Positions 1 to 64,000 of a stretch of DNA of 64,000 nucleotides are shown here, piece by piece. Each line of letters begins with the position of its first letter. Position 1 is the first letter of the stretch. The notes below the pieces were generated by a model, which was not told where the DNA came from, made no database searches, and was given only the letters and a program-made list of their open reading frames with translations. This DNA comes from Phormidium tanganyikae FI6-MK23 (lineage in GTDB: Bacteria > Cyanobacteriota > Cyanobacteriia > Leptolyngbyales > Leptolyngbyaceae). The stretch spans positions 124,001-188,000 of the forward strand of contig JAHHHU010000008.1 in the NCBI GenBank assembly GCA_019359175.1, written 5' to 3'. A program made the position numbers and the translations under genes.

Positions 1-207
1 GATATCGGGCAGTTTTAGATCCAATAGAACTACTTGAGGCTGAAACTCCCCGATCGCGCGATCAAATCCTGTCCCAACGGCTAACGCTAATACGCTAAAG
101 CCTTGGTAAATCAGGTAATCTTCGAGCAGTCTTCGGTTTGGTTCATTATCCTCAATTAGCAATATTCGGATCGGAAGATTCGATCCTATGTCTTGGTCAG
201 TTGTCAT
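1..207 (-). CDS. Response regulator receiver domain protein, 3' part outside window
   Basis: The first 69 codons of a two-component receiver (REC) domain are visible. The start is the ATG at 207-205. After a short polar leader the protein reads IRILLIEDNEPNRRLLEDYL, giving the acidic pocket of a CheY-like fold. The hydrophobic strand VVLLDLKLPDI carries the expected phospho-acceptor Asp. The gene runs off the left edge, so whether it is a stand-alone CheY-like protein or carries an output domain cannot be told. The partner kinase is not in the window. Confidence 0.85.
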   Translation of the reverse strand, partial: MTTDQDIGSNLPIRILLIEDNEPNRRLLEDYLIYQGFSVLALAVGTGFDRAIGEFQPQVVLLDLKLPDI

Positions 208-393
208 CGCGTATGCACCCTTGTTGACTCCATTTTCGGTCAACGTGGAGAAATAGCGGGAGCAATTCGAGAATTCAATCCCTCTTTCGAGGACGGCTGA
301 ATTTTGCGAAGCGCTCGTATGTATCAAATTTCACACGCTTATCTCAGCAAATCAAGCCCATCTTGCAAAAAATGAATATTTAAAGCGCTGAAT

Positions 394-2487
394 CTAACTC
401 GGTAGGGATACCGCAGAGGGAAATAAAAGCGCTCGATCGACGAATTCAGGTTCACCTAACAGCACGATTGAACACTGGATCTGGGGTGCAATCTGAGCCG
501 TTAAGCTGTTCAGCGCTAAACCTCCCGCACTGATCACTCGTTGCGGCGATCGTAGAACTAAGAGATCCGTCGATCGTGCCGAAGTCGCGATCGCGCGAGC
601 AATATCGTCATCAGGCACGATTTGAATGTCAGCCGTGAGTGAGGGAAGTTTTGTCACGAGCAGCGAAAGCTGTGATTTGATCCAGGCGATTTTGCTAGGG
701 GAAGTGGTTCGACCGCAGACGTGAAGAATGGTGATCTGTCCGTTCGTGATCGCGGCGATGCTTTGAGCAAACTGTAAGGTAGAAATCGATCGTGGAGTCA
801 AATTCTCGATCGGGATCAAAATTTGCTGAAATTCACTCGGAGATTTGACTAATCGCGCGATCGCAACTGGACAAGGAGCGGCATATAAAACGCTGTTGAC
901 GATATTTCTAAACAGCCGTTCTCCCAGCGCACTCCTACGCCCCCAACCCATCACGATTAGATCCGCACGAGATTCGCGACTGGCCCGCGCGATTCCTTGT
1001 GCAATGTTGTCATCGATTCGCAGCAGGGGAGAAACGTGAACTCCATATTCTTCGGTCAGTTCTGCGGCTCGTGCTAATTGAGATTCACTGTGGGCGAGGC
1101 GTTCTTGCATCTGGGGCGAATTGAGAGACGCTTGGGAAAGCGCGATCGCTAAGGGAATCAATCGTCCAGAATGCGATCGTGCAATCAACGCTGATAACTC
1201 AAGTAAATAGGCTTCTGTATTCGGGTTGTAGACCGGAACAAGGATGGTAGCTTGGCGTGTCCAAGTCGGGGTAGAAATGCTTGGCTCGATCGCGTCTAAC
1301 GTTTCGACACGCAGTTCAGTTGCAAATCGAGCGGTTAGAATCGGGCCTAACGTCGAAGTAACGATCATCAATACAATGACGCTATTGAGAACGCCTTCGG
1401 TGAGCAGTCCAGCCCGATATCCGACTAGCGTTGCCGCGAGGGTTGCCGCGACTTGAGGCAGAGAGAGCGATCCCATCACCATCATTTCTTGCCAGCTATA
1501 GCGGTACGTCAGTTTTGCCAACACAGCGGCTCCAAACTTACTGGCAATGAGTCCGAATACGATCGCTGCGGTCAGCCCCAACAATTTCGGATCGGTCAAA
1601 CTCTGAACAAACGCCGGAACCCGAATCAGCAATCCCATGTCCACAAAGAAAATGGGAATAAACAAAACGCTGCCGACAAATAAAACTTTTTCCTTAACTG
1701 GGCTATCTCCCACGACGCGATTGACCGCAAGCCCAGATAGAAACGCACCTACAATTTTTTCGACTCCGATCAACTGCGCTCCAACTGAAGCGAGAAACAC
1801 AGCCAGCAGAACAAAGAGAAATTGATTGCCTTCTTCGTCACCCGATCGCTTAAAAAATTCGCGTCCAGCTTTATCAAATCCAAAGAGAATGACGATCGTA
1901 TAAATTGCTAGCGATCCGAGCAGCGTGATCAATTTGACGATCGTGAAGTCCCCCGCATGAATTCCCACACAAATCGCCAACACCAACAGCGCCCCAATAT
2001 CAGTAAAAATCGTGGCTCCGATCGTGACCGTTACCGCTTCATTTCCCACCACGCCCAATCGACTGACGATCGGGTAAGCCAGCAGCGTATGAGATGCGAA
2101 TAGAGAACCTATCAAAATCGCGGGATTCCAATCAAATCCAAACAAGCGACCGATGATCGTTCCGGTAATCAACGGCACTAAAAACGTATAGGTTCCAAAC
2201 CCGATCGAGCGATTTCGAGTCCGAGTAAATTGATCAATATCAATCTCCAAACCTGCCACAAACATCAGATAAACTAATCCAATGTCTGAGAGTAAATTCA
2301 TCGTTTCAGATTCGTTTTGAATCAGCCCCAATCCATTAGAGCCAAGCACAACCCCCGATGCCAACAAGCCAACCAATCCCGGCAACCGCAGCCTCTCAAA
2401 CAGGATCGGCACAACCAAAATGACCGCCAGCAAAAGCACAAACGAAACAATAGGTTCTTGAAACAAACCAGCGGTTAACAGCACCAT
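394..2487 (-). CDS. CPA2-family cation:proton antiporter with C-terminal universal-stress domains
   Basis: A 697-residue membrane protein. Residues 1 to about 390 are a run of hydrophobic helices typical of the Na+/H+ exchanger (KefB/NapA-like) fold, so it probably exchanges K+ or Na+ for protons across the plasma membrane. The soluble tail, from about residue 410, shows two tandem universal-stress-protein modules. They begin ATILVPVYN and QQILIPIEN, and the first carries a GWGRRSALGERLF nucleotide-loop-like segment. No TrkA-N/RCK domain is seen, so regulation is probably through the USP modules (inference). It stands alone, with a response regulator upstream of its 3' end. Confidence 0.85.
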   Translation of the reverse strand: MVLLTAGLFQEPIVSFVLLLAVILVVPILFERLRLPGLVGLLASGVVLGSNGLGLIQNESETMNLLSDIGLVYLMFVAGLEIDIDQFTRTRNRSIGFGTYTFLVPLITGTIIGRLFGFDWNPAILIGSLFASHTLLAYPIVSRLGVVGNEAVTVTIGATIFTDIGALLVLAICVGIHAGDFTIVKLITLLGSLAIYTIVILFGFDKAGREFFKRSGDEEGNQFLFVLLAVFLASVGAQLIGVEKIVGAFLSGLAVNRVVGDSPVKEKVLFVGSVLFIPIFFVDMGLLIRVPAFVQSLTDPKLLGLTAAIVFGLIASKFGAAVLAKLTYRYSWQEMMVMGSLSLPQVAATLAATLVGYRAGLLTEGVLNSVIVLMIVTSTLGPILTARFATELRVETLDAIEPSISTPTWTRQATILVPVYNPNTEAYLLELSALIARSHSGRLIPLAIALSQASLNSPQMQERLAHSESQLARAAELTEEYGVHVSPLLRIDDNIAQGIARASRESRADLIVMGWGRRSALGERLFRNIVNSVLYAAPCPVAIARLVKSPSEFQQILIPIENLTPRSISTLQFAQSIAAITNGQITILHVCGRTTSPSKIAWIKSQLSLLVTKLPSLTADIQIVPDDDIARAIATSARSTDLLVLRSPQRVISAGGLALNSLTAQIAPQIQCSIVLLGEPEFVDRALLFPSAVSLPS

Positions 2488-2548
2488 GCAGACACATTAC
2501 TCAATCAAACCCTACAATTATCAAGTTGAGATTCAGTACGGAATCCAC

Positions 2549-3211
2549 CTAGAGATGAATTTGACTCAAGATCACCCGTAAGCGATCGTAATCATCTTTG
2601 AGCAACAGACTCAGCATTCGACCTGCCTGAACGAGCCAAGCGCGATCTGCTTTTCGCAATTGATAAATTTCTCGAATCGATGCGGCAGTCAAGGCATCGA
2701 CCGGAGCGCTTCCCACTTGAAGTAAGGTTCGCAAGAAATCAAGCTCATTGCTGAATTCGACAATCTCTTTAGGGTCACAAGCGTAAACCGCTTGGTGAAT
2801 CTGGGGCGGACGTGGCGGCAAATGTTGATAAAGCGTTCCACCTGTGGAGCCGTTCTTTTTATTTCCGCCTGCACGATAGCCAACGATCGCCGATCGAAAT
2901 TCTGTTCTCAGCATGGCGAAGATCTGCGGCTGTTGTTCACGTAGTTCTGACAGCGACATTCCCAAGGCTCTCGCCCGGTGGACGGTATCGATCGGGCTTG
3001 TCGTCGCGTGGTAAACGACACCGTAGATCAGATTATTCGATTCTTCGTCGATCGCTTTGACCCAACTCCCGAACGGCGGCATCACTGGAAAAGAAAGATC
3101 TTCCGGTTCCAGACATTGTGCAAGAAACTCGGTCGTCGCCGTTTCGATCACCTCAGCGATGTGATTGGTGGGACGATTCTGGGCAGAAAATTGGGGAAGT
3201 GGGAGGCGCAT
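2549..3211 (-). CDS. HAS-barrel domain protein
   Basis: A soluble protein of about 220 residues. The N-terminal half (FGSWVKAIDEESNNLIYGVVYHATT) looks like the HAS-barrel found in HerA-type ATPases and ATP-synthase subunits, here without an ATPase domain. This assignment is from recalled family resemblance. The frame also allows a GTG start at 3244, but the ATG at 3211 (MRLPLPQF) is preferred because the protein then starts directly in conserved-looking sequence. It lies 61 bp downstream of ndhS on the same strand and could be co-transcribed. Function unknown. Confidence 0.7.
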   Translation of the reverse strand: MRLPLPQFSAQNRPTNHIAEVIETATTEFLAQCLEPEDLSFPVMPPFGSWVKAIDEESNNLIYGVVYHATTSPIDTVHRARALGMSLSELREQQPQIFAMLRTEFRSAIVGYRAGGNKKNGSTGGTLYQHLPPRPPQIHQAVYACDPKEIVEFSNELDFLRTLLQVGSAPVDALTAASIREIYQLRKADRAWLVQAGRMLSLLLKDDYDRLRVILSQIHL

Positions 3212-3272
3212 AAGCAATCGTACAAACGTTCCGTACTCCCCCACAATCTACCGCATTCAAAAATCAAAATGC

Positions 3273-3467
3273 TTATTTCGCTGCTTTTTTCTTCCCTGTT
3301 TCTACAACTTCAAGCTCTGACATTTTAAACGTCACCAGCTTATCCCAGTTGCCACCTTCAAACAGAACGGCAACTCTTCCATCGGTAATCCGCTGCACGA
3401 GCCCTTGGAACCCGTAGTAAATGTCATTGATATTTGTGACGCGAACGGCTGAACCTGGTAAAAACAT
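3273..3467 (-). CDS. ndhS: NAD(P)H dehydrogenase-like complex subunit NdhS
   Basis: A 64-residue protein made of one SH3-like barrel: [15 protein letters not shown], then [25 protein letters not shown]. This is the pattern of cyanobacterial NdhS, the peripheral subunit that helps ferredoxin dock on the NDH-1 complex in cyclic electron flow. The basic tail GKKKAAK is short and variable. Length fits the family. It is a single gene between rodA and the HAS-barrel gene, and no other ndh genes are in the window. Confidence 0.8.
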
Positions 3468-3564
3468 AATCTCTGCAAAGTAGCTTCACTCTCAAGTGTA
3501 CAGGCGCGATCGTCCTCTCTGTAATTGATTGTGTTCGATAGCTCGATCGTACTTTTCCAATCGT

Positions 3565-4842
3565 TCAATATTTCGGTTTCTGGCGGAAGTTTGCCACCGA
3601 TTCGACTAAACCGATCGCCATAAAATTCATCAACAACGCCGCGTTTCCATGACTCAACCACGGTAAAGGAATTCCAGTGACAGGCGACAAATTAATCGTC
3701 ATGCCGATATTGATCGACACCTGAAAAATAATCATCGAAAACACGCCCACCGCCAGCAATGAGCCAAATTCATCCTTCGCGTTTTGAGCAATAATTAGCA
3801 ACCGATAGCAAATCAGCAAATACGCACCAAGAACGAACGCTGAACCAAAAAAGCCCAACTCTTCACCGATCGCAGTAAAAATAAAATCCGTGTGCTGCTC
3901 AGGAATAAAATCGAGTTGCGTCTGAGTTCCGCGAAACAATCCGCGCCCCATAAGTTCTCCAGCCCCGATCGCAATTCTCGACTGAATCAAGTGATAGCCC
4001 GCTCCTAACGGATCTTGATCCGGATCGATAAACATCAGAATCCGCGCCTTCTGATAATCGTGCAGCACAAATTGCCACAGCACTTGTCCCAATCCACCCG
4101 CAACGAGATTAATCACAACTGGAACCAACGTTCCATAAGTTCGCCACGGCAGCGTTTTCCATGCGACCAATCCGACCACCACAATCCAAAGCCCGATCGC
4201 GCCAATTCCTAAGGCTCCTTTGGTAATCAGCGTCGTAAATAAAACCGCTGAAATCACCGGAGACAACAGCAGTAACAACCAGCCCGGATTCGCATTTCCC
4301 CAATACAACATCCCGATCGTAATCGCCCCAAACACCAGCGAAGTCCCCAAGTTCGGCTGCAAAAAGATCAGCACCCAGGGCAAAGCCGCAATCGCCAAAA
4401 CTTTTAGCATCATCGGAATGGTCGAAGCCGATCGCTGATGTAGCACTGCCGCAAGCGTGATCACTGCTCCCAACTTGGCGAATTCTGACGGCTGAATCCC
4501 AAACCCGAATAATCCTAGCCACCGCTGCGCCCCCTTCGCCTCTAGCCCCATGACCATCACGAGCAGCAGCGAAACATTCGTCGCGCCGTAGATCCACCAC
4601 TTCCACGCCAGCAAAGCGTCATATCGCAATCGAGCCATTGTTAGCACAATCGCAATTCCCACAGTGCCAATTAGCAGGTGAAACACCCAGTCTTGGCGCT
4701 CCGTATGGGCTAACTGGACGCTGTGAATCATCACACCGCCCAAACCCGTCAACGCCAACACTGCCGCGAACAGATACCAGTCCATCCCTTGCCAGGGTTG
4801 AAGCCACGGTCTAAGTGGAGAAGGAGACTTTTTCCGGAACAT
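3565..4842 (-). CDS. rodA: Rod-shape determining SEDS glycosyltransferase RodA
   Basis: A 425-residue polytopic membrane protein of the SEDS (FtsW/RodA/SpoVE) family, which polymerises peptidoglycan glycan strands together with a class B PBP. Diagnostic stretches are GIQPSEFAKLGAVITLA, then TQLDFIPEQHTDFIFTAIGEELGFFG, where the catalytic-region Asp lies, and the terminal GIPLPWLSHGNAALL. The start lies 6 bp after the apbC stop on the same strand, so the two genes probably form an operon. RodA rather than FtsW is inferred from length and from lack of division genes nearby. Confidence 0.88.
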   Translation of the reverse strand: MFRKKSPSPLRPWLQPWQGMDWYLFAAVLALTGLGGVMIHSVQLAHTERQDWVFHLLIGTVGIAIVLTMARLRYDALLAWKWWIYGATNVSLLLVMVMGLEAKGAQRWLGLFGFGIQPSEFAKLGAVITLAAVLHQRSASTIPMMLKVLAIAALPWVLIFLQPNLGTSLVFGAITIGMLYWGNANPGWLLLLLSPVISAVLFTTLITKGALGIGAIGLWIVVVGLVAWKTLPWRTYGTLVPVVINLVAGGLGQVLWQFVLHDYQKARILMFIDPDQDPLGAGYHLIQSRIAIGAGELMGRGLFRGTQTQLDFIPEQHTDFIFTAIGEELGFFGSAFVLGAYLLICYRLLIIAQNAKDEFGSLLAVGVFSMIIFQVSINIGMTINLSPVTGIPLPWLSHGNAALLMNFMAIGLVESVANFRQKPKY

Positions 4843-4848
4843 AGAAGT

Positions 4849-5919
4849 TTACGCGAGGGCTGCAATCGATACTTTAGCAGCTATTTGCTGGGCTATTTGG
4901 GTTAACGCTTTCGCGGAAGCAGAATCCGGATCACCCACCACGATCGGGATTCCGCGATCGCCGCCTTCCCTTAGCGGAATCTCCAGCGGCACACAGCCCA
5001 AAAGCGGGATATTTAGCTCCTTCGCGGTTTTCTCGCCGCCTGCTGAACCGAAAATATCGTATTGTCGATCGGGCATATCTGGCGGAATAAAATAGCTCAT
5101 GTTCTCCACAATGCCCAGCACTGGAACATTGAGCTGCTGAAACATTTTTAAGCCGCGACGAGAATCAAGCAGCGCGACAGATTGAGGAGTCGTCACGATC
5201 ACGGCTCCAGCCATCGGAACTGCTTGCGCTAGCGTGAGTTGAGCATCCCCAGTTCCGGGCGGCATATCGACGAGCAGATAATCTAAATCGCCCCACTGCA
5301 CCTGATAAAGAAATTGGCGAATCACCCCGTTTAACATCGGGCCGCGCCAGATCACAGGCTGATCTTTATCGATCAAAAATCCCATCGAAACGAGCTTAAC
5401 GCCGTGGTTAAAGGCAGGCTCCAAACTTTCACCTTCAGCCGTTTGCCGCACTGCCATGCCTGACCCTTCTAAGCCCAACATCATTGGGGCATTCGGCCCG
5501 TAAATATCGGCATCGATCAAACCGACTTTCGCGCCTGCTTGTGCCAAGGCTACCGCCACGTTGACCGCAATCGAGCTTTTCCCGACCCCACCTTTTCCAC
5601 TCGAAATCGCAATAATATTTTTCACGCCATCGATGCCAGTGCGATCGGGCAATCCTTTTTGCTGCGGTGTTTCTGCCGTGACCTCAACTTCTACCGATTC
5701 CACGCCCGGAAGCGTCTTTACTGCTCGTTCACAATCCTCGACGATAAATTGGCGCAATGGGCAAGCTGGAGTCGTTAGAACCAGCGTGAAGCGTACCTTG
5801 CCATGATCGATCGATACATTCCGGATCATGTTCAGCGCCACCAAACTTTTTTGCAGTTCAGGGTCTTGAACGGGTTTAAGAACTTCTAAAACGGATTCTG
5901 CACTGAGAGTCTCTAACAT
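4849..5919 (-). CDS. apbC: Mrp/ApbC/NBP35-type iron-sulfur cluster carrier ATPase
   Basis: A 356-residue protein with an N-terminal MIP18/DUF59 domain (residues 1-85) and a MinD/ParA-type ATPase. The deviant Walker A SSGKGGVGKSS lies at residues 106-116, followed by VGLIDADIYGPNAP and the switch DMPPGTGDAQLTL. Family members carry Fe-S clusters to apoproteins. The CxxC motif that bridges a cluster in many homologues, placed after ENMSYF, is absent: the segment reads ENMSYFIPPDMPDRQYDIFG. It is probably the first gene of an operon with rodA, 6 bp downstream. Confidence 0.88.
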   Translation of the reverse strand: MLETLSAESVLEVLKPVQDPELQKSLVALNMIRNVSIDHGKVRFTLVLTTPACPLRQFIVEDCERAVKTLPGVESVEVEVTAETPQQKGLPDRTGIDGVKNIIAISSGKGGVGKSSIAVNVAVALAQAGAKVGLIDADIYGPNAPMMLGLEGSGMAVRQTAEGESLEPAFNHGVKLVSMGFLIDKDQPVIWRGPMLNGVIRQFLYQVQWGDLDYLLVDMPPGTGDAQLTLAQAVPMAGAVIVTTPQSVALLDSRRGLKMFQQLNVPVLGIVENMSYFIPPDMPDRQYDIFGSAGGEKTAKELNIPLLGCVPLEIPLREGGDRGIPIVVGDPDSASAKALTQIAQQIAAKVSIAALA

Positions 5920-5983
5920 GAGCTTTGTAAAGTTAAGCGATCAAGGAGTGATGCCTTGATCTTACCGCTCGGAGGACGATCGC

Positions 5984-6493
5984 CTAGAAATCAAAGCAGC
6001 TTCCTTGAGTTGATTTTGTGGAATCGATCGGTTGCTCTGCTGCATGAGCGAGATCTTCCGCGACTCGTGCAGCATAGGGTTTGGTAATCGACCAAATGAG
6101 TGGCGACAGCCAGCCTTGCAGCGTTACCGAATACGCGATACTGGTTCCCGAAACCGTCGATTTCACTTCATACTGAATCCGCTCTTCGATGCCTGGAATC
6201 GCGATAATTCGCACACTCAGCAATTCTCTTGGATCAACGCGCTCGACAAAAATCCGAATTGGAAACGGGCCTAATCGGGTCACAGCTTCATAAATCAATC
6301 CGGGTTTTGCCACTTGTCCGCGTGGCACATTCGTTTTAGAAATCATTGGATGCCAAGAGACATCGGCTAAATCGATCACTTTTTTCCACAGATCATCCAC
6401 CGATGCCGAACTAATCGCTTGATATGTGCGTGCCAAGTTAGACTGAACGCGCCGCTGCTTGCGATAGAAAAATCTCCAAGGAAAGTTCAGCAT
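5984..6493 (-). CDS. SRPBCC (START-like) family protein
   Basis: A protein of about 169 residues with a helix-grip/polyketide-cyclase-like pattern: ARTYQAISSASVDDLWKKVIDLADVSWHP, then VTRLGPFPIRIFVERVDP and a final long amphipathic helix. The open frame extends to a TTG at 6604. The ATG at 6493 is preferred because TAGGAGAT sits 7 bases upstream of it. SRPBCC proteins bind small hydrophobic ligands, but nothing here fixes the ligand. It stands alone, divergent from hemF. Confidence 0.65.
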   Translation of the reverse strand: MLNFPWRFFYRKQRRVQSNLARTYQAISSASVDDLWKKVIDLADVSWHPMISKTNVPRGQVAKPGLIYEAVTRLGPFPIRIFVERVDPRELLSVRIIAIPGIEERIQYEVKSTVSGTSIAYSVTLQGWLSPLIWSITKPYAARVAEDLAHAAEQPIDSTKSTQGSCFDF

Positions 6494-6831
6494 AAATACA
6501 TCTCCTACAAAGGGAATCGGTATCACCCGTGCCCTGAATCCGGGGTGTTCGATCTTAGCCAGATTCGAGTCGCGATCGTCATCCTTCTTAAGTTGATCGG
6601 CCAAAGACAGACTGGAAAGTCACAGAACGTTATAAACATTTACGATCGCGCTTTGCCGCACAGGATACGACATCCTGAATTTGAAACCAGAGAGAATCGC
6701 CTTGTAGTCGCCGTTTCGCGATAGTCTAAATGAACCGTCTCGTTTCTAGCAATCCTGCTGAGTGAGACTCGACGGAAACTTTAAACTTCTCCACCGCATA
6801 GTAAGACGATTCGTTCCAGGAACCGACGTTT

Positions 6832-7887
6832 ATGACTGCCTTCTTTACCTCCAATGCGACCGAGACGACTCAAGCGCTACCGCCAAAAGATTCACGAGAG
6901 CGTGTGAGTCAATGGCTACAATCCTTTCAAGAACGAGTCTGTGAGGGCTTAGAAGCCGCAGACGGAGCAGCCACCTTTCAGCAAGATAGCTGGACGAGAG
7001 AAGAAGGCGGCGGCGGTCGATCGCGAGTGATGCGTGAAGGTCGCGTGTTCGAGCAAGGTGGCGTTAACTTTTCGGAAGTGTGGGGCAAGGATTTGCCGCC
7101 TTCGATTTTGGTGCAGCGTCCCGAAGCCAAGGGTCATAACTTCTACGCCACCGGAACTTCGATGGTTCTGCATCCCCGAAATCCTTACATTCCAACGGTG
7201 CATCTTAACTACCGTTATTTTGAGGCGGGCCCAGTTTGGTGGTTTGGTGGCGGAATTGATTTAACGCCGTACTATCCGTTTGAGGAAGATGTGATTCACT
7301 TCCACCAAACGCTGAAGCAAGCGTGCGATCGTCATCATCCCGATTACTATCCGACGTTCAAACTCTGGTGCGACGAATACTTCTATCTCAAGCACCGTAA
7401 GGAAACTCGCGGTGTCGGCGGAATCTTCTTCGACTATCAAGACACGCGCGGCGATCTGTATCCGATTTCGTATCCAGGATCTCAGAGTGACACCCCTGCG
7501 GCACGTCGGAGCCAAGAAGTTGGAACCGTTCCAAATCGAACCTGGGAAGATTTATTCGCGTTTGTGCAGTCTTGCGGCGATGCGTTCTTGCCTGCCTATA
7601 CCCCGATCGTAGAACGTCGTCACAATACGGAATATGACGATCGACAAAGACAGTTCCAGCTTTATCGACGCGGGCGGTACGTGGAATTTAACTTAGTCTA
7701 CGATCGCGGCACGATTTTTGGACTGCAAACGAATGGGCGCACTGAATCGATTCTGATGTCGTTGCCGCCGATGGTGCGATGGGAATATGGATATGAGCCA
7801 GAAGCTGGAAGTCCAGAAGCGCGTTTGTATGAAATTTTCTTAAAGCCGCAAGATTGGATCAATTGGTCGAAAAACGGGGCACACTAA
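6832..7887 (+). CDS. hemF: Oxygen-dependent coproporphyrinogen III oxidase
   Basis: A 351-residue soluble enzyme converting coproporphyrinogen III to protoporphyrinogen IX with O2, in haem and chlorophyll synthesis. The family signature is intact: [14 protein letters not shown], then [44 protein letters not shown] and the C-terminal [28 protein letters not shown] split across the fold. Length is normal. It is monocistronic, followed by a hairpin with a T run. Confidence 0.95.
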
Positions 7888-7936
7888 GGGCGATGGTGAT
7901 AAGCCATTGACATCCATTTGTTAAGCCTTGCACTCC

Positions 7937-7970
7937 GAGGGAAGCGTTTACTGAGCGCGACCCTCTTTTT
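7937..7970 (+). terminator. Rho-independent-like terminator of hemF
   Basis: GAGGG at 7937-7941 pairs with CCCTC at 7961-7965. An inner GCG/CGC pair (7944-7946 with 7956-7958) extends the stem across small bulges, and TTTTT follows at 7966-7970. It lies 50 bp after the hemF stop and before the STAS gene. Confidence 0.6.
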
Positions 7971-8049
7971 ATTTGCCAAACCGTTATCCTTTCTCCTCCT
8001 TTGGGCATAACTGATCGAGTAATCGAGAAAAGATTGCACGAGGCAAGTC

Positions 8050-8454
8050 ATGGTTTACATGGAGCAAAAGCCGATTCTCATGGAGCAAAGAATTTTTAGT
8101 ACCCCGGATGGAACGACGATCGTGGTGTTTAGCCCGACGGGACGACTAGACATCACGACCGCATGGCAATTTCGCACCAAAATACAAGACTGCATTGCCA
8201 AACAGAGCAATCATATTGTTGTGAACTTGCGACAGGTAAATTTTATTGATAGTTCAGGTTTGACATCGTTGGTCGCAGGAATGCGCGATGCGGATAAAGC
8301 ACGCGGAAGCTTCAAGCTGTGCAATGTGCATCCAGAGGCGAAACTGGTGTTTGAAGTGACGATGATGGATTCTGTATTTGAGATTTTTGAAAGTGAAGAA
8401 GAGGCTTTATCGGATGGTAAACAACCGCAGATTCCTCAGAGTTTAGCAAGCTAG
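8050..8454 (+). CDS. STAS-domain anti-sigma factor antagonist
   Basis: A 134-residue single STAS domain, like SpoIIAA/RsbV. The key loop VNFIDSSGLTSLVAGMRDADKARG holds the Ser that a cognate RsbW-type kinase phosphorylates. Three in-frame ATGs lie near the start (8050, 8059, 8080); 8050 follows a GAGGC motif. Family proteins act in partner-switching regulation of sigma factors or other targets. A possible kinase partner (41742-42194) is encoded 33 kb away, so a pairing is only an inference. Confidence 0.85.
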   Translation: MVYMEQKPILMEQRIFSTPDGTTIVVFSPTGRLDITTAWQFRTKIQDCIAKQSNHIVVNLRQVNFIDSSGLTSLVAGMRDADKARGSFKLCNVHPEAKLVFEVTMMDSVFEIFESEEEALSDGKQPQIPQSLAS

Positions 8455-8485
8455 ATTGAGCAGCAATTGAAGATTTCACCCAAGC

Positions 8486-8520
8486 GCGATCAAGGTCGAA
8501 CTATGACTTTGATCGCTTTT
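8486..8520 (+). terminator. Hairpin with T run after the STAS gene
   Basis: GCGATCAA at 8486-8493 pairs with TTGATCGC at 8509-8516, followed by TTTT. It overlaps the 3' end of the opposite-strand dehydrogenase remnant and probably ends the STAS transcript. Confidence 0.5.
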
Positions 8521-9465
8521 CGATCGTTCATCGCAGCATATCCTTCTGGGACTCGATCGAGATCAACGCTGACATCCAAAACAGGAGACGGATCGATTTT
8601 TTCAGCAATCACATCGCTCAACAGTTCAGGAATATAAGCCCGTGCCGGAGCGACTCCACCCCGAAGCGCAATATTACTCATGAACATTCTGCCTAAGTTG
8701 ATCGTTTCGCTGCCGTGAGGAACGCCGACAAAACTGATTGCACCGCCTGGACGTGCAATTCCGATCGCAGTTTTCATCGCAGCTTCAGTTCCCACACATT
8801 CCAGCACTGAAATTGCGCCCCCTTTTGTCAGGGTTTGAACTTCCTCGATCGCAGCTTCATCTCGACTCGATACGACATCCGTTGCCCCAAACTGACGCGC
8901 GATTTTGATCCGAGGTTCATGGCGACCAAGCAGGATAATCCGCTCCGCTCCCAACCGTTTTGCAGCGAGTACGCCCACATAACCCCACTGCGCCATCTCC
9001 GACGACTGCAACCGTATTTCCAGCAGTCTACACCCCCTGAAACTGCCGCATGATGCCCGGTAGACATGACATCGGTCAGGGGCAAAATTTTGGTCAACAT
9101 TGCATCATCATTTGCAACTTCATCGGGAATCTTCACCAGCGTCGAATCTGCAAACACTGCGCGAATGGCTTCCGCTTGTCCGCCATCGTTTGTGCTGCCC
9201 CAGAAAACGCGAAAGGAGCCAGAACCCGATCGCCTTTTTTAATCGATCGCACATCTGAACCAACTTCTTCAACGATGCCCATCCATTCGTGTCCGGTGCG
9301 CCATCCGGGTTTCCATTGATCTTTGCCTTGATAAAACCATAAGTCTGAGCCGCAAATGCAAGCATGAGTAATCCGCACGATCACATCAGTGGGAGCTTGA
9401 ATTTTCGAGTCTGGAACTTGTTCGACGCGAACATCACCTGGAGCGTAGTAAACCGTTGCTTTCAT
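8490..9465 (-). pseudogene. Zinc-dependent alcohol dehydrogenase, disrupted
   Basis: The three frames together spell a medium-chain zinc dehydrogenase. The N-terminal part from ATG 9465 has the catalytic zinc ligands (HACICGSDLWF, TGHEWMGIVEEVG). Around 9205 the frame changes after LAPFAF and resumes as VFWGSTNDGGQAEAIRAVFAD. The roughly 20-residue structural-zinc lobe with four Cys, usual at this point, is missing. A second shift near 9028 precedes AGNTVAVVGDGAVGL, and a third near 8975 precedes GVLAAKRLGAERIILLG. Three shifts and one deletion make a functional product unlikely. Confidence 0.85.
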
Positions 9466-9634
9466 GAAATCCCAGCCTTGTAAGGAGAAACAAGCGCATT
9501 CGTGATCAGACAATCTTAATCTCATGAAATCTGTCCTTAGACTGTTCCAGGCTGTCCTGGTGGAAATCTATCTCAAGGTGCTTCGGGATTGATATGGTAA
9601 AGGCTAATGTGTGCAAGGACGATCGAGGTGATTC

Positions 9635-10969
9635 ATGGTGGATGCAATTTTGGCGCGATCGAAAGAACTCAAGCAAGCGCTAACTGACTTTGTTTACGAT
9701 GCGGAAGGTGAGTTGGCGACTGCATTTGAGAAGTTTGTAGCGGGGAGATTAGCGCAATCGCAGTCAAAAGATAGCAAGCATCGAGATACGATCGTTGATA
9801 TTTTTCTAAGTCATGGGCACATCGGAACAAAAACGCCGCTGGAATTATTTATTGAAAGCGAACCGGAACTGTCGGAAAGCGATCGAGAATTAATCTTGAA
9901 TTGGAAGCACAACTTCTCAGGACTGTTTGCAATTCAGGAAATCCTACCCGATGGTTTCAAGCTGATGAATTGGCTAACGACCAAAATGTACATCGTCAAG
10001 CCAAACGATTTAGACATACTAGCGGCAATGTCACGATTCAAGCTTGGGGAAATGCTGGTAACGCGAATTGCACCGATTGAGAATTACTGGACAGTGTTTA
10101 GCCCGTATGTGCAACTTGGAAATTTAGGAAAGCCAAAGTTAGCAGTTGCGATCGGGAATTTCAGACAGAACTATAAGTCGGACCTCTACGGAGATGCACC
10201 CGATCTGCTTGAAGAAGCCTGGAAATCAGTTGAGCGCTATCACCAAGATTTTCTCGACTTTTTCGGCGGCGATCAGATTACGCTATCGGGCTATCATTTG
10301 GGCAAAAAGATCGCAGAATTTCAGGACTTTCTGACGCAGCGACGCATGGATGAAGTCGGACTCGATCGCAATAAATCTTTGGCAGAAATGGCACAAGATG
10401 CAGGCGTGAGCGATGAAGAACTGACTGAAATGGCGGAAGCAATGGGACTCGATGCGGCAGCGGCAGCGAAGATGATGCAGAACAAAGCAGCAGCGAAAAT
10501 GGTCACACCGCAAATCGAATTACCGCCCGATTTGAAAAAAGCAGAAGAAGTTACGGTTCTCGCGCATCCACGTTGGGGACAAACATTGCTCACAACGTAT
10601 ACACAGTTTGAAACACTACTGAAATCAGAAAATTTGCAGTCTGTAAAAGGGGCAGATAAACTAATTCGGAGATACTTAACGGATGCTGAAGCAAATACTT
10701 TTGTGTGGCATCGTTTAGCAGAGCAGCATCCGACTCAGTTAGAAAATGTTTTGCGATCGTTTCTCCAACGTCCAGAGTTTGACCTTCAAAAAGACCTCGA
10801 TCCACTGTTGCAGGAACACCACAAACCTCTGGAGCCAGAACTGCCAGAGATTGCTAGCGTTCCACTGCATTTGCACAATTTATTTCAAGAAGCATTAGCA
10901 GAAGTGAGCAAAACCAAGGCAAAAGAAAAAGCCGACAAAAAACCAGCGAAAGGATTTCAGCGGAGCTAG
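9635..10969 (+). CDS. Conserved cyanobacterial-type protein of unknown function (444 aa)
   Basis: I do not recognise a characterised family. The protein is soluble, with no signal peptide or membrane segments. It is acidic and helix-rich. Near residues 245-290 an Ala/Met-rich stretch (SVSDEELTEMAEAMGLDAAAAAKMM-like, broken here by charged residues) could be a small UBA- or HTH-like helical bundle or linker. The C-terminus is Lys/Ala-rich (KTKAKEKADKKPAKG). It ends 3 bp before an MFS transporter gene, so the two are likely co-transcribed. Confidence 0.7.
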   Translation: MVDAILARSKELKQALTDFVYDAEGELATAFEKFVAGRLAQSQSKDSKHRDTIVDIFLSHGHIGTKTPLELFIESEPELSESDRELILNWKHNFSGLFAIQEILPDGFKLMNWLTTKMYIVKPNDLDILAAMSRFKLGEMLVTRIAPIENYWTVFSPYVQLGNLGKPKLAVAIGNFRQNYKSDLYGDAPDLLEEAWKSVERYHQDFLDFFGGDQITLSGYHLGKKIAEFQDFLTQRRMDEVGLDRNKSLAEMAQDAGVSDEELTEMAEAMGLDAAAAAKMMQNKAAAKMVTPQIELPPDLKKAEEVTVLAHPRWGQTLLTTYTQFETLLKSENLQSVKGADKLIRRYLTDAEANTFVWHRLAEQHPTQLENVLRSFLQRPEFDLQKDLDPLLQEHHKPLEPELPEIASVPLHLHNLFQEALAEVSKTKAKEKADKKPAKGFQRS

Positions 10970-10972
10970 ATT

Positions 10973-12157
10973 GTGCGTTTGAAACCGCGTCCCCAAATCA
11001 ACGATCGACTTTGGATCGGAGTTGCGTTAATCTTCTATTCGTTTGTTGCGATCGGGATTGCGGAAGGCGGATTAGGTGTTCTTCTGCCGTCTATTCTACA
11101 AACTTACAATCTCTCTCCTGCAACGGTCACACTGTTGTTTATCAGCCAAGTGTCCGGATATGCGATCGCTGCAACAACCAGCAGTTTGCTCACTCATCGA
11201 TTTGGATTAGCAAGAACAATGCTGTTTGGCTCGATTTTGCTAACCAGTGCTTTGAGTCTCTATGCTTCCACAACGCATTGGGGCGTAATGATTGCGGCTG
11301 GCTCACTGTTAGGGTTCGGAATTGGATTGATTGATGCAGGCGGCAATACTTTCATTGCAAGCGATCAGCGAAATGCGAATCTAATGGGATTGCTTCATGC
11401 GTTCTATGGTGTAGGGGCGCTTTTGGGCCCAGCGATCGCAACGACATTACTCACCTTTGGAGTGCATTGGCGGCAGATTTACGCTGTGATTGCAGTGATT
11501 GTAAGTTTGTCGATCGTGGGAATGGTTTGGGCGGTTCTGCGTCGCTATTCATCGTTACAGCAGCGTTTTACAGAGGAGACAAATGCTCGATCGAACCTTA
11601 TAGCAGCCGTTAGAAACCCGATCGTGATTGTTTCTGCATTGTTGTTGCTGATCTATGTAGGCACTGAAGCCTCGATCGGGAATTGGGCATACACGGTACA
11701 GCACGTTAGTCGAGGCATTTCGACGCAGATTGCAGGGTATAGCGTGGCGGGATATTGGGTCGGTTTAACGATCGGGCGCTTGAGCTTCGGTCAATTGGTC
11801 AATCGATTGGGTGCAAATCGCACGATCGCCTATTCGCTCATTCTGTTGATTGTTGGATTGTTCGTTTGGTGGCAGATCCCGAACGCATGGATCGCTCTGC
11901 CTGTTCTAGGATTTGCGCTAGCGACAATTTTTCCGGCGATGATTTGGTTAACACCGCAACGAGTCGATCGAGCGATTGTTCCAACTGCGATCGGTTTACT
12001 TGCCAGTATGGGCAGTGTGGGAGCCGCTGTCATTCCCACCGGGATTGGCTGGATTGCTGATCATGTGGGAATTGGAGTGATTCCGGCGTTGATGTTGCCA
12101 CTTGCGATCGTGATGCTGGGTCTGCACAGTTGGTTAACCAGCAATGGATTTACTTAG
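10973..12157 (+). CDS. Major facilitator superfamily transporter
   Basis: A 394-residue protein with about 12 hydrophobic helices, starting at GTG 10973 only 3 bases after the preceding stop. The second half repeats the MFS architecture (VGLTIGRLSFGQLVNRLGANRTIAYSLILL, with the loop motif GxLxxRxG-like). The N-terminal IAEGGLGVLLPSILQTYNLSPATV resembles FucP/YbjJ-type sugar or drug transporters. Substrate unknown. Probably an operon with the 444-aa unknown upstream. Confidence 0.85.
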   Translation: MRLKPRPQINDRLWIGVALIFYSFVAIGIAEGGLGVLLPSILQTYNLSPATVTLLFISQVSGYAIAATTSSLLTHRFGLARTMLFGSILLTSALSLYASTTHWGVMIAAGSLLGFGIGLIDAGGNTFIASDQRNANLMGLLHAFYGVGALLGPAIATTLLTFGVHWRQIYAVIAVIVSLSIVGMVWAVLRRYSSLQQRFTEETNARSNLIAAVRNPIVIVSALLLLIYVGTEASIGNWAYTVQHVSRGISTQIAGYSVAGYWVGLTIGRLSFGQLVNRLGANRTIAYSLILLIVGLFVWWQIPNAWIALPVLGFALATIFPAMIWLTPQRVDRAIVPTAIGLLASMGSVGAAVIPTGIGWIADHVGIGVIPALMLPLAIVMLGLHSWLTSNGFT

Positions 12158-12180
12158 CAAAAAAATCTAATTCCACTAAA

Positions 12181-12215
12181 AAGACCTCCAACTATCTAAT
12201 GAAGTCAGAGGTCTT
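12181..12215. terminator. Bidirectional hairpin between MFS and BON genes
   Basis: AAGACCTC at 12181-12188 pairs with GAGGTCTT at 12208-12215, between two convergent genes. A-rich sequence on the left side gives a T-rich tail for the minus-strand transcript. Confidence 0.5.
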
Positions 12216-12232
12216 CAGAGCTGAGACATCAA

Positions 12233-12610
12233 CTAACCAACTTGTACTTGGTTCGTATCGACCGCACTCGCACCATTCACGTTATTCGCGACTTCCACCA
12301 TCTTATTTAAAGTGTCCTGGCTTGGAACACTGCCCTTCAGCACCACAGTCGTTCCCAACTGCGCCACCCAGAGCGTATTAACATCATCCAACTGTCCATC
12401 CTGGTCAAACGCCAGCGCAACGCGCTTCGCGAGACCGCTCTGGTCGTATTCTCCACTCAAACCCACCCGCTCAGGCGGAATCGTATCCCCTGCCGCAACC
12501 TGAGCCTCTGGGGGTGCAGATGCCGCTGCATCTGGTGCGGGCTGTCCGCTCACTGCCTGCTGAGGATCTTGAGGCTTCTCCTGTCCGAAAAGTCTTTGTA
12601 ACCAACCCAT
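12233..12610 (-). CDS. BON-domain protein
   Basis: About 125 residues. ATG 12610 (MGWLQRLFGQEK) is preferred over the upstream in-frame start at 12676 because AGGATTGTT precedes it and the upstream extension is poor. A Pro/Ala-rich linker (DPQQAVSGQPAPDAAASAPPEAQ) leads into a BON domain (LAKRVALAFDQDGQLDDVNTLWVAQLGTTVVLKGSVPSQ, split here for length). BON domains bind membranes or lipids and recur in envelope-stress proteins. No signal peptide is visible. Confidence 0.7.
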   Translation of the reverse strand: MGWLQRLFGQEKPQDPQQAVSGQPAPDAAASAPPEAQVAAGDTIPPERVGLSGEYDQSGLAKRVALAFDQDGQLDDVNTLWVAQLGTTVVLKGSVPSQDTLNKMVEVANNVNGASAVDTNQVQVG

Positions 12611-12846
12611 AACAATCCTGACTCCAAATATCACTTTACATAGTGGATTGAACGATCGAGCCGCGAGAATGTCCATCGCTCTAGAGAAGGATTACAGCCA
12701 AAAAAACAGCTCGATCGCGTCGCTTTTCACCTTATCGGCAAAATTCTTCGGGTTCGGATTTTTTCAAAAATTCTTTCGCTCTTGGGTGGACAAGACAGAA
12801 CGAACGTTGCACGATAGAAAGACCAAATGTTAGTTGGAATACAGCA

Positions 12847-13365
12847 ATGAAGCACACCCTCTCGGTTTTGGTAGAAGATGAAGCCGGAGTTTTGACTCGG
12901 ATTGCAGGGTTGTTCGCCCGACGCGGATTTAATATCGAAAGTTTGGCAGTGGGCCCTGCTGAACAAATGGGCGTTTCGCGGATCACAATGGTGGTTCCGG
13001 GAGACGATCGCATTATCGAACAGTTGACCAAGCAACTCTACAAGCTGATCAATGTAATCAAAGTTCAGGACATTACTGAAGTTCCTTCTGTGGAACGGGA
13101 ATTGATGTTGCTGAAAGTGAATGCGGGGAGTTCGACGCGATCGGAGATTGTGGAACTGGCGCAGATTTTCCGGGCACGGGTGGTGGATGTGGCAGAAGAT
13201 TCGCTAACGTTGGAAGTCGTGGGCGATCCAGGAAAAATGGTTGCGATCGTGCAAGTGCTACAAAAATTCGGGCTGCGCGAAATTGCCCGGACTGGCAAAA
13301 TTGCACTCAGCCGCGAATCTGGAGTGAATACAGAATTCCTCAAATCGTTGGAGGCAAAGGTTTAG
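12847..13365 (+). CDS. ilvN: Acetolactate synthase small (regulatory) subunit
   Basis: A 172-residue protein with an N-terminal ACT domain ([47 protein letters not shown]) and the C-terminal regulatory-subunit domain ([29 protein letters not shown]). It binds valine and controls the large subunit in branched-chain amino-acid synthesis. The large subunit gene is not in the window. Length fits the family, and the gene stands alone. Confidence 0.94.
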
Positions 13366-13379
13366 GGGACGATCGAGCG

Positions 13380-13413
13380 CGAACCTCGTAGATTGAGATT
13401 GCTGCGAGGTTCG
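13380..13413 (+). terminator. Stem-loop after ilvN
   Basis: A perfect 9-bp stem joins CGAACCTCG (13380-13388) to CGAGGTTCG (13405-13413), 15 bp after the ilvN stop. No T run follows, so termination is plausible but not certain. Confidence 0.4.
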
Positions 13414-13580
13414 GCTGGTGAAACCCTGAAAATTACAGTTAAACTCGCTCAGTGCATAACAAAATGCTGACTTGTGGGGATTCCTGATGCTTTCACTCCT
13501 CGAAATTAGCATTGCTTCGGAAATTACTGTGGGTGTGAAACTTTAATGAAAATTCAAAAAAACATTCTATTTTGCATCGA

Positions 13581-14780
13581 CTAGCCCAACTGTCGTCCGC
13601 GCCATGTCCAACCCCAACCCGTCACGGTTTTAACAATCGACCCCAACACGATCGCGCAAACGAGCAATCCTCCGATTCCTGATGCCCACCAGTACTGCGG
13701 CGAAATCGAGGTATACGGTTCGCTCCGAACGCGGATGAAATAATGCTGCAACAGGGCAATCGCACTCAATCCAATCACGATAGCAGTTCCGGCTGTCAAA
13801 CCAGAAAGCGCTAAATGGATTAGCCCGATCGCCAATCCGATCGAGGGCATGGCAAAAATCAGAAACGTCACAAACACGCAGTACAGCGCGACTTGGTAGT
13901 TGCGATTTGATCCTTCAAACCAATTTTTCGTCCAGCCTTCCCAAAGTGCCGAAAACGATCGATACATCTGCACCTCAGCCAATCCCCGCCCCAATCCGTA
14001 CCACAGTCTAAAGTTCTGCTGTTTGATCCGGCGACCCAACTCTACATCTTCCACGACATAATCATGTACCGCTGCATGACCCCCGATCGCATCATACGCG
14101 CTCCGTCGAAACAACATGAACGGGCCTGCCGCAAACGCAGTTTCTGACATCGGATCATTCACAGGCGCAAACTCAAATGCAATCCCCAGCAAAGCTACGA
14201 CAACTGGCTGCACTAACCATTCCGACCAGTGCTGACACAAAATCACAGCCGCAAGGGACAGCAAATCAATCTTTTCTTGTTGGGCATAAGCGATCGTCGT
14301 TTCAATACTCTGCGCCTTCAATCGCACATCCGCATCAATAAACAGTAGAAACTCGCCTTCAACCTGTTTTGCTGCTTGGGTACACGCCCAATTTTTTCCA
14401 ACCCACACTTCTCCCGCTGGACGCGCCCCCGCCGACATTATTTTCAATCGTGCATCCTGTCGCGTTTCTTGAAATAAGTCGACGATCGCGACCGTTTCAT
14501 CGCTTGATTGGTCATCAACGACCCACACTTCAATCTGATCCGCGCCGAGCGTTGTGCTATCCAAAACCGATGTGATACACGCTTCAATATTCGCAGCTTC
14601 GTTGTATGCCGGAATGACCACAGACACTTTTGGAAACGGCTCAATTTCCTGCGATCCGATCGCAATCACAGGTGCATCTCTGAGCGCTCGATCGAGCTTT
14701 GTCGAGAAAACCGCGATCGCATACAGCGATACCACTAACACAAATGCAACGATCAACACGATGCTAACCTGGACAGACAA
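13581..14780 (-). CDS. Membrane-associated family 2 glycosyltransferase (CruG-like)
   Basis: A 399-residue protein. One N-terminal transmembrane helix is followed by a GT-A domain (VSVVIPAYNEAANIEACI, VWVVDDQSSDET, FLLFIDADVRL with its DxD, then VEDVELGRRIKQ) and about four C-terminal helices. Architecture and sequence flavour resemble CruG, which glycosylates the 2'-hydroxyl of myxol-type carotenoids; a hopanoid or polysaccharide enzyme is also possible. The start is a TTG at 14780 preceded by AAAAGGCG; it is the weakest part of the call. Confidence 0.75.
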   Translation of the reverse strand: MSVQVSIVLIVAFVLVVSLYAIAVFSTKLDRALRDAPVIAIGSQEIEPFPKVSVVIPAYNEAANIEACITSVLDSTTLGADQIEVWVVDDQSSDETVAIVDLFQETRQDARLKIMSAGARPAGEVWVGKNWACTQAAKQVEGEFLLFIDADVRLKAQSIETTIAYAQQEKIDLLSLAAVILCQHWSEWLVQPVVVALLGIAFEFAPVNDPMSETAFAAGPFMLFRRSAYDAIGGHAAVHDYVVEDVELGRRIKQQNFRLWYGLGRGLAEVQMYRSFSALWEGWTKNWFEGSNRNYQVALYCVFVTFLIFAMPSIGLAIGLIHLALSGLTAGTAIVIGLSAIALLQHYFIRVRSEPYTSISPQYWWASGIGGLLVCAIVLGSIVKTVTGWGWTWRGRQLG

Positions 14781-14870
14781 CGCCTTTTACCATATCGCAT
14801 CTACAGTAAATCCATCGGAGATCGCAAAACCGTTGTATTTTGAGAAAGATAGAAATACCACGATCGCACT

Positions 14871-15554
14871 ATGAAAAAGCTCCTCCGTTCCTTCTGCCGG
14901 GGCTGGCTCCTTGCCTTGGTTTTGTGTACCTCGTTTTGGGCTGCTCCTGCTTTTGCAACCAGTTTGTATGAAGTACCGTCTGCTTCCAGCGATACGCGCG
15001 TGGTTGATTTGGGTGAGATTATTAGCCGCTTTAATGAAGGCAAACTGAATGAAACCTTAACCGATCTGGCAAACAAAACCGGTCAAGAGGTTCACTTTGT
15101 CACGATTCGACGGCTCGACTATGACGAAACGATCGATACATTTGCTAATAAATTATTTCAGCAGTGGTTTCCCACTCCCGAATCCGGTGCAAATCAAACG
15201 CTAGTGATTTTAGACAGCGTGACGAACAATTCCGCGATCGTCACAGGCGAAAAGGTGAAACCTGTGATGTCGGATGAGATTGCCAAGAGTGTTGCTCAGG
15301 AAACGATGCAGGTTCCGCTGCAAAAAGGCGATCGATATAATCAGGCATTTTTGGATGTTAGCGATCGTTTAGTGGCGGTGCTGTCGGGTGAGCCTGATCC
15401 GGGCCCGCCTGTAGTGGTTGATAACGTGAAAACAGAAGGAACCTTTGCATCGCCAGAAGAGACTGCACAGAGTAATGCAATTCCTTGGGTGATTGGCTTA
15501 CTAATTGCGGCGACGGTGATTCCGATGGTGACGTATTACTGGTACGTGCGTTAA
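14871..15554 (+). CDS. psb32: TPM-domain thylakoid protein, Psb32-like
   Basis: A 227-residue protein with a signal peptide ending APAFA, a lumenal TPM domain (VVDLGEIISRFNEGKL, VHFVTIRRLDYDE, LFQQWFPTPESGANQTLVIL) and one C-terminal transmembrane helix (IPWVIGLLIAATVIPMVTYYW). This matches cyanobacterial Psb32, reported to protect photosystem II and speed its repair. Closely related TPM proteins have other roles, so the symbol is a family-level call. Divergent from the glycosyltransferase gene. Confidence 0.78.
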   Translation: MKKLLRSFCRGWLLALVLCTSFWAAPAFATSLYEVPSASSDTRVVDLGEIISRFNEGKLNETLTDLANKTGQEVHFVTIRRLDYDETIDTFANKLFQQWFPTPESGANQTLVILDSVTNNSAIVTGEKVKPVMSDEIAKSVAQETMQVPLQKGDRYNQAFLDVSDRLVAVLSGEPDPGPPVVVDNVKTEGTFASPEETAQSNAIPWVIGLLIAATVIPMVTYYWYVR

Positions 15555-15568
15555 TGCTTTGAGATTAG

Positions 15569-15599
15569 GGAAGCAGGTGCGTTTTTTGCCTCTGCTTCC
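15569..15599. terminator. Hairpin between convergent psb32 and S9 peptidase genes
   Basis: An 8-bp perfect stem joins GGAAGCAG (15569-15576) to CTGCTTCC (15592-15599). A T6 run lies in the loop and the facing stops are within about 15 bp on each side. It probably serves both genes. Confidence 0.5.
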
Positions 15600-15612
15600 A
15601 ACGGTCAGGTTT

Positions 15613-17565
15613 CTACTTCAAAAGCGTTTCTTTGATATACATAATTGTGGCGTAGAACTGAAAGTCTACGTTTTTCTTCTTTGAAAATCCGTGTCCTTCA
15701 TCTTTTGCCATCAGATACCAAACTGGAACACCGTTATTTCTAACAGTTTTAACAATCTGTTCTGCCTCATTTAGAGGAACGCGCGGATCATTTTTACCGT
15801 GAATGACAAACAGCGGTTTTTTGATTTTCTGTGCGTTATTGAGCGGCGAGATTCTTAATAGAAACTCTCGCATTTTTGGATCGCGTTCGTCGCCATATTC
15901 CACACGACGTAAATCGCGTCGATAGCTTTCAGTACGTTCTAAAAAGCTGACGAAGTTAGAAATTCCAACGATGTCGATCGAGGCTCGAATACGATCGCTG
16001 TAATTTGTCGCAACCGCTAAAGACATATAGCCTCCATAACTGCCGCCCATGACCAGAGTTCGGTCTTTATCTAACGTGGGCTGACTCGCGATCCAGTCGA
16101 GCAATGCGCCAATATCTTTGACAGAGTCTTCGCGCAAAAAGCCATTATCAAGCTGTAAGAACGTCTTACCATAGCCTGTTGAACCGCGCACATTAGGGAA
16201 TAGAATCGCGACACCCAATTCGTTTAGATAGTAATTATTTCGACCTAAAAAACTCGGTCTAAACTGAGCTTCAGGGCCGCCGTGAATGTTAATAATTACA
16301 GGACGTTTGCCTTGGAATTTTGCAGGCGGACGATAGAGAAATCCAGAAATTGTGCGATCGTCAAAACTCTTCCAGCGAACCAATTCAGCTTCGGGAAAGT
16401 TCGTGGTATTTAATCCGCCCGTTTCACTTTCTGTCCAGCGATCGATCTTATTTGTCGCAACGTTGAGCGAGTACGCATCCACCGTCGATCGCGCTGAAAC
16501 CAAGGTGAATCCTAGATCCTGATTATTTCGATGCCAAGCAATGCCGCTCACTTGTCCGATCGGCAATTTCGGCAGAGTTTGCTCTCGATTCGTCGCAGTA
16601 TCAATCAAATGAAGAACACTAATTCCATCTTCGTTTGAGACATAAGCAAGCGACTTACCATCTTCTGAAAGATCGAATTCTTCAATATCCCAAGGAACTT
16701 GAGTGGTTAGATAAGTATGTTTCAGTGTGGCAAGATCGACATAGGTTAAACGCTGAAATTCCGATTCTCGATCGGTCACAACATATAAACCCTTTCCATC
16801 TTTACTAAACACACCGCCTTGGTAAGAAATTTTCTCTTTTCCGCCTTTAGGTGTGATTAGTTTTTTCTCACCTGAATCTGTGTCAATTGTCCAGAGATAA
16901 CTCTCATTAACCGACACATATTCCACCACTAATAATTGTCGATCGTCGGGTGACCAACTCATCCCACCCCATCCGCCACCTTCGACTTGAGCAAGTAAAC
17001 GATCGCTCTTTGAATTCGCCGGATCAAGACTATAAAAATCGTTGTCTTTTCCGGTGCGACGAGTCGAAGTATAAATCATGCGATCGCCTTTGTTCGACCA
17101 GACTCCGCCGCTGTTGCGCGATTTTCCATCCGTGAGCAATGTTACATCGCCCGATGCAAAATCGTAGCGATAAAGCTGACTGAATTCATTGCCGCCAATA
17201 TCTTTACTAAATACAAAATAATTGCCTTTTGTCGGTTGATACCCTGCTCGAAAAACGGGTTCTGCAAAAAATGTCATCTGCTGCCGACTCGCCAGCGGAA
17301 AAGCGACTCGATGCACTTGGGGCACATCTCCAAATCGAGTTGAAATGAGGATTTCTCGGCGCTGAGGATGCCAACTTAACAATCCTGCCGATCGAAACTG
17401 CGTGTATCGATCGACCGTTTGAGCTAACGATGCTGGAATCGCTGGAATTCCTTCGACGACTAGGTTGTCGCCCGGTGTGATTTCTGCTGCTTGCACGATT
17501 GTCATAAATCCAGGAATAAGGAGAACCGCTAAAACTGCGGCAAAAAATCGAGTAAAAAATTTCAT
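15613..17565 (-). CDS. Secreted S9-family prolyl oligopeptidase/acylaminoacyl peptidase
   Basis: A 650-residue protein with a signal peptide (MKFFTRFFAAVLAVLLIPGF...VQAAE), a beta-propeller rich in TolB/WD40-like repeats, and a C-terminal alpha/beta hydrolase. The catalytic triad is visible: Ser in GGSYGGYMS, Asp in GKNDPRVPL, His in KDEGHGFSK. Such enzymes trim short peptides; export suggests a periplasmic role. Its start lies 3 bp after the stop of the RNA methyltransferase gene, implying an operon. Confidence 0.88.
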   Translation of the reverse strand: MKFFTRFFAAVLAVLLIPGFMTIVQAAEITPGDNLVVEGIPAIPASLAQTVDRYTQFRSAGLLSWHPQRREILISTRFGDVPQVHRVAFPLASRQQMTFFAEPVFRAGYQPTKGNYFVFSKDIGGNEFSQLYRYDFASGDVTLLTDGKSRNSGGVWSNKGDRMIYTSTRRTGKDNDFYSLDPANSKSDRLLAQVEGGGWGGMSWSPDDRQLLVVEYVSVNESYLWTIDTDSGEKKLITPKGGKEKISYQGGVFSKDGKGLYVVTDRESEFQRLTYVDLATLKHTYLTTQVPWDIEEFDLSEDGKSLAYVSNEDGISVLHLIDTATNREQTLPKLPIGQVSGIAWHRNNQDLGFTLVSARSTVDAYSLNVATNKIDRWTESETGGLNTTNFPEAELVRWKSFDDRTISGFLYRPPAKFQGKRPVIINIHGGPEAQFRPSFLGRNNYYLNELGVAILFPNVRGSTGYGKTFLQLDNGFLREDSVKDIGALLDWIASQPTLDKDRTLVMGGSYGGYMSLAVATNYSDRIRASIDIVGISNFVSFLERTESYRRDLRRVEYGDERDPKMREFLLRISPLNNAQKIKKPLFVIHGKNDPRVPLNEAEQIVKTVRNNGVPVWYLMAKDEGHGFSKKKNVDFQFYATIMYIKETLLK

Positions 17566-17568
17566 CTC

Positions 17569-18369
17569 CTAAGTGTAATCCGTTTGCGCGATCGTGCTGC
17601 GCCACTGCCGCCGCGCTTCGTACAACATCAGTGCAGTCGCGATCGCAACATTCAACGATTCCACGCCTGCGACTAAAGGAATTGTCACTTGAACATCTGC
17701 CAATTCAAGCAGCTCCGCTGAAAGTCCTGCTCCCTCATTTCCCATCAAAATCAAGCTCGGGCGAGAGAAATCAATCTCCCAATACGTTTGCATTGCAGTG
17801 GGAACAGTCGCAATCAGTTGCATTCCTTGAATTTTGGCGATCGCTAAATCCGATTTCAAATCCGAGCGAATCGACATCGGCAATCGAAACCATTGTCCTG
17901 CTGACGATCGTAAAACTTTCGGGTTTTCAATGTCTGCACAGTCTTCGCTTAACCAAAGTCCTTCTACTCCTGTCGCGGCAGCAGTGCGGATGATAGTTCC
18001 TAAATTTCCGGGGTCTTGAATCGTTTCGAGAACCAGTCCAAGCTGCGAAAATTTCACGTCGCGAGTGTGAAAGCGATCGACCGTTGCCACAATACCGTCG
18101 GGTTCTACAGTCGTCGCGATCGCTTTCATTACTTCTGGACTCACAAGCTCGACCCGCTGTGATCGAGCTTGCAATCGCTCGAATAAATTCGGGTGTTGCT
18201 GCTGCCAAGTTTCGGTGCAACACACGGTAAGCAGGGGGACTTCGAGCGCGGTCGCTTCTTCGATTAGATGCGTTCCTTCGATTAGAAAAAGCTGTTGTTC
18301 GCGCCGTTCTTTGGTGCGGTGCAGTTTTCTTAAATCTTTGATCAGTGGATTTTGCAGACTTGTTAGCAT
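17569..18369 (-). CDS. TrmH/SpoU-family RNA 2'-O-methyltransferase
   Basis: A 266-residue SPOUT enzyme. An N-terminal substrate-binding region (MLTSLQNPLIKDLRKLHRTK, FLIEGTHLIEEA) precedes the knotted SAM domain, with motif 1 ETIQDPGNLGTIIRTAAA, motif 2 LILMGNEGAGLSAELL and motif 3 ESLNVAIATALMLYE. It probably methylates a ribose in rRNA or tRNA; the exact site cannot be read. First gene of a pair with the S9 peptidase. Confidence 0.9.
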   Translation of the reverse strand: MLTSLQNPLIKDLRKLHRTKERREQQLFLIEGTHLIEEATALEVPLLTVCCTETWQQQHPNLFERLQARSQRVELVSPEVMKAIATTVEPDGIVATVDRFHTRDVKFSQLGLVLETIQDPGNLGTIIRTAAATGVEGLWLSEDCADIENPKVLRSSAGQWFRLPMSIRSDLKSDLAIAKIQGMQLIATVPTAMQTYWEIDFSRPSLILMGNEGAGLSAELLELADVQVTIPLVAGVESLNVAIATALMLYEARRQWRSTIAQTDYT

Positions 18370-18454
18370 CTTCTCTTAATGTGCGCGAACTTAAAGGAAT
18401 TTTAGAGCGTTGCTGAATTCCTGTTACACTCAAAAAACTCAATTTTAGGCTGCT

Positions 18455-20059
18455 GTGATGCTGAGAAAAATTTGGCGATCGCTGATCCTCTGTGTTCTTT
18501 GCTTTTCGGTGGTGATGGGTTGTACTCGATCGACTCCTGAATCGGTCGCGATAGAGAATGGGCGAATCACGATCGGCACGACTGCCAGCATTAGCACGCT
18601 TGATCCAGCTGATGCGTACAGCGTTTTTGCCGGAAATTTATTGTACAACTTAGGCGATCGACTTTATCGCTACAAATTGGGTACCAGTGAGTTAGAGCCA
18701 CAGTTAGCAACAGCATTACCGAAAGTGAGTGCGGATCAGTTGACGTATACAATTCCGCTGCGAAAGGGCGTTGTGTTTCACGATGGTGAGCCATTTAATG
18801 CAAAAGCGATGGAGTTCTCATTGCAGCGCTTTATTCAGAATGGCGGTTCGCCTGCGTTTTTACTGTCTGATATTGTGGATTCGATCGCGGCGAAAAGCGA
18901 AGAAGAATTAACGATTAAGCTGAAAAAACCGTTTGCTGGATTTCCCTCGCTGCTAGCGTTTTCGGGTGCGTGTGCAGTTTCCCCCAAAGCTTACAAAATC
19001 GAGAAAGGCGCATTTAATTCTGAAACGTTTGTTGGAACTGGAGCTTATAAATTAGCGAGGTTTGGAACAGATTCGATTACGTTGGATGCGTTCGATCGAT
19101 ATTGGGGCGATAAAGCTGCAAATCGCGGCGTGAATATTCAGTTTTTCTCAAGTCCGGCGAATCTATTTAATGCGTTTCGCACAGGCGCGATCGATGTGGC
19201 TTATCAAGGGCTTGCACTCGAACAGATTCGCAACTTGAAAGACAATGCGAACGACAATACTTGGAGAATGATCGAGCGATCAGGCAGCGGAATCGATTAT
19301 CTAACGCTGAATATGAAATCTCCACCGCTCGATCGCTTAGAAGTCAGACAAGCGATCGCGGCAATGATGGATCGTCCAATTTTGGAAAGCCGAATTTTTC
19401 AAGGACAGGTTGAGCCTTTGTATAGTTTGATTCCAGGCAATCTACGCGAACAGAAGCCTGTGTTTAAAGAATATGGCGATCGCAATATCAACAAGGCGCG
19501 AAATCTACTCACCAAAGCAGGCTATTCAGAATCGAATCCGCTGAAAGTTGAATTTTGGTATCGATCGAACCTTTCAAATGATCAACTTGCGGCACTTACG
19601 TTAAAAGCGATCGTGCAAAAATATCTCGGCGATTTGATGCAATTTCAGCTCAACAGCGTCGAATCGACCACAGCTTATAAAAATCTCGACAAAGGCGCAT
19701 ATCCGATCTTTTTGCTCGATTGGACACCGGATTTTCTGGATGCAGACAACTACATTCAGCCGTTTATGGAATGTGTGAAAGGCTCCTCAGAAAAGGGTTG
19801 CGAAGATGGATCGAGCGTATTGCAGGGATCGTATTACTACAGCGATCGAGTCAATCAATTAATCGATCAAAGTCGCAAAGAACGAAACCCAGAAGCGCGT
19901 AAGAAACTGTTTGAGCAATTACAAGATGCGCTGTTAGCAGATGTTCCGTTCATTCCACTCTGGCAGAATAAGGATGTTTTATTTGTACAAAAGAACATCC
20001 GAAACGCAACGCTGGAAGTGACGCAGAAAGTACCGTTTGCAACGATGAAAAAGGCTTAA
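18455..20059 (+). CDS. ABC transporter substrate-binding lipoprotein, family 5
   Basis: A 534-residue oligopeptide/nickel-type (SBP_bac_5) binding protein. A signal peptide ends in the lipobox VMGC (Cys23), so it is lipid-anchored on the periplasmic face. Family features are SISTLDPADAYSVFAGNLLYN, LRKGVVFHDGEPFNAKAMEF and the C-terminal LFEQLQDALLADVPFIPLW. The start is GTG 18455 or the adjacent ATG 18458. No permease or ATPase genes are nearby, as is common for orphan binding proteins. Confidence 0.88.
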   Translation: MMLRKIWRSLILCVLCFSVVMGCTRSTPESVAIENGRITIGTTASISTLDPADAYSVFAGNLLYNLGDRLYRYKLGTSELEPQLATALPKVSADQLTYTIPLRKGVVFHDGEPFNAKAMEFSLQRFIQNGGSPAFLLSDIVDSIAAKSEEELTIKLKKPFAGFPSLLAFSGACAVSPKAYKIEKGAFNSETFVGTGAYKLARFGTDSITLDAFDRYWGDKAANRGVNIQFFSSPANLFNAFRTGAIDVAYQGLALEQIRNLKDNANDNTWRMIERSGSGIDYLTLNMKSPPLDRLEVRQAIAAMMDRPILESRIFQGQVEPLYSLIPGNLREQKPVFKEYGDRNINKARNLLTKAGYSESNPLKVEFWYRSNLSNDQLAALTLKAIVQKYLGDLMQFQLNSVESTTAYKNLDKGAYPIFLLDWTPDFLDADNYIQPFMECVKGSSEKGCEDGSSVLQGSYYYSDRVNQLIDQSRKERNPEARKKLFEQLQDALLADVPFIPLWQNKDVLFVQKNIRNATLEVTQKVPFATMKKA

Positions 20060-20106
20060 GGTGGGTTCCCAATAGAAGTGACTAGCTTCGATTTGAAATC
20101 CGGGAA

Positions 20107-20143
20107 GCCCCCTAAATCCCCCATTTTGGGGGATTTAGGGGGC
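20107..20143. repeat. Palindromic intergenic repeat, copy 1
   Basis: Two perfect 16-bp arms, GCCCCCTAAATCCCCC (20107-20122) and its complement (20128-20143), flank the loop ATTTT. The same arms recur at 37257-37293 with loop AGAAT. Interspersed palindromes of this type are common in filamentous cyanobacteria. Confidence 0.9.
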
Positions 20144-20187
20144 AGCGATCTGCTAGCAACGAAGCGAAAAAGCTTGTCGAACTGAAT

Positions 20188-20310
20188 TTAACGAGAAGCG
20201 GCTTCCTCTTTGTCTAGCTCTGCCACAATTTCATCGATCGAGAGTGTCCGAATTCCCAACGGGTTGCCGCCCGTCGCTTTTCCATCAAAACATCCGCGAT
20301 CGTGGATATT
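20188..20310 (-). pseudogene. Gene remnant of 40 codons without a start
   Basis: The minus strand is open from the stop at 20313-20311 to the TAA at 20190-20188 and reads like real protein: DGKATGGNPLGIRTLSIDE, then IVAELDKEEAASR at the end. No ATG, GTG or TTG lies in the frame. It is probably the C-terminal end of a lost gene, next to the palindromic repeat. Family not recognised. Confidence 0.4.
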
Positions 20311-20348
20311 TTACGATGTAGAAAGAAATCATTTCGATGTTTCAAAAA

Positions 20349-21437
20349 CTACATCTGATCCAGTACCGTTTGAATCACAGCAGGCTCAACTTGATCCGTC
20401 ACAATCACTGTTCCAATCTGGCGCGGCAGAACAAATCGCACCTTGCCATCTCGCACTTTCTTATCCGCTTGCAGGGTCGGCACAATTTCAGAGCGATCGC
20501 ATTCTTCCGGAATCCGAGTCGGCAACCCTGCTTTCTCGATCAAAACTTTTTGTCGATCGCATTCTTCTCGATCCCACAGCCCAATCTCAACCGCAATCAG
20601 TCCAGCAGCCATCATTCCGATCGCCACACCTTCGCCATGATTCACAACGCGGTAGTTCGTTAAACTCTCGATCGCGTGCCCGATCGTATGCCCGTAGTTG
20701 AGAATTTCCCGCAGCCCCGACTCTTTCTCATCTTTACTAACGACGTGCGCTTTTGCTTGCGCCGATCGCACCAGCATTTCATTCACCAAATCATCTCCGA
20801 CCGCTCGAATCTGATCCAACCGTTTCGCGCGTTCGAGCTTCTCAAACAGTTCCGCATCCCAGATGATGCCGTACTTAATCACTTCTGCGATCGCGGCTCG
20901 AAATTCTCGCGCGGGCAGCGTTTTCAAAACCTGCGGATCGATCAAAACGAGTCTCGGCTGATGAAATGCACCGATTAAATTCTTGCCGTTGGGATGATTC
21001 ACCCCCGTTTTTCCCCCGATCGCGGCATCCACCATCGCCAGCAATGTCGTAGGAACTTGAACCACAGAAATGCCACGGAGCCAAGTCGCTGCGGCAAACC
21101 CAGTCATATCGCCGACCACACCGCCACCCAGTGCCACCATTACCGACGATCGCTCTAGCCGATTTTCTAATGCAGCATCGTAGATTTTTTGCAGCGTAGC
21201 GGGAGTTTTGTAACGCTCCCCCGCAGGCAAAATGCAAGAACTCACGGTAAATCCGGCTTCTGTCAGCGAGTCAGTCACGGCTTGACCGTACTGTTTAAAG
21301 ATGGCTGGATTTGAAACGATCAGCGCTTTTTTGCCGAGTTTGGGTAAAGCTTGCAGTCGATCTCCAATTTCATCAATTGATGCGATCGCGATGTCGTAGG
21401 AATTTTGGGGCAGCGAAACGGGAATAACAGACGGCAT
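20349..21437 (-). CDS. aroB: 3-dehydroquinate synthase
   Basis: A 362-residue NAD- and Zn-dependent enzyme converting DAHP to 3-dehydroquinate, step 2 of the shikimate pathway. Typical stretches are [57 protein letters not shown] with the zinc His, and [11 protein letters not shown]. Length is normal. Divergent from petL. Confidence 0.95.
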
Positions 21438-21547
21438 GATTCGCTCTCAAAAACAGCGTTGAGGTTGATCTTATCAAGCGATCGGGTTAGATGAGGCGCT
21501 GCATTTGTCTGTATAGTTTTGTTAGGGATCTTTAGGAGACACAATTT

Positions 21548-21643
21548 ATGTCAGCCGTTATTGCGTATTTCTTGATTGTCGGTGGCGCGATCGCGCTTGC
21601 TTATGCGCTGTTCTTTACCTTCCGCGCTATCAAATTGATCTAG
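21548..21643 (+). CDS. petL: Small membrane protein, probable cytochrome b6f subunit PetL
   Basis: A 31-residue ORF preceded by TTTAGGAGACA, a strong ribosome-binding site. It is one hydrophobic helix (MSAVIAYFLIVGGAIALAYA) ending FRAIKLI. Size, single N-out-type helix and the R-x-I-K-L-I end match PetL, a peripheral subunit that stabilises the b6f dimer. Such a short sequence limits certainty. It stands alone between aroB (divergent) and a hairpin. Confidence 0.65.
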   Translation: MSAVIAYFLIVGGAIALAYALFFTFRAIKLI

Positions 21644-21651
21644 GTTTTTCG

Positions 21652-21687
21652 TTTGGGGCCGTAGAGATAAATCTGTACAGCCCCAAA
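21652..21687. terminator. Hairpin after petL
   Basis: TTTGGGGC (21652-21659) pairs perfectly with GCCCCAAA (21680-21687) 9 bp after the petL stop. It also lies just beyond the stop of the convergent 21698-23788 gene. Confidence 0.5.
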
Positions 21688-21697
21688 TTCTAGCCGT

Positions 21698-23788
21698 TTA
21701 AGCTTTCGGCACAACTTTCAGAATGATCGGTGCATCCGGAACATCCATCGTGACTCGTGATGGAGTCGCAAACGTCGCAGTTGCAGCATCCGATCGATTC
21801 GGTAAAAAGGTCGCTGCTTCCTTCGTAGGCGTTAACAAATTTACTGTAACCCGCTGAGTTTTCGTCGCTTCTGTACTTTCCGAATTCAGCCACATCACCA
21901 AATAAAACTCACCGTTGCTCTTTTGCAGCAGCAGATGACGCAGATCTTTGACATTGCCACTGAAATAGTAAGAGAGTCCTCCATTTGCAGTACTTCCAGG
22001 CGTATCATTCAACACGCGAATCATGTTTCGCAGCGCATAAAATGCAGGCTTCGGAGTTCCATCCGCGCGAATGATTCCAAAGTTGTTTTCTGCATCAGGC
22101 GCAGAACGCTGATCCATTAGTTCATAGATAAACGTCCGCTTCACGCCGCGATTGAAGTATTCCAAAAAGGTTCGTGGAATGTACTTGGCTGAGACTTGCT
22201 CTGTGATCGCTGTGTGAGTGGTTTGACGATCGTCGACTCCATTGTGATATCCCGTCTCGGTTGCGATAATCGGTCGATCGCCCGCATACTGCTTGGTCAA
22301 TGGCAGCCAACGTCGATCGAAATCAAACGACGGAAAGCGACCGCCCGCGTAGCTGTGCATATTGCCAAAATCGCTAAACTCAGCCAGCGATCCGACTTGC
22401 TCTCCATTTTCCGGCTGTGCCATCGATGGCGTTAACACAGAGAGATGAGCCGTCGCGGGGTCACCTTTCACCGCGCGATACAAATCTGCTTGATAGTCCC
22501 GCAGTCCATCCGGGAAAGACTTGCCTTTATAGCTCATCGTGCTAGGATTTGCATCCCATTCGTTCGGGCCTTCCACCGCTTCTACGCCAGGTAATGCCTG
22601 TTTGATTTGCTCCACAGCGTTCTGAGGGGTGATGCCGTCGCGTGGGTCTAAAACCAACGTAGACTTGATGCCAAAGGTCGCCAGTCGTCGCATCTTGGCA
22701 TACATATCCGCATTGCTTCCACCATCCCGAATATGCCGCAGCCCCAATTCGCGCAAACGCGGCTCGACCACATCTTCAAAGCGCCCATAACTGGTATCGC
22801 CATAGCGCAAATGCGTTGCAATTCCGATCGAGTCAATAAACGTATCCGCAGATTTCGCACCCTCTCGGATCGTCTCTGCGATCGCAGAAGTCATCACATA
22901 GTTAGTATTCACAGGCTGATTTGCGAACACTTGCAGCAGATAGGTTCCAGCGCTCAACACTGCACCGATGGATTCCATCGTAGTTCCATCATTGGCAGAG
23001 GTGCTAATGATATCACCGCGCTCATTCAGCAGTTTGAGATCTGCATTCTCCGATAGATTGTCGATCGTGACGTTAATCGCAGCGGATTGAGTCAGGGTAA
23101 ACCGATAGAAATCAGAAAGATTCTCTGGACTCAAAGAATCGTTAATCGGAGTCAGATCGTTAATGTTAATGTCTCGAACATTACTAAATAGACCCGCCCC
23201 CTGATTGATATTCGTGCTGATCAATGGCGATGTGAGCTGATTTTGCGGAATCACTTCCTTCGATTGACTTGGACTTGCCCACTGCAATTTCGCGATCGCT
23301 TCTCCTCCAATCTCTGCGTATTCCACCCGAATGTTGTAGTTTTGTCCAGCATCGAGATTGATCGTGGGATTGAGATCGACTGGAACTTCCCAACGATCGA
23401 TTAACAGTTTGTCATTGATCCAAACGCGAATGCGATCGTCTGCATCCGCCGAAAAGGTATACGCCTCGGAATAAAGCGGTGCAAGCTGCCCAGTCCAACG
23501 CACCGAAAAGTTGTCTGCCTGGGTTGCCTGATTGGGAGCATTTCTCCCCCAGTTGAAATCGATCGTTGGATCGGTGCGAATCATCGATCGCTGAGTCAGA
23601 TTTCCATCATTAAAGTATTCTGCTTTGAGTCCCATCGCCCCGTAGTTTGTAGAACTCGCGGCGGCGACGACGTTGAGCGATGGAAATAGCGTATCTGGAT
23701 TCGGGTCAGTGGTCAGGGCAGCGGTTGGATTTGCAGACAGGCTAAAGCTGCCGATATCCCGCTGCGAACTGGAAGTCGGATCTAACAC
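21698..23788 (-). CDS. PA14 / PPC / glycosidase-like multidomain protein
   Basis: A 696-residue protein with three recognisable parts. Residues about 54-175 form a PA14 carbohydrate-binding domain (LKAEYFNDGNL, DFNWG, FSADADDRIRVWINDKLLIDRW). Residues 205-300 resemble a bacterial pre-peptidase (PPC) domain. Residues 320-600 look like a clan-A TIM-barrel glycosidase, with a candidate acid/base Glu410 in VEGPNEWD and nucleophile Glu511 in IIATETGYHNG. No classical signal peptide is visible, so secretion might be by a type I route. Substrate unknown. Confidence 0.75.
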   Translation of the reverse strand: MLDPTSSSQRDIGSFSLSANPTAALTTDPNPDTLFPSLNVVAAASSTNYGAMGLKAEYFNDGNLTQRSMIRTDPTIDFNWGRNAPNQATQADNFSVRWTGQLAPLYSEAYTFSADADDRIRVWINDKLLIDRWEVPVDLNPTINLDAGQNYNIRVEYAEIGGEAIAKLQWASPSQSKEVIPQNQLTSPLISTNINQGAGLFSNVRDININDLTPINDSLSPENLSDFYRFTLTQSAAINVTIDNLSENADLKLLNERGDIISTSANDGTTMESIGAVLSAGTYLLQVFANQPVNTNYVMTSAIAETIREGAKSADTFIDSIGIATHLRYGDTSYGRFEDVVEPRLRELGLRHIRDGGSNADMYAKMRRLATFGIKSTLVLDPRDGITPQNAVEQIKQALPGVEAVEGPNEWDANPSTMSYKGKSFPDGLRDYQADLYRAVKGDPATAHLSVLTPSMAQPENGEQVGSLAEFSDFGNMHSYAGGRFPSFDFDRRWLPLTKQYAGDRPIIATETGYHNGVDDRQTTHTAITEQVSAKYIPRTFLEYFNRGVKRTFIYELMDQRSAPDAENNFGIIRADGTPKPAFYALRNMIRVLNDTPGSTANGGLSYYFSGNVKDLRHLLLQKSNGEFYLVMWLNSESTEATKTQRVTVNLLTPTKEAATFLPNRSDAATATFATPSRVTMDVPDAPIILKVVPKA

Positions 23789-24262
23789 AATTTAATTTCC
23801 TCTGTCATTCGACGACAAACTTTGCCGTGGTTCTAGGACGGCGACGATTTGCAAAAAACTTGCACGTTCAGGAAACGGTCAGGAACGAGTCAGATGGAGA
23901 TTGACAACTTTGGAACACAGATTGCTGTCAGCTAGACATACATATCAAAAAAACTCACTCAAGCAAGGTAGCGAAGCACACTAAATTCATTTGAACTATC
24001 ACATTTGACCCGTTAAGCACCTGAAACCTTTTGATAACTCAGAGCAAGAGGTAAGCCAAATTGCTTAAGTAGTGAGCCTGTAATGTTTCTAATGAAGTTG
24101 CTCCGTATCTTATCGCAGCTTTATTTTATTTAGGTGATTCTTTTAGTGTGTTGACAACTCGCACATCTAATGTTGAATCAAACGGACACTTTGTGCCTTC
24201 TCTAACTTAGTGTAAAAATCGATGCAATCCTTTCGTCACCGCTACTTGATCAATTTCGCTGA

Positions 24263-24278
24263 AACCTCGATCGAGGTT
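24263..24278. promoter_or_regulatory. 16-bp perfect palindrome upstream of pds
   Basis: AACCTCGATCGAGGTT is its own reverse complement. It ends 55 bp before the -10 box of pds, a position suited to an activator or repressor. Its central CGATCG is part of the HIP1 core, so chance is not excluded. Confidence 0.4.
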
Positions 24279-24333
24279 CCCAATCTGCACCCAACTTTTT
24301 GCACCGAGTCAAAAAATGTAACGGTTCGCAACG

Positions 24334-24339
24334 TATAAT
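24334..24339 (+). promoter_or_regulatory. -10 box of the pds-crtB operon
   Basis: TATAAT, a perfect consensus, starts 46 bp before the pds ATG. No good -35 box lies 17 bp upstream, only A-rich sequence, which suggests an activator-aided or SigA-type weak -35 promoter. Confidence 0.5.
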
Positions 24340-24379
24340 TGAATCGAATTGCCGATCACAAGTTAGGTGAACAGACTAA

Positions 24380-25798
<1,419 letters not shown>

Positions 25799-25802
25799 CG
25801 CT

Positions 25803-26765
25803 TTGTCAACCCTTCCATCTGTCTTACGAATGCTGCAATTGCCCGAACAACCCTCTTCCTTTGTACGATCGTTAGTCTCTGTCGATGAGGCTTACGAACA
25901 ATGCCGCCAATTAATGGAACACTTTACAAAGTCTTTCTACTTGGCGACTCTGTTATTTCCCCCTGAAAAACGACGAGCGATTTGGGCAATTTATGTCTGG
26001 TGTCGTCGCACCGATGAGTTGGTCGATGGCTTCAATGGTAAGCAAGCGACTGATGACACATTGGATCAGTGGGAAAGACGATTAGAAAAGGTCTTTGCGG
26101 GTTATCCAGAAGATGATTTCGATGTCGCATTGGTAGACACGGTGGAACGGTTTCCGATCGAGATCCAGCCTTTTCGCGACATGATCGCCGGACAGCGCAT
26201 GGATCTCTATCGCAGTCGCTATGAAACATTCGATGAGCTTTATCTGTACTGCTACCGAGTGGCAAGTACTGTCGGCTTGATGTCTACAAACGTGATGGGA
26301 TTGACTGAGCCGGATAAGTCTGTGCCTTGGTATGATCCGGAGCCGGGATATTCACCGCTTGATGATGCGATCGCGCTCGGTGTGGCGAAGCAGTTGACGA
26401 ATATTTTGCGCGATGTCGGTGAAGATGCGCGGCGGGGTCGGATTTACCTGCCGCTTGAGGATCTAGAGCGCTTTGGCTACACCGAAGAGGATTTGTTAAA
26501 AGGCGTGAACGACGATCGCTGGAAAGCGTTGATGCAGTTTCAGATTCAGCGGGCGCGTCAGTTCTACACGCAAGCGGAACGAGGAATTAGATCGCTGAAT
26601 GAAGATGCGCGCTGGCCCGTTTGGTCGGCATTGATGCTGTATAGCCGAATTTTGAATGCGATCGAGAATAACAACTACGACAACTTCAACCGACGGGCAT
26701 ACGTGCCAGGGTTGCGGAAAATGAGCCTGTTACCGATTTCGTGGCTACGAGCAAAAGTATTGTAG
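25803..26765 (+). CDS. crtB: Phytoene synthase
   Basis: A 320-residue prenyltransferase joining two geranylgeranyl-PP into phytoene. Both Asp-rich motifs are present: RRTDELVDGFN and the NILRDVGEDARRGRIYLP region. The frame opens at a TTG (25803) 4 bp after the pds stop; the first ATG is codon 10 (25830). TTG with translational coupling is plausible, but either start is possible. Second gene of the pds-crtB operon. Confidence 0.94.
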   Translation: MSTLPSVLRMLQLPEQPSSFVRSLVSVDEAYEQCRQLMEHFTKSFYLATLLFPPEKRRAIWAIYVWCRRTDELVDGFNGKQATDDTLDQWERRLEKVFAGYPEDDFDVALVDTVERFPIEIQPFRDMIAGQRMDLYRSRYETFDELYLYCYRVASTVGLMSTNVMGLTEPDKSVPWYDPEPGYSPLDDAIALGVAKQLTNILRDVGEDARRGRIYLPLEDLERFGYTEEDLLKGVNDDRWKALMQFQIQRARQFYTQAERGIRSLNEDARWPVWSALMLYSRILNAIENNNYDNFNRRAYVPGLRKMSLLPISWLRAKVL

Positions 26766-26934
26766 GTATCAGGTCAAAACTGTACTTTGTCATAAAGATC
26801 CGCGCTCGGTAGAGTCACATCCATCGATCGCAGTTTTATTTCAGTGTCTTGATCGTCGAATTGATCGATCTGCCAACGTTTCGGTTCGGTTTTGTAGAAA
26901 TGATCGATCGCGATCTGATTCCGACTCAAAGAGA

Positions 26935-26980
26935 ATGCCTGCCAAACAGATTGAATCTCTCCAAACTATCTAGCAGGCAT
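26935..26980. terminator. Stem-loop between crtB and petD
   Basis: ATGCCTGC (26935-26942) pairs with GCAGGCAT (26973-26980) across a 30-base loop, followed on the plus strand by CAAATTTTTG. It lies between convergent genes and probably ends the crtB transcript. Confidence 0.4.
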
Positions 26981-27002
26981 CAAATTTTTGTTCAAATACA
27001 GT

Positions 27003-27485
27003 CTAGAACAAGCCGAGAGTCAAACCTTGACTCACGGGGAAAATTGCGCCGATCCCGAGCCACATCGTCACGAAGGTTCCAAACAAAAACACTGCCATTG
27101 CAACGGGGCGACGGAAGGGGTTTTGGAACTTGTTGACGTTCTCGATAAACGGAACAATGATCAAGCCTAGCGGCACAGAACCCATCAACACCACACCCAG
27201 GAGCTTGTTCGGCACGAGGCGGAGGATGTTGAACACGGGGTACAGATACCACTCAGGAAGAATTTCCAGCGGCGTTGCGAACGGGTTAGCAGGCTCACCA
27301 TTCATCGAAGGGTCAAGCACAGCCAAACCGACACAAAGCGCGATCGTGCCTAAAATCACGACCGGGAAGATATACAATAAATCGTTGGGCCAAGCAGGTT
27401 CACCGTAATAGTTGTGACCCATGCCTTTCGCCAACTTCGCACGTAATTGAGGATCGCTGAGATCCGGCTTCTTAACAGTTGCCAT
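27003..27485 (-). CDS. petD: Cytochrome b6f complex subunit IV
   Basis: A 160-residue protein with three membrane helices, equivalent to the C-terminal half of cytochrome b. Typical segments are [33 protein letters not shown], kept short here, then the Qo-site motif [13 protein letters not shown]. It takes part in plastoquinol oxidation in thylakoids. It lies 89 bp downstream of petB in the standard petBD operon. Confidence 0.97.
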
Positions 27486-27574
27486 TTAACGAAGTCTCTC
27501 CTTAACTCTAGAGATCAGTAAAACCATTTTGGACTTTAGACTTATCTTACTTGTAGTCTAAAATCCAAAAATCT

Positions 27575-28222
27575 TTACAACGGACCTGAAATTCCTTGCT
27601 TCCGAATCATCAGGAAGTGCGCCAGCATAAAGACAGCGATCAACCAAGGTAAGACAAAGGTATGTGCGCTGTAGTAGCGAGTCAAAGTCGATTGACCGAC
27701 GCTTGCACCACCCCGCAGCAAGTCTGCAATCAGCGTTCCCACCACTGGGATTGCTTCAGGCACACCAGACACGATCTTCACCGCCCAGTAGCCGACTTGA
27801 TCCCAAGGGAGCGAGTAGCCCGTCACACCAAAAGAAACGGTGATCACTGCCAACGCCACACCTGTCACCCAGGTCAATTCGCGGGGCTTTTTGAAGCCAC
27901 CGGTGAGGTAAACCCGGAAGGTATGAAGAATCATCATCAGCACCATCATGCTGGCAGACCAACGGTGGATGGAGCGAATCAGCCAGCCGAAATTGACTTC
28001 GTTCATGATGTACTGAACGGAAGTGAATGCTTCGGCAACGGTTGGCTTGTAATAAAAAGTCATTGCAAATCCAGTTGCGAACTGAATTAAAAAGCAGACC
28101 AGAGTAATGCCGCCCAAGCAATAGAAGATGTTGACATGGGGAGGCACGTACTTGCTGGTTACGTCTTCGGCAAGCGCTCCGATTTCTAGGCGCTCATCGA
28201 ACCAGTCATACACATTTGCCAT
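27575..28222 (-). CDS. petB: Cytochrome b6
   Basis: A 215-residue protein with four membrane helices. The haem-ligating His pairs lie in [14 protein letters not shown] and the HTFRV / [11 protein letters not shown] regions, and Cys35-type FYCLGGITL anchors haem ci. It is the redox core of the b6f complex linking photosystems II and I. First gene of petBD, divergent from ctpA across 262 bp. Confidence 0.97.
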
Positions 28223-28484
28223 AAAGCAAGCGTTCCTAAAAATGATTGCTGTTCATAAAAAATGTAACATATCTGAGGGTCGGATTTCCGGGCGGAAAGA
28301 GGCAATTTATCAGGGTTTCTGCCGATTTTCCATTGGTTTCACGCTCGATCGACAAACTTAAGCCCTTATGAAGAATAATTTCGTTTCACAAAAATTTTAC
28401 CGGACTCGGTGTTCTCTGGCAAAGTGAATCATACTGGGATTTTGCTGCGTCAAATTACCCGATTTAGCGCTACTATCGATCGCT

Positions 28485-29723
28485 ATGGGAAAACGATTCA
28501 TTTGGCTTCGCTCACTGACGGCTGTTGGACTCTCAATCGCCGCTTCGCTGCTGTTTATGGCAGCCCCCGCTACAGCGCTGACTGAAGAACAGAAGTTAAT
28601 CAACGAAGTTTGGCGAATTATCGATCGAGCTTATGTCGACCCGACGTTCAATCACAAGAATTGGTGGGGACTGCGGGAAAAGTATCTAAAGCAGTCGTTG
28701 CCGAATCGGGAAGCGACTTACGGCACGATTTCGCAGATGCTGGGGGTGCTAGGCGATCCGTTTACGAGGCTGTTGAAGCCGGATCAATATCGCAGTTTGC
28801 AAACGAGTACATCGGGTGAATTGACGGGTGTAGGATTGCAGATTGCGCTGGATGTGGAGACGAAACGGCTGAAGGTGATTTCTCCGATCGTGGGTTCGCC
28901 TGCGGCAAAGTCGGGTATTCTCTCTGGCGATACGATCCTGCAAATTGACGAAGTGACGACCGAAGGGTTGAGCCTGGATGAAGCGGCGGAAAAAATGCGC
29001 GGAGTCGTTGGCAGTCATGTGACCTTAACGATCGCGCGTGAGGGCGGATTCGAGCGAGAGTTTGATTTAGTGCGCGATCTCATTGAGTTGAATCCAGTGC
29101 TGGCAGAATTGCGCCCACAGACGGACGGGAAGAAAGTCGGTTATCTGCGGTTGAGTCAGTTTAATGCGAATGCGACGATGGAAGTGGCGCACGCGATCGC
29201 GAAATTAGAGCGCGACGGAGCCGATCGATATATTCTCGATTTGCGAAACAATCCGGGTGGCTTGCTGAACGCGGGAATCGAAATCGCGCGGTTGTGGCTG
29301 GATGAAGGCGCGATCGTTTATACGGTGAATCGGCAGGGTACGATCGGCAGTTTTGAGGCGACGGGCAAAGCGTTGACGAACGATCCGCTAATGGTTTTGG
29401 TGAATCAAGGAACGGCAAGCGCGAGTGAGATTTTGGCGGGTGCGCTGCAAGATAACGGACGAGCCACAATTGTTGGCGAAAAGACGTTTGGAAAGGGATT
29501 GATTCAATCGCTGTTTGATTTGTCGGATGGGGCAGGATTGGCGGTGACGGTGGCGAAGTATGAAACGCCGAATCATACCGACATCAATCGCTTGGGAATT
29601 CAGCCTGATCGAGTTGTGGCACTGGAAGCCATCACGCTTGAACAAGTTGGAACTGCCGCAGATACGCAGTACAAAGCCGCAATCTCGGCGTTTGCAGATT
29701 CTCTTGTCGCAGGGGCAAAGTGA
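28485..29723 (+). CDS. ctpA: Carboxyl-terminal processing protease CtpA
   Basis: A 412-residue S41 protease with a signal peptide ending APATA, a PDZ domain (SGELTGVGLQIALD, VISPIVGSPAAKSGILSGDTIL) and the catalytic core, with Ser in NQGTASASEILAGAL and Lys in VGEKTFGKGLIQS. CtpA removes the C-terminal extension of D1, which is needed to assemble the Mn cluster of photosystem II. The petBD/ctpA neighbourhood recurs in cyanobacteria. Its stop overlaps the next start by 4 bases. Confidence 0.9.
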   Translation: MGKRFIWLRSLTAVGLSIAASLLFMAAPATALTEEQKLINEVWRIIDRAYVDPTFNHKNWWGLREKYLKQSLPNREATYGTISQMLGVLGDPFTRLLKPDQYRSLQTSTSGELTGVGLQIALDVETKRLKVISPIVGSPAAKSGILSGDTILQIDEVTTEGLSLDEAAEKMRGVVGSHVTLTIAREGGFEREFDLVRDLIELNPVLAELRPQTDGKKVGYLRLSQFNANATMEVAHAIAKLERDGADRYILDLRNNPGGLLNAGIEIARLWLDEGAIVYTVNRQGTIGSFEATGKALTNDPLMVLVNQGTASASEILAGALQDNGRATIVGEKTFGKGLIQSLFDLSDGAGLAVTVAKYETPNHTDINRLGIQPDRVVALEAITLEQVGTAADTQYKAAISAFADSLVAGAK

Positions 29724-30955
29724 GTTTTGAGCGCGTCTACCACGATCCGTTGCATGGTGCGATCGCGTTAAATTCCAGCGAGCCAACTGAAGCGCTTTTA
29801 ATTCAACTGATTGATACTCCTGCATTTCAACGATTGCGGCGGATTCGTCAATTGGGCCCTGCGAGTTTGACGTTTCACGGTGCGGAAGGATCAAGGTTTA
29901 CGCATTCGCTCGGTGTGATGGCAGTAGCGCGACGGGCATTCGATCGTATTGCGCGAGATTATCCGCAGCTTTTACCGCATCGAACCGTTTTGCTGTGTGC
30001 GGCGTTGCTTCACGATATTGGACATGGCGCGTTTAGTCATACGGCTGAAGAGATTTTTGGTAGCGATCATGAGGTGTGGACACGACGAATTTTGCGGGAA
30101 TCGAAGCCGATTCGGGGATTGCTCGATCGCTTTTCGCCAGATTTGATCGATCAGATTGAAGCGGTTTGTCTGAAAAAATATCCGTTGCCGTTGATTTGGC
30201 AGTTAGTTTCGAGCCAATTGGATTGCGATCGACTCGATTATTTGATGCGAGATAGTTACTTTACTGGAGCATCTTACGGACGGATCGATCTCGATCGTAT
30301 TTTGATGGCGATGCGATACGATCCGGTGACACAACAATTAGTCGTGGCTCGAAAAGGAATGGCAGCGATCGAACATTATTTGATCGTGCGTTATTTTATG
30401 TATTCTCAGGTGTATAACCATCGTAAAAATGTGGCTGCAACTTGGGTTTTATTAAAGATATTTCAGCGAGCAGAACATCAATTAAACCTGGGTCAATTAA
30501 ACGCGGATCAAAATGTAAAAGCGTGGTTAAATAACCAAATTGAATTAGCGCAATATTTAGCCACTGATGACGGGACGTTTGTTTATCATCTACAACAGTG
30601 GCAAACTCACGAAGATTCGATTTTGGCAGATTTATCGAGGCGATTTCTCGATCGAGATTTGCTCAAAGCGTTAGACATTTCTCATTTGAATGAAAGCGAT
30701 CGTTTGTCGCTACTCGAAAAAGTTCAACTTTGGGCAAAGCAATTAGGATTTGATCCAGAGATTTACTGTGGATTGAGAATTGCGGTGAGTCGCGGGTACA
30801 CGCTGTACGATCGAGGAATTAATATTCAGACAACGCTTGGACTGCGAGAAATCGGAGAGCTTTCCGCACTCGTGCAAACCTTAACTCAGAACGTACAGCG
30901 TGTTTGGTTGATCTATCCGAGTGAAATCAAAACGAAACTACAGCATTTTTTCTAG
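29720..30955 (+). CDS. HD-domain phosphohydrolase
   Basis: A 411-residue protein with the HD metal motif ([53 protein letters not shown]), related to dGTPase/SAMHD1-like hydrolases of the YdhJ type. The substrate is not established. The GTG start at 29720 shares GTGA with the ctpA stop, so translation is probably coupled. The 3' end overlaps the convergent ABC ATPase gene by 18 bp. Confidence 0.85.
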
Positions 30956-31672
30956 AAACTGCTTCGCTCGATCGCATTTCGGGTTGCCGAAAAATTCGCT
31001 CGGTGGCGCATCTTCCGCAAGCTTACCTTGATCGAGAAACAAAATGCGATCGGCAACTTCACGGGCAAACCCCATTTCGTGAGTCACGATCGCCATTGTG
31101 ATTCCAGTTTTTGCCAGTGCTTTCATCACTTCGAGAACTTCTTTCACAGTTTCGGGATCGAGTGCGGAAGTCGGTTCATCGAAGAGAATCACTTCGGGTT
31201 CCATCGCTAGAGCGCGAGCGATCGCGACTCGTTGTTTTTGTCCACCCGAAAGGCGTGAAGGATACACCTCGCACTTTTCACCGAGTCCAACTTTTGTCAG
31301 CAGATCTCTGCCTTTTTCTTCGGCTTGAGCGTGGCTCATTCCTCTGAGTTTGATCGGCGCATATGTCACATTTTTCAGCGTCGTCATGTGTGGAAATAAG
31401 TTGAAATGCTGAAACACCATGCCTAACTTTTCCCGTACTTTTGCAATGTTCGTATTCGGGGCGGTAATATCCCGATCGTTGAAATAAATCCGTCCGCGCG
31501 TGGGACGTTCTAGCAAATTTATACAGCGCAAAAAAGTTGATTTTCCAGACCCCGAAGGGCCCAAAATCGCAACTACTTCACCGCGTCGAATCTCGGTCGA
31601 AATATCATCTAAAACTTTTAAACTTCCGAAAGATTTCGTGAGAAATTCCGTTCGTACAACAACATCATTCAC
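30938..31672 (-). CDS. Polar amino-acid ABC transporter ATP-binding protein
   Basis: A 244-residue GlnQ-type ATPase: Walker [11 protein letters not shown]-loop [12 protein letters not shown], signature [16 protein letters not shown], Walker [15 protein letters not shown], switch His in VTHEMGFA. It energises uptake by the permease and binding protein just upstream. It overlaps the permease gene by 8 bases; third gene of the SBP-permease-ATPase operon. Confidence 0.93.
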
Positions 31673-32324
31673 TGCGTCTTAACCTCTTTTCAAGAATCGA
31701 TGCCAAGGAAGTCAATGCCATCACCAAAACGTAATAAAGAAACCCTGCAAACAGCAGCGGCTCAAAATAAATGAACTTGTTTGCACCCACAATTTGGGCA
31801 CTCCGAAGAATCTCCACCACACTGATCGTTGAAACAAGCGACGAATCTTTTAGCAGCGAAATTGTTTCGTTTACCAACGCTGGCAAAATATTTTTCAACG
31901 CTTGCGGCAACACGACATCCCACATGAGCAACGGATAAGGCACTCCTAAAGACATCGCGGCTTCAGTTTGCCCCTTATCAACCGCCTGAATCCCAGCGCG
32001 AATCGTTTCGGACATATATGCGCCAGAGTTGAGGCTAAACGTAAACACTCCCGCCTGTAATGCAGAAATATCATATCCGGTAAGCTGTGGTGTCGCAAAA
32101 TATACAAGGGATAATTGCAGCAGCAGCGGCGTTCCTCGAAAGATTGAGGTATACGCGAGCGCAAACCAGATTAGAGGCTTCACACCAGAAATTTTGAATA
32201 GTGAAAGAATTGTTCCAAGCAATAACCCAAAGAATACTGAAGCAAACGTAAATAATAGAGTTTGCGGAACGCCACTCAGAATAAAAGGAATATCCGAAAA
32301 GATACGAGAAAAATCTAAGTTCAT
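31665..32324 (-). CDS. Polar amino-acid ABC transporter permease
   Basis: A 219-residue His/Glu/Gln/Arg-type permease with about five helices. It has the EAA loop [32 protein letters not shown], abbreviated by family, and the N-terminal [20 protein letters not shown]. It forms the membrane channel with the adjacent ATPase; a single permease gene suggests a homodimer. It lies 21 bp after the binding-protein gene. Confidence 0.92.
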
Positions 32325-32345
32325 ATTTTGATTGAGATCATCCTC

Positions 32346-33164
32346 CTATTTGGTGGGTGAGGGCGATGGAGATGCCGGAGCGCTGGTCGCAAACCATTGT
32401 TTCGCCAATCGATCGAGTTCTCCGCTCGTTTTCATCTTTTCTAGCACTTGGTTAAACTCTGCCACACGCGCCGAACCTTTGGGAAACGCAATCGCAGATC
32501 CCGAAGGCCCTTCAGACGGAATCACGTTATATTCCAGATCTGGATTCGCTTTGGTAAATCCTTGAATCACGGTATCTTCTACGATCGCAGCATCAATTCG
32601 CTTTGCCTTTACTTCTTGAATGATTTCTGGCACTCGATTCAGCGCTTTGATTTGTATCCCTTGCACCTTTTCTGAAATCTTCTTCAGATCACCTTCTTGG
32701 ATTGAACCGAGCTGCACCCCGACCCGTTTTCCTGCAAAATTTTCCGCTTTCGCTAGATTGTTGCCTTTGAGCGCGACGATCGTGTTTTTCGCCTGGAAAT
32801 AGATCGTCGAAAAATCCACGTTCTTTTTGCGTTCGTCGGTCGGAGTCATTCCCGCCATGACAAAATCGGCTCGATTCACTTGAAGGGCAGGGATCAAACC
32901 GTTAAAGTCTGATTCTTGCACTTTCAATTCGTATCCCAATTCTTTCGCAACGTAATTCGCGATGTCGATGTCAAATCCAACAATCTTACGTGCGCCGCCT
33001 GCGGTGTCATAAAATCCATACGGCGGATAATCTGGCGAGGTCAACAGCGTCAGCGTTTTGCTGCCGCTTGTGGATTGATTTGCAGATTGATTGCCGCCGC
33101 AGCCGATCGTAATCATGAGTGAGGCGATCAACAATCCGCCTAAAAGTAGCCTCCGTCGCTTCAT
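32346..33164 (-). CDS. Amino-acid ABC transporter substrate-binding lipoprotein
   Basis: A 272-residue family 3 binding protein. The signal peptide ends in a lipobox ITIGC (Cys22), followed by a Ser/Gln linker and the domain LTLLTSPDYPPYGFYDT, VGFDIDIANYVAKELG, FVMAGMTPTDERKKNVDFS. These features fit basic or polar amino-acid binding. First gene of the transport operon; the C-terminus is a short Ser/Pro tail. Confidence 0.9.
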   Translation of the reverse strand: MKRRRLLLGGLLIASLMITIGCGGNQSANQSTSGSKTLTLLTSPDYPPYGFYDTAGGARKIVGFDIDIANYVAKELGYELKVQESDFNGLIPALQVNRADFVMAGMTPTDERKKNVDFSTIYFQAKNTIVALKGNNLAKAENFAGKRVGVQLGSIQEGDLKKISEKVQGIQIKALNRVPEIIQEVKAKRIDAAIVEDTVIQGFTKANPDLEYNVIPSEGPSGSAIAFPKGSARVAEFNQVLEKMKTSGELDRLAKQWFATSAPASPSPSPTK

Positions 33165-33240
33165 CTCGAAGTCCTCATCAGTAATAGAAATAGATTTAGA
33201 GTATCAAACTCAATTTTGACAACTACCGCGATCGATAACT

Positions 33241-34890
33241 TTAGAAAGCAAACGTTGTCCGAATCACACCGATCACCACATCCGGATTGCGATTGTCGTG
33301 GTTTGGAACGGTGAGCCAAATTACGCCAGGCGTGACCGAAATGTTGTCGCTGAGTTGGTGACGGTAAAAGGCTTCAATGTGATAGCCCGTATCTCGATCA
33401 CTGCGCTGTCCTGCCGGAAGTCCGATCGCTTGCGCTAGAGCATCGTTACTGGTTCCCGTCAATTTCGGCTGCATTCCAAAGACGATTCCGCCTAAGTTGC
33501 CTTTTTTGCCCAGGTCTGGAAAGGCGAGATTGACCGCATAGTTCCAAATGCTGGCATCGCCTTTTGTGCCGTCACCGAGCGATCGAGCTGCTGTGTATCC
33601 AAGCCATCCCCCTAATTCAAACCGAGGTGAAAAGCGGTAGTTAAACTGAAATCCGTAGGAGTTTCCTTGAACTGGTCCTGCGCCAATCACCTTCGCCGCA
33701 TTGCTTCCCGCCAGTGTATCCACCCCGTTCACGACTGAATAGGTGTTGATATACATCAAGCCAAACTTGAGCGCACCGGAGCTGTAAACTAATTGCCCCC
33801 AAGCACTATGACCGCCGTTAAAGATGCCGGATTTGTTGTCGGGAAAGTTAGCCCCGCCGATCGTAGAATCCTCGCCGTAGTAACCAAAGTCAAAGCTGAT
33901 CGCCGGGGAGACTCTCAGGTTTGCTGCAATTCCAGCACGGTTGCCCACAGGGAAAAAGATCGGATTGATTTGCCCGAAGTTTGAGGGAGAGCCTAAAACT
34001 TGATCGTTAAAAGGCGTGATCGGATCAGTGACGATGCTGGGGTCGATCGTATTAGCATCGAGATAGACGGTCAGAAGTTCGCCTACGGGAAAGCGATACT
34101 GCAAGCGGTTTATAGTAATTTGACCGTTTTGGGAGACGCTGGTTGCGAGAAACCTTGATTCGTCAGTTTGTCCTGCTAATCCGGTTGGGAATTCGGTCGC
34201 AGTGTCGAGTCGTCTTAGGTTTGTCGATTGGAGTCGGACTCTTAAGCGATCGCGTCCCGAGAAGCTGGTGTCAAAATCCAATCTCAGGCGATAACCCAGA
34301 TTCGGATTGTTCGCGTTGCTGGCGTTTCGACCAAAGGCATCGGCTAGATAGGAAACGAGTTCGACTCCTAGCTTTGTGGTGGTTGAAAACTGCTGTTTTT
34401 CTAAAGTGGCAGTCCGAGCTTCCAAAGCATCCACTCGACCGTGAATCGTTGCCAGTTCTACCGCGAATTGTTGTTGAAGTTTTTGCAGGGTTGCTAGGTC
34501 TTCTTTTTTGACTAAATCGGCGGTTGAAGCGGCAATTAGTTCGTTGACTCGATCGAGACAGGCATTCAGTCCAGCGGCAAATTCGTATCGCGTGAGTGCC
34601 CGGTTGCCGCGATAGGTTTTGTCAGGATAGCCCGCGATGCAGCCGTAGCGTTCGACTAGCGATTGTAGTGCTTGAAATGCCCAGTCCGTCGGGCGAACAT
34701 CGGTAAGCTGCGAAACAGAAGTAACTTGTTTGAGGCTGGGTTCTGGTTCGGTTGAGGACTAGATCGCAGAAATTTTTAAGGGTTCTTTTGGATTCGCGAA
34801 AGCACTTGGACTAAAAAACGTGCTGGCTGTGCAGATAGATAAAGCGATCGTTGTGGAGACAATGGAGCAGTTTTTTAAGTTAGATAGCAT
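33241..34890 (-). pseudogene. SLH-domain iron-uptake-type porin, interrupted by an amber codon
   Basis: From ATG 34890 the frame encodes a signal peptide (SICTASTFFSPSAFANPKEP), then TAG at codon 44 (34761-34759). The same frame continues with an SLH domain (VSQLTDVRPTDWAFQALQ, CIAGYPDKTYRGNRALTRYE), a coiled-coil stretch and a full OprB-like beta-barrel ending IGVIRTTFAF. No ATG lies between the TAG and the barrel; the first alternative is a GTG at 34434. A CAG/CAA to TAG change or a base-call error are the simplest explanations. Total 548 residues apart from the stop. Confidence 0.85.
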
Positions 34891-35011
34891 ACAAACTTAC
34901 TTCACACCACAGATGAATAGAAACAAGCAAATCGCTGTTTCAGTGGTGAATTGCTTCTGCTTTTCACACATCGAAAGAGCGGCTAAAGTTTGACAAAAAA
35001 CTATCCTATAG

Positions 35012-35051
35012 AAGCAAGCTTGTAGAGCGTTCAGTTTCCCCAAACTTGCTT
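35012..35051. terminator. Imperfect inverted repeat between DUF1802 and porin genes
   Basis: AAGCAAGCTTG (35012-35022) matches the complement of CAAACTTGCTT (35041-35051) at 10 of 11 positions. On the minus strand a T6 run follows 12 bases later, so it could end the DUF1802 transcript. Confidence 0.35.
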
Positions 35052-35126
35052 GAATTAGAGACATCATCTCCGAACAAATTGAAGTTTTTTGTCAAGCAAG
35101 ATACTTGCAGGTTTCGTTTTTTAGAT

Positions 35127-35687
35127 TCACCTATCTGTAGTCATAAAATTAGTCGCGCGAATTTGATTGACCCGATTCTGATACTCCGACTCACTTAGCA
35201 CCGGAACTGCTCGATCGACATTTACATCATCGATCTCAATCCACGATCGACATCCACCGTAAGCATCTCGATAAGCAATCATCTGAGGTTCTGGCAATCG
35301 AAACACTCGCAACAACAGTAAATACAACGGCGATCGCGATTTCCATTTCAGCCGTTCTTCGACAAATCGATCATTCCAAATATGAAACGGTAACAGCGAT
35401 CGCACGACTTCTGGATCACTCACTTGAATCACATCGGTAATCTCTGCGATCGAACTAATCTCGATCGTGTCAGGATGCCAACCTGATTCAACGAGATCGA
35501 CTAGATTGGGTTGCTTAAGCAATGTTGGATCTTGATGCTCATACGTGGGATACAGCAGCACTCGACGAAACGGAACTTCAAACCGTCCCTTTTCTTCTCG
35601 GATGCCCCCTTTGCGAAGCAACAAAATTGTTTCTCCCTGCTCTAGCGCTTTAACCGCGATCGACCATTCTTTGAGCGCCTGTTTCAT
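35127..35687 (-). CDS. DUF1802 family protein
   Basis: A 186-residue soluble protein beginning MKQALKEWSIAVKALEQGE, then ILLLRKGGIREEKGRFEVPF, LLYPTYEHQ and a second half with FHIWNDRFVEERLKWKSRSP. This pattern matches DUF1802, which has no established function. It follows a small membrane protein gene after 6 bp, so the two are probably an operon. Confidence 0.75.
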   Translation of the reverse strand: MKQALKEWSIAVKALEQGETILLLRKGGIREEKGRFEVPFRRVLLYPTYEHQDPTLLKQPNLVDLVESGWHPDTIEISSIAEITDVIQVSDPEVVRSLLPFHIWNDRFVEERLKWKSRSPLYLLLLRVFRLPEPQMIAYRDAYGGCRSWIEIDDVNVDRAVPVLSESEYQNRVNQIRATNFMTTDR

Positions 35688-35693
35688 GACTTA

Positions 35694-36047
35694 TTAATTG
35701 GGTAAATTCAGCGCCGAGAAAAACTCTACACACACCACAAAAAACGGAAACATAATTCCTGCAAGTCCAAACCAACCGCCAAACTGACCAATCAACGAAG
35801 AAACTCTTCTTCCTGCTCGATCGCCTGCCGTTGCCAAAAACCGAGAACTCATACTAACCAATGCCGCTCCGCCCAGACCAAACGGCACACTGAGCAGAAA
35901 CCATGTTCTCAGTCTAGCGCCCGGATCAATCAATCCTAGCGTCGGAAACAACACAAAACTCACCGTCTCGACCACGAGCCAAAGTCCCAAAGCCGTGAGT
36001 AAATCTTTCTTTTGCAGGTCATCGAAGGAGAAGTTATTCATCGCCAA
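35694..36047 (-). CDS. Small membrane protein of unknown function (117 aa)
   Basis: Three or four predicted helices: LTALGLWLVVETVSFVLFP, TWFLLSVPFGLGGAALVS and LAGIMFPFFVVCVEFFSAL. The start could be Met1 or Met3 (MNNFSFDDLQKK). Family not recognised. It is probably co-transcribed with the DUF1802 gene, 6 bp downstream. Confidence 0.65.
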   Translation of the reverse strand: MAMNNFSFDDLQKKDLLTALGLWLVVETVSFVLFPTLGLIDPGARLRTWFLLSVPFGLGGAALVSMSSRFLATAGDRAGRRVSSLIGQFGGWFGLAGIMFPFFVVCVEFFSALNLPN

Positions 36048-36131
36048 AACTTAAGGGTTTCTCAATCCTTGGGCAGAAAAGATCACGATCGCATTGCCTA
36101 AAATGAAGTTACTACTTCGGAGCGCTGAAAC

Positions 36132-36227
36132 ATGAACACCCACGATTTATTCATGCTGATTGTGATGCTGATCCCTGGGATCTTGCTGTCTGTGGCAATT
36201 ATGGCAACGTTTGCGGCAGGTGGCTAA
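36132..36227 (+). CDS. 31-residue single-helix membrane protein
   Basis: ATG 36132 is preceded by GGAGCG at 8-13 bases and by TAAAAT as a possible -10 box near 36098. The product is MNTHDLFMLIVMLIPGILLS followed by VAIMATFAAGG: one helix with a short polar N-terminus. Its size and the L-I-P-G-I-L segment recall small photosystem subunits such as PsaM, but the match is not good enough to name it. It stands alone between divergent and convergent neighbours. Confidence 0.6.
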   Translation: MNTHDLFMLIVMLIPGILLSVAIMATFAAGG

Positions 36228-36228
36228 C

Positions 36229-37146
36229 TTATTTCAGTCCGATCTCTGCAAGTCGCTGCTGTAAGTATTCGCCTGCTGTGATTTTGGGAAATGCAACTGC
36301 GCCGCCCGTTCTTTCGATACAGGTCTGGAGCGGCGTAAGAGCGGTTTTCCCAACCGGATGCACAAAAAATGGCATTGAGAATCGTTGAGAACGATCCCCG
36401 GGATTGACGACGCGATGCGTGGTACTTTTCAGCAATCCATTGGTCAATTGCTGCAACATATCACCGCTATCGACAATAATTTGCCCTTCTAAGTTCGGGA
36501 TTGCTCTCCAAGTTCCGTCGCGCTGCAAGAGTTCTAATCCGCTCTCGGTCGCTTCGCAAAGTAAGGTGATGAGATTGATATCTTCGTGCGGAGCCGATCG
36601 CAGACTCGCGGGATTCGCGTCTTCTGGAATCGCTGGATAGTGAATGATTCGGAGAATCGTATCTGCATCGATCGTAGTTTCGCTCAAAAACGATCGATCG
36701 ACTTCTAAATACAACGCACACGCTTCGAGAAGTTGAACGGCACACTGTTCAAGCTGTGCATATAACTGATTCATCGTGGAGCGAAATCCAGGAATCTCGA
36801 TCATCTCAAGGTTTGCCAGATGGTTTTCTCGTCCGACGTGCCAAAATTCTTTGAGATCTGGTACGGGGTGATCTTTTGCGTGTTCTCTCCCAAATCGCGT
36901 AAATCCTCGCTGTCCATTCAGTCTCGGATCTTCGTAGCGCAATTTCACTTCATCGGGTAGCTCGAAAAATGCTTCAGCAAATTGATACGCGCGCTGGATA
37001 AGAGCGCGATCGACACCGTGATTGATCAGCGCAAAGAAGCCGATTTCTTCTAGAGCTTTACCGATCGTTAAAACAAAGTCCTGTTGTTGAATTGGATCGT
37101 TTGATAGAAAAGACTGAAGATCTGCGATCAGAATGGTTTGCTGCAT
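36229..37146 (-). CDS. Isopenicillin-N-synthase-like 2-oxoglutarate/Fe(II) dioxygenase
   Basis: About 305 residues. ATG 37146 (MQQTILIADLQSF) is preferred to the in-frame extension to 37209. The DIOX_N part (KALEEIGFFALINHGVD, RGFTRFGREHAKDH) precedes the jelly-roll with the first metal pair HED in SAPHEDINLITLL, the distal His in STTHRVVNPGDRSQRFSMPFF and the oxoglutarate Arg in R-x-S. Substrate unknown. Its stop is only 1 bp from the convergent 31-codon gene. Confidence 0.85.
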   Translation of the reverse strand: MQQTILIADLQSFLSNDPIQQQDFVLTIGKALEEIGFFALINHGVDRALIQRAYQFAEAFFELPDEVKLRYEDPRLNGQRGFTRFGREHAKDHPVPDLKEFWHVGRENHLANLEMIEIPGFRSTMNQLYAQLEQCAVQLLEACALYLEVDRSFLSETTIDADTILRIIHYPAIPEDANPASLRSAPHEDINLITLLCEATESGLELLQRDGTWRAIPNLEGQIIVDSGDMLQQLTNGLLKSTTHRVVNPGDRSQRFSMPFFVHPVGKTALTPLQTCIERTGGAVAFPKITAGEYLQQRLAEIGLK

Positions 37147-37203
37147 AGTGATACCTAAAATGCTGGGCAGACGAACAATGCAGCGAGTCGATCGAGCTAA
37201 TTC

Positions 37204-37227
37204 ACGCAATTACGCAATTACGCAATT
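37204..37227. repeat. Short tandem repeat, three copies of ACGCAATT
   Basis: Three perfect head-to-tail copies of the 8-mer ACGCAATT lie at 37204-37211, 37212-37219 and 37220-37227, just upstream of the dioxygenase gene. Heptamer and octamer STRR repeats are known in filamentous cyanobacteria. Confidence 0.85.
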
Positions 37228-37256
37228 CTTTTCTCGCTTCGTTTGGGTCGGCTTCT

Positions 37257-37293
37257 GCCCCCTAAATCCCCCAGAATGGGGGATTTAGGGGGC
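37257..37293. repeat. Palindromic intergenic repeat, copy 2
   Basis: The 16-bp arms are identical to those at 20107-20143, with loop AGAAT in place of ATTTT. It lies between the tandem repeat and the DUF3172 gene. Confidence 0.9.
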
Positions 37294-37387
37294 GAGAGGA
37301 CTAGGCGATCGCAGACCAATCGATTCGTGTGTACACGATAGCTCCTAGATCTACGAGAAATTAGCAGCGACTCGCATCAGATAAAGA

Positions 37388-37978
37388 CTAAAACTGATCG
37401 TCGTTGCCGAGAGTTGGAGTCGAAGCACCACCTAAGAAGAGATTCTTAGCGTTATCGCTTTGGTAGACACAATCGATCGATACTTTATCTTTGTTGTCAA
37501 GATTGCCGACATAGCCGAAGGTGTTCATCTTTTGGCGGCAGTCACGGACTTGATCAGAGGTTAGAAGTTTCCGCTGCTCTAAGACCGTCCAGTTTGCCCG
37601 TCTGATGATACAAGCAGGTTCCATTGCAGCTTGTGCGACAAATACCTTAAAGGGATTCAGCGTCACATAAAGGCGCGTGTTCACCGAAATCGCGCTGGCT
37701 CCGTTTTGGATACAGATTTCGGGATTGGGAGCTTGCTGGTCAATTTGCAAGTTCGTCACAACGCTTGTCGGGTTTGTGGGAGTCGCGGCACTGAAGGCAA
37801 TTCCGACACCAATTCCTAATACAAAAATGCCTGCAATGATCGCGATCGTGGTTGCATTAAACCATGAGGGAGTTTTGTTCACGGCGGGTTTTCCTTGCTT
37901 CGGTTCGTAGTCATCTTCTCGATCGTAGTTGTTATATCGATCGTCGTTGTAGGAATTGTTGCGGGGTCTGCGCTTCAT
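37388..37978 (-). CDS. DUF3172-like single-pass membrane protein
   Basis: A 196-residue protein. A polar Arg/Asn/Asp/Tyr-rich head (residues 1-38) is followed by one transmembrane helix (ATTIAIIAGIFVLGIGVGIAF) and an extracytoplasmic domain with four Cys, including NPEICIQNGASAI and ACIIRRANWTVLEQRKL, which suggest disulfides. It resembles cyanobacterial DUF3172 proteins. No function known. Confidence 0.65.
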   Translation of the reverse strand: MKRRPRNNSYNDDRYNNYDREDDYEPKQGKPAVNKTPSWFNATTIAIIAGIFVLGIGVGIAFSAATPTNPTSVVTNLQIDQQAPNPEICIQNGASAISVNTRLYVTLNPFKVFVAQAAMEPACIIRRANWTVLEQRKLLTSDQVRDCRQKMNTFGYVGNLDNKDKVSIDCVYQSDNAKNLFLGGASTPTLGNDDQF

Positions 37979-38011
37979 AAGGGATTGACTTGAGAAGGAT
38001 TGGATTCTATT

Positions 38012-38716
38012 CTAGCGGCTCAAGCCTTGGCTTTCTTTGAGGAGTTCGTAATAGGCTTGGGCGGTGTCTTTCATGTACTGATATTCGGCTTTGACTCGTT
38101 CGTATTGAGCATCTAGCGGGACGTGCAAATCAAGTAAAAGGTCTGGATTAAAATCTGCGATTCGCGTGCCGATTAGGGTTTCTCGCACGATGCGGACGTA
38201 AACTTCGCTGAGTTCTTCGACTTTTTTAATTAACTTTTCGGTTTCGTCGATCGCTCTTTCGTAGATTTCTAACTGCGACGAATAGAAATCGGAAACGGCA
38301 ACAAGTTCAGCAAGTTTGCCAATTTTGACGGATTGTTTCTCAAGAGCAACGGTATCAAGTTCAAGTTTCAAATGTTCTTTAATCACGGGCGCGAGTTCTG
38401 CCATCACGCGAATTTTGTTTTGGCGATGAGTCCGGGAGAGTGTAATCGGCGTAACTGAATTCAAACTGTGCCACGAGTAAATATATTCAACATCGCCTGC
38501 ATCAGTAATCGTCGGGAAAACGACCTGAACGCGATCGGGACTGCGAAACCGATGTGGAACCGCAAAATTTCCCAACGGTAAATTGGGATAGCGGTCTTCG
38601 GCTCCTTTGACAATCACCACATCGCTATTGCGGATCGCACAAATCTGATGATTTTGGTACTGCAAGAACAAATATGCAATCAAACCCATAAATAGAAAGA
38701 CCAGCAGCAAATCCAC
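38012..38716 (-). CDS. Membrane-anchored coiled-coil protein of unknown function
   Basis: A 234-residue protein with an N-terminal anchor (MDLLLVFLFMGLIAYLFL), a beta-rich segment (VVIVKGAEDRYPNLPLG) and a long helical C-terminal half likely to form coiled coils (YERAIDETEKLIKKVEELSE). Family not recognised. It lies 33 bp upstream of the DUF3172 gene on the same strand, so the two may be co-expressed. Confidence 0.65.
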   Translation of the reverse strand: MDLLLVFLFMGLIAYLFLQYQNHQICAIRNSDVVIVKGAEDRYPNLPLGNFAVPHRFRSPDRVQVVFPTITDAGDVEYIYSWHSLNSVTPITLSRTHRQNKIRVMAELAPVIKEHLKLELDTVALEKQSVKIGKLAELVAVSDFYSSQLEIYERAIDETEKLIKKVEELSEVYVRIVRETLIGTRIADFNPDLLLDLHVPLDAQYERVKAEYQYMKDTAQAYYELLKESQGLSR

Positions 38717-38837
38717 CGAGGCATCTCCAGACTTTATCTGTTTATTGTGACGAATTTGATCGCGATTCCGCCACCTAGAGAGAGTTCGGATGCGATCGTT
38801 AGTGCAACAATGATGAGACTGTAACGATTTGTATTCT

Positions 38838-39641
38838 ATGCGTTCTTCTCTTCGTCGTTCTTCGCTGTCTACGTTGTGGCAGGATAGCCTGACTGTGTTT
38901 TGGGGCGATTGGCTCGATCTGCGGGTGCGAATGACGCAAATTGTCGCTTCGGGATTAGTGTCGCCGTTAATCTATATTTTGGCGTTTGGCTTGGGTTTGG
39001 GAAGTTCTTTAGACAGCGTGACGAAGCCGAGCGCAGGAGATAACTATCTGCAATTTATCCTGCCGGGAATGGTCGCGCTATCCTCGATGGTGATCAGTTT
39101 TGGGGGAACGACCTTTTCGATTTGTGGCGATCGCTTATTCACGAAAACCTTTGAAGAAATTCTACTCGTTCCGGTTCATCCGTTGGCGGTGCATCTTGGC
39201 AAAATGTTGGCGGGAATTGTTCGCGGGTTGCTGACGGCTGCATCAGTGATTTTGGTTGCAGTTCTATTTACGGGTAAAATCTGGAGTTTTCTCAATCCGT
39301 TATTTCTACTTGTTCTGGTTCTCAATTGTGCTGTGTTTGCTGGATTGGGAGTGATTGTCGGATTGAATGTGAAATCGTTAGAAGGTGTTGGAATTTATAA
39401 CAACTTTGTAATCGTACCAATGTCATTTCTAGGCGGAACTTTTTTTGATGCTTCGACACTACCAGCATTGCTAAAAGTAATTGTTTATCTATTGCCTTTA
39501 ACATATACAAGTTTGGGACTGAGAGCGGCGGCGTATTTACCGATTGGGCAATTTCCTTGGTTTGTGATTCCGGTTTTATTGGTGATGGCGATCGCGCTTT
39601 CTGCGGTGGGTGCATATCAATTCTCACACCTGCAAGATTGA
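38838..39641 (+). CDS. ABC-2 type transporter permease
   Basis: About 267 residues and six helices, with the ABC-2 pattern SGLVSPLIYILAFGLGLGSS, LQFILPGMVALSSMVISFGG and TFEEILLVPVHPLAVHLGKM. ATG 38838 is preferred to an in-frame TTG at 38829. Such permeases export drugs, lipids or polysaccharides together with a separate ATPase, which is not encoded nearby. Gene expression is probably monocistronic. Confidence 0.82.
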   Translation: MRSSLRRSSLSTLWQDSLTVFWGDWLDLRVRMTQIVASGLVSPLIYILAFGLGLGSSLDSVTKPSAGDNYLQFILPGMVALSSMVISFGGTTFSICGDRLFTKTFEEILLVPVHPLAVHLGKMLAGIVRGLLTAASVILVAVLFTGKIWSFLNPLFLLVLVLNCAVFAGLGVIVGLNVKSLEGVGIYNNFVIVPMSFLGGTFFDASTLPALLKVIVYLLPLTYTSLGLRAAAYLPIGQFPWFVIPVLLVMAIALSAVGAYQFSHLQD

Positions 39642-39720
39642 AGGTCTGTACGCACTTTTCCGATCTCACTCGGCGGCATCTGTCACTGGCAGAGGGTTCT
39701 GTCCAACTCCAATTATGATA

Positions 39721-39746
39721 AAAGCCCTTTCTGTGGAAAGGGCTTT
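39721..39746. terminator. Strong bidirectional terminator between permease and ftsH
   Basis: A perfect 11-bp stem: AAAGCCCTTTC (39721-39731) and GAAAGGGCTTT (39736-39746), loop TGTG. On the minus strand it is followed by TTTTATCA, a classical terminator of ftsH 8 bp after its stop. Confidence 0.85.
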
Positions 39747-39753
39747 CAAAAAC

Positions 39754-41649
39754 TCAACTCGTGACACTGGCAGTTTTGGCTTGAGAATCGCGGTACTCTT
39801 CAACAATCTGGCGGAATTGGTCGCCCTCGATCGTTTCTTGCTCCATCAAGATATCCACTAAGTAATCGACTAAAGCACGATTCTCACGGACAATTCGACA
39901 AGCTTCGTCATAGCATTGAGTTGCGATCGCATAAACCTGATGATCGATCTTGGTTGCCATTTCCTCAGAGTATTCTGCTTGAGGCATCAGACCGCGACCC
40001 AAGAAAACTTCGCTGCCGCCACTTTCTAGCGCCACATTGCCCAAGTCAGACATTCCAAACAGGGTCACCATCTGCCGCGCAATGCCCGTGAGCGCTTGAA
40101 TATCGCCCCCTGCACCCGTGGTAATTTCATCATCGCCGTAGATGATTTGCTCTGCAGCTCGACCCCCCAATGCACAAGTAATTTGCGCCATTTTCTCGGC
40201 TCTTGTGGTTAATCCTTGTTCCTCATCGGGCGTAAACCAGGTGATTCCTAATGCTTGTCCCCGCGGAACGAGTGTGACTTTCTGAACCGGATCATGGTGC
40301 TTCAACATCGTTGCGACGATCGCATGACCGACTTCATGATAGGCAATCAGCCGTTTGCGCTTGCTATCTACCAGCGGTGGACGTTCCATTCCGGCGACGA
40401 CCCGATCGATCGCATCATTGATCTCCAGCATAGTGATCGCCTCTTTGCGTCTCCGAGCCGTGAGAATCGCTGCTTCATTCAAGAGGTTGGCAAGTTCTGC
40501 TCCGGAAAATCCGGGAGTCCGACGCGCGATTGTATCTAGGCAAACTTCATCAGCCAGTTTTTTATTTCGAGCATGGACTTCTAGAATTTTTAAGCGCCCT
40601 TTGTAAGTCGGCAAATCGACGATAATTTGTCGATCGAATCGTCCGGGACGCAATAAAGCAGAGTCGAGAACATCCGGGCGGTTCGTCGCTGCAATAATAA
40701 TGATTCCGGCATTGCCTTCAAACCCGTCCATCTCAGTTAGAAGTTGGTTTAGGGTTTGTTCGCGTTCATCGTTGCCGCCACCGATTCCTGCACCCCGTTG
40801 CCGTCCAACTGCATCAATTTCATCGATAAAGACAATACAAGGCGCATTCTCTTTCGCTTTCTTAAATAAGTCACGAACGCGGGAAGCACCCACACCGACA
40901 AACATTTCAACAAATTCAGATCCAGAGATCGAGAAGAACGGAACACCCGCTTCTCCCGCGATCGCTTTTGCTAACAATGTTTTTCCGGTTCCAGGTGATC
41001 CAACCAGCAGCACCCCTTTCGGAATCCGCGCCCCTACTGCCGTAAAGCGTTCTGGCTTTTTCAAGAACGTCACAACTTCTTGCAGTTCTTCTTTTGCTTC
41101 TTCAATGCCTGCGACATCATCAAACATCACCCCGGTTTTTGCTTCCATCTGGAACCGAGCGCGGGATTTACCGAAGCTCATCGCTTGTCCAGGCCCGCCC
41201 GGAGAATTGCTCGATCGCCGTAAGATCAGCAGCAATCCAGCGATCAGCAACATGAATAAGAGCAGATTCGCCACCAATCCCACGACGACGCTATTATCTG
41301 CGGTCGGTTGGGATTCAAACGTCACCTTGTTTTTGCGGAGTCGATCGATGAGTTCTGGATTGCGCTCTAAGAGTTGCACTTCGATCGGCGCATCATTCTT
41401 GCTTTTTCCTTGCAGACGAACCCGTGCAACGTTCTGAGCTTCATCAATTTCAACCCGCTCGACTTCACCCGCATCAATTTTTTTCAAAAATGCGGTGTAG
41501 CTAAGGCTTTCACGGGCTTGAGCCATCGCTGGGGCGCTCATGAGGAGGCTTTGGAGCAGCATCCAGCCAACGAGCGAGGCGTTGACCACCTTCGATCGAG
41601 CTTTAGTGAGAGACAGCGATTGCGCGAGGTTCCGTGAGCCTTTCATCAT
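39754..41649 (-). CDS. ftsH: ATP-dependent zinc metalloprotease FtsH
   Basis: A 631-residue membrane AAA+ protease. Two N-terminal helices flank a lumenal domain (about residues 45-120). The AAA module has Walker A GSPGTGKT (217-224), Walker B IVFIDEID and the second region of homology [20 protein letters not shown]. The zinc site is HEVGH (438-442). FtsH hexamers remove photodamaged D1 and misassembled membrane proteins. Cyanobacteria have several paralogues; which one this is cannot be decided here. Confidence 0.95.
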
Positions 41650-41741
41650 GTGTTGCCTTTTGTCGGGTTGGACAATGTGGGGACGATATCAAGGGTGAGA
41701 CACTCGTTAAAAAGTGACCCTATTTCCCTAGTCTAGCCCTC

Positions 41742-42194
41742 TCAATACGAATTGGACACTTGAGCGGTTCGAGTTTCGGGGGTGTACTTGACAATTTTGA
41801 GGCAGTTGCGATGTCCTTCGCGATCGTAGCTGACTTTATCGGCGAGACGACGCAGCAAAAACCAGCCATATCCTCCTTCTTGTAGAGTTCCGGGCTGGGG
41901 TTCTCGGATATTATCTGGATCAAAGGGCTGGCCCCAGTCCCAAATCTCGATTTCCATGCGATCGTCATGCAGGGCGACCTGAATATCGATCGAGGTGTCA
42001 TTCGAGAGTCCAGAGTGGGCGTGTCGAACGGCGTTGGTGAAGCCTTCGGCTAGGGCTAGATTGAGGCGGTGGAGTTGGTTCTCACGCCGGGGAAAGTGCG
42101 GGTCGTGTTGATGCCAGAATTTCTCGAACCATTTCTGGACGTGGTTCAACACCGTGAGGTTACTGTTAACCGACAGATACTCTTGTTGAAACAT
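41742..42194 (-). CDS. RsbW-like serine kinase / anti-sigma regulatory factor
   Basis: A 150-residue single HATPase_c_2 domain. The N-box is NLALAEGFTNAVRHAH, G1 is DWGQPFDP and G2 is EGGYGWFLLRRLADKV. Such kinases phosphorylate STAS proteins and bind sigma factors in partner switching. No STAS gene adjoins it; the one at 8050-8454 is a distant candidate partner (inference). Confidence 0.85.
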   Translation of the reverse strand: MFQQEYLSVNSNLTVLNHVQKWFEKFWHQHDPHFPRRENQLHRLNLALAEGFTNAVRHAHSGLSNDTSIDIQVALHDDRMEIEIWDWGQPFDPDNIREPQPGTLQEGGYGWFLLRRLADKVSYDREGHRNCLKIVKYTPETRTAQVSNSY

Positions 42195-42348
42195 ACTCCG
42201 ATTCGTTCACTCGATCGCGGGTCTGGGAATGTGATCTTAGTTCCTAACTATATTTATGATACGTGGCTTTCTGGCGACAATTCTTTGTATTTTCTCCGAA
42301 TTTCACCGGAACATTTGGCACGCCGTAGAGGTAAGTAATAGACCTTTT

Positions 42349-43080
42349 TCAATGGTTATCATTGATATCTAACGCTTGTCGCTGCAATTGTAGCAGTTCC
42401 GTAATTCCTTTCTCTGCCAAGTTCATAATCTGATCCAATTGTCCGCGCGTGAAGCTTCCTTGTTCGGCAGTGCCTTGGATTTCGATAATTTCGAGGGCAT
42501 CGTTCATGACGACGTTGCAGTCTGTGTCAGCGGTGACATCTTCGGGATAGTTGAGGTCAAGAAACGCCTCGCCTTCGATTAAACCGATCGAGACTGCTGC
42601 GACTTGATGACGAATCGGAGAGCGATCGAGTTCTCCACGCTGGATCAATGATTCGATCGCGTCATGCAGCGCGACGAATGCACCTGTAATGGAAGTCGTG
42701 CGAGTTCCGGCATCGGCTTGCAGGACATCGGCATCGATCGTAATTGTGCGTTCTCCGAGTGCCCGCATATCGAGAACCGAGCGTAAGCTGCGTCCGATTA
42801 GGCGCTGAATTTCCTGAGTGCGTCCGGAGAGTTTGAGCAGTTCGCGTTCTTGTCGATCGGGCGTGGCTCCGGGTAGCATTCGATATTCAGCCGTGAGCCA
42901 GCCTTGCCCTTTGCCTTCGAGAAAGCGGGGGACTTTGGATTGAATGCTGACGGTGCAGAGAACTTGGGTGTCACCGCAGCAGGTTAGGACAGAACCTGCG
43001 GAAAATTTGGTGAATCGCCGAGTAAAAGTAGTGGGACGGAGCTGATCGGGTTGCCGACCATCTGGGCGCTGCCAGGGCAT
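42349..43080 (-). CDS. rph: Ribonuclease PH
   Basis: A 243-residue phosphorolytic 3'-5' exoribonuclease that trims tRNA 3' ends. Typical are the start [19 protein letters not shown], then [32 protein letters not shown] and [15 protein letters not shown], and the phosphate-site [15 protein letters not shown]. Length is normal. It stands 85 bp downstream of the molybdopterin gene on the same strand. Confidence 0.94.
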
Positions 43081-43164
43081 GAAACTTCCTCAAATCTGTG
43101 TTTCAGCATACCGTCCACTCTTTGAGTTGTGGGGGAAGATTCCAGATTGTTTTCAGATTTGAAG

Positions 43165-43869
43165 CTACAATCCGGCAAACCATTCGTAACCCTGATCTTC
43201 CCAATAGCCCCGCGATCGACCTAATTTACTTACCAGCGTAATTCGCGTAACCCACTTGCTCTGCTTGTATCCCAGCTTGACCGAAGAAGCTAATCGCAAC
43301 GGCGCACCATTTTCGATCGAGATTGCCTCGCCATTTTTCTGATACGCCATCAAAGTCTGAGGATGAAGGCACGATCGCAAATCCCAACTTTCCAAATAGC
43401 GATCGGCTGACTCGAAATAAGCGTATTGAACGCCCGGTTTTGGTTGTGCCAGTTGGATCAAATCCCGTAACCGAACGCCGCCCCACTGTACGATCGCTGC
43501 CCATCCTTCCACACAGACATGGCGAATGATCATCGAAGTCAGCGGCAATTTGTAAAGCTCGTTCAGGCTCAACGATAAAGGCTGATTGACCTCGCCATCA
43601 ATGATTAATCGAAATTTCGCCGGATCAATCACTGGGGTAAATCCAAACGTATTGACGATCAATTGATTTGGCTCGATTTGGCTTGCGGCAAATTCAGGCA
43701 CAGGAGTTTGAGGCTTAAATAACAGCTCCTCAACGCTTTGATTAAGGGGTTCTGTGACTGTACCCACCACATCCCCAAAAATTGGGAGACCACAGCCGCC
43801 CAAGATTAATCCTGAACTTGAAACGCCAGCAATTTTGAGAAAATCACGCCGCGAAAAATTCTGCATCAC
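43165..43869 (-). CDS. Molybdopterin-dependent oxidoreductase (sulfite-oxidase fold)
   Basis: A 234-residue protein with a twin-arginine-like leader (SRRDFLKIAGVSSSGLILGGCG), so it is exported folded. The sulfite-oxidase domain carries the Mo-ligand Cys in IIRHVCVEGWAAIVQWGGVRL, split by family as R-x-V-C-x-E-G. A lipobox-like GGC follows the Tat motif. With the cytochrome b gene 2 bp upstream it resembles MsrP/MsrQ-type or YedYZ-type electron-transfer pairs. Substrate unknown. Confidence 0.85.
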   Translation of the reverse strand: MMQNFSRRDFLKIAGVSSSGLILGGCGLPIFGDVVGTVTEPLNQSVEELLFKPQTPVPEFAASQIEPNQLIVNTFGFTPVIDPAKFRLIIDGEVNQPLSLSLNELYKLPLTSMIIRHVCVEGWAAIVQWGGVRLRDLIQLAQPKPGVQYAYFESADRYLESWDLRSCLHPQTLMAYQKNGEAISIENGAPLRLASSVKLGYKQSKWVTRITLVSKLGRSRGYWEDQGYEWFAGL

Positions 43870-43871
43870 CG

Positions 43872-44453
43872 TTACCAGAACATTGAATCGATCAATCGAG
43901 AGCCGCCGACTTTCAGCGCCAGAAAAGAATGTGCGATCGCGAATCCAATCACGGTCGGAACGCTAGAAAAATGCACAATTCTCAGCGCCTGCCAATCTCC
44001 AAACATCTCGACAATCCAAGGGAACTGCGCGGGTTTGTACATCCCGATTCCGCTGAGGATTGCGAGGAGGAGGATAGGAACGATCGCGGTATAAGCCACT
44101 CGATGCCAAGCGTAGTATTTTCGCTTCGGATTTTTCCCCGTCTGAATCGCTTTCACATCATTTGCACCGACAAATCGATGCTTCCAACGCCGCGTAACCA
44201 GCACATAAATTCCATACCAAAGCAAATTCAGCGAAAACAATCCCATTCCCGCGAAGTGCCAATCTCGCCCACCTGCCAACCAGCCGCCCAGTGTAAAGAT
44301 CGGCGGAATCGGAATTCCTGCTCTACCCCCAAACACCGGATTCGCATTGTAAATCTGCAATCCGCTGGTCAGCATGATAAACACACTCACCACATTAATC
44401 CAATGAAACGTTTTGGCAAGAATCGCCTGTTTCGGTAAAACCTTGAGTTCCAT
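43872..44453 (-). CDS. Cytochrome b561-like membrane partner of the molybdopterin enzyme
   Basis: About 193 residues, four helices. ATG 44453 (MELKVLPKQAILAKTFHWIN) is preferred to an in-frame start at 44474. Candidate haem His residues are in TFHWINVVSVFIM, WHFAGMGLFSLNLLW, YAWHRVAYTAI and RIVHFSSVPTVIGFAIAHSF. Its stop is 2 bp from the molybdopterin gene, so it probably anchors or supplies electrons to that enzyme from the quinone pool. Confidence 0.8.
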   Translation of the reverse strand: MELKVLPKQAILAKTFHWINVVSVFIMLTSGLQIYNANPVFGGRAGIPIPPIFTLGGWLAGGRDWHFAGMGLFSLNLLWYGIYVLVTRRWKHRFVGANDVKAIQTGKNPKRKYYAWHRVAYTAIVPILLLAILSGIGMYKPAQFPWIVEMFGDWQALRIVHFSSVPTVIGFAIAHSFLALKVGGSRLIDSMFW

Positions 44454-44499
44454 TAGCGCTTCACAAAAGATCACGTATTGCTAATGTGACACAAAAAAA

Positions 44500-44529
44500 C
44501 CCGGAGTCGATCGATAAATCAACTCCGGG
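44500..44529 (-). terminator. Rho-independent terminator of the EF-G-like gene
   Basis: CCCGGAGT (44500-44507) pairs perfectly with ACTCCGGG (44522-44529). On the minus strand the stem is followed directly by TTTTTTT, a textbook terminator 24 bp after the stop at 44554. Confidence 0.88.
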
Positions 44530-44553
44530 AGGCTCATCCTTCGGAGAAAACTA

Positions 44554-46581
44554 CTAACGTTTACCGTTACTGTGTCCAGTTGTCACTAAAAGCCGTTCTG
44601 CTAACTTGTCGGGGACTTCCTGCAAATGATCGAATTCACATTGGAAAAAGCCGACTCCCATTGTTTGCGATCGTAGTTCCACGATCAAATCGTGCATCTC
44701 AGCTTGCGGCAACAAGACAATCACATCATCCCAACCCATCCAACCTGATTTCGCATCGTAGCCCAGCACTTGACCGCGCCGACCGCTGGATAAACGCAAC
44801 ACTTTCGAGGTGAAATCAGATGGAACGGAGACTGTCACTTGTACGATCGGTTCTAACAACACAGATTCGCATTTCGCCATGCCTTCCTGCATTGCAATTC
44901 GCGCTGCTTGTCTAAAGGCTTGCTCCGAACTATCAACACTGTGATAAGAACCATTCGTTAAGGTCACTGAAACATCAACCACGGGGAATCCAAGCGGGCC
45001 GATCGAGAGATACTCTCGCACACCCATTTCGACGCCGGGAATGTACTGTTTGGGAACCACGCCGCCAACAATCTTTTCACCAAATTGGAAGCCATCCCCA
45101 CGCGACCCAGGTTGAATGCTGAGATAAACATCTCCGAACTGCCCGTGTCCGCCTGTTTGATGTTTGTAGCGTCCGTGTGAACTGGTGGATTTGCGAACCG
45201 TTTCTTTGTAGGGAACTTGTGGAAGATGCGTGGACATCGGTAGATTGTATTTTCGACGCAATCGATCGAGTGCAACTTGCAGATGAATTTCACCTTGTCC
45301 CCACAAGATAATCTCATGGGTATCGCCGTGTTGCTCCCAACAAATCCCACAGTCTTCTTCTAAAAGTTTCGCAAGTGTTCCAGTCAGTTTCACTTCATCA
45401 TTGCGTTTTTCTGCCTGAATTGCCATTGCGTAGACAGGTTTAATCTGTTCCGGTTTGCGAAGTGCACGGACTGGCTCGGTTGAAAGGGTCGCTCCAGTCT
45501 TGACTCCTTCCATCCGCGCAAGGGCAACAATTTCACCTGCTTGAGCAGAATTCACGCTTTGTTGCTGTTGACCCATCAGGCGATACATTCCACCAATGCG
45601 AACGCCATTTAAGGGCATGCCATCGGAGATCGTGCCTTGCCAAACCCGAACTAGAGAAAGCTTTCCGCCTTGCTGTGTATTGTAAGTTTTCAGAACTTGA
45701 GCAATTCCAGTGTTGCCTACTTTGATGCCGCGATACTCTGCGATCGTCTCCGGCTCTGGAATTTCCCGCAGCAGTGCTGAGAGTAAAGGACGAACGCCAA
45801 AATCTCGATCGGCACAGCCAAAGAACACAGGCACAATTAAATCCGCGCCCAGTTCCATCTTCAGATCTTGCAGAATCTCATCTTCAGGCGGTTCAATTTC
45901 TTCGAGTAGTTCTTCTAATAGATGATCATCCCAATTCGCCAGCGTTTCGAGCATTTCCATTCGCGCGAGCTGCTCTTGATCTTTTAGCTCTGCGGGGAAC
46001 GGAACCGGATCAGCAGGCGCACCGGGATGATAGTGATAAGCCTGTTCGGTCACTAGATCAATAAATCCGGTGAGCGATTCGCCACGCCCGATCGGATATT
46101 GATGCGGCACGAGCGGGCGACTCGACACGGTTTTCAGCGCGTGTAGCACTTCCATAAAGTCCACATCGGCGCGATCCATTTTGTTGAGAAAGACTAGATG
46201 CGGAATTTCCCAATCGTCTAAAAATTTGAACAATGGCGATAGAGTCAGAACACGGTCGACTAAAGGTTCCGTCACCACGACAACCGCATCGACCCCGATC
46301 AGCGCATTTAGTGTTTCTTGCGCGAACTCTACAGAACCGGGACAGTCGAGAAACGTAAACCGCACATCTTCGTAGAGCGTGTGAGCAGTGTTAAGTTCAA
46401 CGGTCATTTGGCGATCGCGGGCTTCTGGGCTACTGTCTCCGACCGTATTTTTGTCTTGCACTGTGCCTTTGCGAGAAACCGCATTTGTGACCCAAAGCAA
46501 GCTTTCGAGTAAGGTCGTTTTACCGCTGAGGTAAGGGCCCACGATCGCCACGCTTCGGATGCCGATTGAATTACTTTTCAT
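44554..46581 (-). CDS. EF-G-like translational GTPase with a non-standard G3 motif
   Basis: A 675-residue protein with the EF-G domain order. G1 is GPYLSGKTT (15-23) and G4 is NKMD (133-136). G3 reads DCPGSVEF (79-86): the catalytic His of DxPGHxDF is Ser83. Domains II to V follow, including EVPYKETVRK-like and RGQVLGYDAKSGW segments. It belongs with EF-G2/FusA-like paralogues, not canonical FusA. No ribosomal protein genes adjoin it, as they would for fusA. Role unknown. Confidence 0.85.
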   Translation of the reverse strand: MKSNSIGIRSVAIVGPYLSGKTTLLESLLWVTNAVSRKGTVQDKNTVGDSSPEARDRQMTVELNTAHTLYEDVRFTFLDCPGSVEFAQETLNALIGVDAVVVVTEPLVDRVLTLSPLFKFLDDWEIPHLVFLNKMDRADVDFMEVLHALKTVSSRPLVPHQYPIGRGESLTGFIDLVTEQAYHYHPGAPADPVPFPAELKDQEQLARMEMLETLANWDDHLLEELLEEIEPPEDEILQDLKMELGADLIVPVFFGCADRDFGVRPLLSALLREIPEPETIAEYRGIKVGNTGIAQVLKTYNTQQGGKLSLVRVWQGTISDGMPLNGVRIGGMYRLMGQQQQSVNSAQAGEIVALARMEGVKTGATLSTEPVRALRKPEQIKPVYAMAIQAEKRNDEVKLTGTLAKLLEEDCGICWEQHGDTHEIILWGQGEIHLQVALDRLRRKYNLPMSTHLPQVPYKETVRKSTSSHGRYKHQTGGHGQFGDVYLSIQPGSRGDGFQFGEKIVGGVVPKQYIPGVEMGVREYLSIGPLGFPVVDVSVTLTNGSYHSVDSSEQAFRQAARIAMQEGMAKCESVLLEPIVQVTVSVPSDFTSKVLRLSSGRRGQVLGYDAKSGWMGWDDVIVLLPQAEMHDLIVELRSQTMGVGFFQCEFDHLQEVPDKLAERLLVTTGHSNGKR

Positions 46582-46806
46582 ACCATTCTCCTAGATATAG
46601 AGATAGCAATCTTTCCTCGATTCAAAATATAGAAATTCAACCCAACTCTTTGCAATTGCAGAGCGCAAAGATCAAGCAGTTCCTACTAATAAATCGAAGT
46701 TATTCGTTCTTGTTGAAATCGAAGATTGCTCAACCTTGAGGATCGATAACATTGGATTATCAAACTGTTTTGATTACCTGAATCAAAACCTCAGATTGTC
46801 TTAACA

Positions 46807-46838
46807 AAAAAGGGGCGCGATTGAACGCACCCCTTTTT
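46807..46838 (-). terminator. Terminator of hpf/lrtA
   Basis: AAAAAGGGG (46807-46815) pairs with CCCCTTTTT (46830-46838), with an inner GCG/CGC pair. It lies 3 bp beyond the minus-strand stop and reads as a stem followed by T-rich sequence. Confidence 0.85.
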
Positions 46839-46840
46839 GA

Positions 46841-47497
46841 TTATCTTACGAGCGATTCCACAGTATCACTCGTTGAATGTTTGCCATTCCCGTTTTGATG
46901 GGTTTGGTGTCCATTTTGGTCGTGAGTGTGTCCGTTGCCGTTACGCGGCTGAATTACTCCAAATCCGCTGTGATTGCGCTCGTAGGCAACGTTAATTTCG
47001 CCCGTATCGACGTTGCGGAACATATAGAAATCGTGTCCCACTAGTTCAAGCTGTTCGATCGCTTGATCCACCGTCATCGGCGGCATCGAGAAATACTTAG
47101 TGCGAACCACCTGCGCGGGAAGTTCTGGTTCTCGATCGAGATTCAAATCTTCAATTAGCGGCTGGTCGCCCAAGTTTTCTGTGGTTTTGTCATACCGATG
47201 TTGCGATCGTTTTTCTTTGTATTTTCGCAGTCGTCGGGCAATTTTGTCCGCAACTAAATCGATACTCGCGTATAGATTTTCGCTCCCTTCCTCTGCTCGA
47301 ACAACAGTTCCATTTGCGTAAATCGTAACTTCAGCAATTTGCTTCACGATACGGGGGTTGCGGCTAACAGAGAGATGAACATCGACTTCGGTCGTTAGGG
47401 TTTGATAATGGCTTACCGCTTTTTCGATTTTCTGGTGAACGTATTCTCGAATGGCATCCGTGACTTCAATGTTCTTTCCCTGGATCACGAGCTTCAT
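46841..47497 (-). CDS. hpf: Ribosome hibernation promoting factor, long form (LrtA)
   Basis: A 218-residue long-form HPF. The N-terminal S30AE domain ([46 protein letters not shown]) is followed by a linker and the dimerisation domain ([42 protein letters not shown]). It pairs 70S ribosomes in the dark or in starvation. In cyanobacteria it is the light-repressed transcript lrtA. A strong GGAGGAG lies about 9 bases upstream of ATG. The His/Asn/Gly-rich tail is low-complexity. Confidence 0.92.
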
Positions 47498-47691
47498 ATA
47501 AGCTATCTCCTCCCCTGAAATGGTGGGTGATTAATCTCACATTAGCACTTTGTATTGTGGCGAACAACTCGATTAAAGATGATTTGCATCTATTGACAAT
47601 TCTTATTTGCAAATGGCGGTAATTTCATCAGAATTTCGCTTGATCTTTTTTCAAAAGTAATTCAAAGTAAAGTATTTGGGATCAATCTTTC

Positions 47692-48333
47692 ATGCGATCG
47701 TGCCTTCTCTACACTCAAGGTTTAATGCCCTACAAAACCGCTTGGGAGTGGCAGCGATCGCTAGTTGACGCGCGTAAACAAAATTCCGACCTCGATGATG
47801 TCTTAATCCTGCTGGAACATTTTCCGGTTTATACGTTGGGACAGGGTTCCGATCTAGGCTTTCTGAAATTCGATCCGAATCAATCCAATCATGAACTGCA
47901 TTGCATCGAACGTGGGGGAGAAGTCACTTATCACTGTCCGGGGCAGATTGTTGGCTATCCGATCCTGAACTTGAATCACTATCAGAAGGATTTGCATTGG
48001 TATCTTCGACAGTTGGAAGAAGTAATCATTCGCGTGTTAGCAGTGTATGGATTGGTCGGAACGCGAATTCCGGGACTCACTGGAGTATGGGTAAACGATC
48101 GAAAGTTCGCTGCAATCGGAATTAAAGTCAGTCGCTGGATCACGATGCACGGTTTCGCATTGAATGTCTGTCCAGATCTGAGCGGATTCGATCGCATTGT
48201 GCCTTGTGGAATTGCAGATAAGGCTGTGGGAAGTTTAGAGCAGTTTGTACTTGGGATCACTGTCGATGAAGTGAAGCGAGAAATAGCGATCGCGTTTTCT
48301 GATGTGTTTGAAGTATTACTAGAGCCATCTTAA
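47692..48333 (+). CDS. lipB: Octanoyl-[ACP]:protein octanoyltransferase
   Basis: A 213-residue enzyme that transfers octanoate to lipoyl domains, the first step of lipoate synthesis. Visible motifs are [32 protein letters not shown], the catalytic Lys in [20 protein letters not shown] and Cys in [14 protein letters not shown]. Divergent from hpf. The kdpD remnant begins 2 bp after its stop. Confidence 0.93.
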
Positions 48334-48335
48334 GT

Positions 48336-49427
48336 ATGGATAGATCTCCTCGTCGTGGAAGACATAAGATTTTCATTGGTATGTCTCCAGGTGTTGGCAA
48401 GACATACCAGATGTTAGAAGAAGGGCATCGGTTGAAAAAAGAAGGGGTGGATGTAGTAATCGGACTGCTCGAAACTCACAATCGGCAAGAAACGATTGAA
48501 CAAGCGATCGGCTTAGAACTGTGATTCCGCGTAAATCGATCGATTGTTCTGGTGTGACGCTAACCGAAATGGATACCGAAGCTGTAATCGCTCGTCAGCC
48601 TCAGCTTGCCTTAGTCGATGAACTCGCTTATACGAATGTTCCAGGCTGCGAGCATGAAAAACGCTACCAAGATGTGGAACTAATCTTAGCGGCTGGAATT
48701 GATGTGTTTTCAACCGTGAACATTCAGCATTTAGAAAGCTTGAATGATTTAGTAGCTCGGATCACAGGAAGCGAATCCCCGATCGACTATTATAGAACAA
48801 GCAGATGAAGTTGTGGTTGTCGATGTGACTCCTGAGACGCTAGAGGAGCGCTTGAGAGATGGTAAGATCTATGCGCCTGAGAAGATCGATCAATCTCTGC
48901 AACACTTCTTTCAGCGTCGTAACTTGATTGCTCTGAGAGAACTTGCTTTGTGAGAAATTGCCGACAACGTTGAGGAAGATGCCCGTGGGAATAGTATTTC
49001 AGATACCAATGCACCTTACTGCAACATTCATGAACGAGTGTTAGTCTGCGTCTCGACCTATCCCAATTCAATGCAATTACTCCGACGGGGAGCGCGAATC
49101 TCAAACTATATGCGTGCCCCGCTCTATTGTGTGTTCGTCAACGATCCGGATCGGTTTCTCAGCAAAGCAGAAAGCTTACAAATTGAAACTTGCGAAAAGC
49201 TTTGTCAAGAATTCGATGAGCAGTTCATTCGAGCCTCAGATCTAAACATTGCAAGAGCCATTTCTGAGGTGGCGAAACAGTATCGCATCACTCAAATTGT
49301 GATTGGAGAAAGTCAGCGATCGCATTGGAAAACCTTGCTTAAAGGATCGCTCACGCAGCAATTGTTAAAGTTACTGAAAAACATCGATGTTCATATCATT
49401 GCAACTGAGGAAAAATCTCGATTATGA
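48336..49427 (+). pseudogene. kdpD: KdpD N-terminal sensor/USP protein, disrupted by three lesions
   Basis: The frames together encode the KdpD N-terminal domain plus universal-stress domain, the short form found in cyanobacteria. The start is MDRSPRRGRHKIFIGMSPGV with Walker A GVGKT. A base loss near 48522 shifts the frame before IPRKSIDCSGVTLTEMD. A second shift near 48790 precedes EQADEVVVVDVTPETLEERL. An in-frame TGA at 48951-48953 (probably from CGA) interrupts ALRELAL-(R)-EIADNVEED. The USP part then continues to 49427. No kdpFABC genes are in the window. Confidence 0.88.
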
Positions 49428-49510
49428 GAATTACGATCGTAGATGTTCTATGTACTTCACTCAGTCGATCTCATACAATTAATTCAGCGCTTTGAGGGAG
49501 TTCCATACTT

Positions 49511-49760
49511 ATGCAAATCACGATCGATCTTCCCGACGACATTGCACATCAGCTTCGTTCCGAAAATGCTTCTCGTCGAATTTTGGAACTACTTGCGGCT
49601 GATTACTACTGCCAAGGTCGCATCGGTGCTGGTGAAGTTCGACGAATGCTAAATTTCTCTTCTCGCTGGGAGACTTACGACTTTAGCTTACTTGTCCTAT
49701 GGTGAAGATGAGCTAGATCAAGACGCTAAAGCCATTCGTAACGTAATGACTTTAGAATGA
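49511..49760 (+). pseudogene. UPF0175 family antitoxin, frameshifted
   Basis: The start MQITIDLPDDIAHQLRSENA, then RRILELLAADYYCQGRIGAG and EVRRMLNFSSRWETY, is a UPF0175 protein. The frame is lost near 49680, leading to a stop at 49705. Another frame resumes with YLSYGEDELDQDAKAIRNVM to TGA 49760. The ATG of the toxin-like gene overlaps that stop (ATGA), as in an intact toxin-antitoxin operon. Confidence 0.8.
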
Positions 49761-50230
49761 TCATTGTCTCAGATACCTCTCCAATCAACTATCTCATTCT
49801 AATTGGGCAGATTGATCTTCTTCCTGCTCTATTTAAGCAGATTGTTATTCCTGAAGCTGTTTATGATGAGCTATCTGATTCAGCGGCTCCGCAACTCGTT
49901 CAAGATTAAATTTCTAACATACCGTGTTGGTTAACAGTTTGCTCTGTCACCCAACCTGGCGAGAAAATTGTTGATCAGCTTGATCCTGGAGAACGTGCTG
50001 CAATTCTTCTAGTTCAGCAGCTTAGTGGGGATTTAATATTATTAGACGATATGAAAGCGCATTAGGTCGCAATGCGCAGAGGCTTCGCGATTACAGGCAT
50101 CCTCGGAATTCTAGATCAAGCTGCAATGATGAACCTAATTGATTTACCTGATACTGTTCAGAATCTTCGGAATACTTCTTTCTGGGCATCTGATGCTTTA
50201 TTTCAAAAACTGTTAGATAGACACTTGTAG
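49757..50230 (+). pseudogene. DUF3368 PIN-like toxin with two internal stops
   Basis: A single frame of 158 codons reads MIIVSDTSPINYLILIGQID to SFWASDALFQKLLDRHL, a DUF3368 PIN-like nuclease. The SDTSPI Asp is kept. It is broken by TAA at 49907-49909, where a Trp is expected before ISNIPCWL, and by TAG at 50063-50065, where Gln is expected in MKAH-(Q)-VAMRRG. The frame is otherwise intact, so decay is recent. Confidence 0.85.
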
Positions 50231-50239
50231 GAACTGTAA

Positions 50240-51376
50240 ATGCGCCCGATTTATCTCGATAATCATTCCACGACACGAGTAGACGATCGCGTTTTAGCCG
50301 CAATGCTGCCGTTCTTTACAGAGCATTATGGCAACGCTGCGAGTGTGACTCATGCTTACGGTTGGGAAGCAGAAGCCGCAGTCACACAAGCACGCGAAAT
50401 CGTTGCTGAAACGATCGGCGCGACTCCAGAAGAAATCATTTTTACCAGTGGCGCAACTGAAGCAAATAACTTAGCCATTAAAGGCGTTGCTGAAGCTTAT
50501 TTCAGTCAAGGGCGACATATTATCACCGTTCAAACCGAACACAATGCTGTATTAGATCCTTGCCGCTATCTAGAATCACTTGGGTTTGAAGTGACTTACT
50601 TGAATGTCGATCGCTTCGGTCTAATTTGCCTGGCTGAACTCGAAAAAGCAATGCGCGAAGATACAATTCTAGTCTCCGTCATGGTGGCGAACAATGAGAT
50701 TGGTGTGATTCAACCGATCGACAAAATTGGTGAGCTTTGCCATGATCGTAATATTCTCTTTCACACGGATGCCGCTCAAGCGATCGGGAAAATTCCGCTA
50801 ACGGTTCAAAATGTTGATCTGATGTCGATTACGGGACACAAGCTTTATGCTCCAAAAGGTATCGGTGCATTGTATGTTCGGCGTAAAAATCCGAGAGTTC
50901 AACTTTCAGCACAGTTACACGGTGGCGGACACGAGCGAGGAATGCGATCGGGAACACTCTACACGCCGCTGATTGTTGGATTGGGTAAAGCAATTGAGAT
51001 TGCTGATCCAATTTCTGAAGCAGTTCAAACTAGACAATTACGCGATCGCTTATGGAAGCAATTAAACCTTGATGGCATTCACCTAAACGGACATCCAACC
51101 CAGCGCCTACCTGGAAATCTGAACATTAGCATCGAGAATGTAGATGGACAGGCTTTACTGCTAGGGTTGCAATCTTCGATCGCGGTTTCATCCGGTTCCG
51201 CTTGCACTGCGGCAAAGATCGAACCTTCTCACGTTTTAAGAGCGATCGGAGCTCCTGATCCGTTAGCATTCGCTTCGATTCGCTTCGGAATTGGGCGATT
51301 TAACACCGAAGAAGATATCGATCGAGCAGCGAACTGTGTTAGAGAAACTGTACAAACACTCCGGGCAGCAAGTTGA
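50240..51376 (+). CDS. iscS: Cysteine desulfurase, IscS/NifS family
   Basis: A 378-residue PLP enzyme that releases sulfur from cysteine for Fe-S clusters and thiolation. The N-terminus MRPIYLDNHSTTRVDDRVL is typical. The PLP Lys is in SITGHKLYAPKGIGALY, and the catalytic Cys in VSSGSACTAAKIEPSHVL. NifS-type length. It is intact although the preceding genes are broken. No scaffold gene (iscU, iscA) is nearby, so the IscS label is at family level. Confidence 0.9.
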   Translation: MRPIYLDNHSTTRVDDRVLAAMLPFFTEHYGNAASVTHAYGWEAEAAVTQAREIVAETIGATPEEIIFTSGATEANNLAIKGVAEAYFSQGRHIITVQTEHNAVLDPCRYLESLGFEVTYLNVDRFGLICLAELEKAMREDTILVSVMVANNEIGVIQPIDKIGELCHDRNILFHTDAAQAIGKIPLTVQNVDLMSITGHKLYAPKGIGALYVRRKNPRVQLSAQLHGGGHERGMRSGTLYTPLIVGLGKAIEIADPISEAVQTRQLRDRLWKQLNLDGIHLNGHPTQRLPGNLNISIENVDGQALLLGLQSSIAVSSGSACTAAKIEPSHVLRAIGAPDPLAFASIRFGIGRFNTEEDIDRAANCVRETVQTLRAAS

Positions 51377-51415
51377 ATAATGGTTCAACAATCACAACAC
51401 AGCTAATTTGATGCT

Positions 51416-51826
51416 TTAAGGTTCGTCAGTTGCTTCAAATTGCGGCTCGATCCCTAAAATTCTGGGAGTTCGACCATACAGTCGATCTAGGACTCGTTTG
51501 ACTGAAATGCGCTGCCATTGTTGACCGCGCTTGGTGGTGTAGCCGCTTTGGTTGAGCCAGTCGGCAACCTGTTGAAGCGACTTTCCAGATTTGTGGTGTC
51601 GTCGGATCAGTTCAATAATCTGCTGCTCGTCTGGATTTTCAACCAGTTCGCCCTTAAGCGATCGTTGTCCAAATGCAGGAGACCCATAGCCAACATATCC
51701 ACCCTGAGCCGCTTTTGTTTGTCGTCCTTGTTCTAGCCGTTCCCAGTCTCGCGGTCTTGAAAGTTCTCGGCAGCCATCGTCTATGTTGAGAATTACTCTG
51801 TTGAGGATGAACAGTTGAGCAATCAC
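51416..51826 (-). pseudogene. Serine recombinase remnant lacking the catalytic domain
   Basis: The 136-codon frame contains only the C-terminal recombinase domain: DWERLEQGRQTKAAQGGYVG, YGSPAFGQRSLKGEL and LQQVADWLNQSGYTTKRGQQ. The roughly 140-residue resolvase domain with its nucleophilic Ser is missing; only a trace (NRVILNIDDG) of its end may remain. The upstream 266 bp (51827-52092) hold no further clear fragment. It is probably a relic of a mobile element. Confidence 0.75.
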
Positions 51827-52092
51827 ATTGCTCTATTAACTGAAGTATCAGCTTTTGTAGCCTATGTCATCTTCCTGAGAATAGAGCGTTCTAAACAACG
51901 GATTTGTTCAAGAGTTGCAAAGCTCGATCGATGTCTTTTCCAGTTCCTTAGATCATCAAAAGAAGGCAAGCAGTCCAACATCCAACAATAGCCTAGACGT
52001 ACCAGCGAGTAAGTTACCTAGGATAAATCTTTTTTTCAGCCTGATCTCTGTTTCTGAACAGCGATCGTCATTCGTTGAATCCAGATAAATCT

Positions 52093-52415
52093 CTAACGCC
52101 TCGGTGCGTACATAATCACTAAAACACCAAGAAGCGCAATCCATCCGCCCAGCCAGTCATACTTGTCAGGACGAACTTTATCGACTAGCCAACCCCACAA
52201 AATCGACAGCACAATAAACACGCCACCGTAAGCTGCATAAGCCCGCCCAAAGCTCACAGGCTGCAACGTTGGTACCACTCCGTACACCGCCAGAATGATC
52301 ACACCCAACACCGCTAGCCAAATGCTTTTGCCTTCGCGCAACCATAGCCAAAACAAATAGCCGCCGCCAATTTCACACAGTCCAGCTAGCACAAAGAACA
52401 GGAGAGATTGAATCA

Positions 52416-52416
<1 letters not shown>
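52093..52416 (-). CDS. ynfA: YnfA/UPF0060 small membrane protein
   Basis: A 107-residue protein with four helices ([80 protein letters not shown]) matching UPF0060. Function not established; related to small drug-export-type folds. Its ATG overlaps the stop of the preceding PII remnant (TAATG), so it was once the last gene of an operon. Confidence 0.88.
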
Positions 52417-52720
<304 letters not shown>

Positions 52721-52872
52721 CTTTTTCTGTTACATCCCTCTAAAACTTGCATAGATATCTTTGGGCGTAACTTATTTCCATTTAGTACTGGAAAATACAA
52801 GGCATCATCTCAAGTTCCGATAATTCTCCGTGAAAACCTAATCACAGAGGACTTAGAAGCAATTATCAAGTT

Positions 52873-52901
52873 TATACTTAGTAACATTTTTACTAAGTAT
52901 A
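52873..52901. promoter_or_regulatory. 12-bp perfect inverted repeat, possible operator
   Basis: TATACTTAGTAA (52873-52884) and TTACTAAGTATA (52890-52901) are perfect complements around a 5-base spacer. It sits 46 bp upstream of the NtcA box and 150 bp upstream of the divergent permease start, with no T run. This fits an operator better than a terminator. Confidence 0.55.
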
Positions 52902-52929
52902 GTTAAGCGACAAACTTATACAAAGTTTT

Positions 52930-52947
52930 CAATTGTTCTGACAATTG
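52930..52947. promoter_or_regulatory. 7-bp inverted repeat abutting the NtcA box
   Basis: CAATTGT (52930-52936) and ACAATTG (52941-52947) flank TCTG and end one base before the GTA of the NtcA site. Confidence 0.4.
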
Positions 52948-52989
52948 GTAATCTGCAATACAAAAAACTTATTTATCTCTTTCTACTAT
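52948..52989 (+). promoter_or_regulatory. NtcA-activated promoter of ppk2-glnN
   Basis: GTA (52948-52950), eight bases, TAC (52959-52961) matches the NtcA consensus GTA-N8-TAC. A -10 box TACTAT (52984-52989, matching TA-N3-T) follows after 22 bases. This is the spacing of class II NtcA-activated promoters, where NtcA replaces the -35 box near -41.5. Transcription would start near 52996, about 395 nt before the ppk2 ATG. Confidence 0.75.
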
Positions 52990-53390
52990 GTACCGAGTAG
53001 TCAACCTAAAATATCACCCAATCTTTAAAAGCCGCAAGTTTCATAGTCAACTCCTGTTACATCCGTCAGCTTTACCTGATTGATTCCTAGAAAAGAGCTT
53101 TCAAAATGTTGCTGAACAGAATGGAACTTACAAAGCTGCATTCCTAGTCCAAACGAAGGCATCCAGTCGCGTCTGAAAAGTGCTAATTGTCAATTTGAAG
53201 GAGTTGCGCGACCGTCAGAACTCTCCCCAATGGGGTCGCCAGAGTCCGAAGGGTACGACAACAGAGATCAAAATTTGACAGCTTGCAACTGCTTCTCAGA
53301 CCTTTCCTAAGCGCAAAGCGTTGGTGAGGGAGAGCGCAACTGTTTTTTTTCTCCCTTTTCGCGCTCCAGTTCACCAGGAGATTCAGTGTC

Positions 53391-54320
53391 ATGAAACGCG
53401 CACACTGCGATGGTTCGCCGGCAGTAGAGGAAGCTCCATCGCTTGAGGAGAATCGTCCTAAAAAAAACAAGAAACACAAGAAACATACCATTCACCTTTC
53501 TACTGAGAATCAGCCTGCCGAGAGTGAACCGCCCGAACAGAAAAAGCTGAGTTCTAAAGCTTACGAGATTGAACTCGCACGCTTACAGGCAGAATTGGTA
53601 AAAATGCAGTATTGGATCAAGCACACAGGCTATCGTCTCGTCATTCTATTTGAGGGGCGAGATGCGGCTGGAAAAGGGGGCACGATTAAACGGATTGCAG
53701 AACCCCTAAACCCACGTGGCTGTCGTATTGTGGCATTGGGAACACCTTCCGATCGAGAAAAAACCCAGTGGTATTTTCAGCGCTATGTCGAGCACTTGCC
53801 CGCAGCGGGTGAGATTGTATTGTTCGATCGAAGCTGGTATAACCGTGCAGGGGTCGAGCACGTCATGGGGTTCTGCAATGATGATCAGTACCAAGAGTTT
53901 CTGCAATCCTGCCCAGAGTTTGAGCGGATGTTAGTGCGATCAGGGGTGATGTTGCTCAAGTATTGGTTCTCGGTGAGTGATGACGAACAAGAGCGGCGAT
54001 TTCAGTCTCGGAGGACTGACCCGGCTCGTCGTTGGAAGCTCAGTCCGATGGATTTGGAATCGCGCGATCGCTGGGTGGAATTTTCCAAGGCAAAAGACAC
54101 GATGTTTTCTTGCACGAATATTCCTGAAGCACCTTGGTTTACGGTTGAAGCGAACGACAAGAAACGCGCTCGCCTGAACTGTCTTAGCCATATTCTGAGC
54201 AAAGTCCCTTATACTGACATGACTCCCGAAGCGATGGAGTTACCGCCGCGCCGTGTTGCACCTGATGACTATGTTCGTCCGCCCCGGAATGAACAATTCT
54301 TTGTGCCGCCTACCTATTAA
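53391..54320 (+). CDS. ppk2: Polyphosphate kinase 2 (PPK2) family protein
   Basis: A 309-residue protein. A Lys-rich, low-complexity head (PKKNKKHKKHTIH, residues 23-35) precedes the P-loop kinase core: Walker A FEGRDAAGKGG (residues 88-97), Walker B VLFDRSWYNRAG (143-154) and the lid SRRTDPARRWKLS. PPK2 enzymes transfer phosphate between polyphosphate and nucleoside di- or monophosphates. The single kinase domain is class I/III-like, but ADP versus AMP preference cannot be read. AGGAG lies 11 bases before ATG. It precedes glnN by 24 bp. Confidence 0.9.
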   Translation: MKRAHCDGSPAVEEAPSLEENRPKKNKKHKKHTIHLSTENQPAESEPPEQKKLSSKAYEIELARLQAELVKMQYWIKHTGYRLVILFEGRDAAGKGGTIKRIAEPLNPRGCRIVALGTPSDREKTQWYFQRYVEHLPAAGEIVLFDRSWYNRAGVEHVMGFCNDDQYQEFLQSCPEFERMLVRSGVMLLKYWFSVSDDEQERRFQSRRTDPARRWKLSPMDLESRDRWVEFSKAKDTMFSCTNIPEAPWFTVEANDKKRARLNCLSHILSKVPYTDMTPEAMELPPRRVAPDDYVRPPRNEQFFVPPTY

Positions 54321-54344
54321 TCTTTACCTTCGAGGACAATCTTT

Positions 54345-56516
54345 ATGAGCCATGAATTGAGAGTTCAAGCGATTTCACAAGTTACCGATCGAACTCCTTT
54401 ACCGTCGAAAATTCCATCACGTCTAGAAGCAATCTGGGCAATGGATGTGTTTACGCTGAGCAAGATGCAAGGGTGTCTCCCCAAGGATGTGTTCAAGTCT
54501 GTACAAAGCACAATCAAAAAGGGTGGGAAGCTGGATGTTTCAGTTGCAGGTGCCGTTGCGGCTGCAATGAAAGATTGGGCGATTTCCAAAGGTGCACTCT
54601 ATTACGCTCACGTTTTCTATCCGCTAACGAATGCTACTGCTGAAAAGCACGATAGTTTCATCTCTGTGCAGAGCGATGGTTCTGTAATCTCAGAGTTTAC
54701 CGGAAAAGTCCTCGTACAAGGTGAACCGGATGGATCGTCCTTCCCGAATGGTGGCTTGCGCGCGACGAACGCGGCTCGTGGCTACACCGCCTGGGATGTG
54801 ACTAGCCCTGCTTATGTGATGGAAACCGATAACGGCATGACCTTGTGCATTCCGACAGTGTTCGTTTCTTGGACTGGGGAAGCACTCGATAAGAAGACAC
54901 CGCTGCTGCGATCGAATTCAGCCATGAGCAAGGCTGCAACTCGTGTTCTCAAGCTATTAGGCTACACGGATGTTGCAACTGTGAACTCAAGCTGTGGTGC
55001 TGAGCAAGAGTATTTTCTGGTCGATTCTCACTTTGCTCACAATCGTCCTGACTTGTTGTTGACAGGTCGCACGCTGTTTGGAAAGTCACCCGCTAAGGGT
55101 CAGCAGTTTGATGACCACTACTTTGGAGCAATTCCAGAGCGGGTTCAGGTCTTCATGCAGGACGTAGAAGAGAAGCTCTATCGGTTGGGCATTCCAGCGA
55201 AAACCCGACATAACGAAGTGGCTCCTGGACAGTTTGAAATTGCACCGTTCTTTGAAGCTGCAAACGTTGCAAGTGATCACCAACAGTTGCTCATGACCCT
55301 TCTGAAGATCACAGCGAAGAAGCATGGTTTTGTTTGTCTGCTGCACGAAAAGCCGTTTGCAGGTGTGAATGGTTCTGGAAAGCACGTTAACTGGTCGGTT
55401 GGCAATCCGACACAAGGTAACTTGCTTGATCCGGGCGACAATCCGCATAAAAACCTACAGTTTCTATTGTTCTGTGGTGCAGTGATTCGAGGAGTGCATA
55501 CCTATGGCTCACTGTTGCGGGCAGTAGTGGCAACGGCAAGCAATGATCACCGACTCGGTGCAAACGAAGCTCCTCCTGCGATCATTTCGGTCTACCTCGG
55601 AACGCAACTCGAAGAAGTGTTTGAGCAGATTGCCAACGGAGATGTCAAAGATTCAGCACATGGCGGCATGATGGATCTCGGTGTTGATACCTTGCCTATA
55701 TTTGTTAAAGATGCAGGCGATCGCAATCGTACCTCTCCCTTCGCATTCACCGGAAACCGCTTTGAGTTCCGCGCTGTGGGTTCTAATCAGTCGGTATCCG
55801 GCCCGTTGGTTGCCATGAATACTGTTTTGGCAGATTCGCTAACTTGGGTGGGGGACAAGCTCGAAGCTGAACTCGCAAAGGGAATAGAGCTAAGTGCTGC
55901 GGTCTTCGCGGTTCTTAAAGAAGTGATGGACAATCACAGTGCAGTGATCTTTGGGGGCGATGGCTACTCTGAAGAATGGCACAAAATGGCGGTAGAAGAG
56001 CGCGGGTTGCCAAATCTGCGAACCACGGCTGATGCGCTGCCTGTCTTGAAAGAACCGAAGATCGAGGAATTGTTTGAGCGCGTCGGAGTCTTGACTCCGG
56101 TTGAACTCGAAAGCCGCTTTGATGTGTATGCAGAGCAGTACATTCAAACGATCGAGGTCGAAGCGAAGCTCGTGGTCAGCATGGCGAAGACGATCATTTA
56201 TCCTGCTGCGGTGCGGTATCTGTCGGATTTGGGCAGTGCGATCGCGAATCTGAGCAACATTGGCATCACGATAGAGAAGGAAACGGCTGAGAAAGTCGCT
56301 TCGTTGACTCAATCGATGATGGATAATGTCAGCAAGCTGGTGGGAGCTTCGAGCATTCATGATTTTGAGGATGCTGAGGCTCATATGCAGTACTGCGCCC
56401 AAACCATTCGTCCGCTGATGGATAAGGTGCGCGAGTATGCAGATGCGCTTGAAGGCGAGATTGCAGATGATCTGTGGCCCTTGCCGACCTATCAAGAAAT
56501 GCTGTTTGTGAAGTAG
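54345..56516 (+). CDS. glnN: Type III glutamine synthetase
   Basis: A 723-residue GSIII, the large hexamer/dodecamer form that makes glutamine from glutamate, ammonium and ATP. Conserved parts are [54 protein letters not shown]-like [20 protein letters not shown], and [22 protein letters not shown] lies about 10 bases before the start. In cyanobacteria with both forms, glnN is induced by nitrogen starvation through NtcA, which matches the promoter upstream of ppk2. Confidence 0.95.
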
Positions 56517-56524
56517 TTCTGCTC

Positions 56525-56557
56525 GACCTTCTGCATCAATCATGGGTGCAGAAGGTC
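56525..56557 (+). terminator. Stem-loop ending the ppk2-glnN operon
   Basis: A perfect 11-bp stem GACCTTCTGCA (56525-56535) / TGCAGAAGGTC (56547-56557) begins 9 bp after the glnN stop. The following TGTTGTAT is only weakly T-rich. Confidence 0.6.
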
Positions 56558-56600
56558 TGTTGTATCATGGGGTCAAACAACACTCTACGATCGTAGTGCT

Positions 56601-57172
56601 ATGACTGTACCGACGCTGAAACGGTTCACGATCAAGGAATATCACCGCTTAACCGAGTTGGGATTTTTCCAGGAAGACGATCGAATTGAACTCATTCGGG
56701 GGCAGTTAATTCATAAAAGTGCGAAAAGCAGAGCGCATTCAGTTTGTAATACTCGGTTAAATCGGCAACTCATTACTCTACTGGGCGAGCGATCAACGCT
56801 ACAGAATCAGTCGCCAATCACTTTAGATAGGAGCCAGAACCAGATTTTTCAATCCTTTGGAATAAAGCAGATGACTACCTCTCAGCACATCCCAGTTCAG
56901 AGGATATCTGGCTGATTATTGAGATTTCAGATTCGTCTTTGACTTACAACCAAGAGACAAAGTTAAAGATGTATGCGGAAGATGGAATTCAAGATTATTG
57001 AATTTTTAATTTGCTCGAACGCGTTTTAGAAATGTACAGCGAACCGTATCAAAAACCAGAATCAGAATTTGGCTATCGCGTGAAGCGGATTGCGTTGCCG
57101 AATGAGCGTGTGAAATTGCCTCGGTTTTCGGAATTGTGGTTGGATTTGTCGATCGTGTTTCCGACTGCTTAA
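56601..57172 (+). pseudogene. Uma2 (DUF820) family endonuclease-like gene, broken
   Basis: The start TLKRFTIKEYHRLTELGFFQ, then EDDRIELIRGQLIHKSAKSR, is a typical Uma2 N-terminus. A short deletion and frameshift near 56840 lose the first part of the catalytic strand; the correct frame resumes as EPEPDFSILWNKADDYLSAH. An in-frame TGA at 56999-57001 replaces the Trp of DYWIFNL. The frame then runs to TAA 57172. A complete Uma2 gene lies on the opposite strand next to it. Confidence 0.85.
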
Positions 57173-57173
57173 A

Positions 57174-57734
57174 CTACAACAAAACCTTCAGCGCTAAAGT
57201 GAATCCCGGAACCACATCTTCGCCACTCAAAGTTGCTGTTTCGGGATACTGAGTAATTGAGCCATCCGCGCGGTAGACAAAAACAGTTTTGTTTTTACGA
57301 TCGATCATCCATCCCAACCGCACCCCATTTTCGATGTACTCCTGCATTTTCTCTTTCAAGCCTTCGAGCGAATCAGTTTTTGACCGAATTTCAATGACAA
57401 AATCGGGCGCGATCGCAATAAATTTATCTTCCTGCTGATCCCAATCTTGAGGTAATCGACCTTTTGCAACGAAAGCGGCATCTGGTGATCGTACTGCTGT
57501 GTTAGCCAATCGAAACCCAGTACTAGAACTGAAAACATTTCCCAGTTCTTGCCCATGAACATGAACATAGAGAAAACTAATTGCAGCCGCTTCTCGATCT
57601 CCTGAAATTCCACCCGTTGGAGGCATCGTTAGCAAACTCCCATCTGCATTACGCTCGAATCGCAGTTCAGGATTTTTGGAACTCATTTGCATCAGTTCTT
57701 CATCGGTAATCTCGGTAAACGCAGGATGTACCAT
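57174..57734 (-). CDS. Uma2 (DUF820) family protein
   Basis: 186 residues from ATG 57734 (MVHPAFTEITDEELMQMSSK); an in-frame start at 57860 would overlap folK and is less likely. The PD-(D/E)xK-like nuclease core is complete: RSPDAAFVAKGRLPQ, then APDFVIEIRSKTDSLEGLKE with Asp, Glu-Ile-x-Ser/Lys pattern, and YIENGVRLGWMIDRKNKTVF. These proteins are very common in cyanobacteria; their biological role is unclear. Its stop is 1 bp from the broken Uma2 gene, tail to tail. Confidence 0.85.
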   Translation of the reverse strand: MVHPAFTEITDEELMQMSSKNPELRFERNADGSLLTMPPTGGISGDREAAAISFLYVHVHGQELGNVFSSSTGFRLANTAVRSPDAAFVAKGRLPQDWDQQEDKFIAIAPDFVIEIRSKTDSLEGLKEKMQEYIENGVRLGWMIDRKNKTVFVYRADGSITQYPETATLSGEDVVPGFTLALKVLL

Positions 57735-57796
57735 TAGCCTGTCCAGAATGCAGCGATATTCTTGACTATAGCAGGGAAACTCTCCATGATTGTCTG

Positions 57797-58267
57797 ATGG
57801 AATACGCGATCGCACTTGGCAGTAATTTAGGAGATTCTCGATCGATTCTAGAATCTGCACTCAGCAGCTTAGAAACTGTGGTTGCGCGATCGTCTTGGTA
57901 TGAGACGAAAGCCGTTACCTTACCCAATAGCCCACCCCAACCGAATTATCTCAACGGCTGTGCGATTCTTGAAACTGAATTAGAACCTTTGGAACTCCTC
58001 GCACAACTTCAGCAAATCGAAACCGAACTTGGACGAGTGCGATACCAGAAATGGGATGCCCGCACCCTTGACTTAGACATCCTCCTGCTTGATGATGTAA
58101 TATTCCAAACCAAGACGCTCTTCATTCCCCATCCTCGGATGAGCGATCGCGCTTTTGTGCTTGTGCCATTAGCCGAAATTGCTCCCGATTGGAAACATCC
58201 GGTGTTGGATTGTTCGATCAGAGAACTGGTTCAATCCGTCGATGCTTCTGATGTGAGAAAGCTTTGA
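57797..58267 (+). CDS. folK: 2-amino-4-hydroxy-6-hydroxymethyldihydropteridine diphosphokinase
   Basis: A 156-residue HPPK of folate synthesis. The start EYAIALGSNLGDSRSILESA and the signature RYQKWDARTLDLDILLLDD followed by HPRMSDRAFVLVPLAEIAP are intact. Length is normal. It overlaps the stretch upstream of the Uma2 start on the other strand and is followed 31 bp later by the Nudix gene. Confidence 0.93.
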   Translation: MEYAIALGSNLGDSRSILESALSSLETVVARSSWYETKAVTLPNSPPQPNYLNGCAILETELEPLELLAQLQQIETELGRVRYQKWDARTLDLDILLLDDVIFQTKTLFIPHPRMSDRAFVLVPLAEIAPDWKHPVLDCSIRELVQSVDASDVRKL

Positions 58268-58298
58268 GCTTCTTTTTGTCCCTCACCTTGTTAGATTC

Positions 58299-58853
58299 AT
58301 GTCTTTGGGATCAGAACCACCTCAACTGCTCAAGCAGCGTCTTCTCTATAAAGGACGCAAGTTCAATTTTGAAGTCAACAGTCTGCGATTGCCAAACAAA
58401 GCCGAGGGCGATTGGGAATGTATTCGACATCCGGGCGGCGCATTGGTGATCCCGGTGACGACCGATGGAAAGTTGGTGCTGGTGAAGCAATATCGATTTG
58501 CGGTGCAGCGGCGATTGTATGAGTTTCCGGCGGGAACTTTGGAGAAAGGAGAAGATCCGCTCGAAACGGTGCAGCGCGAGGTACAGGAAGAGACGGGCTA
58601 TACGTCTGAGAATTGGAAAAAGTTGGGCGAGTTTTTCTTGGCTCCGGGCTATTCAGATGAAGTGATTTATGCGTTTCTAGCGACGGAAGCGACGATCGTA
58701 GAAAATCCGCCCGCGCAAGATGACGATGAAGATATTGAAACAGTGTTAATGTCGCCGCCCGAAGTTGAAGCAGCGATCTACGCTGGAGATATCGCGGATT
58801 CTAAGTCGATCTCAAGCTTCTTACTCGCGCGACCGCTGTTATTCGACTCGTAA
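58299..58853 (+). CDS. Nudix hydrolase, ADP-ribose pyrophosphatase type
   Basis: A 184-residue Nudix enzyme. The box GTLEKGEDPLETVQREVQEE-TGY fits G-x5-E-x7-REUXEE-x-G-U, and the upstream LVLVKQYRFAVQRRLYEFPA is typical of ADP-ribose and nucleotide-sugar hydrolases. It probably hydrolyses ADP-ribose to AMP and ribose phosphate. The photolyase gene follows after 3 bp, so the two form an operon. Confidence 0.88.
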   Translation: MSLGSEPPQLLKQRLLYKGRKFNFEVNSLRLPNKAEGDWECIRHPGGALVIPVTTDGKLVLVKQYRFAVQRRLYEFPAGTLEKGEDPLETVQREVQEETGYTSENWKKLGEFFLAPGYSDEVIYAFLATEATIVENPPAQDDDEDIETVLMSPPEVEAAIYAGDIADSKSISSFLLARPLLFDS

Positions 58854-58856
58854 GTT

Positions 58857-60293
58857 ATGTCTGATTTGATTTTGTTTTGGCATCGTCGAGATCTTCGGAT
58901 CTCGGACAATCGCGGTTTAGCGGCAGCAAGAGAACGATCGAAAAGAATCGTCGGTGTGTTTTGTCTTGATCCGTTGATTCTCGATCGAGATGATGTCGCT
59001 CCGGCACGAGTGAAATATTTGATTGGAAGTTTGGAATCTTTGCAGGCTCGGTATCAAGCGGCGGGGAGTGAGTTACTAATTATTCAAGCTGATCCGAAAG
59101 AGGGGATTCCGAAACTTGCTCGATCGCTGAATGCGGCGGCTGTGTTTCTCAATCAAGACGTTGAACCTTATGGACGCGATCGCGATCAAACCGTAATCAC
59201 GGCACTGAATGCGAGTGGAATCGAAACACAAACATTTTGGGATCAGCTTCTACATCCACCCGAAGACATCAAATCGGGATCAGGTTCACCCTATACCGTT
59301 TACTCCCCATTCTGGAAGAATTGGAGCGCTCAGAAAAAAGCGGCTCCGGCTTCAGATCTCTCCGGTGTAGAAGGCTTGACAGATTCGGAGCGAGAACAGG
59401 CAGCAGGTTTGATTCCACTTCCGACCGCAAAAGACCTGGGCTATGTCTGGGACAATGATCTGATGCTTGACCCCGGTGAAAAAGCAGCGCAGGAACGACT
59501 AGAAGAATTCTGCGCGAGTGCGATTTATGAGTATCAGGAACAGCGAAACTTTCCGGCTCAATATAAAACTTCTTTGCTCAGTGCGGCATTGAAGTTTGGC
59601 GTGATCGGAGTTCGCAAAGTTTGGGCAGCGACGATCGATGCCGCAGAGCAGCGCGGCGAAAGTGATGATATTCGAGTCTGGCGGCAGGAAATTGCTTGGC
59701 GCGAGTTTTATCAACACGCGATGTATCACTTTCCCGGCTTAGCCGACGGTGCTTATCGCAAGGTTCTAAAGAATTTTCCCTGGGACAACAACGATCAGTA
59801 CTTTCAGGCTTGGTGTGAAGGAAAGACGGGATACCCAATCATTGATGCAGCAATGCGGCAAATGAATCAAACTGCTTGGATGCACAACCGTTCTCGGATG
59901 ATTACGGCAAGCTTTTTGACGAAGGATCTGTTCGTCGATTATCGCTTGGGCGAAAAGTACTTTATGCAGTGGTTGTATGACGGCGATTTGTCTTCTAACA
60001 ATGGCGGCTGGCAGTGGAGTACATCGAGTGGAATGGATCCGAAACCGCTGAGAATCTTCAATCCGGCGAGCCAGGCGAAAAAGTTCGATGCAGATGCCGA
60101 GTACATTCGGGAATGGTTGCCAGAGTTGCGGAGCGTTGACACGGAGGATTTGATTTCGGGCAAGATCTCCAAAGAAGAACGCGATCGAGTCGGATATCCA
60201 CAGCCGATCATTGATCACAACGTTCAGCAGCGAAAATTTAAGGAGCGCTTTGCAGCACAGAAGATCGCAACGGGAGACGGCGGCGGCGATTGA
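58857..60293 (+). CDS. phr: Deoxyribodipyrimidine photolyase
   Basis: A 478-residue class I CPD photolyase. The N-terminal antenna domain (LFWHRRDLRISDNRGL) precedes the FAD domain with AWREFYQHAMYHFPG, GKTGYPIIDAAMRQMNQTAWMHNRSRMI, LSSNNGGWQWSTSSGMDPKPLRIFNP and the Trp electron-transfer region. It repairs UV pyrimidine dimers with blue light. The antenna in cyanobacterial relatives is usually 8-HDF. It follows the Nudix gene after 3 bp. Confidence 0.92.
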   Translation: MSDLILFWHRRDLRISDNRGLAAARERSKRIVGVFCLDPLILDRDDVAPARVKYLIGSLESLQARYQAAGSELLIIQADPKEGIPKLARSLNAAAVFLNQDVEPYGRDRDQTVITALNASGIETQTFWDQLLHPPEDIKSGSGSPYTVYSPFWKNWSAQKKAAPASDLSGVEGLTDSEREQAAGLIPLPTAKDLGYVWDNDLMLDPGEKAAQERLEEFCASAIYEYQEQRNFPAQYKTSLLSAALKFGVIGVRKVWAATIDAAEQRGESDDIRVWRQEIAWREFYQHAMYHFPGLADGAYRKVLKNFPWDNNDQYFQAWCEGKTGYPIIDAAMRQMNQTAWMHNRSRMITASFLTKDLFVDYRLGEKYFMQWLYDGDLSSNNGGWQWSTSSGMDPKPLRIFNPASQAKKFDADAEYIREWLPELRSVDTEDLISGKISKEERDRVGYPQPIIDHNVQQRKFKERFAAQKIATGDGGGD

Positions 60294-60329
60294 TCGCTTA
60301 GACTAGCTTTAATCGCATTTCTGTTAGCC

Positions 60330-60662
60330 ATGTCTTTCTCTGAAATCACTGTTCAAGATCTCGCCCAGCGCCTCGACAATCCAAATCTCCAATTCGTCGA
60401 TGTCCGTGAACCGTGGGAGGTTGAAACCGCTTCTCTTGCGCCATTTCAAAACCTCCCGCTCAGTCAATTTTCTGAATGGTCAGAGCAAATTTACAGCCAG
60501 CTTGACCCTGAAACTGAGACGTTCGTGCTTTGTCATCACGGAGTCCGATCGGCGCAAATGTGCCATTGGCTAACTCAGCAAGGCTTTACGAACGTGAAAA
60601 ACATTTCCGGTGGAATCGATGCGTATTCGCAAGCTATCGATCGCTCAATTCCGCGATACTAG
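60330..60662 (+). CDS. Single-domain rhodanese-like protein
   Basis: A 110-residue rhodanese domain with the active-site loop FVLCHHGVRSAQMCHWL, where the catalytic Cys precedes HHGVRS, and the start VDVREPWEVETASLAP. Such proteins move sulfane sulfur; the partner is not evident. It lies 36 bp after the photolyase. Confidence 0.88.
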   Translation: MSFSEITVQDLAQRLDNPNLQFVDVREPWEVETASLAPFQNLPLSQFSEWSEQIYSQLDPETETFVLCHHGVRSAQMCHWLTQQGFTNVKNISGGIDAYSQAIDRSIPRY

Positions 60663-60765
60663 CGATTTCGTCGGTTCTGCTACGATGCGTCACGCAAATC
60701 TAAAGTAAAACTAAGGAAAATGCTATCGTAGTCTCAATTCGATTAAGGCGTGATCGTTCTTGAAA

Positions 60766-61836
60766 ATGTCGATAAACCCTCCCCTCAATCATCGTCAGCA
60801 GCAAGTCCTCTGGGCTACGGTCAGGCATTACATTGCGACGGCTGAACCTGTCGGATCAGGCGCATTGGTGAAAGAATTTAACCTCAGCGTCAGTTCTGCG
60901 ACGATTCGCAACGCAATGGGACACCTTGAAAAAGTGGGGCTACTGTTTCAGCCACACACTTCAGCAGGTCGCGTTCCCTCAGATTCGGGGTATCGAATTT
61001 ATGTTGATCAGTTGATTCAGCCTTCGCCCAAGGTCGCAATTCAGCTAGAGCAAATGTTTAGCGATCGCTTGAATTTGGACAAGTGGAGCTTTGAGGCGGT
61101 CTTGAAAGGAGCCGCGCAAATTCTCGCAGCTTTAAGCGGCTATATTGCGATCGTCACAATGCCAATGACGCACACGACGCAGTTAAGACATCTTCAACTT
61201 GTGCCGATTGATGCCAATCGCGTCATGTTGATTGTGGTTACGGATGCTTACGAAACGCAGTCTATTTTGATGGAACTGCCGCCCTGTGAAGAAGAACCAG
61301 ATGCCGAAATTGTCGATCGAGAACTCAAGATTCTCTCGAACTTTTTATCGGATCACTTGCGGGGTCGATCGCTGACCGAACTACAAACGTTAGATTGGGG
61401 CGAATTGGGGCGGGAATTCGATCGTTATAGTACTTTGCTGACCTCTGTTTTGACGGATTTATTGCAGCGTTTAGCTCAATCATCTTTGCCATCTCAATTG
61501 ATGATTAGCGGTGTTTCTGAAGTTCTGCGACAGCCTGAATTTTCAGAACTGCATCAAGTGCAAATGATTCTGCACTTGCTAGAAGAAGAGCAAAATCAAA
61601 TTGTTCCGCTGATTTTTGAGCCACCGGATTCAGAAGGTCGGCGCGTTTCGATTCGGATTGGCTCAGAGAATCCATTAGAACCGATTCAGGCTTGTTCTTT
61701 GATTTCATCAACATACAATCGCGGAACAGTTCCAGTCGGAAGCATTGGCGTTTTAGGGCCTACTCGGATGCTGTATGAAGATACGATCGCGCTTGTGGAA
61801 GCAACCGCCGATTATCTCTCTGATATGTTGAGCTAA
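60766..61836 (+). CDS. hrcA: Heat-inducible transcription repressor HrcA
   Basis: About 356 residues. ATG 60766 is chosen; an in-frame TTG at 60760 adds two residues. The N-terminal winged helix ([59 protein letters not shown]) binds CIRCE elements of groE genes. The GAF-like core and the end [22 protein letters not shown] are typical. No CIRCE element or chaperone gene is seen in the window. Confidence 0.94.
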
Positions 61837-61879
61837 GAAATGTATTACGCTGGAGAATGTCGCTTAGCGGATTCTGCTC

Positions 61880-63181
61880 ATGACTGCTTCTCTTGCTCAA
61901 GTTTCGCTCACTACACTCGCGCAACAGACTCAAAAGGCGGCGCGACAGCTTGCGGTGCGATCGACCGATATTCGGAATGATGCGATCGCGAAAATTGCCG
62001 ATGCGTTAGAGAGCAATGCAGCCGAAATCCTGGCAGCGAACACAGCAGATTGTGAAGCAGCAAAGGCAGATGGAATTGCGTCTGCGTTGTATGCGCGATT
62101 GAAATTAGACGAAGCGAAGTTAAAAAGCGCGATCGTTGGTGTTCGAGATGTTGGTAAGTTAGCTGATCCGATTGGCGCAGTTCAGATTCATCGCGAATTA
62201 GATGAAGGCTTGATCTTAAAGCGAATTAGCTGTCCGCTGGGCGTTTTGGGTGTAATCTTTGAGGCGCGACCGGATGCGGTGATGCAGATTTCAAGCCTTG
62301 CGATTAAGTCGGGAAATGGCGTGATCCTCAAAGGTGGGAAAGAAGCGATTCGATCGTGTGAGGCATTGGTCAAAGCAATTCAGCAGGGATTAGCGCAAAC
62401 GGAAATTGATCCATCTGTGGTGCAGCTTTTGACAACGCGAGGAGAAACGCTAGAGTTACTAAAATTAGATCAGTATGTGGATTTGATTATTCCACGCGGA
62501 TCGAATTCGTTTGTGAAATTTGTGCAGGATAATACGCGGATTCCAGTGTTAGGTCATGCGGATGGAATTTGTCATCTGTATGTCGATCGAGCCGCTGATA
62601 TTCCGAAAGCGATTAAGATTGCCGTTGATTCTAAAACGCACTATCCAGCAGCTTGTAATGCGATCGAGACTCTATTAGTTCATTCTGCAATCGCGTCGGA
62701 ATTTCTGCTTGAAGCGGCCCCGGCACTACAGGCGAAAAATGTTGAACTCAGGGGAGACGATCGCACTCGCGACATTCTCAACATTCCAGCAGCAACGGAA
62801 ATAGATTGGTCAACGGAATATAGTGATTTGATTTTGGCGATTAAGATTGTGAATTCGGTGGAAGATGCGATCGCACATATCAATACTTATGGCTCGAAAC
62901 ATACAGATGCGATCTCGACTGAAGACACAAAAACGGCGCAGTTGTTCATGGATCAAGTCGATGCAGCAGGCGTTTATCACAACTGTTCGACGCGATTTGC
63001 AGATGGTTTTCGGTATGGATTTGGGGCAGAAGTTGGGATTAGTACGCAGAAGATGCCTCCGCGCGGCCCGGTTGGACTTGAAGGATTAGTAACTTACAAG
63101 TATCAATTAGTTGGAAATGGTCAAATCGCGGCGACTTATTCGGGTGCAAACGCTAAACCTTTTACGCATCGAGATTTGTAG
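61880..63181 (+). CDS. proA: Gamma-glutamyl phosphate reductase
   Basis: A 433-residue NADPH enzyme giving glutamate-5-semialdehyde in proline synthesis. Typical are [49 protein letters not shown] and the catalytic Cys in [16 protein letters not shown]. The end [20 protein letters not shown] is conserved. It lies 43 bp after hrcA. proB is not in the window. Confidence 0.95.
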
Positions 63182-63205
63182 ACTCAAAAAAAGAAAACTG
63201 GGCTT

Positions 63206-63363
63206 CTATAGGAATCCTAATTGGCTGGTAAAACGCATGAATTCTACCCACACCCTAAATCCCTCTCCTTGGGGGAGAGACTTTGAATCTTGCTCCCTTC
63301 TCTTGGGAGAAGGGACGGGGATGAGGGTAGAGCGAGTTTATGACTCATTTGGGATTGCTATAG
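63206..63363. repeat. MITE-like element with terminal inverted repeats
   Basis: CTATAGGAATCC (63206-63217) and GGATTGCTATAG (63352-63363) are inverted at 11 of 12 positions and bound a 158-bp non-coding element. Its interior has further stems, such as CCCTCTCCTTGGGGGAGAG and TCCCTTCTCTTGGGAGAAGGGA-like pairs, a composition typical of cyanobacterial palindromic intergenic repeats. No transposase is encoded. Confidence 0.65.
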
Positions 63364-63397
63364 GTGAGGCTATTCAACGATTTTAGATCGCTCGAAC

Positions 63398-63484
63398 ATG
63401 ATTCGGACAGAAGCCCATCGTTTCTATGAGCGAGTTGGATACAGAGAGATTAAGCGATCTCTAGTGTTTCAGAAGCGGGTGTGA
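63398..63484 (+). pseudogene. C-terminal fragment of a GNAT acetyltransferase
   Basis: 28 codons from ATG 63398 read TEAHRFYERVGYREIKRSLV and end FQKRV. This is the last strand-helix of GNAT enzymes (A-x-x-F-Y-E-x-x-G-Y). The rest of the domain is absent, with the MITE-like element just upstream. It overlaps the convergent gene's 3' end by 35 bp. Confidence 0.65.
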
Positions 63485-64000
63485 GCAGTTTTACCATTGC
63501 TTCCGCGACTCCGGTTGCAGAGGCGGGATTTTGTCCGGTGACTAAGCGATCGCTAACGACAACCTTTACTTGGAAATTTGCGGCTTTCTCGACAGTTGCT
63601 CCTCGTTCAATTAGCTTTGATTCCAAGAGAAAAGGAACAACCTCGGCGAGTTCAACGGCTGTTTCTTCTTCATTGGTAAATGTTGAAACCGTTTTCCCAT
63701 CGACTAAATACTGACCATTTGCAAGCTTCAGATTCACCAACCCAGCAGGGCCGTGACAGACTGCCCCGACAATGCCACCCCGATCGTAAATCGATGCTGC
63801 AATCTGATCTAACTTAGGCGTATTAGGAAAGTCCCACATTGTGCCATGTCCACCTGCATAGAAAATTGCATCATACTCAGTTGGATCGATTTGGTCGGGA
63901 TGCTGAGTGTTCTCGACTTGAGCCATTTTCTCGGCATCTTCAACAAAGGCTTGATTGAGTGGATCGCTCAGATCAATCCCAATCATCGGAGCTTTGCCAC
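63450..64000 (-). CDS. DJ-1/PfpI (Hsp31-like) class I glutamine-amidotransferase protein, 5' part outside window
   Basis: At least 182 residues; the frame runs open to the right edge, so the true start lies beyond. The nucleophile elbow is GAVCHGPAGL with Cys, and GGHGTMWDFPN is the oxyanion strand typical of type 1 glutamine-amidotransferase-like/Hsp31 enzymes (glyoxalase III or deglycase-type). Its 3' end overlaps a GNAT fragment. Confidence 0.88.
   Translation of the reverse strand, partial: GKAPMIGIDLSDPLNQAFVEDAEKMAQVENTQHPDQIDPTEYDAIFYAGGHGTMWDFPNTPKLDQIAASIYDRGGIVGAVCHGPAGLVNLKLANGQYLVDGKTVSTFTNEEETAVELAEVVPFLLESKLIERGATVEKAANFQVKVVVSDRLVTGQNPASATGVAEAMVKLLTPASETLEIA

Follow-up and report, generated by a model that had tools for sequence, protein, structure and literature searches.

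A cyanobacterial EFG II-type paralogue of EF-G

The window analysed here, a stretch of 64,000 nucleotides from Phormidium tanganyikae FI6-MK23, carries a gene for an EF-G-like GTPase in which the catalytic histidine of the G3 motif is replaced. This raises the question whether such a protein can still be triggered by the ribosome to hydrolyse GTP, and what it might do beside the normal EF-G. The first-pass annotation of this DNA had read G3 as DCPGSVEF with Ser83 at the position of the EF-G histidine, and translation of the open reading frame confirmed this reading. A DNA pattern degenerate for DCPGSVEF (TCN serine codons only) has one match genome-wide, namely the open reading frame 44554-46581. 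Domains I to V of EF-G were all detected by Pfam in the 675-aa protein. According to the open reading frames of the window, the gene is not adjoined by rpsL, rpsG or tuf. The features discussed below are collected in Table 1.

Table 1. Coordinates in the window of the EF-G-like gene, its motifs and its surroundings.
Feature	Position	Strand	Basis
Terminator-like hairpin after the EF-G-like gene, 13-bp stem followed by T7	44500..44529	-	terminator scan
EF-G-like protein of 675 aa (alpha/cyanobacterial branch of EFG II)	44554..46581	-	open reading frame and translation, ATG start; NF009379; five Pfam EF-G domains
Domain IV, residues 454-572, including His547 (codon 44941-44943)	44866..45222	-	PF03764; limits from Pfam
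G5 GCAD, residues 255-258 (EF-G: GSAF)	45808..45819	-	alignment
G4 NKMD, residues 133-136	46174..46185	-	translation and alignment
G3 DCPGSVEF, residues 79-86 (Ser83 codon 46333-46335)	46324..46347	-	translation and alignment
G2 / switch I RQMTV, residues 57-61 (EF-G: RGITI)	46399..46413	-	alignment
P-loop GPYLSGKTT, residues 15-23, Leu18 where EF-G has Asp	46513..46539	-	alignment
Terminator-like hairpin (GGGGTGCG-loop-CGCGCCCC, then T6) separating hpf from the EF-G-like gene	46806..46833	-	read from sequence
hpf/lrtA-type hibernation factor, upstream neighbour	46841..47497	-	PF02482 and PF16321 (both Pfam domains match)

To place the protein, its scores against family models were compared. 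Against the NCBIfam model NF009379 it reaches 1045.3 bits, the cut-off of 513 being so loose that many canonical EF-Gs of relatives reach it as well, with 513-548 bits. With the canonical EF-G model TIGR00484 it scores 412.7 bits, below the cut-off of 659.4, and with Ser83 it lacks the histidine of the DTPGH motif by which canonical EF-G is recognised. The score with NF058620, the model for EF-G2 of Bacteroides, is 342.7 bits and also below the cut-off (1000); the resemblance to Bacteroides EF-G2 described below is a likeness of working and not a family membership. In a midpoint-rooted tree of 31 rows, the cyanobacterial EFG-like rows form one group (support 98/99), and a 100/100 split separates these, together with the Sphingobium and rhizobial rows, from all histidine-bearing EF-Gs. 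A protein of Ilyobacter that carries a tyrosine was placed between the two sides; long branches make the placement of Sphingobium, Ilyobacter and Paraburkholderia less sure.

The class EFG II has been defined with a branch common to alpha-proteobacteria and Cyanobacteria, for which a G2 motif R/HxMS/GV is given (Margus et al. 2011, PMC3150367). The G2 motif of the window protein is close to it, with threonine instead of serine or glycine. Among the residues typical of EFG II in Tables 1 and 2 of that paper, 11 of 13 fit and Thr60 and His474 deviate; the 13 positions were mapped by hand from the alignment, column 299 is offset by one in our own alignment, and some of the seven residues of Table 2 are common in EFG I too. 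The same paper calls G3 DxPG conserved, and a search of its main text for the words ‘histidine’ and ‘catalytic’ gave no occurrence of either. Thus the window protein is an EFG II-type paralogue of EF-G from the branch that alpha-proteobacteria and Cyanobacteria share. Within this known branch it is ordinary, and no feature was found to distinguish the window gene.

No EF-G above the TIGR00484 cut-off and no EF-Tu above its cut-off was found in the assembly of this organism. We considered a biological loss of canonical EF-G and rejected it. EF-Tu is missing as well, and in a contig of 46,866 bp (C24) the match to the str-operon region of a congener runs as far as base 46,864, which lies within rpsL, with the contig breaking off two bases later. 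The absence therefore reflects a str operon cut by the end of a contig. Both types of EF-G are present in all seven other members of the genus, and so is EF-Tu. It is thus very likely that this organism, too, has a normal EF-G. A search for rpsG in the assembly was empty, but is uninformative because the control also missed Synechococcus elongatus.

The serine is a family trait and comes with a second loss

An alignment of G3 across the family, which had been proposed as a check on the serine, was compiled from cyanobacterial orthologues. All 42 rows that cover G3 have serine (the window and 41 of the 44 fetched loci; three fetched fragments stop short of G3). The other EF-G genes fetched from the same cyanobacterial genomes read DTPGHVDF in 23/23 cases. 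Since the orthologues uniformly carry serine while the other EF-Gs uniformly carry histidine, Ser83 is neither chance nor a sequencing slip. Among the named loci, which are the best 80 of 546, favour nearer relatives and overlap partly with the fetched genomes, serine was found in 79 and asparagine in one (Mastigocoleus testarum).

Of the 58 genomes that surround the window organism (its own included), 43 match NF009379 at 870 bits or more, and two more carry a fragment at a contig end. In a sample of the phylum, searched at E <= 1e-150, a threshold chosen so that canonical EF-G drops out, the gene was found in 63/244 genomes and 42/109 genera. The 181 genomes without a match at this threshold, and the divergence of the protein with its changed G2 and G5, might suggest a decaying paralogue that has no positive function. 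We regard this as highly improbable: 59 of the 63 matches are free of internal stops, the mean column identity across 16 diverse rows is 74%, and the active-site changes as well as residues of domain IV are invariant.

The statement in the first-pass annotation that G1 and G4 are intact holds for G4, and for G1 as far as the generic GxxxxGK[ST] pattern is concerned. It does not hold for the aspartate in the P-loop of EF-G (AHIDAGKT). In the alignment, this residue is present in 24/24 rows of other EF-Gs (23 from cyanobacteria, one from Methylobacterium) and in 0/40 of the EFG-like rows that cover the position, where leucine (33), serine (4), glutamine (1), alanine (1) or glycine (1) is found. 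In EF-Tu-type GTPases, the P-loop aspartate is part of the ribosome-activated catalytic site and also takes part in monovalent cation binding. The window protein therefore differs from canonical EF-G (EFG I, fusA) by lacking both the histidine and the aspartate, and G5 is altered as well. Other parts of the GTPase domain are kept. Position 60 in switch I is threonine in 21, serine in 19 and glycine in two of 42 rows, so that Thr/Ser is retained in 40/42, and in the acidic stretch of the G' subdomain Glu223 is present in 42/42 and Glu227 in 40/42 rows.

With canonical EF-G the protein shares the domain layout and, above all, domain IV. Of the columns that are invariant in EF-G, the majority of EFG-like rows keeps 22/25 in domain IV, compared to 35/78 in domain I, 8/18 in domain II, 13/21 in domain III and 10/21 in domain V, using domain limits that we set from Pfam. 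His547 in domain IV is found in 42/42 EFG-like rows, and the same column is histidine in 24/24 other EF-Gs. We take it to be the domain IV histidine to which an important role in moving tRNA has been ascribed (PMC8446442). An AlphaFold2 model built from 28 rows has a mean pLDDT of 62.6, with values below 50 in parts of the P-loop, in switch I and in most of domain IV; because of these low values, active-site geometry was not derived from it.

The neighbouring hibernation factor gene is probably a local trait

The first-pass annotation had noted that the gene lies next to hpf on the same strand, and had proposed a link with ribosome recycling or dormancy, to be doubted if the neighbourhood were not conserved. 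The adjacency was borne out, as hpf ends 259 bp upstream of the EF-G-like gene. The special link was not: hpf lies near the gene in 11/44 relative loci and in 3/80 named loci (the best 80 of 546), and a hairpin separates the two genes. The neighbourhood is not conserved: among the relative loci it is seen in the genus (7/7 other members) and in four further members of the family (G009, G014, G025 and G027). When relative loci with less than 2 kb of upstream sequence are dropped, the count is 10/38, and the three hpf-adjacent named loci are apparently the same genomes as among the 11.

The hairpin after hpf folds in the window and in 7/7 relatives of the genus, despite varying letters. In loci L095 and L103 a hairpin is present without a T-run, and in L093, where the anchor is possibly misplaced, none was found. 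In the scans, neither terminator-like sites (4 found, 3.9 expected) nor promoter-like sites (3 found, 4.3 expected) exceeded chance, and the hairpin after hpf was not listed by the terminator scan. An operon of hpf and the EF-G-like gene was considered and rejected on the low conservation of the adjacency and the intervening hairpins. Since hairpins lie both after hpf and after the EF-G-like gene, the latter is probably a transcription unit of its own, and the adjacency is probably a local trait; read-through or shared regulation with hpf may occur. The commonest neighbour is instead a divergently transcribed gene for a TPR protein upstream, which was seen in 64/124 loci (some genomes being counted twice), with an identity as low as 28-30% in three of these. 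No such gene was seen in the genus loci or among the window open reading frames that adjoin the EF-G-like gene.

These data bear on one alternative function. The protein could be a ribosome-parking, protection or recycling factor rather than a translocase, which would stay bound without hydrolysis and act together with hpf in dormancy. The position and strand of hpf in the window and in the 11 relative loci agree with such a role, and a loss of hydrolysis would prolong residence on the ribosome. The scarcity of hpf beyond these loci (3/80 and 10/38), the terminator-like hairpin between the genes in 8/8 members of the genus (the window included) and the greater frequency of the TPR neighbour argue against it. 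Moreover, the best-kept domain is domain IV, which is required for translocation. We therefore consider a parking factor unlikely.

Possible consequences of losing the histidine and the aspartate

For E. coli EF-G, substitutions of the corresponding histidine, H91, have been measured (Koripella et al. 2015, PMC4532990). In H91A, ribosome-stimulated hydrolysis falls from 202 to 28 per s, about 7 times slower, and Pi release shows a larger defect (28 to 0.32 per s). The mutant H91Q has a hydrolysis rate similar to the wild type (174 per s), while its Pi release is more than 20 times slower. Intrinsic GTP hydrolysis, which for E. coli EF-G proceeds at about 0.01 per s, is unchanged in the H91 mutants. 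The substitutions reported there are A, E, Q and R, and serine is not among them; the paper also mentions an earlier report of a completely inactive H91A. By analogy, a change of histidine to serine alone would be predicted to hamper the GTPase but not surely to kill it, and a slow release of Pi can be predicted more safely.

Natural proteins without the histidine give a mixed picture. Both residues are absent in all proteins that we sampled from Thermus, mycobacteria, Bacteroides, Fusobacteria and alpha-proteobacteria (one to four each), whereas TetM keeps both motifs (DTPGHMDF and AHVDAGKTT). Like the window protein, EF-G-2 of Thermus thermophilus (PDB 1wdt) is an EFG II protein that has lost histidine and aspartate (DAPGYGDF, GHAGSGKTT), although it has tyrosine in place of the histidine and glycine for the aspartate. 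It has been reported to be a ribosome-dependent GTPase (PMC3832671). Regarding its activity without ribosomes the reports differ, with little GTPase in one (PMC3832671) and a raised intrinsic GTPase in the other (PMC3150367). EF-G2 of Mycobacterium smegmatis (PDB 9k0z), another EFG II protein without the two residues (DTPGYADF, GPSGGGKTT), also has tyrosine in the histidine position and differs from the window protein in G2 (QQRSV, as also read from the M. tuberculosis protein). It has been reported to lack ribosome-dependent GTPase (PMC3832671). A protein of Ilyobacter (Fusobacteriota) reads DTPGYFDF and GHGGSGKTT; from its G2 motif RSFSV we take it to be EFG II, despite its TIGR00484 score of 691 bits, above the cut-off of 659.

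The serine at G3 recurs in EF-G2 of Bacteroides thetaiotaomicron (BT2167; PDB 7uvp and 8dmf). This protein reads DCPGSDDF in G3, has lost the P-loop aspartate (GSSGSGKTT) and shows the EF-G layout. It belongs to another EFG II branch with the G2 motif YGYSV, which is the published motif of EFG II in Bacteroidetes (PMC3150367), and its P-loop has glycine where the window protein has leucine. The title of PDB entry 8dmf gives ribosome-bound B. thetaiotaomicron EF-G2, while the molecule name of the chain is TetQ. One citing paper credits Bacteroides EF-G2 with catalysis of translocation in which GTP is not hydrolysed (PMC12775393), and another states that it enables GTP-independent translation (PMC10294740). 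Carbon limitation induces it (PMC6989115; PMC10994844).

The loss of the histidine alone is thus no proof of a dead GTPase, because H91A still hydrolyses GTP and T. thermophilus EF-G-2 is reported to be active with tyrosine. Likewise, the two losses by themselves are not predictive, because the latter protein lacks both residues and yet is reported to be a ribosome-dependent GTPase. It is therefore conceivable, although we would not call it probable, that the window protein is an active ribosome-dependent GTPase with another active-site geometry, in which the water is positioned by Ser83 or a different side chain and Pi release is altered. In that case it would resemble T. thermophilus EF-G-2, as a translocase that is slower or specialised. 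The activity of that protein with Tyr and Gly at the two positions, the rates of H91Q and H91A and the Thr/Ser retained in switch I in 40/42 rows are consistent with this possibility. On the other side stand the reported lack of ribosome-dependent GTPase in M. smegmatis EF-G2, the report that Bacteroides EF-G2, with the same serine, is GTPase-free, and the shorter switch-I region seen in the rhizobial sequences.

Three rhizobial sequences are shorter in the switch-I region

Members of the same branch in rhizobia score 861 (S. meliloti pSymB), 844 (R. phaseoli) and 858 bits (S. fredii) with NF009379. From the region of the P-loop lysine to the end of G3, all three fetched sequences count 48 residues, compared to 67 in the window protein and in the Sphingobium, Ilyobacter and Paraburkholderia rows. 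Hence their switch-I region lacks 19 residues (3/3), and the G3 residue is asparagine or proline. Domains III to V are kept. A loss of the entire effector loop was considered and rejected, since a threonine that remains in LTEF/ITEF of the three sequences may be the counterpart of the switch-I threonine. As same-branch members are 19 residues shorter in switch I, their sequences suggest that normal GTP hydrolysis and GTPase control may be dispensable in the alpha/cyanobacterial branch of EFG II.

The expectation of the first-pass annotation that GTP binding is likely, with hydrolysis on the ribosome slow or differently triggered, stays the best guess, as the histidine is absent and the binding motifs remain, but it could not be based on the histidine alone. 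The part that concerns hydrolysis is strengthened by the additional loss of the P-loop aspartate, by the same serine in Bacteroides EF-G2 and by the rhizobial shortening. Some use of GTP is still indicated, because Thr/Ser is kept in switch I (40/42) and the rhizobial sequences have a possible counterpart of the threonine.

A candidate mode of action

We put a probability of about 0.48 on the reading that the window protein is an EF-G paralogue which acts on the ribosome, has a weak GTPase or none when triggered by it, and works like Bacteroides EF-G2. It would bind GTP and the ribosomal A site, and would use domain IV to move or clear the tRNA-mRNA. Hydrolysis of GTP and release of Pi on the ribosome would be strongly slowed or absent, so that GTP would serve as a binding switch and not as fuel. 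The protein might be a spare factor alongside the normal EF-G, plausibly for times of energy shortage such as dark or starvation, and ribosomes may be moved or cleared at little energy cost. The NF009379 score, the tree, the fit at 11 of 13 positions, the two losses together with the kept domain IV, the example of Bacteroides EF-G2 and the rhizobial shortening speak for this reading. The hydrolysis that H91A retains (28 vs 202 per s) and the reported activity of T. thermophilus EF-G-2 speak against it.

A broader reading concerns the family as a whole. The alpha/cyanobacterial EFG II proteins could be a widespread class of paralogues in which ribosome-triggered hydrolysis has been given up stepwise and which translocate or clear by binding energy alone. 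Cyanobacteria would have lost the P-loop aspartate and the switch-II histidine, and the next step would have been the loss of 19 switch-I residues in rhizobia. This is a tentative proposal which we hold to be possible at best. If true, GTP-free translation would not be limited to gut Bacteroides but would also occur in nodule bacteria and, during darkness, in phototrophs.

It is still a matter of debate whether EF-G must hydrolyse GTP in order to push the ribosome (PMC12775393). Natural test cases are offered by a family that has lost the trigger residues, conserves domain IV and, in rhizobia, has a short switch-I region, and its interest lies in the double loss and the shortened rhizobial switch I, which make the GTPase question directly testable. 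If the reading of low GTPase activity is true, low-cost translation would not be peculiar to gut bacteria. If, on the other hand, the proteins are active GTPases, the histidine would be dispensable in nature.

Variation of G3 and switch I

Within NF009379, the EFG II equivalog that covers the alpha-proteobacterial and cyanobacterial branch, the rhizobial members from the fetched loci (L195, L201 and L203) carry DVPGNNEA or DAPGPNEA as their G3 motif. In the match regions of these loci, which lie on rhizobial plasmids, 19 residues are missing between the P-loop and G3, that is, in the switch-I region. Among the 80 named loci, the best 80 of 546 matches, replacement of the G3 serine by Asn was observed only once, in Mastigocoleus testarum (L165).

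Gene neighbourhood

A divergent TPR-protein gene was found upstream of the EF-G-like gene in 64 of 124 loci and is a commoner neighbour than hpf. The names of many of these loci, such as L170, point to Nostocales. The downstream pair listed in the table is separated from the EF-G-like gene by a terminator-like hairpin and adjoins this gene in several congeners too. The two short ORFs on the opposite strand resemble pieces of a KdpD-type sensor and are possibly a broken gene.

Features neighbouring the EF-G-like gene
Feature	Window position	Strand	Basis
Cytochrome b561-type membrane protein and molybdopterin oxidoreductase domain protein (pair)	43165-44474	-	domain matches
Two short adjoining ORFs	48521-49427	+	

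Canonical factors, orthologue and occurrence

Neither fusA nor tuf is present in the genome assembly of the window, which is rated 96.3% complete. Both are missing because the assembly breaks inside rpsL, where contig C24, which carries the end of the str-operon region, stops (L197, L198).

Synechocystis sll0830 is taken here to be the orthologue. The excerpted iron deprivation data (PMC3516471) list it as EF-G, with an antisense RNA, and an excerpt on the slr1037 mutant (PMC4057619) gives an increase of about 1.6-fold. Regarding database labels, chains of PDB entries 7uvp and 8dmf are named tetracycline resistance protein TetQ; the title of 8dmf reads B. thetaiotaomicron EF-G2.

In the phylum sample, six genomes (4.5-6 Mb) of one genus (g50, family f28) show no EF-G-like gene at the threshold used (E <= 1e-150), and this genus is not represented among the 63 carriers. 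Since other members of the family possess the gene, it was likely lost in the lineage of this genus.
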